Part shown: in pieces, positions 1 to 64,000 of the stretch
Position numbering within the stretch: the stretch's first letter is position 1
Layout of the letters: each line of letters begins with the position of its first letter
DNA from: Chlorobiota bacterium
GTDB lineage: Bacteria; Bacteroidota; Ignavibacteria; Kapaibacteriales; UBA961
Length of the DNA stretch: 64,000 nt
Direction of reading: 5' to 3'
Assembly (NCBI GenBank): GCA_014191195.1
Contig: BJGZ01000005.1
Coordinates: 63,557-127,556 of the forward strand
Made by a program: the position numbers and the translations under genes
The notes under the pieces: model-generated
The model's input: only the letters and a program-made list of their open reading frames with translations
Told to the model about the DNA's origin: nothing
Databases searched by the model: none

Positions 1-676
<676 letters not shown>

Positions 677-843
677 TTAAAGTAAAAAGTTGGTCTTTAA
701 CATAGATAAAAACAATGTTATTGGTGCAATTTAGTGAATATCTCATATCTTTCCTTGTAAACAAGTGAACGAATTTACATTGTAATCCGTTATACAACTT
801 TTGTTTGGTTCTAAGTTTTTCCAAAATTTGAGTTTCGTATTGT

Positions 844-1293
844 ATGAATGACATTCAATCATTATATCAGCAAGTTATTTTAGACCACAATAAAAACCCA
901 AGAAATTTTGGTCCATTGCTATCTGCAAATCATTCTGCAGATGGTTTAAATCCTCTTTGTGGTGATGATATTACGGTGCATCTTTTGATTGAGAACGACA
1001 TAATAAAAGAAATTTCATTTGAAGGTTCTGGTTGTGCAATTGCTAAGTCTTCTGCTTCTATCATGACAACCGTTCTAAAAGGAAAGACTATTGAACAAGC
1101 AGAACAATTATTTGCTGATTTCCATTTTGTTGTTACTGCACCTATGGATGCTGAATTAAACGAGGACTCACTAGGTAAAATGGCTGTTTTTTCTGGCGTC
1201 AGAGAATTCCCAGCTCGTGTTAAATGCGCTTCATTGGCATGGCATACTATGCAATCTGCTTTACATGGTAAAAATATTACTTCAACTGAATAA
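844..1293 (+). CDS. sufU: SufU-type Fe-S cluster assembly protein
   Basis: A NifU/IscU-fold protein of 149 aa. SufU-type members bind zinc and accept sulfur from SufS for cluster assembly. Conserved ligands are visible: Cys39 with Asp41 (LCGDD), Cys64 (GSGCAIA) and Cys128 (RVKCASLAW). The GVREFPARVKC stretch before the last Cys is the insertion typical of SufU rather than IscU. sufT follows after 13 bp and a flavin/Fe-S reductase after that. No sufS, sufB or sufD is in the window. The start is the first ATG of the frame; upstream sequence shows no strong Shine-Dalgarno motif. Confidence 0.93.
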   Translation: MNDIQSLYQQVILDHNKNPRNFGPLLSANHSADGLNPLCGDDITVHLLIENDIIKEISFEGSGCAIAKSSASIMTTVLKGKTIEQAEQLFADFHFVVTAPMDAELNEDSLGKMAVFSGVREFPARVKCASLAWHTMQSALHGKNITSTE

Positions 1294-1306
1294 TACATTA
1301 TAAATT

Positions 1307-1693
1307 ATGAATACTTTTGTACCTCTCAGATTAGACGATAAAGAAAATCATATAAAGCCTGCTCTTGTGATTGATACTTCAGATTCTGCTTCTATAGAAG
1401 ATAACATCATTGCAGCTATAAAGACTGTTTTTGATCCTGAAATTCCAGTTGATATTTATGCTCTTGGTTTGATTTATAGCGTAAAATACGATGCCGAAAG
1501 CCAAAAAGCTGACATTGTTATGACATTAACATCTCCAGGTTGTTTTGCAGCGGGTATGATTCCTGGGCAAGTTGAACAAGCGGCACTTCAGGTTGCAGAC
1601 GTTAAAAGTGTGCGTGTTGAATTAACATTTGATCCCCCTTGGGATAAAGAAATGATGAGCGAAGCTGCAAAGCTTGAATTAGGATTTTGGTAA
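1307..1693 (+). CDS. sufT: SufT-like MIP18/DUF59 Fe-S assembly protein
   Basis: A 128-aa protein of the MIP18 (DUF59) family, which helps mature Fe-S proteins. The core motifs are DPEIPVDIYALGLIY (residues 43-57) and TSPGCFAAG with Cys79, the family's conserved cysteine. The usual Pro after that Cys is Phe here. The C-terminal part (VELTFDPPWDKEMMSEAAK) matches the family. The first 25 residues look like an unconserved tail. It lies directly behind sufU, as expected for an Fe-S assembly operon. Family confident; the exact symbol is by analogy with SUF operons. Confidence 0.88.
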   Translation: MNTFVPLRLDDKENHIKPALVIDTSDSASIEDNIIAAIKTVFDPEIPVDIYALGLIYSVKYDAESQKADIVMTLTSPGCFAAGMIPGQVEQAALQVADVKSVRVELTFDPPWDKEMMSEAAKLELGFW

Positions 1694-1731
1694 ATTAATA
1701 TTACTTTTCTTTTATTTTTTTTAGATGTTGA

Positions 1732-2781
1732 ATGGCACTTGAATTTTATCCTGTCAAGGTTTCTCATATTAAAAGGCTTACCGATGCAGCAGTTGCTATA
1801 AGCTTTGATATTCCTGAAGAACTCAAACAAGTTTTTGCTTATCTCCCCGGACAATACATTACGATTCGATTGAATATTAATGGCCAAACTGTAAATAGAG
1901 CCTATTCATTATGTAGTAGCCCACATAGTGATAACTCATTAACAATTGGTGTAAAACAAACTGAGCATGGACTTGTTTCTACATATATTAATAAACATCT
2001 TCAAGTTGGTGCCACTGTAGAATTAATGCCTCCCAATGGTAATTTCAAGGTAGATATTAATTCTAATGCAATCACTTCTTATGTATTGATTGCTGGTGGA
2101 AGTGGTATAACTCCATTATTATCAATAACAAAAAGTGTATTGCAACAACAATATGATGCGAAAATTTTATTGATTTATGGAAATAGAGATACATCTTCTA
2201 TTATGTTCTTTAAAGACTTAGAACTATTAAAAGATACATATTCAGATAGATTTACTCTGATTGATATCCTTGAATATACAGATGGTGATAATAAAGGAAT
2301 TTTATCTCTAGAATTATTAAGTACTTTATTAACTGATTCATTCCTATCTTCCTGTCATTATTATTTGTGTGGTCCACAACAAGTAATGAATAATGCAGAA
2401 GCAGTATTACATGCACAGAATATTGAAAGTTCATATATCCATCGTGAATATTTTACTGCACCTATATCTCAATCTAATGAGCAAGTTTCATCGATTGAGC
2501 CTACAGATTTTACCATTCATGTAAAGCTGTATGGAAAGGAATATGATATAGAGGTAGAGTCTCAGGATAGTATACTTGAAGCTGGTATCAAGAATAATAT
2601 AGACCCTCCGTATGCCTGTCAAATTGCTGCATGTTGTACATGTAGAGCAAAGCTAAGAAGTGGAAAAGTTCATATGGAAAGTAGAGAAGCATTAACAGAT
2701 GATGAAATTGAAGAAGGATATATTCTAACATGTCAAGCACATCCTTTAACATCAGATGTATTTGTTGATTATGATGGTTAA
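1732..2781 (+). CDS. PaaE-like ferredoxin reductase (FAD, NAD(P), 2Fe-2S)
   Basis: A 349-aa electron-transfer protein with three modules: an FAD-binding barrel (RAYSLCSS at 56-63), an NAD(P)-binding domain (GGSGITPLL at 122-130) and a C-terminal plant-type 2Fe-2S domain. The cluster ligands Cys296, Cys301, Cys304 and Cys334 follow C-x4-C-x2-C...C, with an extra adjacent Cys302. This layout matches PaaE, the reductase of phenylacetyl-CoA epoxidase, and related oxygenase reductases. No paaABCD oxygenase genes are nearby. It sits 38 bp after sufT, so a role supplying electrons to Fe-S assembly or another oxygenase is possible but unproven. Confidence 0.85.
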   Translation: MALEFYPVKVSHIKRLTDAAVAISFDIPEELKQVFAYLPGQYITIRLNINGQTVNRAYSLCSSPHSDNSLTIGVKQTEHGLVSTYINKHLQVGATVELMPPNGNFKVDINSNAITSYVLIAGGSGITPLLSITKSVLQQQYDAKILLIYGNRDTSSIMFFKDLELLKDTYSDRFTLIDILEYTDGDNKGILSLELLSTLLTDSFLSSCHYYLCGPQQVMNNAEAVLHAQNIESSYIHREYFTAPISQSNEQVSSIEPTDFTIHVKLYGKEYDIEVESQDSILEAGIKNNIDPPYACQIAACCTCRAKLRSGKVHMESREALTDDEIEEGYILTCQAHPLTSDVFVDYDG

Positions 2782-2863
2782 TCAGTTTACAGAATTGTAT
2801 GTTGCTTCATTCTAAATCTATCTAATTATCTACATTTTTTTTTCATCAATTATGTATAATTCC

Positions 2864-4657
2864 ATGAAAAACAATACGAAAGTGTATGCTTTTATTATCC
2901 TTTTCAGTTGTGTAATCATAAATAAGGTTAATGCAGATATTTCTGATAATCTTAAAAATCATATAAAATATCTTGCATCAGAGGAATTGGCTGGTCGCGG
3001 AACTGGAACCGATGGGAATAAGAAAGCTGCCGAATATATTGTATCTCAATTCCAAAAAATTGGTATTAAGCCTTGGAAAAATGCCAAAAATTATTTTCAA
3101 GAATTTAGCGTAATAACCGATGTGCAGAAAGAGTCAGATGGGAATATGGCAGCAATCTATTCACCTATTCATATGTCTGAACTTAATACCACAATAGGCT
3201 ATACTCCACTTTCTATAAGTGATAATGGATCTGCCCAAGGAAAAGTTGTTTTTGTAGGTTTTGGGATTTCTTCATCTGCTGACAAATATGATGACTATGA
3301 AGGTGTAGATGTTAAAAATGCGATTGTACTTGTATTAAGGGGAGCTCCAGATTTAGATAATCCTCATGGTACTATTATGCAACATGCTGGAATTCGCTCT
3401 AAAGTTATGAATGCCAAAGAAAAAGGTGCAGCAGGTATTGTAATTATATCTGGGGCAAAATATCCTGACTCTTTGATGCCACTCAAATGGGAACAAGGCG
3501 GAAAGGTTGAAGGAATGCCAGTTATACAAATTTCAAGGATAGCTTTAGAAGAGAATATTCAGAATCTTAAAATTCTAGAATTAGAAAAGCACATTAATTC
3601 TTCAAAAAAAACTTACAGTAAAGAAATACCAAATTCAGAGATTTCATTTTCTGTCAATCTTAAACAAATATCTGTTAAAACCTCAAATGTTATTGGATAT
3701 CTACCGGGTACAGATCCCACAAAAGCAGGGGAATTTATTGTATGTGGTGCTCATTATGACCATCTTGGATTTGGTGGTGAAGGTTCTGGAACGCTTTCTG
3801 GCAAAAATGATTTAGCAATCCATTATGGTGCAGATGATAATGCATCGGGAACAGCAGGGCTTTTAGAATTAGCTTCTTTACTTAAAAATCGTCCTTTATC
3901 TAGACCAGTCTTATTTATAGGTTTTACTGCAGAAGAAAGAGGTTTACTGGGTTCAGCATTTTACGTAAAAAATCCATTATTTAGTTTAGATAGTGTTGTA
4001 TTTATGCTCAATATGGATATGATAGGTAGATTAACAGATAAGAAAATAAATATTGGTGGAATAGGTACATCATCTATATTAAAACCATTAATTGACTCTT
4101 TAGGAAAAGAGTTCGATTTTAAGGTGTCAACCACCGAAGATGGTTTTGGGCCAAGTGATCATGCTTCATTTTATAGCAAAGACAAACCTGTTCTATTTTT
4201 TTTTACCGGACTTCATAGCGACTATCACCGCCCTTCAGATACTTGGGATAAAATTAATTATGAAGGTGAAACAGCAATTATAAAAATGGCAAATTCTACA
4301 TTAGACTTTATAGGTAATTCACCCAAAAAACCAGATTTTATTAAAGTGAAGTCAAGTCCTCAAGCCGGACAATCTATGTCATTTAGAGTGTCTTTAGGGA
4401 TTACTCCAGATTATAGCGATCATCCCAAAGGAATGCATATCACTGGAGTGAGAGATGGTGGTCCGGGTGGTAAGGCTGGTTTAGCTAGTGATGATATCAT
4501 TATCAAGTTAGGGGATACCCAAGTAAAAAATGTATATGACTATACATATGCTCTTGGAAAATTCAAAGCCGGTGATAAAACAAGTGTAACGGTATTGCGC
4601 GGGCCAAAAGAAGACAAAGAATTTGTATTACAAGTAGAATTTGATGCCCAAAAATAG
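2864..4657 (+). CDS. Secreted M28-family zinc aminopeptidase with PA and PDZ domains
   Basis: A predicted exported aminopeptidase of about 597 aa. I chose the second in-frame ATG (2864) because it gives a compact signal peptide (MKNNTKVYAFIILFSCVI, cleaved after about VNA); an ATG at 2852 would add four residues. A PA-like insert lies near residues 130-260, followed by the M28 catalytic domain. Its zinc and catalytic motifs are HYDHLG, ADDNASG, TAEERG, NMDMIGR and SDHASF, with HRPSDTWDKI at its end. The last 90 residues form a PDZ-like domain (GGPGGKAGLASDDIIIKLGD). It ends immediately against the convergent yraN. Confidence 0.92.
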   Translation: MKNNTKVYAFIILFSCVIINKVNADISDNLKNHIKYLASEELAGRGTGTDGNKKAAEYIVSQFQKIGIKPWKNAKNYFQEFSVITDVQKESDGNMAAIYSPIHMSELNTTIGYTPLSISDNGSAQGKVVFVGFGISSSADKYDDYEGVDVKNAIVLVLRGAPDLDNPHGTIMQHAGIRSKVMNAKEKGAAGIVIISGAKYPDSLMPLKWEQGGKVEGMPVIQISRIALEENIQNLKILELEKHINSSKKTYSKEIPNSEISFSVNLKQISVKTSNVIGYLPGTDPTKAGEFIVCGAHYDHLGFGGEGSGTLSGKNDLAIHYGADDNASGTAGLLELASLLKNRPLSRPVLFIGFTAEERGLLGSAFYVKNPLFSLDSVVFMLNMDMIGRLTDKKINIGGIGTSSILKPLIDSLGKEFDFKVSTTEDGFGPSDHASFYSKDKPVLFFFTGLHSDYHRPSDTWDKINYEGETAIIKMANSTLDFIGNSPKKPDFIKVKSSPQAGQSMSFRVSLGITPDYSDHPKGMHITGVRDGGPGGKAGLASDDIIIKLGDTQVKNVYDYTYALGKFKAGDKTSVTVLRGPKEDKEFVLQVEFDAQK

Positions 4658-5014
4658 CTAGAATGCGCATTTAAGATGTCTTATACATTGGGCCCCATCA
4701 GCAAAATCTATTGCTATTACATCGAATCTACATTCTTTATCTGAAATTTTTCGAATATATAGAAAACCCTCAGCAGCTCGTCTGAGGGTTTTTATTTTTT
4801 TTTGAGTAATAGAGCTTTCAGGGGTTCCATAATTGGATGTATTCCTGTATTTCACTTCTACAAAAACCAGAGTATTATTATCATCACAGATAATATCGAT
4901 TTCTCCATATTTTCCAAAATGAAAGTTTTTCTGAATAATTGAATATCCCAATGACTCAAGAAAATCAGAAGCTATCTTTTCTGCTTTATATCCGATGTCT
5001 CTATTATTTTCCAC
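4658..5014 (-). CDS. yraN: YraN/UPF0102 family endonuclease-like protein
   Basis: A 118-aa protein of the UPF0102 family with a PD-(D/E)xK nuclease fold. Visible motifs are GYKAEKIASDFLESLGY near the N-terminus, GEIDIICDD (Glu38, Asp40) and FVEVKYR (Glu53, Lys55), the acidic/lysine catalytic core. The family is thought to act on Holliday-junction-like DNA, but its physiological role is poorly established. It lies 24 bp downstream of miaB on the same strand. Its stop codon abuts the stop of the M28 peptidase gene (palindrome TAGCTA at 4655-4660). Confidence 0.9.
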   Translation of the reverse strand: MENNRDIGYKAEKIASDFLESLGYSIIQKNFHFGKYGEIDIICDDNNTLVFVEVKYRNTSNYGTPESSITQKKIKTLRRAAEGFLYIRKISDKECRFDVIAIDFADGAQCIRHLKCAF

Positions 5015-5038
5015 GTATTTCCCCTGAATTATAATTAC

Positions 5039-6430
5039 TTATACAACTGTTCCTATTAGTGTAGCACTTGTAGCTCTAGCAATTTTAACTTTGATATAAT
5101 CACCAACAATATAGGCTAGATTTTCATTTTGAGGGAATATCACTGTTTTATTTGTATCCGATCTACCTTGCCATTCTAGTGGATTTTTTTTACTTGGGCC
5201 TTCAACTAATACTGTTTCGATAGTTCCAATTGTTTGTTGATTGATTTCATATGAAATCTGATTTTGTTGATGAATTATCTCATTTAATCGTGAAATTTTC
5301 AATGTATCTGGTATATCATCACCCATTTTCCAAGCTTTGGTTCTTTCTCTTGGTGAATATTTGAACATATAAGCCCCATCATATCGAACAATCTTCATGA
5401 GTTCCATTGTAGCTTGATGATCTTCATCGGTTTCTGTTGGGAATCCAGTAATAATATCTGTAGACAAAGCACATCCTGGCATTAATTCTTTGATCTTGGC
5501 TATTCTTTCATAATAATGTTCAATTGGATGAGTACGATTCATAAGATGTAGAATGCGATTAGATCCTGATTGAACAGGAAGATGAATGTATTTGCAAATA
5601 TTATCAAATTCTGCCATGGTTTCAATTAATTTATCGCTCATATCTTGAGGATGAGAAGTTGTATATCGAATTCTCATATGAGGAACTGCTTTTGCACAAG
5701 CCCTAAGTAATTCTGCAAAATTATTGCCTGAATGTTCATCCATATAGCTGTTTACATTTTGTCCAAGCAATGTAACTTCTTTAAAACCTGCATCATACAA
5801 TGATGTAACTTCTTGAACTATAGATGAATATGCTCTTGATCTTTCTCTTCCACGAGTAAAAGGAACAATACAATAAGTACAAAACTTATCGCATCCTCTC
5901 ATGATTGAAACCCAAGCACTTATACCTTCGGTACGGAAAGGTAAAATATCATCATAAGTTTCTACTCTGCTTAATTTTACTGCTATACCGCGTTCTCCGC
6001 CAAAAGCTTTTTCTACTAATTCAGGAACAGAACGATATTCGTCTGGTCCAATAACGATATCTACTAATTCTTTTTCAAGCAAATTCTCTCGTAAACGTTC
6101 GGCCATGCAACCCAATACACCAACAACTAAATCTTTATTCTTTTTTTTGTAATATTTAAGATGATTTAAGCGTTCATGAATTTTCTTTTCTGCATTGTCC
6201 CTAATTGCGCATGTATTGATAAGGATAATATCAGCATTATCTGGAGTATTTGTTAAAGAATACCCTTTTTTATGCATTACTCCTTGCACAATTTCAGTGT
6301 CATTAACATTCATTTGACAGCCATATGTTTCCACATATAATAATGGCTGATTCGCTAATAATGGAATATCGCTATCCATCAATGAAATAGTATCTTGTTT
6401 AGGGTTCTGAAGTATAGGTAATTCAAGCAT
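5039..6430 (-). CDS. miaB: tRNA-2-methylthio-N6-dimethylallyladenosine synthase
   Basis: A radical-SAM methylthiotransferase that converts i6A37 to ms2i6A37 in tRNAs reading U-starting codons. The N-terminal UPF0004 domain carries YVETYGCQMNVND and later Cys residues (INTCAIRDNA, GVLGCMAER). The radical-SAM motif is CDKFCTYCIVPFTRG, and a C-terminal TRAM domain binds RNA. The frame is open back to 6469. A promoter-like TATATTTG on this strand (6467-6474) would place transcription near 6460, so ATG 6430 or the one at 6379 is the likelier start. Length is about 463 aa, usual for MiaB. Confidence 0.95.
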   Translation of the reverse strand: MLELPILQNPKQDTISLMDSDIPLLANQPLLYVETYGCQMNVNDTEIVQGVMHKKGYSLTNTPDNADIILINTCAIRDNAEKKIHERLNHLKYYKKKNKDLVVGVLGCMAERLRENLLEKELVDIVIGPDEYRSVPELVEKAFGGERGIAVKLSRVETYDDILPFRTEGISAWVSIMRGCDKFCTYCIVPFTRGRERSRAYSSIVQEVTSLYDAGFKEVTLLGQNVNSYMDEHSGNNFAELLRACAKAVPHMRIRYTTSHPQDMSDKLIETMAEFDNICKYIHLPVQSGSNRILHLMNRTHPIEHYYERIAKIKELMPGCALSTDIITGFPTETDEDHQATMELMKIVRYDGAYMFKYSPRERTKAWKMGDDIPDTLKISRLNEIIHQQNQISYEINQQTIGTIETVLVEGPSKKNPLEWQGRSDTNKTVIFPQNENLAYIVGDYIKVKIARATSATLIGTVV

Positions 6431-6587
6431 ATACAGTATTTTAATGAGTGACAATAAAAAGGTATGCAAATATAATAAATAGGCCTTCGATATCTCTTAA
6501 TTGATTATCTCATTATGATTTATTCATCAGTATACTTAATCATAAATAAATGTTATTTTTGTTATACTATTACTTTTAGTTAGACAT

Positions 6588-8078
6588 ATGGCTTCGTATA
6601 ATTCAGGAAATAAGCAAACACCGCAAAGTACTTCTTTAAGAAAAAGAGAACAAAAGGATGTCTTTTTACCTGCAACTTTAGAATCATTGGGTGGAAAGGT
6701 TCCTCCTCATTCTTTAGAAGCAGAAATTGCAGTTCTTGGTTCTATGATGCTTGATAGAGCAGCTATTCCTAAAGTAATTGAAATATTACAGCCTGATAGT
6801 TTTTATAGAGAATCTCACAAGCTGATTTATGATGCTATTTTAGGATTATTTGAAAGAAATATAAATTCAGATTATACTACATTACCAGAAGAATTGCGGA
6901 GAAGGGGAGTTTTAGAATCTATAGGTGGATCTTTTTATATTTCAGAATTAACAATGAGTACTCCTACTGCGGCTAATGTAGAACATTATGCTAGGATAGT
7001 ACAAGAACGTTATTTAAAAAGATCTCTGATACAAGTAGCTGGTTTAGTAATGACTAGGGCTTATGATGAAACTACAGATGCTTTAGAGGAAGTTGATTAT
7101 GCAGAATCTAAAGTATTCGAGATTGCCGAACAGCGTTTAAGCAAAAGCTTTTCAACTATGAAACAGCTTGCTCATGATACGTTTCAAATGATTACAAAGA
7201 TGTCGGAAGGTGGCTCTACATCTGGTATTACGGGTATTCCATCTGGATTTACAAAATTAGATGAATTGCTAGGTGGATTTCAGAAATCTGATTTTATCAT
7301 TATAGCTGCTAGGCCATCGATGGGTAAAACTGCTATGGCTTTAAGCATAGCTAGGAATGTAGCAGTTGAATATAAAATGCCTGTTGCTTTTTTCTCTATA
7401 GAAATGGCATCTAGTCAATTGATGGTACGTTTATTAAGTGCTGAAGCACGAGTGAATGCTCAGGATATCCGAACAAATAGAATTTCATCTCAAGACATGC
7501 AGAAATTGGTTCAAACGATTGGCCATTTAGCAGAAGCTCCACTATTTATAGATGATAGTGCAACATTAACTGTTATGGAGATAAGGGCTAAATGTAGAAG
7601 AATGAAAGCTGAACATGATATTAAATTGGTAATCGTAGATTATTTGCAATTTGTTTCTCCTCCTAAGGCCGAAAGCAGAGAAAGGGAAATTTCTATTATA
7701 TCTAGATCGCTTAAACAAATAGCCAAAGAATTAGATATTCCAGTCATTGCATTAGCTCAATTAAATAGATCGGTAGAATCTAGGTCTGATAAAAGGCCGA
7801 TGCTTTCTGATTTGCGTGAATCAGGATCTATTGAACAGGATGCTGATGTTGTTATGTTTGTTAATAGGCCTGAACAATATGGCATATCAACCTGGGATGA
7901 TGGGTCTTCTACAGAAAATACTGGTGAATTGATTATCGCTAAGCAAAGGAATGGTCCAGTAGGCGATGTACGTTTGGCATATTTAAAATCGTTTGCACGA
8001 TTTGAAAACTTAACATTCCATTATGATGAACCGCCTCAGTATCTGGGTGCTGATGGCAGTTCAGATGTACAATTTTAA
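6588..8078 (+). CDS. dnaB: Replicative DNA helicase
   Basis: A hexameric 5'-3' helicase that unwinds DNA at the replication fork; 496 aa. The N-terminal DnaB domain begins near residue 38 (VPPHSLEAEIAVLGSMML). The RecA-like domain has Walker A ARPSMGKTA (241-249), Walker B LVIVDYLQF (near 335) and the DLRESGSIEQDADVV motif. The first 30 residues are a polar, unconserved tail. No intein interrupts the gene. The HMA protein gene starts 3 bp after its stop. A TATTTTTG element lies upstream at 6554-6561, without a good -33 partner. Confidence 0.97.
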   Translation: MASYNSGNKQTPQSTSLRKREQKDVFLPATLESLGGKVPPHSLEAEIAVLGSMMLDRAAIPKVIEILQPDSFYRESHKLIYDAILGLFERNINSDYTTLPEELRRRGVLESIGGSFYISELTMSTPTAANVEHYARIVQERYLKRSLIQVAGLVMTRAYDETTDALEEVDYAESKVFEIAEQRLSKSFSTMKQLAHDTFQMITKMSEGGSTSGITGIPSGFTKLDELLGGFQKSDFIIIAARPSMGKTAMALSIARNVAVEYKMPVAFFSIEMASSQLMVRLLSAEARVNAQDIRTNRISSQDMQKLVQTIGHLAEAPLFIDDSATLTVMEIRAKCRRMKAEHDIKLVIVDYLQFVSPPKAESREREISIISRSLKQIAKELDIPVIALAQLNRSVESRSDKRPMLSDLRESGSIEQDADVVMFVNRPEQYGISTWDDGSSTENTGELIIAKQRNGPVGDVRLAYLKSFARFENLTFHYDEPPQYLGADGSSDVQF

Positions 8079-8081
8079 TAT

Positions 8082-8294
8082 ATGAGAATCATGAAAAAAC
8101 AAGAATTATTGATTGATGGTATGTCTTGTGGACATTGTATAAAGGCATTAAAAAATGAATTAACTGCAATTCAAGGCCTAATTGTGCAAGATGTTCAAAT
8201 TGGCAAAGCTATTATCGAATATGATCCGGACACAGTAAGTGATGAAGACATTCTACATGCTATTGATGAATCCGGTTTTAGACTGGCTTTATAA
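8082..8294 (+). CDS. Small heavy-metal-associated (HMA) domain protein
   Basis: A 70-aa single-domain protein of the CopZ/HMA type. The metal site is GMSCGHC (residues 13-19, Cys16 and Cys19), followed by the ferredoxin-like beta-alpha-beta core and the late motif IDESGFRL. Such proteins carry Cu(I) or another soft metal to P-type ATPases or regulators. None of those lies nearby, so the partner is unknown. It is almost fused to dnaB (3-bp gap), and its end overlaps the next reading frame. A second ATG at 8091 could also be the start. Confidence 0.88.
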   Translation: MRIMKKQELLIDGMSCGHCIKALKNELTAIQGLIVQDVQIGKAIIEYDPDTVSDEDILHAIDESGFRLAL

Positions 8295-8754
8295 GATTGC
8301 TATATGTAGCCTTGGTATACTGTTTCCAATGCACGTATATGCTGTAGAAAAAGAGATTCCAGCTAAAGGTTTTACTTTGGGTATTCAAAGTAGCAATGCG
8401 GGAATATCTCTGGAATCAGCTTATAGTATAGGAAGTAGAGTAAATTGGGATAAAACTGATCTAATAAAAGGATTGGGTTCTATTTCATTTGGAATAGAAA
8501 CAGGACCTTTGACACATAAAGATATTATCATAGCTCCAAAAGTATCATATACTATGAATTGGTTCATTTCTTTTGGAGCTTCTATGCTTTATTATACTGA
8601 TTTTTCTCAGGGATCTTTACGATTTAGACCAGAGATAGGGGTTTCGATGCTTGGGATTAGAGTATATCATGGTTGGAATTTTAGTGTCGATAAATATGTC
8701 TCTCTCCCATTGCATAATAGATTTTTAGCTATTTCTTATTTTATTCCCATCTGA
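8266..8754 (+). CDS. Predicted envelope protein, possibly beta-rich; function unknown
   Basis: About 162 aa from ATG 8266. The frame is open back to GTG 8239, and ATGs at 8242 and 8257 are also possible. I chose 8266 because it gives a plausible signal peptide (MNPVLDWLYKIAICSLGILF, then PMHVYA before VEKE). The mature part alternates hydrophobic and polar residues, with many Gly, Ser and aromatic positions, and ends in YFIPI; it looks beta-rich, perhaps a small outer-membrane protein. I recognise no family. Its start lies inside the HMA gene in another frame, and its last 19 bp overlap the convergent BtuF-like gene. Confidence 0.7.
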   Translation: MNPVLDWLYKIAICSLGILFPMHVYAVEKEIPAKGFTLGIQSSNAGISLESAYSIGSRVNWDKTDLIKGLGSISFGIETGPLTHKDIIIAPKVSYTMNWFISFGASMLYYTDFSQGSLRFRPEIGVSMLGIRVYHGWNFSVDKYVSLPLHNRFLAISYFIPI

Positions 8755-9533
8755 TTTTTCTTCTGCCAATTATCAATTATACTTTGAATTATCGTGGCTC
8801 CGTCTATCAAAGCAGCTGGACCAGGCTGTAAAATTATAGATGATTTTATGTCATAGATTTCATTGTGTTTTATTGCAGGAATATTATTCCATCCTGGCCT
8901 TGCAAGTACTTTTTCTTTCTTAAACCCCTTACCACACCAAGAAGCAATCATAATATCTGGCATTTTTTCTAAAACTTTATCTGTTGATTCTAAAATCCTT
9001 CTTTTGGCATCGGGAAATTCACGATTCTCCTTAAATATATCAATTCCGCCACACAGTTCTATAATTTCACTAACCCAAGAAATACCTGTAATCAATGGGT
9101 CAAACCATTCTTCAAAATATACTAAAGGTTGTATTGTTATTAATGAAGCTTTGGAAGAAATAGATTCTAAATGCTGAGTAATATGATCGATAAAAAGGAG
9201 TGATTGTTCTTGCTTATTAACAAGTCTACCCAATTTTTCAATCATACTTAATATTCCCCTGATTGTTCGATGATTGAAACAATAGACTTCAATTCCAGCT
9301 TTAATAAGTTCTGCACAGATTGGTGCTTGTAAATCACTCCAAGCCAATACAATATCTGGGTTTAATGCTAGTATGCCCTGAATATTAGCATCTAAATACG
9401 TTGATATTTTTGGTTTTGTTTTTCTAGCAATTGCAGGCCGAACTGTAAAACCAGAAATGCCAACAATATAGTCTTCTGCACCTAATGCATATAGAGTTTC
9501 TGTGGTTTCTTCTGTTAAACAGATAATCCTCAT
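8736..9533 (-). CDS. BtuF/FecB-type periplasmic-binding-fold protein without signal peptide
   Basis: A 265-aa protein with the two-lobe helical-backbone fold of cobalamin/siderophore-binding proteins. Typical motifs are RIICLTEETTETLYALGAED at the N-terminus, LALNPDIVLAW near 55, and VNKQEQSLLFIDHI in the linking helix. FEEWFDPLITGISWVSEIIE near 145 resembles cobalamin-binding BtuF homologues. The chain starts directly with the first beta strand and shows no export signal or lipobox, and no permease or ATPase genes adjoin. It may be a cytoplasmic cobalamin- or tetrapyrrole-binding protein, or the true start may be missed; no upstream in-frame extension is apparent. Confidence 0.82.
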   Translation of the reverse strand: MRIICLTEETTETLYALGAEDYIVGISGFTVRPAIARKTKPKISTYLDANIQGILALNPDIVLAWSDLQAPICAELIKAGIEVYCFNHRTIRGILSMIEKLGRLVNKQEQSLLFIDHITQHLESISSKASLITIQPLVYFEEWFDPLITGISWVSEIIELCGGIDIFKENREFPDAKRRILESTDKVLEKMPDIMIASWCGKGFKKEKVLARPGWNNIPAIKHNEIYDIKSSIILQPGPAALIDGATIIQSIIDNWQKKNQMGIK

Positions 9534-9567
9534 TATTCACCAAACAAAGCTAGGAAAAAGATATGTA

Positions 9568-9942
9568 TTAATGAGAATTTGAAGTATGACAATGAGCCAA
9601 TTTCCAATTACCATCATTATGTCTAAAAACACATGTTTCTAATGCAGAAAATTGGGCATCTACAGAATTTGAAATTCCTTTAAATTCAATATTGTACATT
9701 GCAATAACAATATCAGAACTACTAGAAGGAATGATACTTAAATTAGAAATATTGCAAGAATGAATTGTCCAATCTGATTGAGACATTGTATGAATAAATC
9801 CAGACTTATCGGTAGAAAAGCATTTATCAGAAAAGTAGGTAAAGTCATCAGATAAAAAAGTAGGAAGAATTTCCCAATTTTTTTGTGCAAATGTTTGATA
9901 ATAAATAGATAATACAGATTCGATTATTTGTACAAGTTCCAT
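9568..9942 (-). CDS. NTF2-like/SnoaL-type (DUF4440-like) protein
   Basis: A 124-aa cytoplasmic protein with the NTF2-like cone fold. An N-terminal helix (IESVLSIYYQTFAQKNWEI) is followed by LSDDFTYFSDK and a C-terminal strand pattern ending in TCVFRHNDGNWKLAHCHTS. These features match small SnoaL/DUF4440 proteins, whose roles vary from ligand binding to isomerisation. No catalytic residues can be assigned. It lies between the BtuF-like gene (34-bp gap) and rlmB (37-bp gap) on the same strand, so co-transcription behind rlmB is plausible. Confidence 0.72.
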   Translation of the reverse strand: MELVQIIESVLSIYYQTFAQKNWEILPTFLSDDFTYFSDKCFSTDKSGFIHTMSQSDWTIHSCNISNLSIIPSSSSDIVIAMYNIEFKGISNSVDAQFSALETCVFRHNDGNWKLAHCHTSNSH

Positions 9943-9979
9943 AACAATACGTAGATATTAATGATAAAATGGTTGCTAA

Positions 9980-10747
9980 TTATGTGTGATTAAGTTGTCT
10001 GTTACGCTCAAACATAATAATTGCTGCTGCAGCCGATGCATTTAATGATTCAATATTTCCTTTTATGGGTATAGTAATAAAAGCATCGCATTCTTTCCAA
10101 ATAGCTGGGCGAATACCTTTACCTTCGCTTCCAATAATAAGAACAATAGGTTTTTCATAGATGCCAGGATCAGTATAAGTAAAATCTGCTGTACCTGCAG
10201 TTCCAATAATAGTGAAACCAGCAGCTTTGCAATTTCTTATAGCGATTACCAGATTATCTGCTTTGGATACGGGCAAAAATTCAAGAGCTCCGGCGGCAGA
10301 TTTAAAAGCAGCTGGAGTAATTGGTGATGTATTGTCAACAGGTAAAATCATTCCTGAAATACCAGAACATTCTGCGGATCTAGCAATAGCACCAACATTA
10401 AAAGGATCACTTATTTCATCTAAAGCAATCAGCATAGGATAATTTTGACTAGCTAGAGAGGTATCGATTAACTCATAAATATCAGAATAAGTTAATAATG
10501 GAGTTAACGCAATCACACCTTGAGCAGAACCGCGTTCTAAAGGAATGCGCTTTTCCATATCATTAAATTTCATTTTATCGGCTATAGAGCACGCAACATT
10601 TTTTTGCCTAGCTTTAGTACGAATTTCTTCGATGATATCACCATCGGATCCAAATTGGATAAAAATCTTCTCGATTAAGCGTCCAGCATTCAAGGCTTCA
10701 TTTACAGCCCTTCTACCATATATATAATGACCTAGTTCATTCTTCAT
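9980..10747 (-). CDS. rlmB: 23S rRNA (guanosine-2'-O)-methyltransferase RlmB family
   Basis: A 255-aa SPOUT (TrmH-like) methyltransferase. RlmB methylates the ribose of G2251 in the 23S rRNA P-loop. The N-terminal substrate-binding domain starts HYIYGRRAVNEALNAGR. The knot motifs are DEISDPFNVGAIARSAECSG (motif 1), VLIIGSEGKGI (motif 2) and IPIKGNIESLNASAAAAI (motif 3), which bind SAM. Length is normal for the family. It diverges from queF across 46 bp. Confidence 0.92.
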   Translation of the reverse strand: MKNELGHYIYGRRAVNEALNAGRLIEKIFIQFGSDGDIIEEIRTKARQKNVACSIADKMKFNDMEKRIPLERGSAQGVIALTPLLTYSDIYELIDTSLASQNYPMLIALDEISDPFNVGAIARSAECSGISGMILPVDNTSPITPAAFKSAAGALEFLPVSKADNLVIAIRNCKAAGFTIIGTAGTADFTYTDPGIYEKPIVLIIGSEGKGIRPAIWKECDAFITIPIKGNIESLNASAAAAIIMFERNRQLNHT

Positions 10748-10793
10748 TTATTCGTAGAAATCCCGTATTTTTACAATCATTTTTACTGCATTA

Positions 10794-11180
10794 ATGCAGA
10801 CATTACTAGTACAAAGATACATCAATTATATGGAACGTCTTGAAACATTTCCTAATCCTTCTCCAGGAAGAAGATTTTTAATTACTCATGTTTTACATGA
10901 ATTTACATCTGTTTGTCCGTTGACAGGATTGCCTGATTTTGCAAAAGTTACTATAAGCTATATTCCAGATGGAATCTGCTTAGAATTAAAAGCTCTGAAA
11001 TATTATTTCCTAGAATTTAGGAATATGGGCATTTTTTATGAAGCTGTTACAAATAAAATTTTGGACGATTTAGTTGAAAGATGTAGTCCATTAGAAATGC
11101 GAATTACCACAGATTGGGGAATGAGAGGTGGTATGAGTAGCGTTATTGTTGCTGATTATGTTAAATCACAGGATCAGTAA
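10794..11180 (+). CDS. queF: NADPH-dependent preQ0 (7-cyano-7-deazaguanine) reductase
   Basis: A type I QueF of 128 aa that reduces the nitrile of preQ0 to preQ1 in queuosine synthesis. The nucleophile is Cys41 in SVCPLTGLPDF and the acid is Asp48, seven residues later. The QueF motif is ELKALKYYFLEFRN (64-77), with Glu83 in GIFYE. The preceding His of some QueFs is Tyr here. A later ATG (10830) just before RLETFPNPSPGR is an alternative start. Its stop overlaps the start of queD (TAATG at 11178-11182), so the two are translationally coupled. Confidence 0.93.
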   Translation: MQTLLVQRYINYMERLETFPNPSPGRRFLITHVLHEFTSVCPLTGLPDFAKVTISYIPDGICLELKALKYYFLEFRNMGIFYEAVTNKILDDLVERCSPLEMRITTDWGMRGGMSSVIVADYVKSQDQ

Positions 11181-11611
11181 TGGAATCGATTATTGCTAAA
11201 GATTTTAATTGGGAAATGGGCCATCGTTTGCCTTTTCATACTGGCGGCTGCCAAAATATTCATGGTCATTCTTATAAAATGAGAGTTGAAATCAGCGGTA
11301 GAATAGACTCTTCTACTGGAATGGTAATGGATTATTTTGATATCAAAGCTTTAGTTCAGCCTATAGTAGATCAATTAGATCATTCATTTTTATGTGATTC
11401 ATCTGATAAACTTCTTATGGATTTTTTTGCTCAGCATTCAATGAAAGTAAATTTTATTGACATGTATTCTACTGCAGAAAACATTGCATATTATATCTTA
11501 CAGCAATTGATTCCAGGATTTTCTTCTTTTACTTCTGTAAAAAAATTAACAGTGCGATTATGTGAAACAGAGAACACATATGCAGAAGCATGCTATGAAT
11601 TTTCTCGATAA
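11180..11611 (+). CDS. queD: 6-carboxy-tetrahydropterin synthase
   Basis: A 143-aa QueD/PTPS-fold enzyme that turns 7,8-dihydroneopterin triphosphate into 6-carboxytetrahydropterin, an early step to preQ0. Zinc ligands are His15 (MGHRLPF) and His28/His30 (NIHGHSYKM); the catalytic Cys24 lies in GGCQN. LDHSFL and CETENTYAEA complete the active site and substrate pocket. It overlaps queF by one base, uniting an early and a late step of queuosine synthesis. queC and queE are not in the window. Confidence 0.93.
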   Translation: MESIIAKDFNWEMGHRLPFHTGGCQNIHGHSYKMRVEISGRIDSSTGMVMDYFDIKALVQPIVDQLDHSFLCDSSDKLLMDFFAQHSMKVNFIDMYSTAENIAYYILQQLIPGFSSFTSVKKLTVRLCETENTYAEACYEFSR

Positions 11612-11637
11612 TTCAAATTTAAATACAAAGAGTTGAT

Positions 11638-13080
11638 ATGTCAGTTCGCGTTCGCTTCGCACCTTCACCAACAGGTTATCTGCACATTGGTGGTTTAAGA
11701 ACCGCTTTATATAATTATCTTTTTGCCCGTCATCATGGTGGAGAATGTTTACTTCGTATTGAAGATACAGATCAAACCCGATTTGTTGAAGGGGCAGAAG
11801 AAAACATTGTAGATATATGCAGATGGGCAGGTATGGAATTTGATGAAAGCCCAGAACATGGAGGGCCTTTCGGACCATACAGACAATCTGAAAGAACAGA
11901 GTTATATCGTTATTATGCTAATATTTTGTTAGAAGCACATATGGCTTATCGTGCATTTGATACTTCCGAAGAATTAGATGCAATGCGAGATAGACAAAAA
12001 AATGCTGGCATAGCCGCCAAATATGATAGAACAGTGATGCGAAGCGAATATACTCTTGGGGCTCAAGAAACACAAAGACTATTAGATGGCGGTGAGGATT
12101 ATTGTATCAGACTCAAAGTTCCGGCATCTGGAGATATACGTTTTTCTGATATTGTTCGTGGTGAAATTACTGTTAATGCTCGTGATATTGATGATCAAAT
12201 ATTAATGAAATCAGATGGATTTCCTACATATCATTTGGCAAATGTAGTTGATGATCATTTAATGAAGATAACTCATGTAATTAGGGGGGAAGAATGGTTA
12301 CCTTCAACACCAAAGCATGTTTTGCTCTATAAGGCATTCAATTGGGATATGCCTCAATTTGCTCATTTACCATTGCTGTTAAATCAAGATAAATCTAAAA
12401 TGAGTAAAAGATTTGGGGATGTTCTAGCAAAAAGCTTTCGTGAGAAAGGATATTTTGCTGATGCTTTAGTCAATTTTGTAGCTTTGCTAGGGTGGAATCC
12501 TACTTCAGACAGAGAAATATTCTCATTACCAGAGTTAATTGAATCTTTCTCGCTAGATAAAGTTAATAAAGCAGGTGCTGTATTCGATACAAAAAAATTA
12601 GACTGGATGAATTCTCAATATCTTAGAGAAAAAGATCCTTCGGCATATATCAATTCAATACAACAATTTTTACAAAAACAGAATATTCTGGTTGAAGATT
12701 CATATGTAGAAAGGGTATTTGTATTAATAAAAGAAAGAATTTCCTTTATTCACGAAGTGCCTCATTTTGCTGATTATATGTTTACAGATTCTTATGCAAT
12801 TGATGAAGAATATAAAGCAAAACATTGGACATCAGAATCGCCAGAAATAATAGAAAAAATACTTCCTTTCATTTCTTCTATACAAGATTTTACGCATGAT
12901 ACAATTAATACTATGATGAGTGATTTTACAAAAGAACAAAGTATTCAATCTAAGCTTATTATACATCCTCTGCGCTTAATACTAACAGGCAAACCTGTCG
13001 GTGCAGGTTTATATGATACAATGGAAGTACTTGGCAAACAGAAATGTGTCCAAAGAATCCAAAATTTTCTCAATAATTAG
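11638..13080 (+). CDS. gltX: Glutamyl-tRNA synthetase
   Basis: A class I aminoacyl-tRNA synthetase of 480 aa that charges tRNA-Glu (and often tRNA-Gln where GlnRS is absent). The first motif is PSPTGYLHIGGLRTALYN with HIGG at 16-19; the second, KMSKRFGD, lies near residue 255. The C-terminal anticodon-binding region is present and normal in length. It follows queD by 26 bp and precedes a hypothetical lipoprotein gene by 11 bp. Confidence 0.96.
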   Translation: MSVRVRFAPSPTGYLHIGGLRTALYNYLFARHHGGECLLRIEDTDQTRFVEGAEENIVDICRWAGMEFDESPEHGGPFGPYRQSERTELYRYYANILLEAHMAYRAFDTSEELDAMRDRQKNAGIAAKYDRTVMRSEYTLGAQETQRLLDGGEDYCIRLKVPASGDIRFSDIVRGEITVNARDIDDQILMKSDGFPTYHLANVVDDHLMKITHVIRGEEWLPSTPKHVLLYKAFNWDMPQFAHLPLLLNQDKSKMSKRFGDVLAKSFREKGYFADALVNFVALLGWNPTSDREIFSLPELIESFSLDKVNKAGAVFDTKKLDWMNSQYLREKDPSAYINSIQQFLQKQNILVEDSYVERVFVLIKERISFIHEVPHFADYMFTDSYAIDEEYKAKHWTSESPEIIEKILPFISSIQDFTHDTINTMMSDFTKEQSIQSKLIIHPLRLILTGKPVGAGLYDTMEVLGKQKCVQRIQNFLNN

Positions 13081-13091
13081 AAAGTATAATA

Positions 13092-13604
13092 ATGAAAGGC
13101 TTTTCTGAAGGTTTATTTGTGATTGGTATATTGTGTATTTTACAATGTGTAAATGGCTGTACTGCATCGTATAAATCTTGTATTAATGAAAGAACTGATC
13201 AAACAATCATCCGATGGGGTGATTATGTTGTTGCCGATGGAACATTTCATGGATATGAGTATCGCGCTAAAGATTTAGGTGTTTATACAGTTCAAAAACA
13301 GTTGCAACATAACGAAATACAGTATCAAAGAATAGATACAGTGCAAGCCCAAGTATTTTGTAAGCGACTAAATACAATCATCGATACATTTTCTGAGATT
13401 CAGTCTTTATATTCACCCGGCACAATAGGTAGAAGCGTAGAATATATTAATCAAAAAACAATGATTACAAAAAAAGCGATTTGGAATCCATTGTTTCAAA
13501 CATATGGAAGTAAAGAATTTAGAGCAATATATGATTCTTTAATGCATACAGTTTCTATGAAAAACAGATGGCCAGACACAATTATTCATAATACAGTTAA
13601 ATGA
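13092..13604 (+). CDS. Hypothetical lipoprotein-like exported protein
   Basis: A 170-aa protein I do not recognise. The N-terminus is hydrophobic (GLFVIGILCILQCV) and ends at VNGC, a weak lipobox with Cys23, so export as a lipoprotein is likely but not certain. The rest is polar and mixed alpha/beta, with no metal or catalytic motif that I can name. It follows gltX closely and precedes the NtrC-type regulator, with another lipoprotein gene on the regulator's far side. Confidence 0.7.
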   Translation: MKGFSEGLFVIGILCILQCVNGCTASYKSCINERTDQTIIRWGDYVVADGTFHGYEYRAKDLGVYTVQKQLQHNEIQYQRIDTVQAQVFCKRLNTIIDTFSEIQSLYSPGTIGRSVEYINQKTMITKKAIWNPLFQTYGSKEFRAIYDSLMHTVSMKNRWPDTIIHNTVK

Positions 13605-13649
13605 TACATTTTAGAAAATTATGCCCATAATGTGGGAGGGACAAATCAA

Positions 13650-15056
13650 TTGAGTGCTGAATATTCTATATTATTGGTGGATGATAATCCCGAGTTTACT
13701 GCCACTATGGCTGATATTATTAATGGGTTTGGGTGGCACACGCATTGTTGCAGTTCTCCAGAGGAGGCATTTGGGTATTTAGAGCAACATAGTAAAAAAA
13801 CATCATTGTTATTACTAGATATTGAGTTTACTACATCGCATTTAGATGGTTTAGATGCTTTGGCAATTACAGTGAAAAAGTACCCATCTTTACCTGTAAT
13901 AATGATTTCTGGAAAAGGAACGATAGAAAATGCAGTAAGAGCTACTAAACTTGGTGCAGTTAATTTTATCGAGAAAAGTAATATAAGTACAGACAGAGTA
14001 AAAGAAGTGTTAATTAGCACATTAGAGCGATTAGCGATTCAATCGCAACATCATGACTTATTGAAACTTATTGAACAGCAAGGGATTATCGGAAAAAGTA
14101 AAGCAATATTAAATGTAGCTGATAAAATTATTTTATATGGAAAAACAGATCTTAATGTTTTAGTAACAGGCGAAACAGGAACAGGAAAAAAACTAGTAGC
14201 CCAGGCTTTGCATTCTGTAAGTAAACGAGGAAAACATGGTATAGTTACTGTTGATATACCTAATATACCTCGTGAATTGTTTCAAAGTGAATTGTTTGGT
14301 CATGTTAAAGGCGCTTTCTCGGGTGCTTTTGAAAATAAAAAAGGATTATTTCACGAAGCAAATAAAGGGACATTATTCCTTGATGAGATAGGAGATTTAC
14401 CATTAAATCTTCAAGCTAATTTATTGTTGCCGATAGAAACAAAAAAAATCAGAAAAGTAGGTTCTGTAGAATCAGAATCAGTAGATGTTAGATTTATATC
14501 AGCAACAGATAGAGATTTATTATCTGCTATGAGAGAAGGAAAATTCAGAGAGCAGTTATATCATAGATTGCGTGAATGTGAGATAACAATTCCACCTTTA
14601 AGTGAAAGAATCGAAGATATTCCTTTGATTATAGATAATTATACAAATATTCATAATCAGGATCAACAAGATGGCAAATCATTTTCACCATCTGCTATAG
14701 AATATCTTCAAAATCACACATGGAAAGGAAATGTAAGAGAACTTATAAGTTTATTAAGGCTTGTACTTCAAATTGTATCTTCTCCAATTATAGAAATATC
14801 TGATCTGCATGGAATTACTGCGCCAAATTCTCATCAAATTTCAGTACCAACAAGTAATGATCAATTTTCTGTAACAAGTGATGGATTATTAAAAGATGAT
14901 ATTGCCCGTGCCGATCAAATGAAAATCGTTGCTACATTGCAAAAATGTAATGGAAATGTTAGTAAAGCTGCCGTTCAACTTGGTATAAGCAGAGAAACAT
15001 TACATAATAAAATACGTAGATATGCAATAAATACAAATGAATACAGAGCCAGATAA
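13650..15056 (+). CDS. NtrC-family sigma54-dependent response regulator
   Basis: A transcription activator of about 468 aa with three domains. The receiver has Asp11/Asp12, the phosphorylation site Asp57 (LLLLDIE), Ser87 and Lys109. The AAA+ domain has Walker A GETGTGK (174-180), the sigma54-contact loop GAFSGA (221-226, Ser for the usual Thr) and Walker B FLDEIGD (243-249). The C-terminus is a Fis-type helix-turn-helix (GNVSKAAVQLGISRETLHNK). I chose the TTG at 13650 because GGGAGGG (13634-13640) sits 9 bases upstream; the only earlier start in frame is GTG 13632. No histidine kinase is adjacent. Confidence 0.93.
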   Translation: MSAEYSILLVDDNPEFTATMADIINGFGWHTHCCSSPEEAFGYLEQHSKKTSLLLLDIEFTTSHLDGLDALAITVKKYPSLPVIMISGKGTIENAVRATKLGAVNFIEKSNISTDRVKEVLISTLERLAIQSQHHDLLKLIEQQGIIGKSKAILNVADKIILYGKTDLNVLVTGETGTGKKLVAQALHSVSKRGKHGIVTVDIPNIPRELFQSELFGHVKGAFSGAFENKKGLFHEANKGTLFLDEIGDLPLNLQANLLLPIETKKIRKVGSVESESVDVRFISATDRDLLSAMREGKFREQLYHRLRECEITIPPLSERIEDIPLIIDNYTNIHNQDQQDGKSFSPSAIEYLQNHTWKGNVRELISLLRLVLQIVSSPIIEISDLHGITAPNSHQISVPTSNDQFSVTSDGLLKDDIARADQMKIVATLQKCNGNVSKAAVQLGISRETLHNKIRRYAINTNEYRAR

Positions 15057-15057
15057 T

Positions 15058-15540
15058 ATGAGGTGTTTCATTGCATTAAGATATAGTATTCTCACACTTC
15101 TATTGTCTTCATGTTCTTTGATGAATAATACAATTGGTAATGACTATGAACATTATCAGTTTTTAATGAGTAAAACCACTTGCAGAGGCAATTGTCCAGT
15201 ATATTCGATAACTTTATATGGAAATGGCCAAATATCATATGAAGGATTTCAGAATGTTAATACAATAGGTAGACAGCAAGGTTCAATACAAACCGATTCT
15301 GTGATTGCTATTTTACAAGAATTGAATAGAATGCAGTATTATGATTTGAAATATGAATATTCACATCAACATATTACAGATATGCCTTCGGTGATTACAC
15401 AAATTATCTATAGTAAAAATGGGCTTGGCTCATCTAAGCAAGTTATTGATTATCAAGGTGATAAGTCAACACCTATTGAATTAAGAAAGCTATATGATAG
15501 AATTGAATCTATGATTGCTCAGTTTCATTGGATACGATAA
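15058..15540 (+). CDS. DUF6438-like lipoprotein
   Basis: About 160 aa from ATG 15058, which lies just behind the stop of the regulator; earlier in-frame starts (15037) would overlap that gene. The signal sequence ends in a good lipobox (TLLLSSC). After a short linker comes KTTCRGNCPVYSITLYGNG, the CRGxCPxY pattern I associate with DUF6438 proteins, then a beta-rich domain. The two Cys of that motif may form a disulfide or bind a ligand. Function unknown. Direct contact with the sigma54 regulator gene suggests co-expression. Confidence 0.78.
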   Translation: MRCFIALRYSILTLLLSSCSLMNNTIGNDYEHYQFLMSKTTCRGNCPVYSITLYGNGQISYEGFQNVNTIGRQQGSIQTDSVIAILQELNRMQYYDLKYEYSHQHITDMPSVITQIIYSKNGLGSSKQVIDYQGDKSTPIELRKLYDRIESMIAQFHWIR

Positions 15541-15566
15541 ATGTATTCAAATATTAAGTGAAAAAT

Positions 15567-16514
15567 ATGAAAGAACACATTCAAAAGCTACAAAATTGGA
15601 ATGCCAAAAGAAAAGCATCTATCAAAGAGCCTGAAACATTTACAGAACACGTTATAGCATGGTTTAAAACTGTTTTTAGTGCAGTATTTTTTATTATGAT
15701 TATTAATGGCCTTTTTTTTGGTTCTTTTGTAGTACCAACCGGTTCTATGGAAGACACCGTTGCTACTGGAGATTTTGTATTTGTTAATAGGCTTATTTAT
15801 GCGCCTTCTACTCCGCAAATGGTGCCTTTTATTAATAAACCCTTACCCTTTTATAGATTTCCTGGATATAGCACTCCAAAACAAGGTGATGTTATTGTAT
15901 TCATTTATCCTGGTGATAGAGATCAAGTTGAATCAACAGATTTTACATATTATTTGAAGCGTTGTGTTGCAGTTGCTGGAGATACATTGCAAATAATTAA
16001 TTCTAAAATACAAGTGAATGGCAAAGAATATCCATTGCCACAATATGGAAAGTTCGATATTTCTATGGATCCACCTGCTCAATTTCACCAAGAATGGATG
16101 GCAGCTCAGCAAGAGCATACATTTCCAGTGGGCAGAAATTATACTAGAGATAATTGGGGCCCAATTAGAATACCAAAAATTGGTGATACAATTGACCTTA
16201 CTATTGCTAATGTAAAAGAATGGGAAACCTTTATTAGACGTGAAGGACATACCATTGCAGTAGAAGACCAGACAATCCTAATCGATGGAAAACAAGCAAA
16301 CTCATATACAGTAAAAAAAGATTATTGCTTTGGTATGGGCGATAATCGTAATAATAGCGAAGATAGTCGCTATTGGGGTTTTGTACCCATGGAAAGCATT
16401 ATTGGAACTCCAATGATAGTGTATTGGTCTTGGGATACCGGACGCCCAATAACAGATTTCTTCAAAAAAGTTGCTTCTATAAGATGGTCTAGAATTGGAA
16501 CAATTATTCGATAA
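15567..16514 (+). CDS. lepB: Signal peptidase I
   Basis: A membrane-anchored serine protease that removes signal peptides on the periplasmic side; about 315 aa. One membrane segment spans residues 36-56 (VFSAVFFIMIINGLFFGSF). The catalytic Ser60 is in PTGSMEDT and the general-base Lys131 in YYLKRCVAVAGD; GDNRNNSEDSRYWGFV is box E. The middle is longer than in the short Gram-positive enzymes. I preferred ATG 15567; an upstream GTG (15558) would add three residues. It belongs to the plus-strand run starting at queF. Confidence 0.95.
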   Translation: MKEHIQKLQNWNAKRKASIKEPETFTEHVIAWFKTVFSAVFFIMIINGLFFGSFVVPTGSMEDTVATGDFVFVNRLIYAPSTPQMVPFINKPLPFYRFPGYSTPKQGDVIVFIYPGDRDQVESTDFTYYLKRCVAVAGDTLQIINSKIQVNGKEYPLPQYGKFDISMDPPAQFHQEWMAAQQEHTFPVGRNYTRDNWGPIRIPKIGDTIDLTIANVKEWETFIRREGHTIAVEDQTILIDGKQANSYTVKKDYCFGMGDNRNNSEDSRYWGFVPMESIIGTPMIVYWSWDTGRPITDFFKKVASIRWSRIGTIIR

Positions 16515-16581
16515 TCAACGCATAGAATGTCAATATATTCACAAGTAAAAATCCCGTCTTTTTACATAATAAATCTAATGT

Positions 16582-17379
16582 ATGGTCGAACTCTTTCGCA
16601 TAGGATTTTTAAGTATAACTGTTGTTGATATCCTTGATATTGGCATAGTATCTTTATTGTTTTATGCACTCTACAGAGTTTTAAAGGATACAGTTGCAGT
16701 GCAAATTCTTTTAGGATTTGTACTCATACTTGCTTTTTCTGTCATAACTCAATCGTTAAATCTTAAAGCATTAAATTGGATTTTAAGGGCAATTTCTGAT
16801 ATATGGTTGATAGCTTTTATTATTTTATTTCAACCAGAAATTCGAAGAGTATTATTGCTGATTACAAGAACACGATTATTTAGATTATTTGTTCGCCGTA
16901 ATTTTTCTGAAACCATTGATGAAGTTATTGAAGCTGTTAATGAATTATCAGATAGGCATATGGGAGCTTTGATTGTGTTCCCCAGAACCCAGAATATTAA
17001 AATGACAATTGATACTGGTATTTCTCTACAAGCTTTGGTTACACGTGAACTATTGGTATCCATATTTAATCCTAAATCTCCACTACATGATGGTGCCGTA
17101 ATTATTGAAAATCAAATTATTACAGCAGCAAGATGTGTATTACCTTTAAGTGCCATAACCAAAATTGATTCTGGAAATCTTGGAACTAGACATCGTGCAG
17201 GATTAGGAATTTCTGAGCAGTCGGATTCTATAGTATTAATTGTTTCAGAAGAAACTGGAGCTATTTCCTTGGCAAGAGAAGGAAATATGATTCATAATAT
17301 TAGTATAGAATTATTGCCGAATTTACTGCAATCACATCTATCATCCCGATCATATTCCGAATTACAATCCTCTTTGTAA
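16582..17379 (+). CDS. cdaA: Diadenylate cyclase (c-di-AMP synthase), CdaA type
   Basis: A 265-aa membrane enzyme that makes the second messenger c-di-AMP from two ATP. Three membrane segments fill residues 10-90, followed by a DAC (DisA_N) domain. The catalytic motifs are DGA (170-172, in LHDGAVIIENQ) and RHR (203-205, in GTRHRAGLGISEQSD). In Firmicutes cdaA is followed by the YbbR-type regulator cdaR and by glmM. Here it is followed by pcm and no YbbR protein is in the window. A phosphohexomutase related to GlmM lies 19 kb away. Confidence 0.94.
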   Translation: MVELFRIGFLSITVVDILDIGIVSLLFYALYRVLKDTVAVQILLGFVLILAFSVITQSLNLKALNWILRAISDIWLIAFIILFQPEIRRVLLLITRTRLFRLFVRRNFSETIDEVIEAVNELSDRHMGALIVFPRTQNIKMTIDTGISLQALVTRELLVSIFNPKSPLHDGAVIIENQIITAARCVLPLSAITKIDSGNLGTRHRAGLGISEQSDSIVLIVSEETGAISLAREGNMIHNISIELLPNLLQSHLSSRSYSELQSSL

Positions 17380-17412
17380 TGATTTCTTCATTCCTAAACA
17401 TAGATTATTTAC

Positions 17413-18066
17413 GTGCATAGAGATTTTTTTATAGACGCTAGAAAACAGTTAATTATTAACCTTAAACAAAAAGGTATTGTCTCTGAAACAGTACTTAATG
17501 CAATGTTAAAGGTTCCAAGAGAACAATTTGTACCTAAAGTACTTTCTAAAAGAGCATATGAAGATATATCTTTGCCTATAGATAAGCAACAAACCATATC
17601 ACAGCCATTTACAGTTGCAAGAATGACTTCATTATTGGAAGTAAAAGAAGGTGACAAAATTTTAGAAATAGGAACTGGTTCGGGATATCAAGCAGCAATA
17701 TTAACAGAATTAGGTGCTGAAGTATATACAATAGAAAGACATTTCGAGCTCCATAATCAAGCAAGAATCTTATTAAGCACACTGTATCCACAACATAAAA
17801 TATATTCTCGATATGGAGATGGCACGATTGGTTGGAGTGAACATGCCCCTTATGCTGGAATAATTGTTACTGCAGGTGCACCTGAAATTCCACAAACACT
17901 TCTCAATCAACTTGATATTGGTGGAAAACTCATCATTCCGGTTGGAGATGAAAAACGGCAAACTATGCATTGCGTAGTTCGCCAAGATGAATCCTCTTTT
18001 TTAGATTATCCTTTAGATGATTATACATTTGTTCCACTTATTGGAAAAGTAGGCTGGAAAGCCTAA
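17413..18066 (+). CDS. pcm: Protein-L-isoaspartate O-methyltransferase
   Basis: A 217-aa SAM-dependent repair enzyme that methylates isoaspartyl residues in damaged proteins. The SAM motif EIGTGSGYQAAIL lies at 85-97 and the substrate-site motif QTISQPFTVARMT at 60-72. The start is GTG; there is no in-frame ATG until codon 31 (within VLNAMLKVPREQ), which would remove conserved sequence. It follows cdaA by 33 bp and precedes the nucleotidyltransferase gene by 9 bp. Confidence 0.92.
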   Translation: MHRDFFIDARKQLIINLKQKGIVSETVLNAMLKVPREQFVPKVLSKRAYEDISLPIDKQQTISQPFTVARMTSLLEVKEGDKILEIGTGSGYQAAILTELGAEVYTIERHFELHNQARILLSTLYPQHKIYSRYGDGTIGWSEHAPYAGIIVTAGAPEIPQTLLNQLDIGGKLIIPVGDEKRQTMHCVVRQDESSFLDYPLDDYTFVPLIGKVGWKA

Positions 18067-18075
18067 AGGTTATAT

Positions 18076-18540
18076 ATGATTGTCAAAAGATCTGAACTTC
18101 CGATTTTTATTTCAGCATTAAAAGCTCAAAAGAAATCAATTGTCTTCACTAATGGATGCTTTGATATTCTGCATATTGGACACATTCACTATTTAGAAGC
18201 TGCAAAGTTATTAGGTGATATACTGATTATAGGGCTGAATTCAGATAACTCGGTATTTGAGTTAAAAGGGCCCGAAAGACCAATTAATCAACAAGATGAT
18301 AGAGCTTGTGTATTATCTTCTTTGCGTGCTGTAGATGTAGTAGTTCTATTTGAAGAAAGTACACCCTTTTCATTGATTTCAGAGATAATGCCAGATGTAT
18401 TGGTAAAAGGTGGAGATTATACTTTAGACGCCATAGTTGGTGCAGATATCGTGCTTGCACATCAAGGAAAAGTTGAGATTATACCTTTTGTAGAAGGTAA
18501 ATCTACTTCATCTATCATTAATAAAATTAAGAGCTTATAA
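18076..18540 (+). CDS. rfaE2: D-glycero-beta-D-manno-heptose 1-phosphate adenylyltransferase (HldE C-domain type)
   Basis: A 154-aa nucleotidyltransferase that activates heptose-1-phosphate to ADP-heptose for LPS core synthesis. Motifs are [14 protein letters not shown] (27-40, the HxGH nucleotide site), [13 protein letters not shown] and [15 protein letters not shown]. Only the adenylyltransferase half of E. coli HldE is present; the kinase half would be a separate gene elsewhere. It ends the plus-strand run and overlaps the convergent kmo by 6 bp. Confidence 0.92.
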
Positions 18541-19896
18541 TTCGGGATAGAATGTATTCATTAAATCATTGATGAGCTCTAAATTCCCTTCACTATTCCA
18601 TTCCTCTAAAATATTGGGAATCGATAATATTTCTTTACATAATTCCTCATTTATTCTACCATTTTTTAAAGCTTCTGAATAGGGAATATGGCTAAAAGTT
18701 ACCATTGAATATAATGACAAGAATCGTTGTGGGTATAATTCGCTTAATATTTTTTCCACTTTTTTTGTCTTTAGAAAATAGGGATCAGCAACTAAATCCC
18801 TCATTTCTATTAAGTTGTTTAAAGCTAATTCGGCAATTGCATCGCCATTTGGTTTTCTTTTAGCAGTATACTCAGCGAACATTGAATCCCATTCATGTTC
18901 TTGATACGCATCAAGTAATTCATGTAATACCGTGCAATCTTCAAAACCACAATTCATCCCTTGTCCATAAAATGGGACAATAGCATGTGCTGCATCTCCA
19001 ATTAATAAGACTTTATCTTTATAATGCCATGGTGAAAGCCTCATAGTAACTAAAGAGCCTGTAGGATTATTATGATAATCATCCAATAAAGTTGGCATGA
19101 GTGATAAAGCGTCTGGAAATTGTTCTGCAAAGAAATCGAGAATTTTTTGATCTGAATCTAATGATGAAAATGAAGGAGATCCTTCAAAAGGGAAAAATAA
19201 AGTACACGTAAAGCTTCCATCCATATTAGGAAGAGCTATCATCATATATTGTTTTCTTGGCCAAATATGTAAAGCGTTTTTTTCTAAAGCAAAACTACCA
19301 TCACTTAATGCAGGAATTCTTAATTCTTTATATCCTTGATCTATATAATATTGATGATAATTAAATCTATCTAATTTCTGCATTTTATCTCTTATCGCAG
19401 AATATGCGCCATCGGTAGCGATAATACAATCTGATTGGATATGAACAATATTATGTGTTTCGCTATTCTCGAAACTTGCAATTGATCTATCTAAATCAGC
19501 ATCTATACATTTCATTTCAAAATGAATAGAAATATTGTCAAAAGAATCTGCACAATTCAATAATGCAATATTAATACCTCCACGAGATACAGAATTTATG
19601 GCTTGTCCCTCTTTACCATATGCTTGATACATTTGTTCTCCATCCACTGAATGCATCATGCGGCCACTCATCGGTATAGCAACATTAAGTATATCTTGAA
19701 CAATTCCGGCTCCTTCTAATCCTCTTATACCTCTGTCTGACAATGCAAGATTTATAGATCGTCCAGCATATTCGGATTCCTTTCTCATGTCTTTGCGGCG
19801 CTCGTAAATTGTTATGTGATGTCCTTTTTTAGCTAAATAAATTGCTGCAAGGCATCCCACTGGGCCACCGCCCACAATAGTTATATGTTTTGACAT
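18535..19896 (-). CDS. kmo: Kynurenine 3-monooxygenase
   Basis: A flavin-dependent aromatic hydroxylase of about 453 aa that converts L-kynurenine to 3-hydroxykynurenine. The FAD-binding GGGPVG is at 9-14, followed by YERRKDMR and the KMO-typical [38 protein letters not shown] is the second FAD motif. The frame stays open to 19962, but a promoter at 19942-19971 would start transcription near 19935, so ATG 19896 is the sensible start. In bacteria this enzyme usually serves tryptophan-to-quinolinate NAD synthesis. The other pathway genes are not adjacent, though nadC is present 33 kb away. Confidence 0.93.
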
Positions 19897-19941
19897 AAAA
19901 GAATTTCCGAAAAAAGGGTATAGAATACATCGTAGAATGAG

Positions 19942-19971
19942 CAAAATTACTAACTCATTCATTTAGCCCAA
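19942..19971 (-). promoter_or_regulatory. Bacteroidota-type promoter of kmo
   Basis: On the minus strand, TTG (complement of 19969-19971), 19 bases, then TAATTTTG (complement of 19942-19949). This matches the TTG-N19-TAnnTTTG consensus of the primary sigma factor of Bacteroidota. Predicted transcription start is near 19935, 39 bases before the kmo ATG. Confidence 0.62.
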
Positions 19972-20083
19972 ACATTTTGATTAATTAATCTGTGAAAATG
20001 TTCAAATTGTTATGATAAGTATTCATTAACCGATAAAAAAATTGATTATTTTCATGTAAATTTCGCGAGTAAATGAGATCTAT

Positions 20084-20764
20084 ATGATATTCACTTTTTT
20101 GGGCCATTCTTGTTTTACACTCAAAACAAAAGGCTTTACATTGCTATTTGATCCATTCATAACTGGTAATTCATTAGCTAGTCATATCGATATTCAATCT
20201 ATACAACCTGATTTTGTTCTTTTATCGCATGCTCATGGAGATCACATAGCAGACGCTGAGGTAATTGCCAAACAAAGTGGATCTACTATTATCGCTAATG
20301 CGGAAATTGTCCATTATTATAAGCAGAATCATAATATAGAAGGACATCCTATGAATTCAGGTGGTTCTTGGAATTTTCCATTTGGCAAGATTATCATGAC
20401 ACATGCATATCATTCAAGTTCTTTTCCAGATGGTAGTTATGGGGGAAATCCCAATGGTTTTATTATCAGTAATGAAGAAGGTACTGTTTACTATTCTGGT
20501 GATACATCATTAAGTTATGATATGAAATTATTAGGAGAAAGATACTCCATAAGTACTGCAATACTTCCAATAGGTGATAATTTCACAATGGATGCAGTTG
20601 ATGCTGCTAAAGCTTGTACTTTTTTAAAGGCTAAACAATGTATAGCAGTACATTTTGATACATTTTCTTATATCAAAGTACATCATTCATGGGTACAAAA
20701 GTGTTTTGATGAACAGTCAATCCCATTAATTCTTCCTAAAATTGGTGAGTATTATGCCTTATAA
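20084..20764 (+). CDS. UPF0173 metal-dependent hydrolase (beta-lactamase fold)
   Basis: A 226-aa cytoplasmic metallo-beta-lactamase-fold protein. The metal motif HAHGDH (49-54) is followed by HAYHSSSF, YYSGDTSLSYD and AVHFDTF, which supply the remaining ligands. Length and motifs match UPF0173, a broadly conserved family without an established substrate. It begins a plus-strand group with the HELAH protein and dapA; the gap to the next start is 15 bp. Confidence 0.9.
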   Translation: MIFTFLGHSCFTLKTKGFTLLFDPFITGNSLASHIDIQSIQPDFVLLSHAHGDHIADAEVIAKQSGSTIIANAEIVHYYKQNHNIEGHPMNSGGSWNFPFGKIIMTHAYHSSSFPDGSYGGNPNGFIISNEEGTVYYSGDTSLSYDMKLLGERYSISTAILPIGDNFTMDAVDAAKACTFLKAKQCIAVHFDTFSYIKVHHSWVQKCFDEQSIPLILPKIGEYYAL

Positions 20765-20779
20765 TCTTGATATTTAGTG

Positions 20780-21922
20780 ATGAATAAGAAAGCATTTCAG
20801 TTTATTATGCTTTACGTAACATTGATACTCAATGTTGATGTATATGCATATATCTATGATGATATGCCAATTTCATACTCAAATCGAATAGATACTGTGA
20901 ATGATAAATCAGTAAAACTGTGGACGAACTATTTGCAATCAAGGCCAGATTCAATTTATGAGAATCCATTTTGGCTAGATATTGATAGAAATGATAGGTT
21001 TTCTTTTGATCCAGCAAGAATTTGGATATTTCAGAATCAAGAAATGCTAAAAACATATAAACCAATGATACTTAGTTCAGAAGAAGTATCTCCTGGTTTA
21101 ACGATGATAAAAACATTATTTATTAAATCATCAGATACTTCCAAAAAGGTATCGCCATTAGCACTTTATAGAGTTTATGCTCAAGTAAAAGATTCTGGAT
21201 ATGTTCTTAAAAGTGCTTTACAAGTAGAAACTAAATCCTGGGAATCCCACAAGATGAATGGCTTAACATTTATCTTATCTCCTTTGCATAAATATACATC
21301 TAGCCTAGCAAGAAAATCTGCTAGATTTTGTGATTCTCTTACAGCTTTATTCGATTTGCCAGATATAGAAGACGCTAAAATTTATGTTCTTACATCAAAA
21401 GATGAATTAGCTTCTATTTTAGGATTTGATTATTTTATTGCCCCACCATTTGGGCTAACATATGCAGAAAAAGATATTGTCCTTACAGCATTAAATTCCG
21501 AATGGCATCCACATGAATTAGCACATTTGATTTTCAGATCATATTCTAAAACACATCGTTTTTTTCAAGAGGGTGTAGCTACTTGGTGTGGGGGTAGTTT
21601 AGGACAATCCTTATTAGATTTAACAATTCTTCTAAAAAAAGAAAATGAAAAAAGGGGTCAACCTCTTTCTTTTAAAAACGTTTTACAAGCTGAACAAAAT
21701 GAATCACTGGCTTATTATACCTATGGAGCCTTGATTTTCAAGAAAGTTTTTGAACAACACGGTGGACGCGGTGTAAAAAATGTGCTTATTGAAGGTGAAA
21801 ATAATAATAAATCTATAGAAGAGATTATAGCTAATGCATTAGGCATATCAGTTTCTGACATTGATGATTTCCTTCAAAAGTCATTATATTTATTCATTAA
21901 AAACAATACTATAAATTATTAA
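20780..21922 (+). CDS. Exported metalloprotease-like protein (HELAH, gluzincin-like)
   Basis: A 380-aa protein with an N-terminal signal sequence (FQFIMLYVTLILNVDVYA) and a zincin motif, HPHELAHLIF, near residue 245. A likely third zinc ligand is the Glu in FFQEGVATW about 15 residues on. That layout resembles peptidase-MA-like gluzincins, but the domain before it (residues 30-200) is unfamiliar and the substrate is unknown. The ATG at 20780 is preferred over the overlapping GTG at 20777. dapA follows after 11 bp. Confidence 0.75.
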   Translation: MNKKAFQFIMLYVTLILNVDVYAYIYDDMPISYSNRIDTVNDKSVKLWTNYLQSRPDSIYENPFWLDIDRNDRFSFDPARIWIFQNQEMLKTYKPMILSSEEVSPGLTMIKTLFIKSSDTSKKVSPLALYRVYAQVKDSGYVLKSALQVETKSWESHKMNGLTFILSPLHKYTSSLARKSARFCDSLTALFDLPDIEDAKIYVLTSKDELASILGFDYFIAPPFGLTYAEKDIVLTALNSEWHPHELAHLIFRSYSKTHRFFQEGVATWCGGSLGQSLLDLTILLKKENEKRGQPLSFKNVLQAEQNESLAYYTYGALIFKKVFEQHGGRGVKNVLIEGENNNKSIEEIIANALGISVSDIDDFLQKSLYLFIKNNTINY

Positions 21923-21933
21923 GGAAATATATT

Positions 21934-22821
21934 ATGCTTACTTCCATATATGGTACCATAACGGCTTTAGTTACTCCTATGAATTCGGATGGATCTCCAG
22001 ATTTTTCCTCATTGAAAAAAATAATTGATTATCAGATTGTTAATGGAATTAATGCAATTGTTCCTTGTGGTTCTACAGGTGAAAGTGCGACTATGAGTTT
22101 TGATGAAAAATGTGAAATCATACGTTTTACAATTGAATATGCTAATGGTAAAATCCCTGTCATTGCCGGGACTGGGTCTCATGATACAAAAGCAGCAATT
22201 GAACTAACAAAAAAAGCAGCTGAATATGGTGCTGATGCTGTCCTTTTAGTTTCGCCATATTATAATAAGCCCACACAAAGAGGTTTAATTGCCCATTTCT
22301 CTGCTATAGCAGAAGCCTGTAGTATTCCACAAATCTTATATAATGTACCAGGTAGAACTGCTCAAAATATGGAAGCAGAAACTCAATTAGCATTAGCCGA
22401 AGCATATCCTCATATCATAGCAACAAAAGAAGCGAGTGCTAATGTAGAACAGATGATGCAGATAATAAAGCATTCTCCAAAGAACTTTTCTGTCCTTGCT
22501 GGAGATGATTCTCTTGCATTGCCAATAATAGCTTCCGGGGGAAAAGGTGTAATTTCTGTGATGTCAAATTATGCTCCTAAGCAATTTGGAGATATGATTA
22601 ATGTTTGTTTACGGGGAGATTTCGAGCTGGCTAGGAAGATGCATTTTCAATTATTTGATTTAATGAGATTGAATTTTATCGAAACTAATCCAATTCCAGT
22701 AAAGGGTATTCTTTCTATGTTAGGTTTTTGTCAAGAACATTATCGATTGCCTATGCAACCTTTATTGTCTTCAAATAAAGAGATATTAAAAAAAGCCTTA
22801 CTTGATGCTGGATTGATATAA
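21934..22821 (+). CDS. dapA: 4-hydroxy-tetrahydrodipicolinate synthase
   Basis: A TIM-barrel aldolase of 295 aa that condenses pyruvate with aspartate semialdehyde, the first step to diaminopimelate and lysine. The Schiff-base lysine is Lys165 (ATKEAS), the catalytic Tyr136 lies in LYNVPGRT, and PCGSTGES (44-51) binds substrate. AAGGAA sits 5 bases before the ATG. A bidirectional terminator follows at once. Confidence 0.95.
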   Translation: MLTSIYGTITALVTPMNSDGSPDFSSLKKIIDYQIVNGINAIVPCGSTGESATMSFDEKCEIIRFTIEYANGKIPVIAGTGSHDTKAAIELTKKAAEYGADAVLLVSPYYNKPTQRGLIAHFSAIAEACSIPQILYNVPGRTAQNMEAETQLALAEAYPHIIATKEASANVEQMMQIIKHSPKNFSVLAGDDSLALPIIASGGKGVISVMSNYAPKQFGDMINVCLRGDFELARKMHFQLFDLMRLNFIETNPIPVKGILSMLGFCQEHYRLPMQPLLSSNKEILKKALLDAGLI

Positions 22822-22823
22822 AA

Positions 22824-22857
22824 AAAGCCTCTTCACATAATGAAGAGGCTTTACTTT
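22824..22857. terminator. Bidirectional intrinsic terminator, dapA / groEL
   Basis: A 12-bp perfect stem, AAAGCCTCTTCA / TGAAGAGGCTTT, with a 5-base loop and A/T tracts on both sides. It lies between the convergent ends of dapA and groEL and can serve both strands. Confidence 0.88.
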
Positions 22858-22870
22858 TTGTTAGTATGGA

Positions 22871-24520
<1,650 letters not shown>

Positions 24521-24535
24521 TTAAAATAGTTGTGT

Positions 24536-24823
24536 TTAGCTTAATACAGCAAAAATATCAGACTCACGCATAATCAATAAGTCTTCACCACTAACACTTA
24601 CTTCAGTACCAGAATACTTTCCGTATAATACTGAGTCGCCAACTTTTACTTGTAATATTACAAGTTTTCCATCTTCAGTTGTCTTACCAGGGCCAGCTGC
24701 AATAATCTCGCCTTGCATTGGTTTCTCTTTTGCTGTGTCTGGAATAATAATACCACCAGAAGTTACTTCTTCAGGCTTTGATGGGCGCACTAATACTCTG
24801 TCGTGCAAAGGTGTTAAATTCAT
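24536..24823 (-). CDS. groES: Co-chaperonin GroES (10 kDa)
   Basis: The 95-aa lid of the chaperonin. It starts [19 protein letters not shown], has the mobile-loop region [19 protein letters not shown], and contains [18 protein letters not shown] precedes the ATG by a few bases. It is the first gene of the groES-groEL pair. Confidence 0.97.
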
Positions 24824-24872
24824 ATAATCCTCGTAAATAAAAAAATATAGAAAAATATAATGTGAAAATTAA

Positions 24873-24899
24873 CTAGCACTCATGTTCCTAGAGTGCTAA
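24873..24899 (-). promoter_or_regulatory. CIRCE operator (HrcA site) of groES-groEL
   Basis: A 9-N9-9 inverted repeat, CTAGCACTC-N9-GAGTGCTAA, matching the CIRCE consensus TTAGCACTC-N9-GAGTGCTAA except for its first base. It ends 50 bp before the groES start. HrcA binds CIRCE and represses chaperonin genes until heat shock; no hrcA is in the window. Confidence 0.93.
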
Positions 24900-25047
24900 T
24901 GAAAAGTTTTGACGCATTAGATGAGGATATTATTGTATGAAGAAAAAAAAACAGAAAATTTAGAGAGATGAAAGTAAATAGTAGGCAGATGTAATCTTAA
25001 GATTCTGTAGATTTGTTTATACATCGAAACCAAGTCAGGAGCAGCAC

Positions 25048-26247
25048 ATGGAAGACTTATCATCTGATTTAGATTCAGAAAAAACAATGAATACAGCACT
25101 TAATAATGCTATCACATCTATGTGGGATAGTTTAAGGAAGTATGAAGAGTCATATAGGGAGTTAAAAACCGAGAATGTAAGCAATCAATTGAAGCTTCAG
25201 GAGTTAAAGAAAGGGGTACATTCAAAAGATAATGAATACCGAAAAGCTATAGCTAATAGATCTGAATTGCTTGCAGAAATCGCATTGTATAAAGACACTT
25301 TATCTCAGTCAGATAAGGTTAAGAAGCAATTGGATTCCTCTACTTCAGAGCTCATCCAATTGAAGAGACATAATGCTAAGTTAAAAGAAGAATCAGGTAT
25401 TATACAGGATCAATTACAAGTTCTTCAAGGAAATTTAGCTTCAATTGATAGTATGTATGTTGCGTATAAAAAAGTATATTCATCAATGTTAAAGAATGTT
25501 TTAGACATTATAGAATTACCAGAAACAGAAGAAGACATCATTAAAGTAAGTGAGAAGCTTTTAGATATATACGCTGAAAAGTCATTAGCAAAAACAGATA
25601 ATTCAGAAGAAATATTTGTATTGCAAGCTGAGATATTTGCTTTGAAATCAAAACTCACTAATAATGTTACAAAAGATGAAGAGATCATTGAGTTAAGAAA
25701 ATCAGTAGAAATTGCAATTTATGAGCGTAATAAATTACAGAAGTTGATAGATGATTCTTCTTACAATTCGGATGCTCTTGATAGGATACCAATCGATGAA
25801 AAAGATGCAGAGATTAAGGATTTACATTTGCAAATAGAGGTTAATGTAAATCAGATTGAAAATCTTAAGAATCAGATGAAAGATGCAGAGAAAGATCTTG
25901 ATGATCAAAAAACGACAATACAAGGATTAAGGGAACAATTAATAACATTAAAAGAGCTGAGTCCAGAAGCTGATATGAGAAGGTCTACTTTAGAATCTTC
26001 CCTAGAAAAGTACAGACAAGAATCTTTACAAAAAGATATTAGAATCAAAGAATTAAATGTAGAAATATTAGAAAAGGAAGATCATATAGATTTCTTGAAA
26101 TCTTCTTTACAATCTATTGATACAGAATTATTGATGACTCTTCAATCAGAAAATACTTCATTAAAAAAAGAAAGAGAGTCTTTAGCAAGCTCATTAGAAG
26201 CAGTTACAAAAAAATTGGATAAGATTTCTAAGCAATCAAGCAAATAA
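25048..26247 (+). CDS. Long coiled-coil protein, function unknown
   Basis: A 399-aa protein, almost wholly charged and heptad-rich (for example EIKDLHLQIEVNVNQIENLK and EKDLDDQKTTIQGLREQLI), with no membrane segment or signal peptide. Coiled coil seems to run from about residue 30 to the C-terminus. The N-terminus is acidic. I recognise no family; such proteins may be structural or cell-division scaffolds. GGAG lies 6 bases before the ATG. It diverges from groES and precedes gcvT by 17 bp. A TAGATTTG element is at 25008-25015 without a clear -33 match. Confidence 0.75.
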   Translation: MEDLSSDLDSEKTMNTALNNAITSMWDSLRKYEESYRELKTENVSNQLKLQELKKGVHSKDNEYRKAIANRSELLAEIALYKDTLSQSDKVKKQLDSSTSELIQLKRHNAKLKEESGIIQDQLQVLQGNLASIDSMYVAYKKVYSSMLKNVLDIIELPETEEDIIKVSEKLLDIYAEKSLAKTDNSEEIFVLQAEIFALKSKLTNNVTKDEEIIELRKSVEIAIYERNKLQKLIDDSSYNSDALDRIPIDEKDAEIKDLHLQIEVNVNQIENLKNQMKDAEKDLDDQKTTIQGLREQLITLKELSPEADMRRSTLESSLEKYRQESLQKDIRIKELNVEILEKEDHIDFLKSSLQSIDTELLMTLQSENTSLKKERESLASSLEAVTKKLDKISKQSSK

Positions 26248-26264
26248 GTACTTAAAGGATGATA

Positions 26265-27356
26265 ATGAAAAAAACAAATTTCCAAGAACTTCACCTTCAA
26301 TATAATGCAAAGATGGTATCTTTTGCAGGTTTTGAAATGCCTATACAATATCCAACTGGCATCTTAGCTGAACACATAGCAGTGCGAACCAATGTTGGAG
26401 TTTTTGATGTGTCTCATATGGGTGAAGTAGAAGTTCGTGGTAGCCAAGCTTTAGAATTTATTCAGAAAATTTCAATCAATGATGCATCTAAGCTTTCAAT
26501 AGGAAAAGCCCAATATTCTGCTATGTGTTATCAGGATGGCGGAATTGTTGATGATATGCTTGTATATTATCGGGGTGAAAACTATTATATGTTGGTTATA
26601 AATGGTGCTTGCGCAGAAAAGGATATAGCCTGGATGCATGAGCAGGTAAAAGAATTTAACGATGTAGACTTAAAAGATATTAGCGATGAAATTAATTTAT
26701 TAGCAGTTCAAGGTCCAAAATCCATTGAAACCTTGCAGAAATTAACAGATACTAATTTATCAGACATTCCATATTATGGCTTTGCAGATGGTATGTGGGC
26801 TGGAATACCAATGATTTTATCTAGAACTGGATATACAGGTGAACTTGGCTTTGAACTCTATTTTCGTGGTGATGAAACAGTTTGTGCTTCTGTTTGGCAT
26901 GCTTTATTTGATGCGGGTAAGGAATATGGAATTTTACCAATTGGTTTAGGCGCCCGTGATACCCTTAGATTAGAAAAAGGATATTGTCTGTATGGCAATG
27001 ATATTGATAATACAACCAATCCATTAGAAGCTGGGCTTGGATGGATAACAAAACTTGCAAAAGGTTCATTTAATGGTTCAGAGATCATTGCATCAGAGAA
27101 AGAGCAGGGCGTGTCAAGAAGATTAGTAGCATTTAAAGTATTGGCTGATAAATTTATTGCAAGACAACATTATCCTATTCATCATAATGGTGACATAGTT
27201 GGTGAAGTAACAAGTGGCAATATTTCTCCAATTCTGAGTTATGGAATTGGAATGGGATATGTTCCTGTATTATTATCAATGCCAGGGTCAATCATTCAGA
27301 TTGCTGCTAGGGGTAAGGAATTTGATGCTGAAATAATAAAATTACCATTTGTGTAA
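26265..27356 (+). CDS. gcvT: Aminomethyltransferase (glycine cleavage T protein)
   Basis: About 363 aa; transfers the methylene group from aminomethyl-lipoyl GcvH to tetrahydrofolate, releasing ammonia. Typical stretches are [46 protein letters not shown] and [23 protein letters not shown] precedes the ATG at 26265, so I prefer it to the ATG at 26259. GcvH and GcvP are not in the window. A strong terminator follows. Confidence 0.95.
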
Positions 27357-27370
27357 AGAATATTAACTAA

Positions 27371-27406
27371 AAAAAGCCCTTCTGATGATATTCAGAAGGG
27401 CTTTTT
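27371..27406. terminator. Bidirectional intrinsic terminator, gcvT / T9SS protein
   Basis: A 15-bp perfect stem, AAAAAGCCCTTCTGA / TCAGAAGGGCTTTTT, with a 6-base loop and a run of T beyond it. It lies between the convergent ends of gcvT and the T9SS cargo gene. Confidence 0.9.
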
Positions 27407-27431
27407 TGTTTTTCGAGAACTTGATTGTATA

Positions 27432-29924
27432 CTATCGAATAATGATGAATTGACCTGTTATCACAGATTGATTATTCATGATTCGGAAAGTATAAGAACC
27501 AGCAGGTAAATCTTGCACTGAAACCTGAGCTACACCATTTTGACATTCTATTATTTGTTCTGCATTGATAATTCCTAAAGAAGAAAATATCTGAATAGTT
27601 GCTTGGCCATTATAGTGTGGTAAAGCTATTGAAAGAATTGATGTTGTAGGATTTGGATATACTGTAAAAGAAGAACCAAATACATTTTCTTGAACATCAC
27701 TAACAGAGTTTGAATTTAAAGTAATATTCTTTACTACATTAGGAATCGTAGAATAGTCTGTAGTGATTACTGATTGATATCCTTCAAAGTCAATTTTATC
27801 AGCAATGAGCGTAAATAATCCTTGTCCAAGCTCATCAATTGAATAGACGCCATTATCATCACTTAAACAGTAATCTGAAATTTCATTATTTTCATCTACT
27901 GCATAAATAAATGCACCACCAACACTTAATTCAGTAAGAGGTGAATCTGTTTTAAATGTGCCTTTTTTATTGATGATACCATCTAGTTTAGCAGCACCTT
28001 TTTTGCCTAAAACAGGAACTAGTCTGATATCAAACACAATCGCAATCATATTGTCACCAACAGAAATACGAGTTGCATTTTGCCATTTCTTTGCTGCAAA
28101 ACCACTTGATGTATAATATCCAGGTGCATAATAGCGTGTATCAGGAATGCCAAAAAGAACATATTCACCAGGTTCAAGATTATTAAATACTGCATTTCCT
28201 TCTAAATCTGTATTTAATGTTCTTGCAATACCTTTTTTAGGCTCTTTGCCATTTGCAATTGGCAGTGCAATGATTTTCCCAAATAATCCCTTGCCAGAAG
28301 TATCTTTTAAGGAAGCGGCAAAACCATTCTTAAATACCGGTTTGTCCTGAAGAACAAAGTTGATATTTGTATTTTGAGTTAGCACAATAGTTGTGGCTTC
28401 AGCCATATTTTGTTTGCCATCAAAATAAGATTGCAAGTATAATGCTGAATAATCACCAGTAGGAATTGCCAAGGCTATCATTGCATAGTTTTCTGGTAAT
28501 TCAATTCGATAATTTCCTGTATTATCTGTTTTAACTGAAATGATAACATTTTCTTTTGTACTGCCATTAGGGTTTTTACCGATAAACTGTACAAGTGAAT
28601 TAGGAATACCTTCGCCTTTTGAATTTTTAACTGAACCTTCTACAAGCCAATATTTTGCTTTCTTTTTTAATTCCACAATAGCAGGAATTTCATAAGTATT
28701 GTTGCATGTGGCAACCATTATTTGAGCTAAAGACATCTCCTTAGCATCTTTATACCATTCTTCAATAAAAGACTCACCGGTGAACAAGATTTTATAAGAA
28801 CCTTCTCTAACTTTCATAGACCATTGTCCCATTTTAAAAGCAACAGTATAAGAGCTTTGGCCTAGATTATCTTTTTCCAAACGAATTGCCTTTACAGTAC
28901 CAGAAGCTATTGGCTGGCCATTAGCATCTTTAACATATCCTACCAACATTGCACATGGTTGAGGTTTATCAGATCCTTCGCAATTTTCTTTAACATTAAT
29001 AATCCATGACTGATCGGTTATCAATGTATCATTACCTATTATTTGTATTGCAGCAATAATGACTTTGTATTCTCCAATATTTTTTGGAGCCCATGTAATT
29101 CTTCCAGTTGAAGGATTTATTGTAAGGCCATCTGGTCCTGAAATTAGCTTCCAAACAACAGTTGTTGAATACATAGTTTGAAGTTTAGGCTCATATATAT
29201 ATTCTTTATTTATGCAACCTGTAGTTGAAGGCTTACTTATGATTGAGAATTTCTGTTCAACATTCTTATCGCTTATCTTTAATTCAAATAATTGCGTAAT
29301 AATGGTTTTCGGGGCATCTGTCATTGCACATGTTAAAACAATCTGATACACCCCTGCAATTGGCGATTTCCATTCAATTTTACCATCATTGTTAATAGTC
29401 ATACCATCTGGAGATTTAACTAATGCCCAAGCAAAGCCACCTTTATAATCACTTGGTACAGAAATTTTGGCTATATCTTGATAAGCAATACCAGTATAAC
29501 CAGTTTTTAAAGGTTCGGAAATAAATTTGAATAAAGAATTTGCCTCTTTGATGACAATCATTTTCTTTTCAGTTGGAAGGCTCTCTGAACCAGAATTTTT
29601 TGCAGTTACATATAATTTATATGTTCCAGCAGCTAAGCCCTGTTTAACACATTTTGTTCCACGTGGATCTGCAATTACTTTGAAATCTGTTAAGACACCA
29701 TTAATAGTAGTTGCCATATACACTAAATACTGTGTATTAGAATCTGCATCTTGAGCAGGTTTCCACGTAGCAATTATAGTAGCAGGTGCAGTGTCAGCAC
29801 CTTCAATCGTTACATTGAAATTTGTTGGCGTACCAGGTATCGCCATCAAATTTGCAAATGAAGCAATAGCTAAGAGAGCAATAATCATTACTCTTTTCGC
29901 TATGTTTTGTAGAAAATTCTTCAT
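27432..29924 (-). CDS. T9SS-exported multidomain surface protein
   Basis: An 830-aa secreted protein. After a signal peptide (ending near FANLMA) come an FN3-like segment (about 30-120), two Ig/cadherin-like repeats each carrying a DGxTIN...G-I-W pattern (about 135-300), and several carboxypeptidase-regulatory-like beta domains (about 325-720). The C-terminus is a type A sorting domain with VYPNPTTSILSIALP and PAGSYTFRI. It is probably exported by the type IX system and anchored or released at the surface. It is the last gene of the sigma/anti-sigma/lipoprotein group, 23 bp after the lipoprotein. Confidence 0.88.
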   Translation of the reverse strand: MKNFLQNIAKRVMIIALLAIASFANLMAIPGTPTNFNVTIEGADTAPATIIATWKPAQDADSNTQYLVYMATTINGVLTDFKVIADPRGTKCVKQGLAAGTYKLYVTAKNSGSESLPTEKKMIVIKEANSLFKFISEPLKTGYTGIAYQDIAKISVPSDYKGGFAWALVKSPDGMTINNDGKIEWKSPIAGVYQIVLTCAMTDAPKTIITQLFELKISDKNVEQKFSIISKPSTTGCINKEYIYEPKLQTMYSTTVVWKLISGPDGLTINPSTGRITWAPKNIGEYKVIIAAIQIIGNDTLITDQSWIINVKENCEGSDKPQPCAMLVGYVKDANGQPIASGTVKAIRLEKDNLGQSSYTVAFKMGQWSMKVREGSYKILFTGESFIEEWYKDAKEMSLAQIMVATCNNTYEIPAIVELKKKAKYWLVEGSVKNSKGEGIPNSLVQFIGKNPNGSTKENVIISVKTDNTGNYRIELPENYAMIALAIPTGDYSALYLQSYFDGKQNMAEATTIVLTQNTNINFVLQDKPVFKNGFAASLKDTSGKGLFGKIIALPIANGKEPKKGIARTLNTDLEGNAVFNNLEPGEYVLFGIPDTRYYAPGYYTSSGFAAKKWQNATRISVGDNMIAIVFDIRLVPVLGKKGAAKLDGIINKKGTFKTDSPLTELSVGGAFIYAVDENNEISDYCLSDDNGVYSIDELGQGLFTLIADKIDFEGYQSVITTDYSTIPNVVKNITLNSNSVSDVQENVFGSSFTVYPNPTTSILSIALPHYNGQATIQIFSSLGIINAEQIIECQNGVAQVSVQDLPAGSYTFRIMNNQSVITGQFIIIR

Positions 29925-29947
29925 AAAATCACCTTAAAAAAATTATA

Positions 29948-30658
29948 TTACCATTTCAACTTGATTGTATTTTCGCCAGAAATAAATGATTTTTCTTTTT
30001 TATTTTCATTTGTTACTTCAATATTTGGGATAAGGAATTGTAAGAAAATATTCAATTCGCCTTTACCTGTTGTTGATGAATTAGGAGGATACGAACAAGC
30101 AGAAATCAATGACTTGAAAAAAATATCACGTTCTCTTAAAGATATATTTTTGAAAGTTTGATCTAGCTTTTGTACGCCACTTATAATTCTTCTGTTATTT
30201 ATTGTAATTTCTAGTTCAGCATCATCTAACAGAATTGGTTTTAGGGGCAATTGATTTCTAGGGTCTGATTTGATTATGGGAATAATCAATGAATCAATAT
30301 CAAAGCTTATTTTGTTAGGAAAACTTTTAGCTAATTCATTGGTTGCATCTCTTGTAATTAAACCTTTTCCATGTATGCTTAATGTTATTGAATGAGTAAG
30401 AGTAGTATCAATAATAATATCACTTACTGTCAAAGAAGATAAAGTCCAAGACAAGTCTTCTTGATCTTTTTGATTAAATACAGAGTAATTACCTTTGCCT
30501 GAATAAAATATGGATATATCCTTAGAAGCAATATTATTTGTTGATTTGGGCTCAATAATAATATTTCCGCCTAAATCTGTTGGTTCTTTGCACCCACCAA
30601 TAACCTGGGAAATGCAAAGAATACAAATCAATAAAATATGTTTAAACGATATATTCAT
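29948..30658 (-). CDS. Hypothetical lipoprotein in the sigma-factor cluster
   Basis: A 236-aa protein with a signal peptide ending in a lipobox (VIGGC, Cys22), followed by KEPTDLGGNI. The start resembles the opening of Bacteroidota DUF4270 lipoproteins, but the chain is too short and I see no further match. The mature part is beta-rich. It sits between the anti-sigma-like gene (40-bp gap) and the T9SS protein (23-bp gap) on one strand, so it is probably co-expressed and may act in the same envelope process. Confidence 0.75.
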   Translation of the reverse strand: MNISFKHILLICILCISQVIGGCKEPTDLGGNIIIEPKSTNNIASKDISIFYSGKGNYSVFNQKDQEDLSWTLSSLTVSDIIIDTTLTHSITLSIHGKGLITRDATNELAKSFPNKISFDIDSLIIPIIKSDPRNQLPLKPILLDDAELEITINNRRIISGVQKLDQTFKNISLRERDIFFKSLISACSYPPNSSTTGKGELNIFLQFLIPNIEVTNENKKEKSFISGENTIKLKW

Positions 30659-30698
30659 AAATGCAATTGTACTTAATATATAAAGAATAGCTTATGGT

Positions 30699-31919
30699 TT
30701 AAAATGTAATAGCAATGCCATATAAGATGTCTAATTTATGAGTCTGGAACCAATTTCCTTGATATTGATAATTCATCCAAGATTGTTCGCATCCAATATT
30801 TATTGCAAATTTAGGTGTAATCGGATAGAGAATACCGGTTCCAATTCTTCCTAATAAACCAACTTCGGTTCCGCCAGCAAAACCCGATAGATATAATTGA
30901 GAACCTTTAGCTACAATTTCTTGAGGATTAGTTCTAGCTTGAATAAAAAGTCCACCAGACAACATAGGAGATACTTGATAAAAATCAACTGATCTATTGT
31001 CTTTAATTCCTTGATATTGCAAGGCATATAATTCAAGACCTGTTTCAAATCCTACTGCAAAATTATCAGACAAGGAATATGCGAATGCTAACTTTACATT
31101 GTCTGTTATAGAAGCAGTCGGTTGAATTCCTGAAAATTCATTGCCACTTACGGTCGATAATCCTCGGATTTGAGTCCAGAATAAAGGATATTCTATTATA
31201 TTCTGATTGGTAATCTGAGAAGGTGCAACTGTTTTAGCTACTTCTTCTATCATTTTTGATTCATTTGTCAAAGGTAGTATTGTTACTTCTTTATCTAATA
31301 TAGTTTGCGGTATTTCGGTTATTGAAACATGAGTTGATATTTCATTTGGTGTAGACAATACAGATGCAATATCTATTTTCTTCTCGATAGGTTCTTGTTG
31401 AATAATTCTATCTCTGTACACTATTTTTGTTGGCTGTTGTAAAATTATATCAGGAACCTGTGCATTTTCTCCAGAAGAAATTGCAGCTTGAGATGGTGAA
31501 ACATACGTTTTTGCAGAATTCATTAGAGATAGAAGTTCATTACGATCTTTAGCGTATTTATCGAATGTAAACGCAATGCCTGATCCAATACCTATTGTTA
31601 AAAGAGCCAAAGGAATTATGTATTTTTTCCACATATTCGAATGAGTATGAACAGGTAATTCGGCTACTTTTGGAAGACTTAAACCGATGGAAGAGAAAAT
31701 GATGTCTTTGGACTCAGTTGGAGGTGTGAAGGCTTCGATATCATTTTGAACAGCACTTCGAATGGCTAATAATTCTCTCATTGAAGAGCGAATATCATTA
31801 TTATTAATAGCTAGCTGTGAAAACAATTCTTGTTCTTTTTCTAGTGATAATTCTCCATCTAGAAAAGAAATAAGAAGCTGTTCTGATTCAGATGATAAAT
31901 GTAAATTATTGATATTCAT
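30699..31919 (-). CDS. Membrane anti-sigma-like protein with C-terminal barrel-like domain
   Basis: A 406-aa protein in three parts. Residues 1-75 are helical with an anti-sigma-like opening (LLISFLDGELSLEKEQELF) but no zinc-binding HxxxCxxC. One membrane segment lies near 98-116 (IIPLALLTIGIGSGIAFTF). A linker to about 240 is rich in Pro, Gln and Ser and has a short basic stretch (KIVYRDRII). The last 160 residues alternate Gly, aromatic and polar residues and end in GIAITF, like an outer-membrane barrel closing strand. It follows the ECF sigma gene by 26 bp, so it probably holds that sigma factor at the inner membrane. Confidence 0.78.
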   Translation of the reverse strand: MNINNLHLSSESEQLLISFLDGELSLEKEQELFSQLAINNNDIRSSMRELLAIRSAVQNDIEAFTPPTESKDIIFSSIGLSLPKVAELPVHTHSNMWKKYIIPLALLTIGIGSGIAFTFDKYAKDRNELLSLMNSAKTYVSPSQAAISSGENAQVPDIILQQPTKIVYRDRIIQQEPIEKKIDIASVLSTPNEISTHVSITEIPQTILDKEVTILPLTNESKMIEEVAKTVAPSQITNQNIIEYPLFWTQIRGLSTVSGNEFSGIQPTASITDNVKLAFAYSLSDNFAVGFETGLELYALQYQGIKDNRSVDFYQVSPMLSGGLFIQARTNPQEIVAKGSQLYLSGFAGGTEVGLLGRIGTGILYPITPKFAINIGCEQSWMNYQYQGNWFQTHKLDILYGIAITF

Positions 31920-31945
31920 ATATATACAGCATTAAAAGATGCGAA

Positions 31946-32509
31946 TTATTGTGATAAATCCGATAAATAAGGTGCTAAAATCTCACGAATTTTTTGTTTT
32001 GCTCTAAATATTCTGATTTTTACAGTTGCCAAGCTAGTTTGGGTTAAGTCGGCAATCTCTTGATAACTTAGACCATCATATTCTCTTAACACAAAAGATT
32101 CTCTGTAGTCTTCAGGTAATAACTCTAGGGCAGTAGTAACTAAAGAGAGCAATTCTTTTTTTTCATGCGAATATTCTTCTGTAAAGGGTAAATGATAATC
32201 TTCTAAATTTGTTGTTCTATGATTATTTCTCTGCATATTTAGACATATATTCCTGGCAATTCTTAATAAATAAGCAGGTACATTTGTCATTTCTCTGTTT
32301 TGTTGCGCACTATTAAAGAATCGTATAAATGTTTCTTGAAAAGCATCTTGTGCACTTTCTCGATTACCTAAAATTCTTCTGCAATAAGCAAAAATTCTAG
32401 GAGAATATCTGGCATAAAGTTCTGCAAAAGCTGGCTCTGAAACGCTTTTACCATTTTTCAGTGCAGCATAGAGCTCTATATCGGAAACATGTGCGTTTGA
32501 AGAATTCAT
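31946..32509 (-). CDS. ECF-type RNA polymerase sigma factor
   Basis: A 187-aa sigma-70 family factor of the ECF (RpoE-like) class. Region 2 is YARYSPRIFAYCRRILGN...QDAFQETFIRFF (about 28-66); region 4 is LPEDYRESFVLREYDGLSYQ followed by EIADLTQTSLATVKIRIFRA (about 130-175). It is the first gene of a minus-strand group with its likely membrane anti-sigma partner, a lipoprotein and a T9SS cargo. Such factors usually act on their own operon as well as on envelope genes. Confidence 0.93.
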   Translation of the reverse strand: MNSSNAHVSDIELYAALKNGKSVSEPAFAELYARYSPRIFAYCRRILGNRESAQDAFQETFIRFFNSAQQNREMTNVPAYLLRIARNICLNMQRNNHRTTNLEDYHLPFTEEYSHEKKELLSLVTTALELLPEDYRESFVLREYDGLSYQEIADLTQTSLATVKIRIFRAKQKIREILAPYLSDLSQ

Positions 32510-32591
32510 AAACAGTGCTTAGAGAAACAAACTTTTCATCATAAAGTTACAGATATAAATCTACAACCTATTAACAAATCAAATCATTAGC

Positions 32592-32614
32592 GAAGATAAA
32601 CATAATTTATCTTC
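32592..32614. promoter_or_regulatory. Perfect inverted repeat between rpoE-like sigma gene and terC
   Basis: GAAGATAAA-N5-TTTATCTTC, a 9-bp perfect inverted repeat 83 bp before the sigma gene start and 82 bp before terC, in a 186-bp divergent gap. It could be an operator for either gene. It is not followed directly by a T tract, so it does not look like a terminator. Confidence 0.45.
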
Positions 32615-32695
32615 ATTAGATTGCTTGTATTTTTTTTTGTGATGTGTCCCTTTAGTAATTTGTGTTAACATTTAATTTTACAATCAGTTGCGATC

Positions 32696-33439
32696 ATGGA
32701 AATATTGTATTCAGTTTTTACCCCAGAAGGATTATTTAGTCTATTGACTTTATCTTTATTAGAAATTGTATTGGGAATAGACAATGTAATTTTTGTTTCT
32801 ATTATTGTGGGTAAATTACCGATACAAGATCATGCTAAGGCTCGAAAAATTTGGATAATTGGAGCTTTAATACTTCGTACTATTTTATTACTCAGTATAT
32901 CGTGGATTGCAGGTTTGGTATATCCATTGTTTTCTATTGTACATCATGAGTTTTCGGGGCGTGATTTGATTATGATGTTTGGCGGATTATTTCTGCTTGC
33001 AAAAAGTACAATAGAAATCCACTCCAAGATAGAAGGAGAAATCCATCATGAAGATAAAGATAATACCATAAAATCTAAAGCATTTACATCTATAATGACG
33101 CAAGTTCTATTAATCGACTTGGTTTTTTCATTAGATTCTGTTATTACAGCAATTGGATTGGCAAATCAGATTCCTATTATGATTATGGCGATTCTTATAG
33201 CCTTGATAATCATGTTGTTTTCATCTGCTTCAATTAGTAAATACATAGAAGCTCATCCTACTTTAAAAATGTTAGCATTATCATTTTTATTAATGGTTGG
33301 CCTTACATTATTTATTGAAGGATTTGGTATACATGTACCTAAAGGATATATATATACAGCAATGGCATTTTCATTATTGGTAGAAGTACTAAATATGCGA
33401 TTTCGTAAAAATCAGAATAAACCATTACATCCTCGTTAA
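32696..33439 (+). CDS. TerC-family integral membrane protein
   Basis: A 247-aa membrane protein with about seven membrane segments. The two TerC motifs with acidic residues in helices are seen: LEIVLGIDNVIFVSI (about 22-36) and LIDLVFSLDSVITAIGLAN (about 139-157). The family includes tellurite-resistance TerC and Mn2+ exporters that support metal loading of exported proteins. I see no yybP-type Mn riboswitch upstream. An aminotransferase follows after 9 bp. Confidence 0.9.
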   Translation: MEILYSVFTPEGLFSLLTLSLLEIVLGIDNVIFVSIIVGKLPIQDHAKARKIWIIGALILRTILLLSISWIAGLVYPLFSIVHHEFSGRDLIMMFGGLFLLAKSTIEIHSKIEGEIHHEDKDNTIKSKAFTSIMTQVLLIDLVFSLDSVITAIGLANQIPIMIMAILIALIIMLFSSASISKYIEAHPTLKMLALSFLLMVGLTLFIEGFGIHVPKGYIYTAMAFSLLVEVLNMRFRKNQNKPLHPR

Positions 33440-33448
33440 TAAAACTGA

Positions 33449-34630
33449 ATGAAAACTTCCCTTTCAAAATTAACTGCTTCACAAAGAACAGAATCTTTTG
33501 GAACTTCTATATTTACAGAGATTAGTGCATTAGCGCATCAATATAATGCAGTAAATTTAGGACAAGGTTTCCCGGATTTTGATGGCCCAATAGAAATAAA
33601 ACGGATTGCCATGGAGGCTATAGCTTCTGGTAGAAATCAATATGCGGCTATGTCTGGTGAAAACGGTTTTAAAAAAGCAATTGCAAGGCATTCCTCTAGA
33701 TTCTATCAACATGATATTGACCCATCGTCACAGATAACTGTTATGTCTGGTGCAACAGAAGCTTTGTTTTCTACAATATTAGCTTTTATTAATCCAGGTG
33801 ATGAAGTAATTGTTTTTGAACCTTGCTATGATTCTTATGTGCCCGCAATAACCATTGCAGGGGGAATTCCAGTACCAGTAACATTGCATGAACCATTATA
33901 TAGATTTAATCCAGTAGAGTTAAAAGCAGCTTTTTCTGAAAAAACAAAAGCTATTCTTATAAATACCCCGCATAATCCTTCTGGAACTGTGTTGAATAGA
34001 TCGGAATTAGGTTTTATTTCTGATTTATGTAATGAATTTGATGTACTTGCAATTGTTGATGAAGTGTATGAACATCTAGTTTTTGATAATCATATACATG
34101 TACAATTGCGATCAATGCCAGACATGGAAAACCGAACAATTACTATATCTAGTATAGGTAAAACATTCTCATTTACTGGATGGAAATTAGGTTGGGCTAT
34201 TTCTAGTGAAGCGCTTCAAAAACCAATAAGAAATGTGCATCAATTTAATGTGTTCTCAAGCATTACTCCAATGCAATATGCAGCAGCAGCAGCTTTAGAT
34301 TTACCAGATGAATATTATAGTCAATTAAAACAAGATTATCGGAAAAAAAGAGATTATCTTTCATCGATATTATCACATGCTGGCCTTTATCCTATAGTAT
34401 CCGAAGGGACGTATTTTATGATGGCTGATACAGTGGATTTTTCATTTGCACATACTAATGATTTTGCTAAATGGCTAATCAAAACATGTGGAATTGCATG
34501 TATACCACCAGGAAGCTTTTATCTGCGCCCCGAAAGAGCAAGTACTTATGTTAGGTTTTGTTTCTGTAAAAAGTATTCTACACTTGAAACTGCGGCAGAA
34601 CGTTTCTTAACGATAAAAAACTATATATAG
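33449..34630 (+). CDS. Class I/II PLP aminotransferase (methionine/kynurenine type)
   Basis: A 393-aa fold-type I aminotransferase. Key stretches are NLGQGFPDFDGP (about 36-47), TPHNPSGTVL and SSIGKTFSFTGWKLGWAI with the PLP lysine. Overall similarity suits the YbdL (methionine aminotransferase)/KAT subgroup, which accepts methionine, glutamine, aromatic amino acids or kynurenine; substrate cannot be fixed from sequence. Length is normal. It lies 9 bp behind terC. Confidence 0.88.
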   Translation: MKTSLSKLTASQRTESFGTSIFTEISALAHQYNAVNLGQGFPDFDGPIEIKRIAMEAIASGRNQYAAMSGENGFKKAIARHSSRFYQHDIDPSSQITVMSGATEALFSTILAFINPGDEVIVFEPCYDSYVPAITIAGGIPVPVTLHEPLYRFNPVELKAAFSEKTKAILINTPHNPSGTVLNRSELGFISDLCNEFDVLAIVDEVYEHLVFDNHIHVQLRSMPDMENRTITISSIGKTFSFTGWKLGWAISSEALQKPIRNVHQFNVFSSITPMQYAAAAALDLPDEYYSQLKQDYRKKRDYLSSILSHAGLYPIVSEGTYFMMADTVDFSFAHTNDFAKWLIKTCGIACIPPGSFYLRPERASTYVRFCFCKKYSTLETAAERFLTIKNYI

Positions 34631-34800
34631 AGTTTGTAAGTATACATACTTATAGTTGTTTATGGATTAAAACCATGCTGTAGATTTATAGTAAAGTACA
34701 ATCATACGATACTTTTAATTTTGTTTAATAGTTCAATGTAAAATTTTGGTAATTTTGTCATCATTAATAAATAAATCATTCTAACTTAAGGTATTATAAT
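34631..34800. other. Intergenic region before trxA with a short palindrome and promoter-like elements
   Basis: A 170-bp gap. TAAGTAT-AC-ATACTTA (34637-34652) is a 7-bp perfect inverted repeat just behind the aminotransferase stop. Two TAATTTTG elements (34716-34723 and 34750-34757) match the -7 box of Bacteroidota promoters, but neither has a TTG 19-20 bases upstream. The second would serve trxA. No ORF. Confidence 0.35.
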
Positions 34801-35127
34801 ATGTCACACCCTTTGCATATTACAGATGAAAATTTTGAAACTGAAGTACTTAAATCAGATAAACCTGTATTAGTAGATTTTTGGGCTACGTGGTGCGGTC
34901 CATGCCGTATGATAGCTCCTATTATTGAAGATCTAGCAGGCGAATACGAAGGAAAAGTTGTGATTGGGAAAATGGATGTTGATAGCAATCAAATGGCACC
35001 ACTGAAATATGGAATCAGATCAATTCCTACAATATTGATTTTTAAAGGTGGAGAAATGGTTGATACTATTATTGGAGCTGTAAGTAAGCAATATATTGCT
35101 GAACGTTTAGAAGCTCATACCAATTAA
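34801..35127 (+). CDS. trxA: Thioredoxin
   Basis: A 108-aa cytoplasmic thioredoxin that reduces disulfides in enzymes such as ribonucleotide reductase. The active site is WCGPC (31-35), preceded by VLVDFWAT, and the cis-Pro loop is RSIPTILIF near residue 76. There is no signal peptide. AAGG lies 8 bases before the start. phhB follows after 15 bp. Confidence 0.96.
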   Translation: MSHPLHITDENFETEVLKSDKPVLVDFWATWCGPCRMIAPIIEDLAGEYEGKVVIGKMDVDSNQMAPLKYGIRSIPTILIFKGGEMVDTIIGAVSKQYIAERLEAHTN

Positions 35128-35142
35128 TACAACATTGTTTTT

Positions 35143-35436
35143 ATGAGTATTCCAGAATTACTGTCCAAAGAATTAATCGATAATCATAGTGCTTTATTAC
35201 CTATGTGGATTAATGATGGATTAAGCCTTAAACGACAGTTCATCCTATCTAATTTTGCATCGGCTATTGGATTTATTAATGCGATTGCAATTGTATCAGA
35301 AGCTATGGATCATCATCCAGATATTCAACTATATGGTTGGAATAAAGTTTCTATTATGATGAGTACTCATGATAAAGGAGGATTAACAGAATTAGATTTT
35401 CAGTTAGCATCCAAAATAGATTCTATTTCCTTTTGA
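35143..35436 (+). CDS. phhB: Pterin-4a-carbinolamine dehydratase
   Basis: A 97-aa protein of the PCD/DCoH family that recycles tetrahydrobiopterin-type cofactors after aromatic amino-acid hydroxylation. The catalytic histidines are in MDHHPDIQLYGWNKV (His57, His58) and STHDKGGLTELD (His76). No phenylalanine hydroxylase is nearby. A terminator-like hairpin follows. Confidence 0.9.
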   Translation: MSIPELLSKELIDNHSALLPMWINDGLSLKRQFILSNFASAIGFINAIAIVSEAMDHHPDIQLYGWNKVSIMMSTHDKGGLTELDFQLASKIDSISF

Positions 35437-35455
35437 ATATGAAATAGATAAAGTT

Positions 35456-35500
35456 AAAAAAGGGCGTCATTGTTCATTGCGGCAAAGGATGTCCTTTTTT
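35456..35500 (+). terminator. Intrinsic terminator after phhB
   Basis: Arms AAAAAAGGGCGTC (35456-35468) and GATGTCCTTTTTT (35488-35500) pair over 13 positions in RNA, two of them G-U, with a 19-base loop and a U run inside the 3' arm. It separates trxA-phhB from eno. Confidence 0.7.
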
Positions 35501-35505
35501 CATAA

Positions 35506-36840
<1,335 letters not shown>

Positions 36841-36886
36841 TTAGCAATACTATTTTCATGCTTCACCAATTGTTTGAGTAAAAATT

Positions 36887-38287
36887 ATGAGTATTGTTTT
36901 TGGAACTGATGGATGGCGCGGAATTATCGCCCGCGATTTTACCTATGATAATTTAGCATTAGTTGCAACTGCAACAGCGAATTATATTAAAAGAATAGGC
37001 GAAAAAAATTCAGCTGCTGTTATTGGATATGATACCAGATTTATGTCTCGTGAATTTGCCGAAGAAACCGCAAGGATCTTTGCTTTTCATGGTATTATTG
37101 TTCATTTAACGCAATCTGTTTCTTCCACACCTCAAGTGTCATTTCATACTAAGCAAAAAGGTGCTGTATTAGGAATAGTAATCACTGCAAGCCATAACCC
37201 TCCTATTTATAATGGATATAAAGTAAAAGGTAAGTTTGGGGGCCCTGCATATCCTGAAGAAATAGCAGAAATAGAACTAGAATTAGCTAAACTTGCTAAT
37301 AAAGTTCCGAAAGCTCCGCCAAAATCCCTAGATCAATATATACTAGAAAGAGCAATACGCCCTTTTGATGCTCAAGAATCATATCTTAGATATATCAGAA
37401 AGAAAATTGATCTAGACTTAATTAATTCATCTAATTTTACTATTCTATTAGATGCAATGTATGGTGCTGGACAAGGCATTCTTCCTAAAGTATTGCAGAA
37501 TGTAGAAGAGATGCATGCTGAGTTTAATCCTTCTTTTGGAGAGATTACCAACCCTGAGCCAATTCCATCCAATCTTCTTTCATTTTTAGATACAATTAAA
37601 GAAGGTAACTATTCTATTGGTATAGCTACAGATGGTGATGCCGATAGATTAGGTGCTGTAGATGAATGTGGGAATTTTGTTGATTCACAAAAACTGTTTA
37701 TTCTGCTTCTGAAGTATATGTATGAAGACAAAAAGAAACGCGGTTCAGTTGTTAAAACTGTTTCCGTTACTTCTATGGTTGAACAATATTGTGCAAAACA
37801 TAATTTAACTTTAATTGAAACACCTGTCGGGTTTAAGCATGTTGCTAAACTAATGAATGAGCAAAAAGTAATTGTGGGTGGGGAAGAATCGGGCGGCTTA
37901 GGGACAATTCTTCATATTCCAGAGCGAGATGGCATTTTCAATGCACTTTTACTTATCGAAATGATGGCTCATCGTAAAAAAAGTTTGAAACAATTATGCG
38001 ATGATCTTGATACAGAATTTGGTCCACATAGATATATGCGCAAAGATGTTCATGTAACGAGTCAACAAAAGAAAGTGATAATGAATGCTTGTGCAAAAGG
38101 TCCTGCAAAAATTGGACGTTATACAGTAATTTCAACTGAGACAAAAGATGGTTTCAAATTCTTTGTGGATAATGGTTGGTTGCTTATTCGTTCATCTGGT
38201 ACTGAACCTTTGATAAGATTCTATGCCGAAGCTGAAACTATGGGTAAGGTCAATGAATTATTAGAAGAAGGCTTTAAACTTAGCTAA
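36887..38287 (+). CDS. Phosphohexomutase (phosphoglucomutase/phosphomannomutase family)
   Basis: A 466-aa alpha-D-phosphohexomutase. It starts IVFGTDGWRGIIARDFTYDN. The phosphoserine loop is TASHNPPIYNGYKVKG, the Mg2+ loop DGDADRLGAVDE, the sugar loop GGEESGGLG, and the phosphate-binding site SSGTEPLIRFYAEAE. These do not separate PGM, PMM and GlmM with certainty; the VKGKFGGPAYPEE stretch suits the phosphoglucomutase/ManB-like branch. It lies behind eno by 46 bp. Confidence 0.9.
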   Translation: MSIVFGTDGWRGIIARDFTYDNLALVATATANYIKRIGEKNSAAVIGYDTRFMSREFAEETARIFAFHGIIVHLTQSVSSTPQVSFHTKQKGAVLGIVITASHNPPIYNGYKVKGKFGGPAYPEEIAEIELELAKLANKVPKAPPKSLDQYILERAIRPFDAQESYLRYIRKKIDLDLINSSNFTILLDAMYGAGQGILPKVLQNVEEMHAEFNPSFGEITNPEPIPSNLLSFLDTIKEGNYSIGIATDGDADRLGAVDECGNFVDSQKLFILLLKYMYEDKKKRGSVVKTVSVTSMVEQYCAKHNLTLIETPVGFKHVAKLMNEQKVIVGGEESGGLGTILHIPERDGIFNALLLIEMMAHRKKSLKQLCDDLDTEFGPHRYMRKDVHVTSQQKKVIMNACAKGPAKIGRYTVISTETKDGFKFFVDNGWLLIRSSGTEPLIRFYAEAETMGKVNELLEEGFKLS

Positions 38288-38302
38288 TCATCAAGACTTC
38301 AT

Positions 38303-38347
38303 AAACCTTTATTCGTTTTTTAAAAAGATTACGGGTAAAGGTTTTTT
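38303..38347 (+). terminator. Probable intrinsic terminator after the phosphohexomutase gene
   Basis: AAACCTTTA (38303-38311) and TAAAGGTTT (38336-38344) form a 9-bp perfect stem with a 24-base loop, followed by a T run that starts inside the 3' arm. It lies just before the start of the UDG gene. Confidence 0.5.
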
Positions 38348-38359
38348 ATATATAACTAC

Positions 38360-39100
38360 ATGAAAGATAAAGTTATTACATATTTGCAACAGCAAAAAGA
38401 ATTATTTGGCCCTTTATTATATGTAGAGCCTTCTTTTACTGTTGATAATCATGTATTAAATCATGAAGAACCCTTACACATACAAGCTGAAACTATGTCT
38501 TTAAGTATCAATCCCAATTGGCATCATGCAGAATCGCTTCCGATTTTATACCAATATATTCATAATTGTCAGGAATGTTCTCTAGGATCAACTAGAAATT
38601 CTTTTGTATTTGGGGTAGGTAATCCACAAGCTGATATTCTGATTATTGGCGAAGCCCCCGGAGCAGACGAAGATGCAAAAGGCGAACCATTTGTTGGTGC
38701 AGCAGGACAGCTCCTCACCAAAATATTGCAAGCTATAGGTTTTACCCGCGAAGAAGTATACATCGCAAATATTATAAAATGTCGCCCACCAAATAATAGA
38801 CGTCCAGAAAAATCTGAGATAAACTCATGTGAACCTTATTTACAGAAGCAAATAGAATTGATAAAGCCTGTTTTTATTCTTGCATTGGGGTTAACAGCTG
38901 TAAATACACTCTTAAAAAATGATCACAAAATGCAGGATATTCGAGGTAAAATACTTAATTATCATGGGGTGAATATGATCGCTACATATCATCCAGCTGC
39001 TTTATTGCGTAATCCAAATTGGAAAAAACCTGCTTGGGATGATGTGCAAATGCTTAAAAATATGTACGAAGATTGGAAAAAGAATAATCCTAGTACATAG
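38360..39100 (+). CDS. Uracil-DNA glycosylase, family 4 (4Fe-4S type)
   Basis: A 246-aa DNA-repair enzyme that removes uracil from DNA. The family 4 motifs are [17 protein letters not shown] with GAAGQLL behind it, and [11 protein letters not shown] near the end. The four cluster cysteines are in NCQECSLG (two), IIKCRPPNN and INSCEPYL. The first 60 residues are an extra, poorly conserved tail. The gene stops 10 bp before the repeat array. Confidence 0.93.
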
Positions 39101-39110
39101 GGTTTTGAAC

Positions 39111-39523
39111 GAATCCACCTCTTTTTCCACTCATGTGAGGGTAAGCCCTTTGGGCGGGGTGAGAGATCCCAGACCTAACAAGTATGAATTGTCACGCCAA
39201 TTTTATAGAGGGGAATCCACCTCTTATTCCCTTCGTATGAGGGGTGGACATAGGCCGGGGAGAGAAAAGAACACACCCCCCGACAAAGTATGAACTTGCC
39301 TCCCCTCTATAGAGGGGAATTAACCTCTTATTCCCTTCGTGTGAGGGGTGGACATAGGCCGGGGAGAGAAAAGAACACACCCCCCGACAAAGTATGAACT
39401 TGCCTCCCCTCTATAGAGGGGAATTAACCTCTTATTCCCTTCGTGTGAGGGGTGCCCATAGGGCGGGGTGAGAGAAAGAACACCCCCCAACAAGTATGAA
39501 CTTGCCACCCCTCTATAGAGGGG
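39111..39523. repeat. GC-rich tandem array of about 104-bp palindromic units
   Basis: Four head-to-tail units start at about 39111, 39213, 39317 and 39421 (spacing 102, 104 and 104 bp), with a partial unit end at 39523. The two central units are nearly identical; the outer ones have drifted. Each unit boundary carries a palindrome, best as TCCCCTCTATAGAGGGGA (39301-39318 and 39405-39422), with core CCCCTCTATAGAGGGG at 39508-39523. Inside each unit are GGGG/CCCC blocks able to pair (GTGAGGGGTGGACATAGGCC, GAACACACCCCCCGAC). The array is far richer in G and C than the flanks. No convincing gene lies in it. It resembles REP/MITE-type intergenic repeats. Confidence 0.85.
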
Positions 39524-39582
39524 AATATAATTACCTTATGCCCAACAAACAGATTCTTGTATATAATAGAAGTATATAAAGC

Positions 39583-39614
39583 AAAAAAACCAATGCATAA
39601 GCATTGGTTTTTTT
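39583..39614. terminator. Terminator downstream of tRNA-Leu
   Basis: A 14-bp perfect stem, AAAAAAACCAATGC / GCATTGGTTTTTTT, with an ATAA loop. For the minus strand it lies 20 bp beyond the 3' end of tRNA-Leu and ends in a T run. It could also stop plus-strand transcripts leaving the repeat array. Confidence 0.88.
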
Positions 39615-39633
39615 ATATCCTAAAAAAGGACAG

Positions 39634-39717
39634 TGCAGAAGGTGGGACTCGAACCCACACGGGTTTAGGGCCCACTGGATTTTGAGTCCAGCGCGTCTGC
39701 CATTTCGCCACTCCTGC
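39634..39717 (-). tRNA. tRNA-Leu (anticodon CAA)
   Basis: An 84-nt class II tRNA. The acceptor stem GCAGGAG pairs with CTTCTGC (one G-U), with discriminator A. The anticodon arm CTGGA-CTCAAAA-TCCAG gives anticodon CAA, reading UUG. A variable arm (GTGGGCCCTAAACCCGT) and a T arm with GGTTCGAGTCC are present. The 3' CCA is not encoded. Confidence 0.95.
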
Positions 39718-39742
39718 ATAGATAATTACAACGAAAGGCTTG

Positions 39743-39772
39743 CAAAAATACACAATTTGGCTTCACTGCCAA
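39743..39772 (-). promoter_or_regulatory. Bacteroidota-type promoter of tRNA-Leu
   Basis: On the minus strand, TTG (complement of 39770-39772), 19 bases, then TATTTTTG (complement of 39743-39750). Transcription should start about 20 bases before the tRNA 5' end. An exact match to TTG-N19-TAnnTTTG. Confidence 0.7.
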
Positions 39773-39797
39773 CATATAAAGGTTATCGAATCTTAAA

Positions 39798-42689
39798 CTA
39801 TCTTGAAATCATAAGTTGTTTTACCGATAGCATAGATCCATTTTGAATAATAGCTAGAGAATATACTCCATTAGATAATGAAGATATATCCATAGTTATA
39901 ATATCCTGCATTCTATTGTTCACATTAATCTGTTGAACTTCTTTTCCTAGGAAATCATAGCATATTACTTTGTCGATATATGTGTTGAAAATATTAGATA
40001 TGATTATCGATTCCTTAGCAGGGTTTGGATAGATAATAAAATCTGATTGCTTGTCATCTTGCCTTTTAATATCAGTAGAAGAAGAGAACAGAATATCATC
40101 TATAGACCATCCAGCATCTTGAATAGAACCATTCGATTTAAAACGAAATCGAAGTAAAGCAGTATCAGATTCTGCTTTAAATAGTAATGTCTCTGGTTTC
40201 CAGTCTGCATCATTCTGTTCGCCATCATTCCACGGAGTATAACTATTCCTATTATATGTAGATAATTGATTCCATTGTTTGCCCCAATCAGACGAATATT
40301 CTACAATTGCAGAGTCTTCTATGTCTACAATTGCTGCATGCCAAAATGACAATGCATATGTGCTTTTATTCATTGTTTTGATTGGGAAAATCATAAAAGT
40401 ATCTTTTTCATTTCTTGAATAAAGCCCATCTGGAGATTCATCTAAAGAAAATGGTTTTGAATGGGCAAATACAGAATTGCTTTTAAATGTACCCCCAATA
40501 TGATATTTAGGCAATACAGTTTCGTCAAAGGTTTCGGAATGGTTAGATAATACTGGGCCACCATATGCAAGTATATCAAATGATTTTGCGCTTTCAAGCT
40601 TTGATGCGGATCCATCTTTTATAGTGCTATAATAACGATACCAGCCTTTTTCATTAAGTGAATCAACGATTTTTAATACTTTGCCAGTGTCTGTAATGGA
40701 CAAAGCAAATTCTTTTATCTTCAATCCATCACGAAAAATCAATAATGAATGTGGATTGACAAATGGTGTTATCGTATCTGCTCTGAATGCTGGAATAGAA
40801 ATCGATAATTGTATAGAATTTGGTGATGCTATGGGAGAAAAGGATAAAATCTTTGGAGCCTGTGGTAATTTAGAACCACCTGCTGTACATGAAACTAAGC
40901 GTTCTGCACTGGTGTCTTGGCCAATAATAGCCCTAATTGAATACTTATATAATCTATAAGCAATAACAGATGTATCTCTATAGGTAAACTGTCCAGATGG
41001 AAGAGATGCTAAAAATTGATTATTTCTAAATAAAATATAGGTGCATTCTCCATTTAAACTTTGGCCAAAAGATCGTGCTTTTGGAGCTTCCCAGTATAAT
41101 GTTATAAGCGTAGTATCAATAGATGAAGGCCTTGCCCAAAATGGATCTGGAGGTTGCGGATTTCTAGTATTGATAATTGAAGTGTACACATCATTATCTA
41201 TTTTGGTAATAGCAGCATTACGCATATCTACCCATGATGGATAAATAATACCATCATAGAATGTACATCCACTATAATCACCAGCAAAAACATTGTTCTG
41301 AAATGGATTATTTCTTAAATCACTCGCAGCATCAGAGGCTCTTCTATCTAGCCAAGTATCGCCACCATCGCTAGAATAGCTGATATAACAATTAGTGATG
41401 ATATTTTGTTTGTCATCCCTAGAATCTAAATACATAACAGCTATATCACCATTTGTAGGGTCTATACTTATCCATGGCCAAAATTGATCATTTATATTGT
41501 CTGAATGAATAATCTTAGCCTTAGACCACGTATTTCCTTCATCGGTGGATCTAGAAAAATAAATATTTGGAATTGAATCGGCTGCCCATACCAAATATAA
41601 ATATCCTTTTCTTTTGTCTGAATATATATCACAGGTTAAAGATGGATATGCTTCTGCTCGGACACCGCCTTTTAATGTATGCCTAGGCCCTTCCGATAAA
41701 TCTTTGGCAATTCCAAAGGTATTATATGTTTGTATGATTTCTGGATTAGAAAATGTAATGCCACCATCAATGGATTTAGAAAAACCTATGGATTTTTTAG
41801 GACCAAAATTCCAGACAGTATATACTTGTCCTAAAGGGCCTGTTACAGATAATGGGAAGCTCTGCCCGAATGTTGTATCCTCTGAAATACCCGATATTCT
41901 ATTGCTTACTTGAACTGGTACAGACCAAGTATTTCCTTGATCTGTAGAGTATACATTGACAATTTGTGTTGATGAGTCTCGATTAATGACGCGTTTCCAA
42001 GGTATATATAATCGTTTATAATATGGTGATATAGGGGAATTGTCCGACCATATATAATATTTGTCTTCAAAACTTGAATCTGGAGTTTGATCTCCCACAT
42101 GTTGTATTACGGGAATATGCTTTATCCACGTTAAACCACCATCGGTTGTTTTAGAAAAAAATACTCCATTTTCAGGAGACACTTTGGCTCTGTCTCCAAA
42201 AGCACCATATACTAAGAATCCTATTCCATCATTATTAAACGCTACGGAAGGGTCATTGCTGGAAGTTGTCATTTTAGGTGGTTTCCCCAGATTTGTATTC
42301 TTCCACGTTTTTCCTCCATCAAATGAATGATACACCCATGTAGATGAATTAGAGCGATAATCTACAGCAGATCCAATTAAATTTTTGGGATTCTTAGGAT
42401 TAATTGCGATTGAGGATTCATTTTGAACAGGAATTTGATCTGTTTCTGTAACAATCATATTTGCATTATCAAAAAACAAAGAATTTACTTCAATTGATTG
42501 CACCATTGGAATCATTGGGCTTGCACTATATTTTTGTAAGTGTGGAGTAGGATGTGCACTTTCCATATACCTTTTTAATGCTTCTCCAGCTTTTTTTAAT
42601 TCATTATATCTTTCATTGTTTTGTGCTTGTAGGGTACATGAAAAAAAGCACAATGCAAATAGTAGGCGAGTGTAGTATGTGTGAGTCAT
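39798..42689 (-). CDS. T9SS-exported protein with BNR/Asp-box (sialidase-like) repeats
   Basis: About 963 aa from ATG 42689, chosen because it gives a clean signal peptide (MTHTYYTRLLFALCFFSCTL, then QAQ). The frame is open back to 42755. The propeller region holds at least six Asp-box-like motifs (SFDGGKTW, TTDGGLTW, STDQGNTW, SIDGGITF, STDEGNTW, SSDGGDTW), a sialidase-type fold without the Arg triad I could identify. FN3-like and jelly-roll-like domains follow (about 530-880). The end is a Por-type sorting domain (FIIYPNPAKESIIIS, GVYSLAI). Probably secreted by T9SS; enzymatic activity uncertain. Confidence 0.88.
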   Translation of the reverse strand: MTHTYYTRLLFALCFFSCTLQAQNNERYNELKKAGEALKRYMESAHPTPHLQKYSASPMIPMVQSIEVNSLFFDNANMIVTETDQIPVQNESSIAINPKNPKNLIGSAVDYRSNSSTWVYHSFDGGKTWKNTNLGKPPKMTTSSNDPSVAFNNDGIGFLVYGAFGDRAKVSPENGVFFSKTTDGGLTWIKHIPVIQHVGDQTPDSSFEDKYYIWSDNSPISPYYKRLYIPWKRVINRDSSTQIVNVYSTDQGNTWSVPVQVSNRISGISEDTTFGQSFPLSVTGPLGQVYTVWNFGPKKSIGFSKSIDGGITFSNPEIIQTYNTFGIAKDLSEGPRHTLKGGVRAEAYPSLTCDIYSDKRKGYLYLVWAADSIPNIYFSRSTDEGNTWSKAKIIHSDNINDQFWPWISIDPTNGDIAVMYLDSRDDKQNIITNCYISYSSDGGDTWLDRRASDAASDLRNNPFQNNVFAGDYSGCTFYDGIIYPSWVDMRNAAITKIDNDVYTSIINTRNPQPPDPFWARPSSIDTTLITLYWEAPKARSFGQSLNGECTYILFRNNQFLASLPSGQFTYRDTSVIAYRLYKYSIRAIIGQDTSAERLVSCTAGGSKLPQAPKILSFSPIASPNSIQLSISIPAFRADTITPFVNPHSLLIFRDGLKIKEFALSITDTGKVLKIVDSLNEKGWYRYYSTIKDGSASKLESAKSFDILAYGGPVLSNHSETFDETVLPKYHIGGTFKSNSVFAHSKPFSLDESPDGLYSRNEKDTFMIFPIKTMNKSTYALSFWHAAIVDIEDSAIVEYSSDWGKQWNQLSTYNRNSYTPWNDGEQNDADWKPETLLFKAESDTALLRFRFKSNGSIQDAGWSIDDILFSSSTDIKRQDDKQSDFIIYPNPAKESIIISNIFNTYIDKVICYDFLGKEVQQINVNNRMQDIITMDISSLSNGVYSLAIIQNGSMLSVKQLMISR

Positions 42690-42810
42690 AATTGTATATT
42701 GTTTTAATAATATGAAGTATACAAAACTAGGCTTTTCCACTTCAAAGAAAAGCACGAAATTTGTGCATACAATATTGTTCTACATATAATATAATCATAA
42801 GGAACATATC

Positions 42811-43707
42811 ATGGAAGTGTATGGAACTGATAAGAATTTTCTTGCTATAGGGCCTGAACACTCATCGTTAGAATTATCTTCAATTGCAATAGTATCAGCA
42901 CCTTATGAGCATACTGTAAGTTATGGTGCAGGAACAAAAAAAGGCCCTAAAGGAATTATCAAAGCTAGTGCTTATGTAGAATTTTATGATGATGAAACAA
43001 AAAGAGAATTATGTTTTGAAAAAGGTATTGCAACGATTAAGCCATTAGCATTTGGCGATGCTGTGCATAAAGATGCCTTAGATATTATTGAACATCAAGT
43101 GAGTGCTCTTTTAAGTATGGGGAAATTCGTAGTCACTTTGGGTGGTGAACATACTATATCCACTGCCCCGATTCATGCACATTTTAAAAAGTACCCTAAT
43201 ATGTCGGTGCTTCATTTTGATGCTCATTCTGATTTAAGAGATTCTTATGAAGGATCTAAATATTCTCATGCATGCTTTATGGCTAGAGTATGCGAATTTA
43301 TGTCTCCACAAAAAATCACACAAGTTGGTATTCGTGCCCAATGTAAAGAAGAAGCAGAATTTATTAAAAAGAAGAAAGTAAATACCTTTTATGCTTCGGC
43401 GATCAGAAGAAATAAGCATACTAGAAAATGGCAAAAAAAAGTGGTAGAAACCCTTGCAGAAGAAGTATATATAACGTTTGATGTTGATTATTTTGACCCA
43501 GCAATTATGCCGTCGACAGGTACTCCTGAGCCAGATGGTTTTTTATATAGTGAAACATTAGATGTATTTAGAGAAATTATTGCTTCTGGAAGGAAAATTA
43601 TAGGTTTAGATATCGTAGAATTAGCACCTGATAAATCGTTATTTCACCCTGATGTAACTGCAGCAAGATTATTATATAAAATATTAAACTTAGCTTTTAA
43701 CGCGTAG
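42811..43707 (+). CDS. speB: Agmatinase/ureohydrolase family protein
   Basis: A 298-aa binuclear-manganese ureohydrolase. The ligand motifs are LGGEHTIS (His near 113), SVLHFDAHSDLRDSYEG (three ligands) and TFDVDYFDPAIMPSTGTPEP (two ligands). GSKYSHACFMARV suits agmatinase rather than arginase, giving putrescine and urea from agmatine, but formimidoylglutamase and related activities cannot be excluded. AAGGAAC precedes the ATG. Its stop lies 1 bp from the convergent lpxH. Confidence 0.88.
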   Translation: MEVYGTDKNFLAIGPEHSSLELSSIAIVSAPYEHTVSYGAGTKKGPKGIIKASAYVEFYDDETKRELCFEKGIATIKPLAFGDAVHKDALDIIEHQVSALLSMGKFVVTLGGEHTISTAPIHAHFKKYPNMSVLHFDAHSDLRDSYEGSKYSHACFMARVCEFMSPQKITQVGIRAQCKEEAEFIKKKKVNTFYASAIRRNKHTRKWQKKVVETLAEEVYITFDVDYFDPAIMPSTGTPEPDGFLYSETLDVFREIIASGRKIIGLDIVELAPDKSLFHPDVTAARLLYKILNLAFNA

Positions 43708-43708
43708 T

Positions 43709-44446
43709 TTATTCGACAGAAAATGATTTCAGAACTACATGTTCACCATCAAATACAGCATAATGTGCTGGAAGTGAAAGCCAATGACCTAAGTTAATAT
43801 ATGTACCATTTCCAAATACAATTGTTTCGGCTTTGTGTTTATGGCCCATAATTACAAAGTCGAATTTCTCATGTATGATTTTATTTTGCGCAAAGTCTTT
43901 CATTCCATCCTTACCATCTATCGATTCATATTCCTGTTTATCAGTATGCCCTCTGCTTTCCTTGGATGCATGTGCAGCTATTGCTATCCCAATATCAGGA
44001 TGTATCCATTTGAACAATAATTTACTCAAAGGATTCCTTAGTATTTTCTTAAGTATTGTATAACCTTGATCATTATATGCTTTTCCATCACCATGAGACA
44101 AATAAAATGTTTTCCCATTGTGTTCTCGTATGATATCATCTTCATATACGTGAATGCCATATTCTTGTTGAAAAAAAGATATATGCCCAAAGTCATGATT
44201 GCCCATAAGATAGTCTATTGATTTACCTTTTTTTGTCCAATTCTGCAATGCAGCCAAGATAGAAATATATTGTTTAGGTATAACTGTTGAATATTCAAAC
44301 CAATAATCAAATAAATCGCCTATAATATATAGGTGATCACAATCATCTTCAATTTTCTGTAAAAATTGCAATAATGCTTGTTCTGTCTCTTTTTGCTTTT
44401 GCTTATTCCCCAAGCCAATATGTACATCTGAAATAAAGTATATCAT
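43709..44446 (-). CDS. lpxH: UDP-2,3-diacylglucosamine diphosphatase
   Basis: A 245-aa calcineurin-like phosphoesterase that makes lipid X in lipid A synthesis. Metal motifs are SDVHIGLG (Asp7, His9), IIGDLFDYWFEY, MGNHDFGHI, LSHGDGKAYND and MGHKHKAE. GDLFDYWFE is characteristic of LpxH-type members. It supports an LPS-bearing cell, as do the heptose and LptA-like genes in this window. Confidence 0.88.
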   Translation of the reverse strand: MIYFISDVHIGLGNKQKQKETEQALLQFLQKIEDDCDHLYIIGDLFDYWFEYSTVIPKQYISILAALQNWTKKGKSIDYLMGNHDFGHISFFQQEYGIHVYEDDIIREHNGKTFYLSHGDGKAYNDQGYTILKKILRNPLSKLLFKWIHPDIGIAIAAHASKESRGHTDKQEYESIDGKDGMKDFAQNKIIHEKFDFVIMGHKHKAETIVFGNGTYINLGHWLSLPAHYAVFDGEHVVLKSFSVE

Positions 44447-44526
44447 GTAAAATGCTATCTTTTAACTACTTTAGTGAATTAACATTCGCAAATTACTGAT
44501 TGTTTAATTAAGTAAATCAGTTATCT

Positions 44527-45777
44527 ATGAGATATAAGAAATTATTCTATTCTTGTTTTATTTTGTGTCTTGGTGCTTTTACATATTGCTTTTCTCAAGA
44601 TAAATGTAATGCAGAACTATTGCTGGATGGAAGCGAAAATTTAGTTTTTGCTGATATAGATTCTACTGGCAATTGGTGGGCAATCACTCAGCCATATTCA
44701 CATAGATACAGTGTGATAATTCAAGGGTTTAGGCATTCAGATTTTGATTCGGTAAAACAATTGATGTTCTCATCAGATGGATTGCATTATGCATATTTTG
44801 CTTTTAAAACAGGACAATGGAATATCATTATTGATGATACCATGTTGAGCCTGAAAGCAAATTTACCAGGTATTATCTCTTTTAATAGGCGTGGTTTTGT
44901 TTTCTATTCAATGTTTCAAGGGGACAATGAAATTCTTTTTATTGAACAAGACAATGGGGAGTTCTTTCAATATTCTTTGTTTAATAGGGTAGGGAATATT
45001 CATATAAGTAATGATTGTAAGCATTATGCTTATCAAGCCAAAAGAGGTAATTCTGTATCTGTCATCATTGATAATATTGAGTCTGATAGATTTACTAGGA
45101 TTAATTCTTGTGGATTTATGCTTGATAATTCATTTGTATATGTAGCCGAAATTGGTGAACAATGCCGATTAATGAGATCTGAAAAAGAATTACTTTTTGC
45201 GTCTGCTATATCTGAATTACAATTAAATCAAGCCCAAACTATTATCGGATGTATTAAAAGAGTTGGAAATACATATAATGCTATGATGATTTCTGATGAA
45301 TTTAGAGAGCCATTTTATTCCCCGCCTTATGATATGATTTCGAATATTAATCTTCATCCAGAAGCTGCATTAATAGGGTTTAAAGCGATGAAAAATAATA
45401 ATCCAAGGATAGTTTTAAATAGTAGTGAATATGAATCTGGAATTCAATCCGGAAATCCTACTTTCTCTCATGATGGAAGTGCATTCTTCTTTGCCGGTGA
45501 CAATAATCAAGATCAATTTATGAGCATTAATGGGCAAAAATACATACAAAAAAATGGTCTAAACCCTACTAAAATATATGCTTTAGCACCAGGATCTTCT
45601 ACTTTTGCTTTTACAACTAGTTCTGCCTTGATTATGCAGAATATACAGAATAGTTTTTCCTATGCTGGGATAATGGTTGATACAACATCACATCCAATCT
45701 ATAATCATAAAACAAAAAGATATGAAGCATTAGGTGTCATAAGAAACAGACTCTATCTTATGTATTGTTATCCATAA
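44527..45777 (+). CDS. Secreted beta-propeller-like protein, function unknown
   Basis: A 416-aa protein with a signal peptide (YSCFILCLGAFTYCFSQ). The mature chain repeats short strands with patterns such as FSSDGLHYAYFAFKTGQW, ISNDCKHYAYQAKRG and FSHDGSAFFFAGDN. This S-x-DG-x-x-YA pattern is like PD40/WD40-type propeller blades, roughly seven of them. No catalytic motif is seen. It stands alone between divergent lpxH and a TetR gene. Confidence 0.72.
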   Translation: MRYKKLFYSCFILCLGAFTYCFSQDKCNAELLLDGSENLVFADIDSTGNWWAITQPYSHRYSVIIQGFRHSDFDSVKQLMFSSDGLHYAYFAFKTGQWNIIIDDTMLSLKANLPGIISFNRRGFVFYSMFQGDNEILFIEQDNGEFFQYSLFNRVGNIHISNDCKHYAYQAKRGNSVSVIIDNIESDRFTRINSCGFMLDNSFVYVAEIGEQCRLMRSEKELLFASAISELQLNQAQTIIGCIKRVGNTYNAMMISDEFREPFYSPPYDMISNINLHPEAALIGFKAMKNNNPRIVLNSSEYESGIQSGNPTFSHDGSAFFFAGDNNQDQFMSINGQKYIQKNGLNPTKIYALAPGSSTFAFTTSSALIMQNIQNSFSYAGIMVDTTSHPIYNHKTKRYEALGVIRNRLYLMYCYP

Positions 45778-45849
45778 TTTTGTTTTGATTGATGTGATAT
45801 TCTCTGTAATTTGATTGTGAATGAATATTCGAATAATAAGGATGTTATT

Positions 45850-46407
45850 ATGGACAGGCGACTAGAAGTAATTAAAGCAACTATTTTATTAGCAGCTAAA
45901 AGGGGAGTTCATGATGCTCCTATGTCTGAAATTTACAAAGAAGCTGGAGTATCTGCGGGAACAATCTATCATCATTTTAGAAGTAAAGATGAATTATTAG
46001 GTGCAACCTATATATGGATAATGGGAAAGTTAGCTGCTGAATTAGCAGGTGGTTTAGGCTCTGATTATACATATCAAGAACGATTCACAAAATATTGGAC
46101 AATCCTCTTTTCATATTTTGAACAGAATAGAGATGAATATAAATATATAGAATATACGTCTAGGGGTCCTATATTATCCAAAGAGATAAAAGAAGAGGGT
46201 AATAATCAATTAATTGAAGTATTTGAATTTTTACAAGCTGGTATGTTTCAGAATGTATTAAGCCCTATGCCTGTTCATTTAATGATGGCTATTGTTCTTA
46301 ATTCTGTAATGACGGCATTACATTACATTGAAGAGCAATCACATATTAATCTAGACCAGACTATCAATATAGCCTTAACTTCGTGTTGGAAGGGAATTAA
46401 AGCATAA
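45850..46407 (+). CDS. TetR-family transcriptional regulator
   Basis: About 185 aa from ATG 45850; the frame is open to TTG 45811, but the HTH starts right after the ATG (MDRRLEVIKATILLAAKRG). The helix-turn-helix is MSEIYKEAGVSAGTIYHHF with RSKDELLGATY behind it, the standard TetR pattern. The C-terminal ligand domain is unassigned. A GAATATTC palindrome overlaps the region just before the start. No efflux pump or other obvious target is adjacent. Confidence 0.88.
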   Translation: MDRRLEVIKATILLAAKRGVHDAPMSEIYKEAGVSAGTIYHHFRSKDELLGATYIWIMGKLAAELAGGLGSDYTYQERFTKYWTILFSYFEQNRDEYKYIEYTSRGPILSKEIKEEGNNQLIEVFEFLQAGMFQNVLSPMPVHLMMAIVLNSVMTALHYIEEQSHINLDQTINIALTSCWKGIKA

Positions 46408-46419
46408 TAATACGAATGA

Positions 46420-46983
46420 TTATTTCATTCTATCTTCTTTAAAATTAAGAGTTTCTGGGTCTGCAGCTAGTTTACGGACTAATTCAAGGATTTCTTTATC
46501 AAGGATACCATTTGAATTCCAAAAATGAACAGATCCGGTAACTGCATCTTCATATCCACTTATACCGCACACCAAGCTAACTGTAGTTTGTTCTTCTGTT
46601 AGTTCTCTGACACGGAATTCATATTTAACTCTACCCGCTATCCATTTTCCACCACGGATAACAGGAAGCCTACCATATCGCTCTAGTACATCAGCTGTAG
46701 TATCTGGATCGGAAGCAAATACACAAAAATCAGAGCGAATCGAGCCTCTATACAGATTTGTATTCTCATCTAATTTTGGTTCTCTTGTAGAGGGATCTGA
46801 GAAAGTGCCTTTGACAAAAAAAGCACGCTTAATAGATTTCCATACTGTTTTGATTGGATAATTAAGTGTATCATTTGTTGTTATTTGTGGTAAATCCTCT
46901 TCAAATTGAGCTTTTAGAGAAGTACTATCTACACTAATCAAACAAAGGAACATGAATAAACTTGCAAAGAAAAACTTTTTCAT
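46420..46983 (-). CDS. Hypothetical exported protein downstream of smc
   Basis: A 187-aa protein with a signal peptide (FFFASLFMFLCLISVDS, then TSLKAQ). The mature part includes YPIKTVWKSIKRAFF and a beta-rich region with RVKYEFRVRELTEEQTTVSLV. The helix followed by strands is reminiscent of BamC- or DUF-type envelope proteins that begin with a mapped turn such as V-W-x-x-I-x-x-x-F, but I cannot assign a family. It lies 33 bp behind smc on the same strand. Confidence 0.7.
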   Translation of the reverse strand: MKKFFFASLFMFLCLISVDSTSLKAQFEEDLPQITTNDTLNYPIKTVWKSIKRAFFVKGTFSDPSTREPKLDENTNLYRGSIRSDFCVFASDPDTTADVLERYGRLPVIRGGKWIAGRVKYEFRVRELTEEQTTVSLVCGISGYEDAVTGSVHFWNSNGILDKEILELVRKLAADPETLNFKEDRMK

Positions 46984-47016
46984 ATGTGAAAACCTAAATA
47001 TAATAAGGAAGCTACA

Positions 47017-50000
47017 TTATACAGCGATATCTTGTCTTGTAAATCGAACTGATACTACTTTAGAGACACCTTCTTCTTCTTGTGTGATGCCATAAAGGGT
47101 ATCAGCCGCTTCCATTGTTTTTTTATTATGTGTAATCATTAAAAACTGAGTTTTATCGCTAAAGCTTCTAATGAGTTGTAAATATCTATCGATATTAGCA
47201 TCATCTAAAGGTGCATCTACTTCATCCAAAATACAAAATGGACTTGGTTTAACAAGGTAAATTGCAAAGAGTAATGCAATTGCAGTTAATGTTTTTTCAC
47301 CTGCAGAAAGTAATTCAATTGATTGAGGTCTTTTGCCGGGTGGTTTTGCTGAGATCTCTATAGAACATTCAAGCGGGTCGCCTTCGCCAAGATGAATATC
47401 CGCCTCGCCACTTCCGCTAAATAATACAGAAAATAAATGTTTAAAATGTACTTTGATTTGCTCGAAAGTATCATGAAAACGTTGCTGAGCTGTCCGATTT
47501 ATTTCTGTCATAGTATCTTGCAAAGAACCTTCTGCTTCAGACAAATCTGCCAACTGTGATTTTAGAAATTCAAATCGCTCATGTTCTTTTTCATATTCTT
47601 CTAAAGCCAGAAAATTAACATTTCCTAAGCTTTGTAAACGTTGAGTAATCTTTTTAGACTTTTCTCTTTCGATAATTTCATCAAAATCTGCAGGTGGAAT
47701 CCAATCTTCTGGTATATGTATTAAATCTATACCAGGAGAATGCTCTTCGGCTTTTTCTACTATTCTTTTATATTCGATTTGCGCTTGTTGTAAACTTAAT
47801 GCAGAAGAATGAATTAATTGCATGATTGCATGTTGTTCCGCCCTGATCTTAGCTTCATATTCTTTTGCTTCATTTCGAATTCTTTTAAATTCCAAAGATT
47901 TTGATTCGCAATTAGCTATAACTTCTTTTAGGAATTGTAATCGTTCTTGTTCTTCGGTGATTTCTTTATTGACAGAAAAAATGGATGATTCTAAAGATTG
48001 TAGTTCTATGTGTGCTCTTTTTTGTTCATTCTCTAAAAACTGCAATTGATCGTTTTTTTGTTTTATAAGTTCTATTAGACGATTAACTTCATGGATTGCA
48101 ACGCGTTCTTCAGCTTTTTTTTGCACAATTATTAATTCAGCAGCCCTATATAATTCTTCAGCTTTCGATAAGTCAGTTTCTGCTATACGATATTTGCTTA
48201 ACATAGTTTGTTTTGATTCCATAAGAACATCTTTGTTCTGCAAGATGTGTTCTATGGTTTCTTTATCATCGGTATTACTTTGTAATAAATTCTGCATGTG
48301 TTGCTGAAAATCTACAAGAGCATCTTTTTGTCTTTGGAGAGAAACTTCTAAAGCTTCTTTTTTATACATCAATTGAGCAACTGATTGTTGAAATGAATTT
48401 TTTTCATGTTCAGCTTTTCGGACATCATCATGTAAGGCGGGAATATTTATTGAATTGAATTCAATTTTAGATGTTTCAAGCGTTTGTTGAAGTTTGATAA
48501 TATGAGCATTAATTGAATTCAATGTTTTAGTTAATTTTGCTATCTGCTCTCTTTTGCCGATATTTTTACCTTCGGATGATGAAGTAGAGCCCCCGCGAAT
48601 GATACCAGAAGCAGAAAAAATTTCGCCTTTTAGAGTGATAAAACTAAAATCTTTATTATTAATAGCTAATTCCATAGCAATATTGGCATTTTCAACAATG
48701 ATAGTTTTAGCTAAAAGTATACGAAGAATATTTCTGATATGTTCATCAACTTGTACGATTTCGCTTGCTAATCCTATGATACCATCAGCTTGAGGATAAT
48801 GTTGAATAGGCTTTACTGTTGGTATTAATGATGAACATATAAAAGATGATTTTCCTTTATTGTGTTTGTGTAATTCAGCGCAACCTGCCAAAGCTTCTTC
48901 TTGATTATCTACAACAAAATACTTTCCTGCTTCTCCTAAAGCTGCATCTATAGCAATTGTAAATGATTCTTCTGCATCTATAATTTCTGCAAGAGTGATT
49001 TTACCGCCCTTAGGATTCCAAGAAGTAGATGAAGAAAGATGAACAGAGCTTTCTGAAGTATCAATAAGATTTTTAAGGAATTCTATTGAAGCAGAATGAT
49101 GTCCCTTTTCATTCTGAAGATCCCCTAATGTTTGCTGAATAGTAGTAATTGTGCTTTGCAATGATTCTATATAAAATTGTTTTTCACTAACAATATGTTC
49201 AGCATTAAGGACAGCTTTGATAAATCCATCTGTTAATAATTCTTTTTCGGTTATTTCTTTCTGAAGTAAATCTAAAGAAACTAATGTTTGATTTTGTTCA
49301 GAATTTGTTTCTAAAATGCGCCTTTCTAATCCTGCGATTCTTTCTGAAGTTCTATCAGAGGCAGATCTATGTTGGGATAATGTTGAATCTATTTGAGAAA
49401 TTTCTGAATCAAAAGCAGTTGATTGTTTATATAATTCTTGAGCATAGATTTTTGCGGCTTCTCGTGTATCTTTTAATACTTGAATATCTTTTTCATATTC
49501 TGAACATTCTGAAGATAGATTTTGAGCTTTCTGTCTTGATTGTTCGCAAGTTATTTCTGCTTGATTTAATAAAAATTCAGTCTCTTTTTGTAGATCTGCA
49601 GCTCGAAACATTGCATCAGAAAAAGCTTTGATTCTTTCATTTGACACAGCTTTTTGTTGGCTCATCGCAGCGAAAGCTGTAGATGAATTCTGGAATTCAT
49701 CTTGAAATTCTTTCATTTCGGATTCAAAACTTTCTGCATCATGTTCAATAGATATTCTAGACTTTTCGGCTTCAATGAGAATAATATTAATGGAGTTTAA
49801 CTGTTCTTGTAAAGGTATATATTCCTCATTTTTGGATTGTAATATATTCTCAATTCTTTTTAATTCAGAATACAATAACCACGATTGAGAAGAAGATAAT
49901 TGTTTAGTTAAATCGGCATGTAATTTTGCTTTATCGGCTTGACGAGCTAAAGAATAGACATTCTTTTGTACTTCTCTAAGAATATCCTGCACTCTAGATA

Positions 50001-50562
50001 CATCGTTCTTTATCGAATCTATTCGTCTCATCGTATCTTTTCTTCTGGCTTTATATTTAGTAACACCAGCAGCTTCTTCGAATAAATGTCTTCTCTCATC
50101 AGTTCTATCGCTTAAAATCTTTTCAATCATTTTAAGCTCAATAACAGAATAAGCATCAGAGCCCATTCCTGTATCCATAAAAAGATCGATGATATCTTTT
50201 AATCTACATTGCGTTTTATTAAGAAAATATTGGCTTTCACCATTTCTGAATAATCTGCGAGTAATTGTAACTTCTGTATATTCGGTTGGAAGTATTTGTC
50301 TATTATTTTGAATTGTAAGAGAAACCTCTGCTAAGCCAACAGGTCTTCGAGTTCTGGTACCATTGAAAATCACATTTTCCATAGCATCCGATCTTAAAAC
50401 AGATGTTTTTTGCTCCCCTAAAGCCCATCTAATCGCATCTACTATATTTGTTTTTCCACAACCATTTGGTCCAACAATAGCAGTTAAACCATCGGAGAAT
50501 CTTAATGGAGTTTTTTGGGCAAAAGATTTAAAACCTGTTATGTCAACCGAAGATAAATACAT
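47017..50562 (-). CDS. smc: Chromosome segregation protein SMC
   Basis: An 1181-aa SMC ATPase that organises and segregates the chromosome. Walker A is GPNGCGKTN (31-39), followed by the typical DAIRWALGEQ. Two long coiled-coil arms flank a hinge at about 500-650 (GIIGLASEIVQVD, GIIRGGSTSS). The C-terminal head has the signature LLSAGEKTLTAIALLFAI and Walker B FCILDEVDAPLDD. Length is normal. A TAAATTTG element lies upstream on this strand at 50612-50619, without a good -33 box. ScpA and ScpB are not in the window. Confidence 0.97.
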   Translation of the reverse strand: MYLSSVDITGFKSFAQKTPLRFSDGLTAIVGPNGCGKTNIVDAIRWALGEQKTSVLRSDAMENVIFNGTRTRRPVGLAEVSLTIQNNRQILPTEYTEVTITRRLFRNGESQYFLNKTQCRLKDIIDLFMDTGMGSDAYSVIELKMIEKILSDRTDERRHLFEEAAGVTKYKARRKDTMRRIDSIKNDVSRVQDILREVQKNVYSLARQADKAKLHADLTKQLSSSQSWLLYSELKRIENILQSKNEEYIPLQEQLNSINIILIEAEKSRISIEHDAESFESEMKEFQDEFQNSSTAFAAMSQQKAVSNERIKAFSDAMFRAADLQKETEFLLNQAEITCEQSRQKAQNLSSECSEYEKDIQVLKDTREAAKIYAQELYKQSTAFDSEISQIDSTLSQHRSASDRTSERIAGLERRILETNSEQNQTLVSLDLLQKEITEKELLTDGFIKAVLNAEHIVSEKQFYIESLQSTITTIQQTLGDLQNEKGHHSASIEFLKNLIDTSESSVHLSSSTSWNPKGGKITLAEIIDAEESFTIAIDAALGEAGKYFVVDNQEEALAGCAELHKHNKGKSSFICSSLIPTVKPIQHYPQADGIIGLASEIVQVDEHIRNILRILLAKTIIVENANIAMELAINNKDFSFITLKGEIFSASGIIRGGSTSSSEGKNIGKREQIAKLTKTLNSINAHIIKLQQTLETSKIEFNSINIPALHDDVRKAEHEKNSFQQSVAQLMYKKEALEVSLQRQKDALVDFQQHMQNLLQSNTDDKETIEHILQNKDVLMESKQTMLSKYRIAETDLSKAEELYRAAELIIVQKKAEERVAIHEVNRLIELIKQKNDQLQFLENEQKRAHIELQSLESSIFSVNKEITEEQERLQFLKEVIANCESKSLEFKRIRNEAKEYEAKIRAEQHAIMQLIHSSALSLQQAQIEYKRIVEKAEEHSPGIDLIHIPEDWIPPADFDEIIEREKSKKITQRLQSLGNVNFLALEEYEKEHERFEFLKSQLADLSEAEGSLQDTMTEINRTAQQRFHDTFEQIKVHFKHLFSVLFSGSGEADIHLGEGDPLECSIEISAKPPGKRPQSIELLSAGEKTLTAIALLFAIYLVKPSPFCILDEVDAPLDDANIDRYLQLIRSFSDKTQFLMITHNKKTMEAADTLYGITQEEEGVSKVVSVRFTRQDIAV

Positions 50563-50785
50563 GCTTGGCTATGAAGTGAGGGAATAACTTTTCGTATATG
50601 TTGTTGGACGGCAAATTTACGATTTGTAAACCTAAGTTTTAGCTTTCTTTTCAATGCTTTTTAAAGAAGTTATCCCCATTAATGTTAAAATGTGGATAAA
50701 TAGTAATCTAAATACCTTCGTTTCTAGACTGTATCTAAAAAAATCTATTAAATTCGTGTTGATTTCTTATTACACTTTGGCCAGT

Positions 50786-52219
50786 ATGCTATATAAACTA
50801 CCATTTCATATCGTGAGATTACTCTTGCTTCTTCTGGTGCATCAACATTTGTATGCACAGATATCAGGCAGTAAAGATCCAATTATATTGAATCATGCAG
50901 ATCTTATGGAAGGGAAGGAAACTGCCTCTGGATCTATCCGGGAATTAAAAGGGAATGTAAGTATATCACAAGGCAATGTAATACTATCTTGTTCCCACGC
51001 AATCGAGTATATTCAACAAAATCTTGTTGAATTATCCGGGGATGTAATTCTTAAGCAAGGCTCATTAACATTAAGTACGCCATTTGCATTATATGATGGA
51101 AATTCACGTTTAGCAAAAGGAAGAAGTGGTGTAAAAATAGTAGATAGAGGAAAAACAGTTATTGCGCAAACAGGAGATTATTCTACATCAGAATATATAG
51201 CACGATTTTATGGGAATGTTTCTGTAGAAGATGATTCAGCTTTGATTTTTGCTGATACAGTATATTATGAGAGAGATTCAAGAAATAGTAGTGCATTTGG
51301 ACATGTTTCTGTGCTTGGCAAAAGGAATTCTGCAATAATTGAAGGTGATACTGCCTATAGTATTAATCAAGCAGGTATTACACGTATTCTAGGTAAACCT
51401 GTTTTATTCTTAATTGATAGTTCAAAAGTAAATTTGGATGAGCCTATTCTACAAAAAAAAGAAGATGAAAAGAAGGTGATTATTCAAATACCAAAAAAAA
51501 TAAAGGGAAAACAAAAATCTGTACCCAAATCAAAAGAAATTGTGAATAAAAAAGAGAGCATATCTATTCAAAAAATGAAGTATGATACTATGACTATAGA
51601 AGGTGACACCTTAGAAGTATATAGATCTTCCCAGGATATATTTAAAGCTCTAGGGAAAGTTTCAATTGCTAGGTCTGGCTTAGCTGCAATTGCAAAGATT
51701 GCGCTATTTTTACCTAAGCAGGATTCTTTGCTACTACAAGGTTCTCCTATTGTTTGGTATGATTCAACCAGACTGCAAGCTGATACAATCCATATACATA
51801 TTAAAGATAAAAAAGTTCAAAAAATTGATGCTCAGATTGATGCTTTTGCTTTGATGTCAGATGATACCATTCGAAGCGATAGATCTCAACAATTAAGTGG
51901 TAAGCATATAGAAGTTAATATTGTTAAAGATACTATTCGTTCGATAATCGCTTCAAAAGAGTCAAAAAGTTTATACTTTAAAGTAGATGAACAGGGAAAT
52001 CCAGATGGTGCAGCTAGAAATACTTCCGATTCTATAAAAGTGATGTTTAGCAAGGGGGAAATTGATAAAATTATCTGGATTGGGGGTGTACAAGGAGATG
52101 TATATCCAGAATATATCATAGAAAAACATATTCAGGATTATGATTTACCTGGTAAACCAAAATTTATAGAAAGACCCAAAAAAAGAGTAAGAAGAAATAT
52201 GAGAAATTCTAGGATTTAG
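50786..52219 (+). CDS. OstA/LptA-like LPS-transport protein
   Basis: About 477 aa from ATG 50786, which gives a signal peptide (LPFHIVRLLLLLLVHQHLYA). The frame is open to 50654. OstA-like beta-jellyroll repeats run from about residue 30 to 210 (SIRELKGNVSISQGNVILSC, VELSGDVILKQGSLTL, ARFYGNVSVEDDSA) and again from 270 to 430. A Lys-rich linker (KKIKGKQKSVPKSKEIVNKK) joins the two halves. Such proteins bridge LPS across the periplasm. Bacteroidota often encode this longer form. The last 11 bp overlap convergent nadC. Confidence 0.85.
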   Translation: MLYKLPFHIVRLLLLLLVHQHLYAQISGSKDPIILNHADLMEGKETASGSIRELKGNVSISQGNVILSCSHAIEYIQQNLVELSGDVILKQGSLTLSTPFALYDGNSRLAKGRSGVKIVDRGKTVIAQTGDYSTSEYIARFYGNVSVEDDSALIFADTVYYERDSRNSSAFGHVSVLGKRNSAIIEGDTAYSINQAGITRILGKPVLFLIDSSKVNLDEPILQKKEDEKKVIIQIPKKIKGKQKSVPKSKEIVNKKESISIQKMKYDTMTIEGDTLEVYRSSQDIFKALGKVSIARSGLAAIAKIALFLPKQDSLLLQGSPIVWYDSTRLQADTIHIHIKDKKVQKIDAQIDAFALMSDDTIRSDRSQQLSGKHIEVNIVKDTIRSIIASKESKSLYFKVDEQGNPDGAARNTSDSIKVMFSKGEIDKIIWIGGVQGDVYPEYIIEKHIQDYDLPGKPKFIERPKKRVRRNMRNSRI

Positions 52220-53078
52220 GTAGCCAGGGGTCTAGATCTAAAGAAATATCTAATGCAGCTGCAGAATGTGTAAGTGCACCCACAGAGATATAATCTACTC
52301 CTGTTTCAGCATATGCTTTAATAGTTTCTAAATGTATTCCACCAGACGTTTCTGTCTCACATCTTCCATTAACAAGTTCTACAGCAGCCCTGGTTTGAAT
52401 TGGAGTAAAGTTATCGAACATTATTCTTTGTACACCAGGACATTCTAATATCACAATAACTTGTTGAATGGTATCTGCTTCTACTTCTAAAGGTGTGTTT
52501 TCTGAGATATAATTTCTGCATAATGCGATGGCTTGATAGATGCCTCCAGCAGCAGCAATATGATTGTCTTTAATAAGTGCCATATCATATAATCCCATTC
52601 TATGATTATATCCACCACCAATTCTGACAGCATACTTATCTAATGCACGCCAACCTGGAATAGTTTTTCTTGTATCTAATATTCTTGTTTCTGTTCCACT
52701 AATTGCTGAAACATATGTATGAGTTAAAGTAGCGACGCCACTCATTCTTTGCATAAAATTAAGAGCAGTTCTTTCCCCAGATAATATATCTCTTGCTTCT
52801 CCACTTATCTTTGCGATTGGAGTCCCATTTTTAACAAAATCCCCATCTGTTAGCAATGGTTCCCATACACAAGTATTGCCACTTACTGTGTCAAAAACTA
52901 ATTTAGCTATTTCCATTCCACAAATAATTCCATCTGATTTTGCCATCAATAATCCACTAGTCCAGGCCCCTCGAATAGGGAATATACTCTCAGCAGTTAG
53001 ATCTCCGGAGTTTATATCCTCGTGTAAGGCGATTTGGATTAAACGAATTATTTCAGAATTGATAAGTTCTTTTTGCAC
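52209..53078 (-). CDS. nadC: Nicotinate-nucleotide pyrophosphorylase (carboxylating)
   Basis: A 289-aa quinolinate phosphoribosyltransferase that makes nicotinate mononucleotide from quinolinate and PRPP. Motifs are HEDINSGDLTAESIF, the PRPP/quinolinate residues in LDTRKTIPGWRALDKYAV, GGGYNHRMGLYD, LIKDNHI and VEADTIQ...IMFDN. It follows the permease gene by 26 bp. nadA and nadB are not in the window; kmo at 18.5-19.9 kb suggests quinolinate may come from tryptophan. Confidence 0.95.
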   Translation of the reverse strand: MQKELINSEIIRLIQIALHEDINSGDLTAESIFPIRGAWTSGLLMAKSDGIICGMEIAKLVFDTVSGNTCVWEPLLTDGDFVKNGTPIAKISGEARDILSGERTALNFMQRMSGVATLTHTYVSAISGTETRILDTRKTIPGWRALDKYAVRIGGGYNHRMGLYDMALIKDNHIAAAGGIYQAIALCRNYISENTPLEVEADTIQQVIVILECPGVQRIMFDNFTPIQTRAAVELVNGRCETETSGGIHLETIKAYAETGVDYISVGALTHSAAALDISLDLDPWLPKS

Positions 53079-53104
53079 TGCAAAACCTAATAGTAAAGAA
53101 TGAA

Positions 53105-54553
53105 TTATTTTGATTTATTCCAGATAAAATAGACAGGAATTCCAGCAAGAACAAGAAGAATGCCTGGTAATGTTGTTTCAGGTTTAAATAGGATTAAATC
53201 AAAGATAATAGCACATGCAAAGGCAATATATAATGCTGGTAAAAAAGGATATCCAAATGCTTTGTATGGTCTTTCTGCATCAGGCTTCTTTTTTCTTAAA
53301 ATAAAAATACCAGCAATAGTGAGGATATAAAAAATCAGTACAGCAGTAACTACATAATCTAACAATGCATTATATGTTCCCGATAAACATAATAAAGAGG
53401 CCCAAATTGCTTGAATGATTAAAGCTGTAGCGGGCACACCTTTTGTGTTTAAAGTTCCTGCTTTTGGAAAAAATAATTTGTCTTTAGCCATTGCATAATA
53501 TGCTCTTGACCCAGACAGAATAATACCATTATTGCAACCAAAAGTAGAAATCATAATTAATGCAGCCATAATAGCGACCCCACCAGATCCAAAAATTATC
53601 TCAGCTACAGCAGCGCCTACTCTATCACTTATTGCAAACTGTATTCCTCGTCCAGCAACATCTATCGCATTTGGTGAGCCATTAACAGAAAGTACATTCA
53701 TATAGGCAATATTTGCAAGAAGATATAAAACCGTTACGATTGCAGTACCTAAGAATAAACTTATCGGAATAGTTTTGCTTGGATTTTTAACCTCACCAGC
53801 TGTAAATGTGATATTATTCCAGGAATCACTAGAAAATATAGATCCAACCATAGCTGTCCCGAAAGCTGCTAATAAAGCAAGGCCTGCTAATTCAGTGATT
53901 GATCCATCAGAAGATATTGCCGATGAATGCCAAAATTCTGCAAGATTATGTGATAAAACAGAAGGATTGCCAGAAAAAAACAAACCCAAAGCAATTAAAC
54001 CCAATAAAGCTATTGTTTTAGTAAAAGTAAAAATGTTTTGAATAAATTTACCTTCTCTTACGCCCCTAAGATTGATTACAGTTAATACCCAAATACTGAT
54101 GATTGCTAAAATCTGAGCGCCACTTATTGAAAAACTACCCAGCGAAAAAAGAATATTCTTTTCATTAACAATTGGGAATAATACACCTGTATATTTTGCA
54201 AAGGCAACTGCAACAGCAGCAATTGTTCCTGTTTGAATCACAGAAAACAATGTCCAACCATATAAAAAAGCTATAAAAGGATTATATGCTTCCCTTAAAT
54301 ACACATATTGTCCACCTGCTTTTGGCATCATTCCAGCTAACTCGCCATAACTTAATGCAGCAATGAGTGTAAAAACCCCTGTTAAAGCCCATACCAATAA
54401 TACCCAGCCACCTCCACCAACAGTTCTAGAGATATCGGCACTTACGATAAAAATGCCCGAGCCAATCATTGATCCAATTACTAGCATTGTAGAATCAAAT
54501 AGACCTAAATGCCTTTTAAATTCAGTTGATTGTTGTGCAGAAGATTGGGACAT
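53105..54553 (-). CDS. APC-superfamily amino-acid permease
   Basis: A 482-aa inner-membrane transporter with about 12 membrane segments. The substrate-binding start of helix 1 is MLVIGSMIGSGIFI (near 24-37), followed by the APC motif LAGMMPKAGGQYVYLREAYN. The TFTAGEVKNPSKTIP stretch and the late helices match LAT/cationic or neutral amino-acid carriers; substrate unknown. It precedes nadC, and a shared transcript is likely. Confidence 0.9.
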   Translation of the reverse strand: MSQSSAQQSTEFKRHLGLFDSTMLVIGSMIGSGIFIVSADISRTVGGGGWVLLVWALTGVFTLIAALSYGELAGMMPKAGGQYVYLREAYNPFIAFLYGWTLFSVIQTGTIAAVAVAFAKYTGVLFPIVNEKNILFSLGSFSISGAQILAIISIWVLTVINLRGVREGKFIQNIFTFTKTIALLGLIALGLFFSGNPSVLSHNLAEFWHSSAISSDGSITELAGLALLAAFGTAMVGSIFSSDSWNNITFTAGEVKNPSKTIPISLFLGTAIVTVLYLLANIAYMNVLSVNGSPNAIDVAGRGIQFAISDRVGAAVAEIIFGSGGVAIMAALIMISTFGCNNGIILSGSRAYYAMAKDKLFFPKAGTLNTKGVPATALIIQAIWASLLCLSGTYNALLDYVVTAVLIFYILTIAGIFILRKKKPDAERPYKAFGYPFLPALYIAFACAIIFDLILFKPETTLPGILLVLAGIPVYFIWNKSK

Positions 54554-54649
54554 ATCAATTCATTATTTAATGATAAAATGTATGAGTTATACAAGAAATT
54601 AAGAAAAATTAGTGATTCATGAATACATGAAAAAAGATATATACTTAAT

Positions 54650-54682
54650 AAAGAAAAAGCCGCTTTAAGCGGCTTTTTCTTT
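54650..54682 (-). terminator. Intrinsic terminator after the enoyl-ACP reductase gene
   Basis: A 14-bp perfect stem, AAAGAAAAAGCCGC / GCGGCTTTTTCTTT, with a 5-base TTTAA loop, directly behind the stop of the reductase gene. It has T runs on both strands and separates that gene from the permease gene. Confidence 0.85.
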
Positions 54683-54683
54683 A

Positions 54684-55523
54684 TTAGCATAATCCAAATT
54701 CACTTTCAGTTGGCTGATACCACGTTATATCTACCGAATCTTCTCCGCCGTCTACTCCCAAAATCGTTCCATTAATCCATTTAGATTCTGGTTTAATTAA
54801 CAATGTAATAACATTTGCTATATCTTCGGGTGTTGTTAACTTATGATAAGGATTCCTGATAAAAGCATTTTTCATAATGATAGTATTTCCAGGAATTTTG
54901 CTTAATGCTGGTGTATTGGTAACCCCAGCTCTAATTGAATTAGCAGTGATTTCCATAGGAGCTAATTCTAATGCAAATTGGCGCATATATGATTCCATTG
55001 CGGCTTTTGCTGCCGATACAGCGCCATACATAGGAAGCACACGATTACTGCCAGCACTTGTTAATCCTAGAATCCTGCCACCTCTGCCCAATAATTCTTT
55101 GCTAAGCAAATCTTGCGTCCAATATACAACACTATTTGCCATAACATCAAGTGTCATTTCTATTTGTTTTTGATTCAGAACCTTGGTGTCTTTGTCTCCA
55201 GCTAAGGGCAGTAAACTTCCAAAAGCTAAAGAATGTAACAGTAATTTTACAGAGGCACCTGGAAATTTAGATAATTCTTCTGCAATAAATTCTATGATCT
55301 CTTTTCTTCTATCTGCGTCGGCAGCATTAACATTAAAAAAATGAGTATCAGCCCCAAGATTATTAAGCTCTGATTTCAATTCATCAACGGCTGCCAATCC
55401 AGCTGCCCTGTCTAAATGAACCCCAATAATGTGATATCCCTGTTTAGCAACTGCTAATGCAGTAGCTTTCCCGAATCCGCTGGAGCAACCTAAAATAAGT
55501 GCGTAATTTCTATGGGCAGACAT
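54684..55523 (-). CDS. Enoyl-ACP reductase-like SDR protein (FabI/FabL type)
   Basis: A 279-aa short-chain dehydrogenase. The NAD(P)-binding motif is GCSSGFG (13-19). The catalytic pattern is YGAVSAAK, a Tyr-x6-Lys spacing found in FabI/FabL enoyl reductases rather than the YxxxK of ordinary SDRs. LLLHSLAFGS and GVTNTPALSKIPGN fit the same group. Such enzymes reduce trans-2-enoyl-ACP in fatty-acid synthesis. Whether this is the main ENR or a related oxidoreductase cannot be settled here. A good promoter lies just upstream and a terminator just behind. Confidence 0.82.
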   Translation of the reverse strand: MSAHRNYALILGCSSGFGKATALAVAKQGYHIIGVHLDRAAGLAAVDELKSELNNLGADTHFFNVNAADADRRKEIIEFIAEELSKFPGASVKLLLHSLAFGSLLPLAGDKDTKVLNQKQIEMTLDVMANSVVYWTQDLLSKELLGRGGRILGLTSAGSNRVLPMYGAVSAAKAAMESYMRQFALELAPMEITANSIRAGVTNTPALSKIPGNTIIMKNAFIRNPYHKLTTPEDIANVITLLIKPESKWINGTILGVDGGEDSVDITWYQPTESEFGLC

Positions 55524-55564
55524 CTCTTATCCTTAAATCAATTGATTGTTTTTCAAAAGTAGTA

Positions 55565-55594
55565 CAAATTTAGCAGTTAGTATGGTTTTGGCAA
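55565..55594 (-). promoter_or_regulatory. Bacteroidota-type promoter of the enoyl-ACP reductase gene
   Basis: On the minus strand, TTG (complement of 55592-55594), 19 bases, then TAAATTTG (complement of 55565-55572). The predicted transcription start is near 55558, 35 bases before the ATG, where a long A/T leader ends in AAGGATAAGAG. Confidence 0.7.
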
Positions 55595-55619
55595 AACAAT
55601 ACTATATTCATTCTGCAAA

Positions 55620-56390
55620 TTAGAATAAAGTAGATTGCTTATTCTCATTAATATTTTTTAGCAATAACTTTTTCTTGCCAGGTGGAATTGTTGGAATCAA
55701 GTTTTCTATATGTATATCTAATTGTACTTCCTCTAGTAAAGAGGCGGAATTCATTTTAGGATTATTCACATCTAAGCTAACAAATTTTGATATTAGCAAA
55801 TGTTCCGGAAATGTTCTTAAAGCTGCATCTGCTTTTGATTCTGATCCCAACCAAAACAACATATCTTCTTCGTGTAAAATAGCAGGCATCCTTTCGTGAT
55901 AAGCTACAATCTTTGCATTTGCTGGAACAGTAATAATGGTAAATGAACGTAATGTTGAAAAAGTCTCTTTATCTGTCCATTCTTCCCATAATCCTGCTGC
56001 AAAAAAAGGATTTGAATGTGGCATTGACATATAAACCGGTTGTTTTTTTCCTTTAGAAGAATGAGCCCATTCAAAAAATCCAGACATAGGAACCATGCAT
56101 CTTCTTCTCTTCAAAGCATGTTTAAAACTAGGTTTTTCATGTAAGGTTTCACTTCGAGCATTTATCATTTTAGATGCCATTGATGGATCTTTGGCCCATA
56201 CAGGTATAAAGCCCCAAATCATAGGTTCTATGTGAATCTTTTGATCAGATTGATAGATAACTGGCATAATGCTTAAAGGTGTTACATTATAATTATCTGG
56301 TTTAGGTTCAAATGATTCAACTTTTTCTTTGATGTCAGAAGGAGTAAGCGATTGCTTCCAATCTCCATGTAAAGAATAACGTCCACACAT
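55620..56390 (-). CDS. SOS response-associated peptidase (SRAP/YedK-HMCES family)
   Basis: A 256-aa protein that caps abasic sites in single-stranded DNA by a Cys-linked crosslink. After Met removal, Cys2 (MCGRYSL) is the nucleophile. NVTPLSIMPVI, MINARSETLHEKPSF, CMVPMSGFFEWAHSS with the catalytic Glu, and AYHERMPAIL with the conserved His follow. It starts 2 bp after the stop of bshA, in the same orientation, so the two are probably co-transcribed. Confidence 0.94.
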   Translation of the reverse strand: MCGRYSLHGDWKQSLTPSDIKEKVESFEPKPDNYNVTPLSIMPVIYQSDQKIHIEPMIWGFIPVWAKDPSMASKMINARSETLHEKPSFKHALKRRRCMVPMSGFFEWAHSSKGKKQPVYMSMPHSNPFFAAGLWEEWTDKETFSTLRSFTIITVPANAKIVAYHERMPAILHEEDMLFWLGSESKADAALRTFPEHLLISKFVSLDVNNPKMNSASLLEEVQLDIHIENLIPTIPPGKKKLLLKNINENKQSTLF

Positions 56391-56392
56391 AA

Positions 56393-57520
56393 TTATTCAA
56401 CTTCTAATAATTTCTGATATAAAGATTCATACATTGGAACTATAAGTTGAGTATCAAAATGATCAACTGCTCTTTTTCTTGCATTATTGCTAAACTCTTG
56501 CCACTTTCTGGGATGTGTAAGTAGATCTAAAGTATATTTTGCCATCCTTTTTATATCACCTAATTCAGCTATAAAACCGGATTCATCATGAGTAATAACT
56601 TCTGGAATTCCACCTATATTCGTTGCTACTACAGGAACTCCACAGCTCATGGCCTCTAAGGCTGCTAAGCCAAAACTTTCTGATTGACTTGTTAATAAGA
56701 AAACATCAGCTGCAGATAAAATTTCAGGTAAAGCATTTTGTTTACCTAGGAATTTAACATGTTCCCAAATACCCAAATCTCTTGCTAATCGTTCGGCTTC
56801 TGCTCTATCTGGTCCATCGCCAACTAAAACTAATTTTGCTGGAAGTATTTTTAATACTTCTTGAAGTATGTAAATTGTATCTAGAACTCTTTTCACTGGA
56901 CGAAAATTAGATACATGCATTAAAATTTTCTCTTTATTTGGTGCTATCTGACCTCTTATATTTGTACATTCCATTCTATGATATACATTAGTATCTATAA
57001 AGTTTGGAATCACTATTTGCTCTGATTTAGTCATAAAGCCTGTTTTCGTTTTTTCTGCTAAGAATCTAGAAACGGCTGTTACTGCATCTGATTGATCTAA
57101 TGAAAATTTTACTAATGGAAGAAATGTAGGTTCTAATCCGATTAATGTGATATCTGTTCCGTGTAATGTTGTTACCAGTTTAAGTGTTGTTTTATCCTTT
57201 AAGATTTGCTTAGCTAAATAGCCACTAATTGCATGTGGAATCGCATAATGCACATGGAGTATATCTAAATGTTCGTATCGCACTACATCAACAATTTTGC
57301 CAGCAAGTGCTAAAGAATACAATTGAAATTCAAATAAAGGATAATTAGGTTGTTCAACTTCATGATAAAAAATATTATCTTGAAATCTGTCTAAGCGCAT
57401 TGGCTGTGCATATGTTATAAAATGCACTTCATGTCCACGTTTAGCTAATGCAATACCTAATTCGGTAGCTACAACTCCGCTACCACCATAAGTGGGATAA
57501 CAAACTATTCCAATCTTCAT
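56393..57520 (-). CDS. bshA: N-acetyl-alpha-D-glucosaminyl L-malate synthase BshA
   Basis: A 375-aa GT4-family glycosyltransferase, the first enzyme of bacillithiol synthesis, joining GlcNAc from UDP-GlcNAc to L-malate. The start [20 protein letters not shown] and the stretch [20 protein letters not shown] are typical of Bsh[18 protein letters not shown] and [20 protein letters not shown] are the GT4 donor-site motifs. bshB and bshC are not in the window. Confidence 0.92.
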
Positions 57521-57543
57521 GATTTACCTTTAACAATTATAGA

Positions 57544-58173
57544 ATGAATACTCATAATCCTTCTGATTTTTATAATACCATAAAACAGCGTGAAAGAGCT
57601 GAAATCAAAGTTCGTGGTTCGATTTTTATCGCAACAGCTATTCCTGTATCTTCTAAAGATATGGCTCTTAAGGAATTAGATGCTTTGAGATCAGAGTATT
57701 TTGATGCTTCTCATAATTGTTTTGCTTATCGATTTGGGAAAAATGGTCTTGAATTTAGAACGTCTGATGATGGAGAACCTTCTGGATCTGCAGGAAAACC
57801 CATGCTGTTTATCTTACAGAAAAACGATGTATCAGATATTCTATTGGTAATAACTCGCTATTTTGGGGGAACTAAATTAGGAATTGGTGGATTAGCTCGT
57901 GCATATTCAGGTGCAAGTTCTTTGGTATTAGAATCATGTATCAAAGTGCCAATATTTTCAAGTGCTGATATAAAAGTTTTTTGCACATATGATGATGTTT
58001 CAGCAGTTAAAAAAGTGATTGATGAATATGCTTTGTATCATGATTCTCATTATCATGATGCAATCGAGTTTATAGCAAAAATACCTTTATCCAAAATTGA
58101 AGAATTTTGTGATGCAATTGTCTCTGTTTCTGCTGGAAGAGCAGGTACTGTTATACAAAAGAATGATAATTAA
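57544..58173 (+). CDS. YigZ/IMPACT family protein
   Basis: A 209-aa protein of the YigZ/IMPACT family (UPF0029). The N-terminal domain carries VRGSIFIATAIPVSS, SHNCFAYRFG and SDDGEPSGSAGKPML, then ILLVITRYFGGTKLGIGGL, the family signature. The C-terminal UPF0029 domain is weaker. Its role is not established in bacteria; links to translation control are proposed for the eukaryotic member. It diverges from bshA by 23 bp and meets purL tail to tail after 4 bp. Confidence 0.9.
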   Translation: MNTHNPSDFYNTIKQRERAEIKVRGSIFIATAIPVSSKDMALKELDALRSEYFDASHNCFAYRFGKNGLEFRTSDDGEPSGSAGKPMLFILQKNDVSDILLVITRYFGGTKLGIGGLARAYSGASSLVLESCIKVPIFSSADIKVFCTYDDVSAVKKVIDEYALYHDSHYHDAIEFIAKIPLSKIEEFCDAIVSVSAGRAGTVIQKNDN

Positions 58174-58177
58174 TCAT

Positions 58178-60418
58178 TTATGACATTATATTTTGCAAAG
58201 TATGTGTAAATGCTTCTTTAGCTTCTTTAATTGATAATGTACAGGATTCAAAGTGAATATCATTTCCACCTGTAAGTCCTATCGGAACACATGGTACATT
58301 CATTTCATCTGCAATCTGCTGGCATAATTCTACTCTATCTTTCGAAACTGAAATGATGATTCTACCTTGGGCTTCCCCAAATAAATTATCTGCATTTTCT
58401 TCACATGGTAATTGCAAAGAAGCACCTATTTCTGATGCAATGGCGCTTTCGCAAATTGCAGTAGCTAAGCCGCCTTCCGAGCAATCATGCGCAGACAAAA
58501 TCATGCCTTCTCTGATTAATCTGATAATAGCTTTTTGCAATCTGATTTCTTCGTCAAGGTTAAAATACGGGGCATCTCCAGCAATAGACCCAGTAAGCAT
58601 CTTTAAGGTTTCAGACGCCTCTAATCCTCCAACTTGTTTTCCAAGTAAACATATGATTGCATGTGATTCAGTAAATCCAGCGCCAACTGTCTTGCTAATA
58701 TCTGGTATCAAACCAAGCATTCCAATTGTTGGAGTTGGGAATATGGCATGTCTTTGTGACTCATTATGAAAACTTACATTTCCACCTGTTACCGGTGTTC
58801 CTAAAGCTCTACATGCATCTCCCATTCCACGGATTGCCTCTGCAAATTGCCAAAATACTTCTGGATCATATGGATTGCCAAAATTAAGACAATTAGTTAT
58901 TGCAACTGGTTCTGCGCCAACACATGCAACATTCCTTGCAGCTTCAGCAACTGAAATCATGGCCCCTTTATAAGGATTTACATATACATATCTACTATTG
59001 CAATCTGTTGTTAAAGCAATACCAAATCCATCTATTTCCTTTATTCTTAATATGGCTGCATCGCCTTTAATTGATACAGTATTTGTTCTTACTTGAGAAT
59101 CATATTGCTCGAAAATCCATGATTTCCCAGTAATCGTTGTTTGCTTTAATAATCCTAAAAGAATATCTTTATGTTGGCTTGGATCAATCGTAATTTCTGG
59201 TAATTGATTAACAGTGTGTAAATAGTCAGGTTTTTTTTGCTCTCGAACATATACAGGTGCTTCGCCACCTAAAACGAGAGATTGTGCTGGTAATTCTACA
59301 ACTTTTTTGCCATGACGAAACACTCTAATGATGCCATCATCTTCTACATTTCCAATCGCTTTTATTGGGACATCCCATTTAGCACAAATTCTTTCAGCAA
59401 TACTTTCTTTTCCTTTTTCGATGATAACAAGCATTCTTTCTTGAGATTCTGAAAGCATGATTTCATAGGCACTCATATCTTGTTCACGCAAAGGAACATA
59501 ATCCAGATTAATTGTCATTCCAGATTTTCCTTTTGCACTCATTTCTGAAGTAGAACAGCAAATACCTGCTGCACCCATATCTTGCATGCCAGTAACACAG
59601 CCACTCTGAATCAATTCTAATGTAGCTTCTAATAATAATTTTTCGGCAAATGGATCTCCAACTTGGACAGTAGGACGCATATCTTCTGTTTTTTCATCAA
59701 ATTCTCTTGATGCCAATAATGAGGCTCCGTGAATACCATCTCTTCCGGTGGAACTACCCATAATCATTACTGTATTGCCTTTCCCATCTGCAGTAGCAGA
59801 GCATGTTTCGCCAACTTTAACGATACCAACAGCCATTGCATTAACAAGGGGATTATCTGTATAGCAATTGTCAAAATATACTTCTCCACCTACAGTTGGA
59901 ACACCAAAACAATTGCCATAATGGCTAATGCCATGAACCACACCTTTTAAAAGATATTTTGTTCGATCATTTGATAATTCACCAAAACGCAAAGAGTTTA
60001 ATGCTGCAATTGGCCTAGCACCCATTGTAAAAATATCACGTAAAATTCCACCAACTCCTGTTGCAGCACCTTGGAATGGTTCAACTGCAGAAGGATGATT
60101 ATGACTTTCTATCTTAAAAGCAATTGCATATCCATTGCCAATATCAATTAATCCCGCATTTTCCTCGCCTGCATCTACAAGCATGCGTCCACCAGACCTT
60201 GGCAATGTTTTTAATTGAAGGATAGAATTCTTATATGAACAATGCTCACTCCACATAACAGAATAAATTCCTAATTCTGTATATGTTGGTATTCTATCTA
60301 GCACTTTGCATATAGATTCATATTCTGTAGTAGTTAATCCTAGCTCTTTGGCAGTTTCAACAGTAACTTCAACTTCGGAAAATAATGGCTGATGAAGATC
60401 TTGCGGTGATATTGACAT
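58178..60418 (-). CDS. purL: Phosphoribosylformylglycinamidine synthase II
   Basis: The 746-aa large subunit of FGAM synthase (small PurL type), an ATP-dependent purine-synthesis enzyme that works with PurS and PurQ. I chose ATG 60418 (MSISPQDLHQPLFSE) over the extension to 60484. Motifs include YSVMWSEHCSYKNS, KIESHNHPSAVEPFQGAATG, DMGAAGICCSTSEM, GGNVSFHNES and SAHDCSEGGLATAICESA. A TAATTTTG element lies at 60500-60507 on this strand. No purQ or purS in the window. Confidence 0.96.
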   Translation of the reverse strand: MSISPQDLHQPLFSEVEVTVETAKELGLTTTEYESICKVLDRIPTYTELGIYSVMWSEHCSYKNSILQLKTLPRSGGRMLVDAGEENAGLIDIGNGYAIAFKIESHNHPSAVEPFQGAATGVGGILRDIFTMGARPIAALNSLRFGELSNDRTKYLLKGVVHGISHYGNCFGVPTVGGEVYFDNCYTDNPLVNAMAVGIVKVGETCSATADGKGNTVMIMGSSTGRDGIHGASLLASREFDEKTEDMRPTVQVGDPFAEKLLLEATLELIQSGCVTGMQDMGAAGICCSTSEMSAKGKSGMTINLDYVPLREQDMSAYEIMLSESQERMLVIIEKGKESIAERICAKWDVPIKAIGNVEDDGIIRVFRHGKKVVELPAQSLVLGGEAPVYVREQKKPDYLHTVNQLPEITIDPSQHKDILLGLLKQTTITGKSWIFEQYDSQVRTNTVSIKGDAAILRIKEIDGFGIALTTDCNSRYVYVNPYKGAMISVAEAARNVACVGAEPVAITNCLNFGNPYDPEVFWQFAEAIRGMGDACRALGTPVTGGNVSFHNESQRHAIFPTPTIGMLGLIPDISKTVGAGFTESHAIICLLGKQVGGLEASETLKMLTGSIAGDAPYFNLDEEIRLQKAIIRLIREGMILSAHDCSEGGLATAICESAIASEIGASLQLPCEENADNLFGEAQGRIIISVSKDRVELCQQIADEMNVPCVPIGLTGGNDIHFESCTLSIKEAKEAFTHTLQNIMS

Positions 60419-60591
60419 ATTATCGTCTATACGGAATGAGAAAACTTTCTTAACATTGTAATGTATATTCATTAATATGATCATAATACAATGCTTTTAC
60501 AAAATTACGATGTGAAAAGGGAATGGCATAGGATTGTTTTTCCACTTTTGTCTAATTCTTCTATATTCTGCTTCTTTATTATATAAATTCT

Positions 60592-62427
60592 ATGAATCAA
60601 TCATATTCACCACTAACTTTAGCAGAAAAATTATCCAAACTTCCTATAAAGCCAGGTATTTATCAATTTAAGAATGCCGATGGAACTGTTATTTATGTTG
60701 GAAAAGCTAAGAACTTGAAAAATAGGGTGAAATCATATTTTCAAGAAAGGCCAATGGATGCTAAAACTAAAGCTTTGATTCGCCATATTCATGATATTGA
60801 AATTATTGTTACAGATACAGAAACCGAAGCGCTCTTATTAGAAAACAATCTGATTAAAGAATTTCGGCCTAAATATAATATTCTTTTAAAAGATGATAAA
60901 TCATATCCTTATATCAGAATTACTAATGAATTGTTTCCTAGACTTTTTTCTACTAGAACGATAATAAGAGATGGAAGTAAATATTTTGGACCTTATACCG
61001 ATGGTAGATATCTGCAATATTTATTAAGGACTATACGCTCTTTATTTCCGATTAGAAGTTGTGATTTACCTCTAACTGAGAATTCAATTAATCAAAAAAA
61101 ATATAAAGTATGCTTGGATTATCATATAAAAAAATGTGAAGGGCCTTGCGAAGGATTTACAGATCCTGTATCCTATAATACTTATATGATGCAAGCTACT
61201 ATGATCTTAAATGGTAAAACAAAGGTTTTGGAACAACACATTGAGCAGCAAATGTTGTCAGCTGCAGAAAATCTTCAATTTGAAGAAGCTACATTAATGA
61301 GAAATCGTTTGTCACTGTTAAGAGAATATACTGGGAAACAAAAAGTTGTTGTTACAGACCTTATAGACAGAGATATTTTTGCACTCTCTATTATTGATGA
61401 AGATGCTTGTATTATGATATTAAATATTCGTGAAGGGAAAATGATAGGGAAAACACATTATTTTATTTCTCATGCAGACGAAAAAGCAAAGGAGGAAATG
61501 CTGAGGATTGCTATCGAAAAGTATTATCTAGAAAGCGAACATATTCCCGAAGAAATTTATTTACCATTTCCTATTATCGATGAAGAATATTCACTTGATT
61601 GGCTGTCAGAAAAAAAAGGTGAATCTGTTCATATCTCTATTCCCAAAATTGGTGATAAAAGAAAAATTATTTCTATGGCCGAAACAAATGCTGCTTTTAT
61701 GTTGAGAGAATTACATTTACAAAAAGCTCTAAAAGATCAAGCATTACCAAGAGGTATAGCATCCTTGCAAAAAGATTTGAGATTAGAATCTGCTCCTAGA
61801 AAAATTGAGTGCTTTGATAATTCTCATATGCAAGGCACTGATTATGTTTCTAGTATGGTTGTGTTTTTTGATGGTAAACCTAAAAAAAGTGCATATAGAA
61901 CATATAAAATTCAATCTTTTGTTGGGAATGATGATTTCGCAGCTATGAGAGAAGTTGTTAAAAGAAGATATACCAGGGCGGTTGAAGAACAACAAGAACT
62001 TCCTGATTTGATTGTTATTGATGGTGGTAAAGGACAATTATCAGCTGCCGTTGAAATTTTACAATCAATCGAACAAACAAAACATATACCTGTTATTGGA
62101 TTAGCAAAAAGATTGGAAGAAATATTCTTCCCACATCAATCAGAATCACTATTATTACCTAGGACTTCTACTGGATTGAGATTGCTACAAAATTTAAGAG
62201 ATGAAGCGCATAGATTTGCAATTACTTTTCATAGAAAACTGAGAGATAAACGAACATTACAAACAGAATTAACCTCTATTCCAGGAATTGGACCTAAAAC
62301 AGCAGAAAAACTACTTGTGCATTTTGGATCTGTAAAAGGTGTAAAAAATGCTACACCAAAAGATTGGGAAGAGTGTATAGGTAAAAAGGGCGCAGAATTA
62401 TTGCTAAAGGGAATTCAACAATTATAA
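60592..62427 (+). CDS. uvrC: Excinuclease ABC subunit C
   Basis: A 611-aa endonuclease that makes both incisions in UvrABC nucleotide excision repair. The N-terminal GIY-YIG domain has KPGIYQFKNADGTVIYVGKA. A Cys-rich stretch (YKVCLDYHIKKCEGPCEGF) and the UVR motif (AENLQFEEATLMRNRLSLL) follow. The RNase H-like domain contains ECFDNSHMQGTDYVSSMVVF and LIVIDGGKGQLSAA. Tandem HhH repeats end the protein (SIPGIGPKTAEKLL). Its last 6 bp overlap the convergent cupin gene. Confidence 0.97.
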   Translation: MNQSYSPLTLAEKLSKLPIKPGIYQFKNADGTVIYVGKAKNLKNRVKSYFQERPMDAKTKALIRHIHDIEIIVTDTETEALLLENNLIKEFRPKYNILLKDDKSYPYIRITNELFPRLFSTRTIIRDGSKYFGPYTDGRYLQYLLRTIRSLFPIRSCDLPLTENSINQKKYKVCLDYHIKKCEGPCEGFTDPVSYNTYMMQATMILNGKTKVLEQHIEQQMLSAAENLQFEEATLMRNRLSLLREYTGKQKVVVTDLIDRDIFALSIIDEDACIMILNIREGKMIGKTHYFISHADEKAKEEMLRIAIEKYYLESEHIPEEIYLPFPIIDEEYSLDWLSEKKGESVHISIPKIGDKRKIISMAETNAAFMLRELHLQKALKDQALPRGIASLQKDLRLESAPRKIECFDNSHMQGTDYVSSMVVFFDGKPKKSAYRTYKIQSFVGNDDFAAMREVVKRRYTRAVEEQQELPDLIVIDGGKGQLSAAVEILQSIEQTKHIPVIGLAKRLEEIFFPHQSESLLLPRTSTGLRLLQNLRDEAHRFAITFHRKLRDKRTLQTELTSIPGIGPKTAEKLLVHFGSVKGVKNATPKDWEECIGKKGAELLLKGIQQL

Positions 62428-62790
62428 TGCATTATACACTATCTCATCTTCTATTCTCCAAGCTGGATCAACAATACATAAAAATACCAAATCCTCCGAA
62501 CCAATATTCTTGATACATTGTCTCGATTTTGGTGCAATGTAAATAATATGTCCTGTCGATACTTCTGATTGCTCATCGTTTATATACATTAATCCATTCC
62601 CCTGAAGTATATAATATATCTCTGATGTCTCTAATGCATGTTCAAATGATGTTAGGCCCGGCTTTACTGTTGCATGGGCTAGGCTATATCTTATTGATAA
62701 ATGCTGCTTATCTGGATGTAATAATTCTCTTAATAGAGTATTATCACCTGCGGTAAATTCTTCGCAATCATCTAAGTGTTTGATAAACAT
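62422..62790 (-). CDS. Cupin-domain protein
   Basis: A 122-aa single-cupin protein. The two cupin motifs are SFEHALETSEIYYILQGNG and YIAPKSRQCIKNIGSEDL. Metal-site residues are reduced relative to the classic GHxHxxxE pattern, with His, Glu and Tyr partly kept. It looks like small cupins such as those preceding mannose-6-phosphate isomerase-like folds, but the ligand cannot be assigned. It lies 8 bp behind pnp on the same strand. Confidence 0.82.
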   Translation of the reverse strand: MFIKHLDDCEEFTAGDNTLLRELLHPDKQHLSIRYSLAHATVKPGLTSFEHALETSEIYYILQGNGLMYINDEQSEVSTGHIIYIAPKSRQCIKNIGSEDLVFLCIVDPAWRIEDEIVYNAL

Positions 62791-62798
62791 ATGGTTAA

Positions 62799-63602
62799 TT
62801 AAACATGCTGAATAAATGATGTTATGAGTTTTACTAAATTTGGCTCTGCTTTTTCTGCTGCTTCAATGATTTCAGACATAGTTACTGGTTGTAAAAATTC
62901 TGAAAAACACTCGTCTGTGATAATAGAAAAACCTATTACTCTCATATTCATATGGCAAGCAACTATAACTTCGGGGATTGTGCTCATGCCAACAACATCA
63001 GCGCCAACAATCCGTAAAAAACGATATTCTGCTCTTGTTTCTAGATTTGGCCCAGGAACAGAAACATAAACGCCCTTTTTTATTGGAATATGTAATTCGG
63101 CAGCACATTGTTCGGCTATAGATATTAAACCTTGATGATAGGGCATGCTCATATCTGGAAATCTCGGACCAAACTGAGATAGATTTTGTCCAATTAAAGG
63201 ATTATCTCCCAACAGATTTATATGATCCTCTATAATCATTATATCGCTTCTAGAAAATTCTGGATTTAATGCTCCACATGCATTTGATACCAATAATGTA
63301 GAAATACCCAATGCATATAACACTCTTATAGGAAATGTTATTTCCTGCATTGTATATCCTTCATAATAATGGAAACGTCCTTGCATAGCAATAACTGTTT
63401 TGCCAGATAATGTCCCAATTATTAATCTACCAGTATGAGATTCTACTGTTGATAATGGGAAATGTGGTATGTCTCGATATTCTATGATGCACTCTGGAAT
63501 GATATGCTGAGCAACAGCACCCAATCCAGTTCCAAGTATGATTCCTATTGATGGATGTGTTGCAAACTTATTTCTGATGAATGAAGTGGCTTCATCAATC
63601 AT
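62799..63602 (-). CDS. Purine nucleoside phosphorylase (trimeric, inosine/guanosine type)
   Basis: About 267 aa from ATG 63602 ([13 protein letters not shown]); the frame is open to 63644. It splits purine nucleosides to base and ribose-1-phosphate for salvage. The phosphate site is GIILGTGLG, with [14 protein letters not shown] and [30 protein letters not shown] and [16 protein letters not shown] are typical of PNP-II. Length is normal. It lies about 100 bp downstream of the SRP RNA gene on the same strand. Confidence 0.94.
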
Positions 63603-63700
63603 TGTGCAATAAGCTATCGAGGGAATTAAATGAGTTTGAGGCATAAACGCTGGAATAAATGTAACAATAGAGTACCCTACTTATTACTACAAAAAAAAAT

Positions 63701-63796
63701 AGGCCAAGCTAACCGACCTGTCAGAGCAGATCGACCGTTGCTTCCTTCCGGACCTGGCGGGGTTAAATCTGTTATAACCGCACGGGGCTTGACCCG
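63701..63796 (-). ncRNA. ffs: Signal recognition particle RNA (4.5S type)
   Basis: About 96 nt, carrying the near-invariant tip CAGGTCCGGAAGGAAGCA in an apical hairpin and closing helices GGTCAAGC / GCTTGGCC at the ends. This is the small bacterial SRP RNA that binds Ffh. The 3' end runs into a T9 tract (complement of 63691-63699), which with the closing stem makes a terminator. Exact ends are inferred from the closing helix and the upstream promoter. Confidence 0.92.
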
Positions 63797-63799
63797 CTA

Positions 63800-63830
63800 C
63801 AAAAATAGGAGTTTTTTTGTGATTGCACAA
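63800..63830 (-). promoter_or_regulatory. Bacteroidota-type promoter of the SRP RNA gene
   Basis: On the minus strand, TTG (complement of 63828-63830), 20 bases, then TATTTTTG (complement of 63800-63807). The -7 box ends 4 bases before the inferred RNA 5' end, the spacing expected for this promoter class. Confidence 0.72.
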
Positions 63831-63838
63831 AGTTTTCT

Positions 63839-63869
63839 TTGTAGAATGCAAGAAATGAGCTTATTTTTG
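63839..63869 (+). promoter_or_regulatory. Bacteroidota-type promoter of tRNA-Arg
   Basis: TTG (63839-63841), 20 bases, then TATTTTTG (63862-63869). Transcription should start near 63874, leaving a short leader before the tRNA. It is back to back with the SRP RNA promoter, 8 bp apart. Confidence 0.72.
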
Positions 63870-63890
63870 TAATCTTGATTATACAAGTTT

Positions 63891-63964
63891 GCGCCCGTAG
63901 CTCATCTGGATAGAGCAACAGCCTTCTAAGCTGTGGGTAATAGGTTCGAGTCCTATCGGGCGTA
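63891..63964 (+). tRNA. tRNA-Arg (anticodon TCT)
   Basis: A 74-nt tRNA. The acceptor GCGCCCG pairs with CGGGCGT (one G-U), discriminator A. The D arm is GCTCATCTGGATAGAGC, the anticodon arm ACAGC-CTTCTAA-GCTGT (anticodon TCT, reading AGA), and the T arm ATAGG-TTCGAGT-CCTAT. The 3' CCA is not encoded. Confidence 0.96.
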
Positions 63965-63968
63965 CTTT

Positions 63969-64000
63969 ACCCGGTTAACAATTTTGTTTGCCGGGTTTTT
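63969..64000 (+). terminator. Terminator after tRNA-Arg
   Basis: ACCCGG (63969-63974) pairs with CCGGGT (63991-63996), with further pairing AACA/TGTT inside, followed by a T run that reaches the window edge. It lies 5 bp behind the tRNA. Confidence 0.75.

Follow-up and report, generated by a model that had tools for sequence, protein, structure and literature searches.

The Dma anti-sigma factors and their Das sigma factors are reportedly the subject of a 2024 PNAS paper (10.1073/pnas.2321910121), which is cited in the study from which the following description is taken. Dma1, Dma2, and Dma3 occur with Das sigma factors in Bacteroides thetaiotaomicron, and their design combines an N-terminal anti-sigma domain, one membrane helix, a long disordered tether, and a C-terminal barrel, with the gene for an ECF sigma factor adjacent (PMC13088901). 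The family's sigma factors belong to class ECF21, and the family is restricted to Bacteroidota (PMC13088901). Deletion of Dma activates the sigma factor, and Dma controls vesiculation; loss of dma2 raises vesiculation in a manner that requires das2, and Dma2 (BT_1558) is encoded in a three-gene operon together with a protein of unknown function (PMC13088901). Dma factors have so far been described from a few Bacteroides genes, and the dual-membrane anti-sigma design is already published under this name (PMC13088901). What is new here is the distribution of this design in Kapabacteria, where it is universal in our sample, along with its high copy number, its promoter, and its link to lipoproteins. 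Among the papers searched, none dealt with Kapabacteria together with anti-sigma factors.

Results

We analyzed a stretch of 64,000 nt (the window) from an assembly of 2.41 Mb. The minus strand of the window carries four close genes in the same direction, encoding an ECF sigma factor, a 406-aa protein, a lipoprotein, and an 830-aa protein, with intergenic gaps of 26, 40, and 23 nt in order from the sigma gene. The unit begins at the sigma gene, because the neighboring gene in front (32696, plus strand) points the opposite way. The sigma factor (187 aa; 31946–32509, minus strand) is matched by Pfam Sigma70_r2 and r4_2 and by NCBIfam TIGR02937, the latter scoring 94.9 bits (cut-off 42.9). The second gene (30699–31919, minus strand) encodes what we describe, from its open reading frame, AlphaFold2 modeling, and homologue searches, as a Dma-like dual-membrane anti-sigma factor. 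The third (29948–30658, minus strand) encodes a lipoprotein of 236 aa, in which the lipobox reads ...VIGG ahead of CKEPTDLGG. The fourth (27432–29924, minus strand) encodes a secreted protein in which Pfam and NCBIfam identify CarboxypepD_reg/Ig-like domains and a T9SS sorting tail; lying 23 nt behind the lipoprotein gene, it is probably co-transcribed with the unit, and genes related to it come next in several loci of the family. Another protein with a T9SS sorting tail, a 985-aa BNR-repeat protein (39798–42755, minus strand), stands alone in the window.

The initial annotation of this DNA had described a 406-aa protein behind an ECF sigma gene, with a helical, anti-sigma-like N-terminus lacking a zinc motif, one membrane helix at about residues 98–116, a long linker, and a 160-residue beta-rich tail ending in Phe. 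That description held in every part; the lipoprotein gene, the gene for the T9SS-tailed protein, and the upstream promoter are additions to it. The open reading frames are exactly as claimed, and an AlphaFold2 model built from a 30-homologue alignment shows a four-helix head, a membrane helix, a disordered linker, and a tail of eight strands. The head, assigned as the anti-sigma domain from the model and a head-only profile (residues 1–80; 31680–31919, minus strand), has helices at residues 4–20, 26–37, 41–59, and 61–64 with 68–77, and contains no cysteine and so no zinc motif. This arrangement agrees with the class I anti-sigma domain (ASDI), described as a three-helix bundle with a separate fourth helix in which zinc is optional (PMC7406223). 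Searched against Pfam and NCBIfam, the 406-aa protein fell into no family, with no zf-HC2, RseA, or FecR match above cut-off; some of its relatives gave weak matches to zf-HC2, RseA_N, or OMP_b-brl.

Evidence on the role of the head came from a profile of residues 1–90 alone, which, searched across the phylum, recovered proteins with quite different tails. These were 150–170 aa long in a number of families within the same class and 180–280 or fewer than 90 aa elsewhere, and nearly all that were examined lay directly behind an ECF sigma gene, among them proteins from other Bacteroidota classes. In the family, pairwise distances between heads correlated more closely with those between the sigma factors (0.558) than did distances between barrels (0.340), though head and barrel are part of one chain. 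By profile matches and co-divergence, the head thus behaves as the predicted sigma-binding domain. Behind it, a hydrophobic segment at about residues 98–116 (31572–31628, minus strand) sits within a longer predicted helix (96–139) and is assigned as the inner-membrane helix; hydropathy peaks near residue 98 across 80 family members, and the positive-inside bias flanking the helix is weak. The predicted periplasmic tether follows (residues 140–243; 31191–31502, minus strand), with pLDDT below 50 over residues 140–239. Across the family, helix and barrel are separated by a median of 133 aa (5–95% range 110–182). Fully extended, a tether of such length can span a periplasm.

The remainder of the chain (residues 244–406; 30702–31190, minus strand) is modeled as an eight-stranded beta-barrel of outer-membrane type. 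The strands occupy residues 246–405 with pLDDT mostly above 85, and the chain terminates in Phe. Comparison of the tail with the PDB gave OprF (Z 15.5, rmsd 2.7, 120 aligned), NspA (Z 15.2), and OmpA (Z 14.8), whereas soluble avidin barrels scored lower (Z 10.3–10.8). The C-terminus reads L-Y-G-I-A-I-T-F in the window protein and often T-Y-G-V-A-V-R-F in relatives. Defining a BAM-type beta-signal as a polar residue at −8, Gly at −6, and hydrophobic residues at −3 and at the end, we detected it in 50 of 80 distinct full-length members, compared with 0.8% of 397 other open reading frames from the same loci. Bulky and small residues alternate along the strands (p = 0.0035 against within-strand shuffles), a pattern that is clear in some strands only and missing from 309–329. 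When the terminal Phe and each strand's bulky side are used to fix the register, the charged positions that are conserved best (R252, E292, E296, E378, and K395) are all predicted to point inward. The predicted surface loops are very short, except for the first. By fold and beta-signal, the tail is an OmpA-class barrel, and its insertion into the outer membrane appears probable on the strength of the model.

We examined how widely the protein and its sigma factor are found together. Of 61 related genomes, 58 contain full-length homologues, as a rule several per genome, and a profile of the barrel matched all 41 sampled genomes of the order (Kapabacteria), with up to 21 matches per genome. Some 150 barrel matches were listed, nearly all within open frames of 360–579 aa; three of these listed matches lay in shorter frames, of 166 (at a contig edge), 216, and 270 aa. 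A contig profile search with a narrow alignment yielded 12 loci, mostly from Kapabacteria. An ECF sigma gene lies directly upstream on the same strand in 78 of 80 distinct full-length members, at a median gap of 20 nt. One of the two exceptions has an overlapping sigma open reading frame that falls outside the gap rule, and the other has no sigma gene. As members were collected with the anti-sigma sequence alone, this adjacency was not built into the set. A second copy in the same genome (G000:C11:32830–33948; L002, L075), of 28% identity, lies behind its own sigma gene and is followed by a different lipoprotein-like gene, of 381 aa. Outside the order, full-length relatives with Phe ends and adjacent ECF sigma genes were seen at two loci of another family of the same class (L159 and L192), where matches to the barrel profile were weak (E 0.004 and 1.4e-6).

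The annotation had further proposed that one chain could span the inner membrane and reach, or resemble, an outer-membrane barrel, and had suggested predicting the structure of the full chain and searching head and tail separately. The proposal is well supported by prediction, through the AlphaFold2 model, the Z scores of about 15, and the beta-signal: the tail came out as an outer-membrane-type barrel rather than a soluble periplasmic fold. Residues 1–90 led to ECF-adjacent open reading frames with unrelated tails in other Bacteroidota classes, the barrel was almost never found outside the long chain, and the fusion of the two does recur beside ECF sigma genes.

We then considered the promoter of the unit. 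Approximately 16 nt before the sigma ATG lies an ECF-type sequence, TGTAAC-N16-TGTTt (32525–32551, minus strand), which is exact for TGTAAC-N16-TGTT at 32526–32551. The motif TGTAAC-N16-TGTTA is enriched before sigma genes of the family, scoring at least 9 of 11 in 43 of 76 upstream regions, where shuffles predict 4.65, and at least 10 in 23 of the 76, where they predict 0.5. Enrichment across these 76 regions is confined to a spacer of 16. The window's own site is the sole one common to all four genus genomes among the exact sites that they contain. The presence of this ECF-type promoter before the sigma genes, that of the window included, implies autoregulation. Genome-wide, the 8 exact sites do not exceed the reversed-pattern control (9), and we therefore claim no wide regulon; the promoter data fit autoregulation, perhaps with a very small regulon in addition. 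An exact copy of the promoter was also seen at G000:C11:52231–52256 (L222), 142 nt before the gene for a 242-aa lipoprotein whose sequence opens with CTDPSGIVQP; this gene may be another target of a sigma factor of this kind.

Finally, we looked at the gene behind the anti-sigma factor. A lipoprotein-like gene is found right behind 63 of the 78 sigma/anti-sigma pairs, and 39 of the 63 distinct adjacent lipoproteins start with C-x-x-P-x-[DEG], against 1 of 29 other lipoproteins from the same loci. The adjacent lipoproteins (loci L001–L134) are alike in little beyond the C-x-x-P-x-D start after the lipidated Cys, which is possibly a docking peptide; their bodies are unrelated. We tried treating them as one family and rejected this, as the resulting profile of 67–86 hits had drifted to signal peptides and the C-x-x-P-x-D start. 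Judged by eye from the alignment, the lipoprotein bodies at L040 and L042 look VWA-like. The window's own lipoprotein was modeled with moderate confidence as a beta-rich domain, and its matches in the PDB were weak only (E 0.005 at best by Foldseek, Z 8.0 at best by VIA), so we assign it no fold.

Discussion

The computed architecture, barrel fold, beta-signal, sigma adjacency, head–sigma co-divergence, and promoter motif are best explained by a single-chain anti-sigma factor that joins an ECF sigma factor to an outer-membrane barrel, and we consider this explanation highly probable. Under such a scheme, the head would hold its cognate ECF sigma factor in the cytoplasm in an inactive state, the one helix would cross the inner membrane, and the tether of 100–130 residues would cross the periplasm. 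The BAM machinery would insert the eight-stranded barrel into the outer membrane, leaving the chain anchored at both membranes. The trigger would be a change at the outer membrane, whether in the state or assembly of the barrel, through a ligand, or through the lipoprotein partner encoded in the operon. The signal would then return along the chain, most likely as tension on the tether or its cleavage, and the sigma factor would be freed. It could then transcribe its own operon from TGTAAC-N16-TGTTA, producing sigma factor, anti-sigma factor, lipoprotein, and, here, the T9SS-secreted surface protein.

The strongest alternative is a variant of this explanation that differs in the signal, and we hold it to be a good deal less likely than the general scheme. 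The protein might be a built-in reporter of assembly: an overloaded BAM would leave the tail unassembled and its C-terminal signal exposed, and periplasmic proteases would then cleave the tail and release the sigma factor, as with RseA and DegS except that here the signal is part of the chain itself. The beta-signal conserved at the very end of the chain is in favor of this reading, and very short predicted loops beyond the first are more what one would expect of a structural reporter than of a receptor for a ligand. However, as many as 21 paralogues in one genome, together with lipoproteins specific to each operon, suggest many specific signals rather than one general stress. A slightly more tentative elaboration takes up this point and makes the lipoprotein a component of a three-part surface sensor. 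Its C-x-x-P-x-D start might engage the barrel, for example in the lumen, where the predicted inward face bears the most conserved charged residues of the family. Bodies of VWA-like, beta-sandwich, or other type would be swapped according to the surface signal, so that a single tether-and-barrel chassis would have been multiplied in Kapabacteria into as many as 21 channels per cell.

We consider it improbable that the tail is instead a soluble, periplasmic eight-stranded barrel of avidin- or lipocalin-like type, in which case the protein would be an inner-membrane anti-sigma factor of the ordinary kind, with its sensor in the periplasm. Barrels of the avidin type and of PsbO are indeed among the structural matches, at Z of about 10, and some strands show the outward/inward pattern only weakly. 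OmpA-class barrels nevertheless score clearly higher, at about 15, and the beta-signal, with its Gly at −6 and aromatic or hydrophobic end, is strongly enriched. Weak OMP_b-brl matches in some members point the same way, and a tether of 110–180 residues would have no obvious use for a periplasmic domain. That an outer-membrane structural protein without any anti-sigma role lies beside the sigma gene by chance is hardly credible: no anti-sigma family model matched above cut-off, but an ECF sigma gene stands immediately in front of 78 of 80 members and also in front of head homologues whose tails are quite different, and the head co-diverges with the sigma factor.

Among known systems, the dual-membrane anti-sigma factor proposed here shares with RseA, which acts with DegS and RseB on sigma-E, a zinc-free four-helix head and one membrane helix. 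RseA, however, has a small periplasmic end and senses outer-membrane proteins through separate proteins, whereas the chain described here has a barrel of its own. FecIR/FecA likewise relays the state of the outer membrane to an ECF sigma factor via an inner-membrane anti-sigma factor, but there a distinct protein, a TonB-dependent receptor, forms the outer-membrane part; here, that part is in the same chain and has only eight strands. The short ECF anti-sigma factors from other orders of the class (150–170 aa; for example at L070, L071, and L072) have a homologous head and, as here, follow a sigma gene and precede a lipoprotein-like gene, but they have neither tether nor barrel. They likely picture the state before the barrel was added, and such relatives, which share the head and are often followed by a lipoprotein-like gene, hint at how the barrel may have joined an ordinary anti-sigma factor.

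The closest likeness is to Dma, as the head, single helix, tether, barrel, and adjacent ECF sigma gene are all present in this unit, and both occur in Bacteroidota, where NCBI places Candidatus Kapaibacterium, the nearest named relatives. By architecture and sigma pairing, the 406-aa protein is of Dma type; this is a likeness of design. A search of the window's genome with PF12667 (NigD_N) gave no match. Across 16 genomes of the NigD-bearing family, no clear homologue was detected with the family profile, and searches by profile in further families, one large family among them, yielded no Bacteroides Dma sequence. The systems differ in the T9SS protein of the window unit and in the third gene, which in Dma2's three-gene operon encodes the protein mentioned above and here is usually a lipoprotein with the C-x-x-P-x-D start. 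The family alignment presented here points to barrel residues and a partner protein worth testing. Dma was described in Bacteroidia, whereas in Kapabacteria the barrel tail is found in 41 of 41 genomes, in up to 21 copies. The same architecture recurs throughout an entire distant order, multiplied within its genomes and accompanied by a conserved promoter and a lipoprotein partner, which suggests that single-chain signaling from outer membrane to sigma factor is a major regulatory route of Bacteroidota and not a speciality of the gut.
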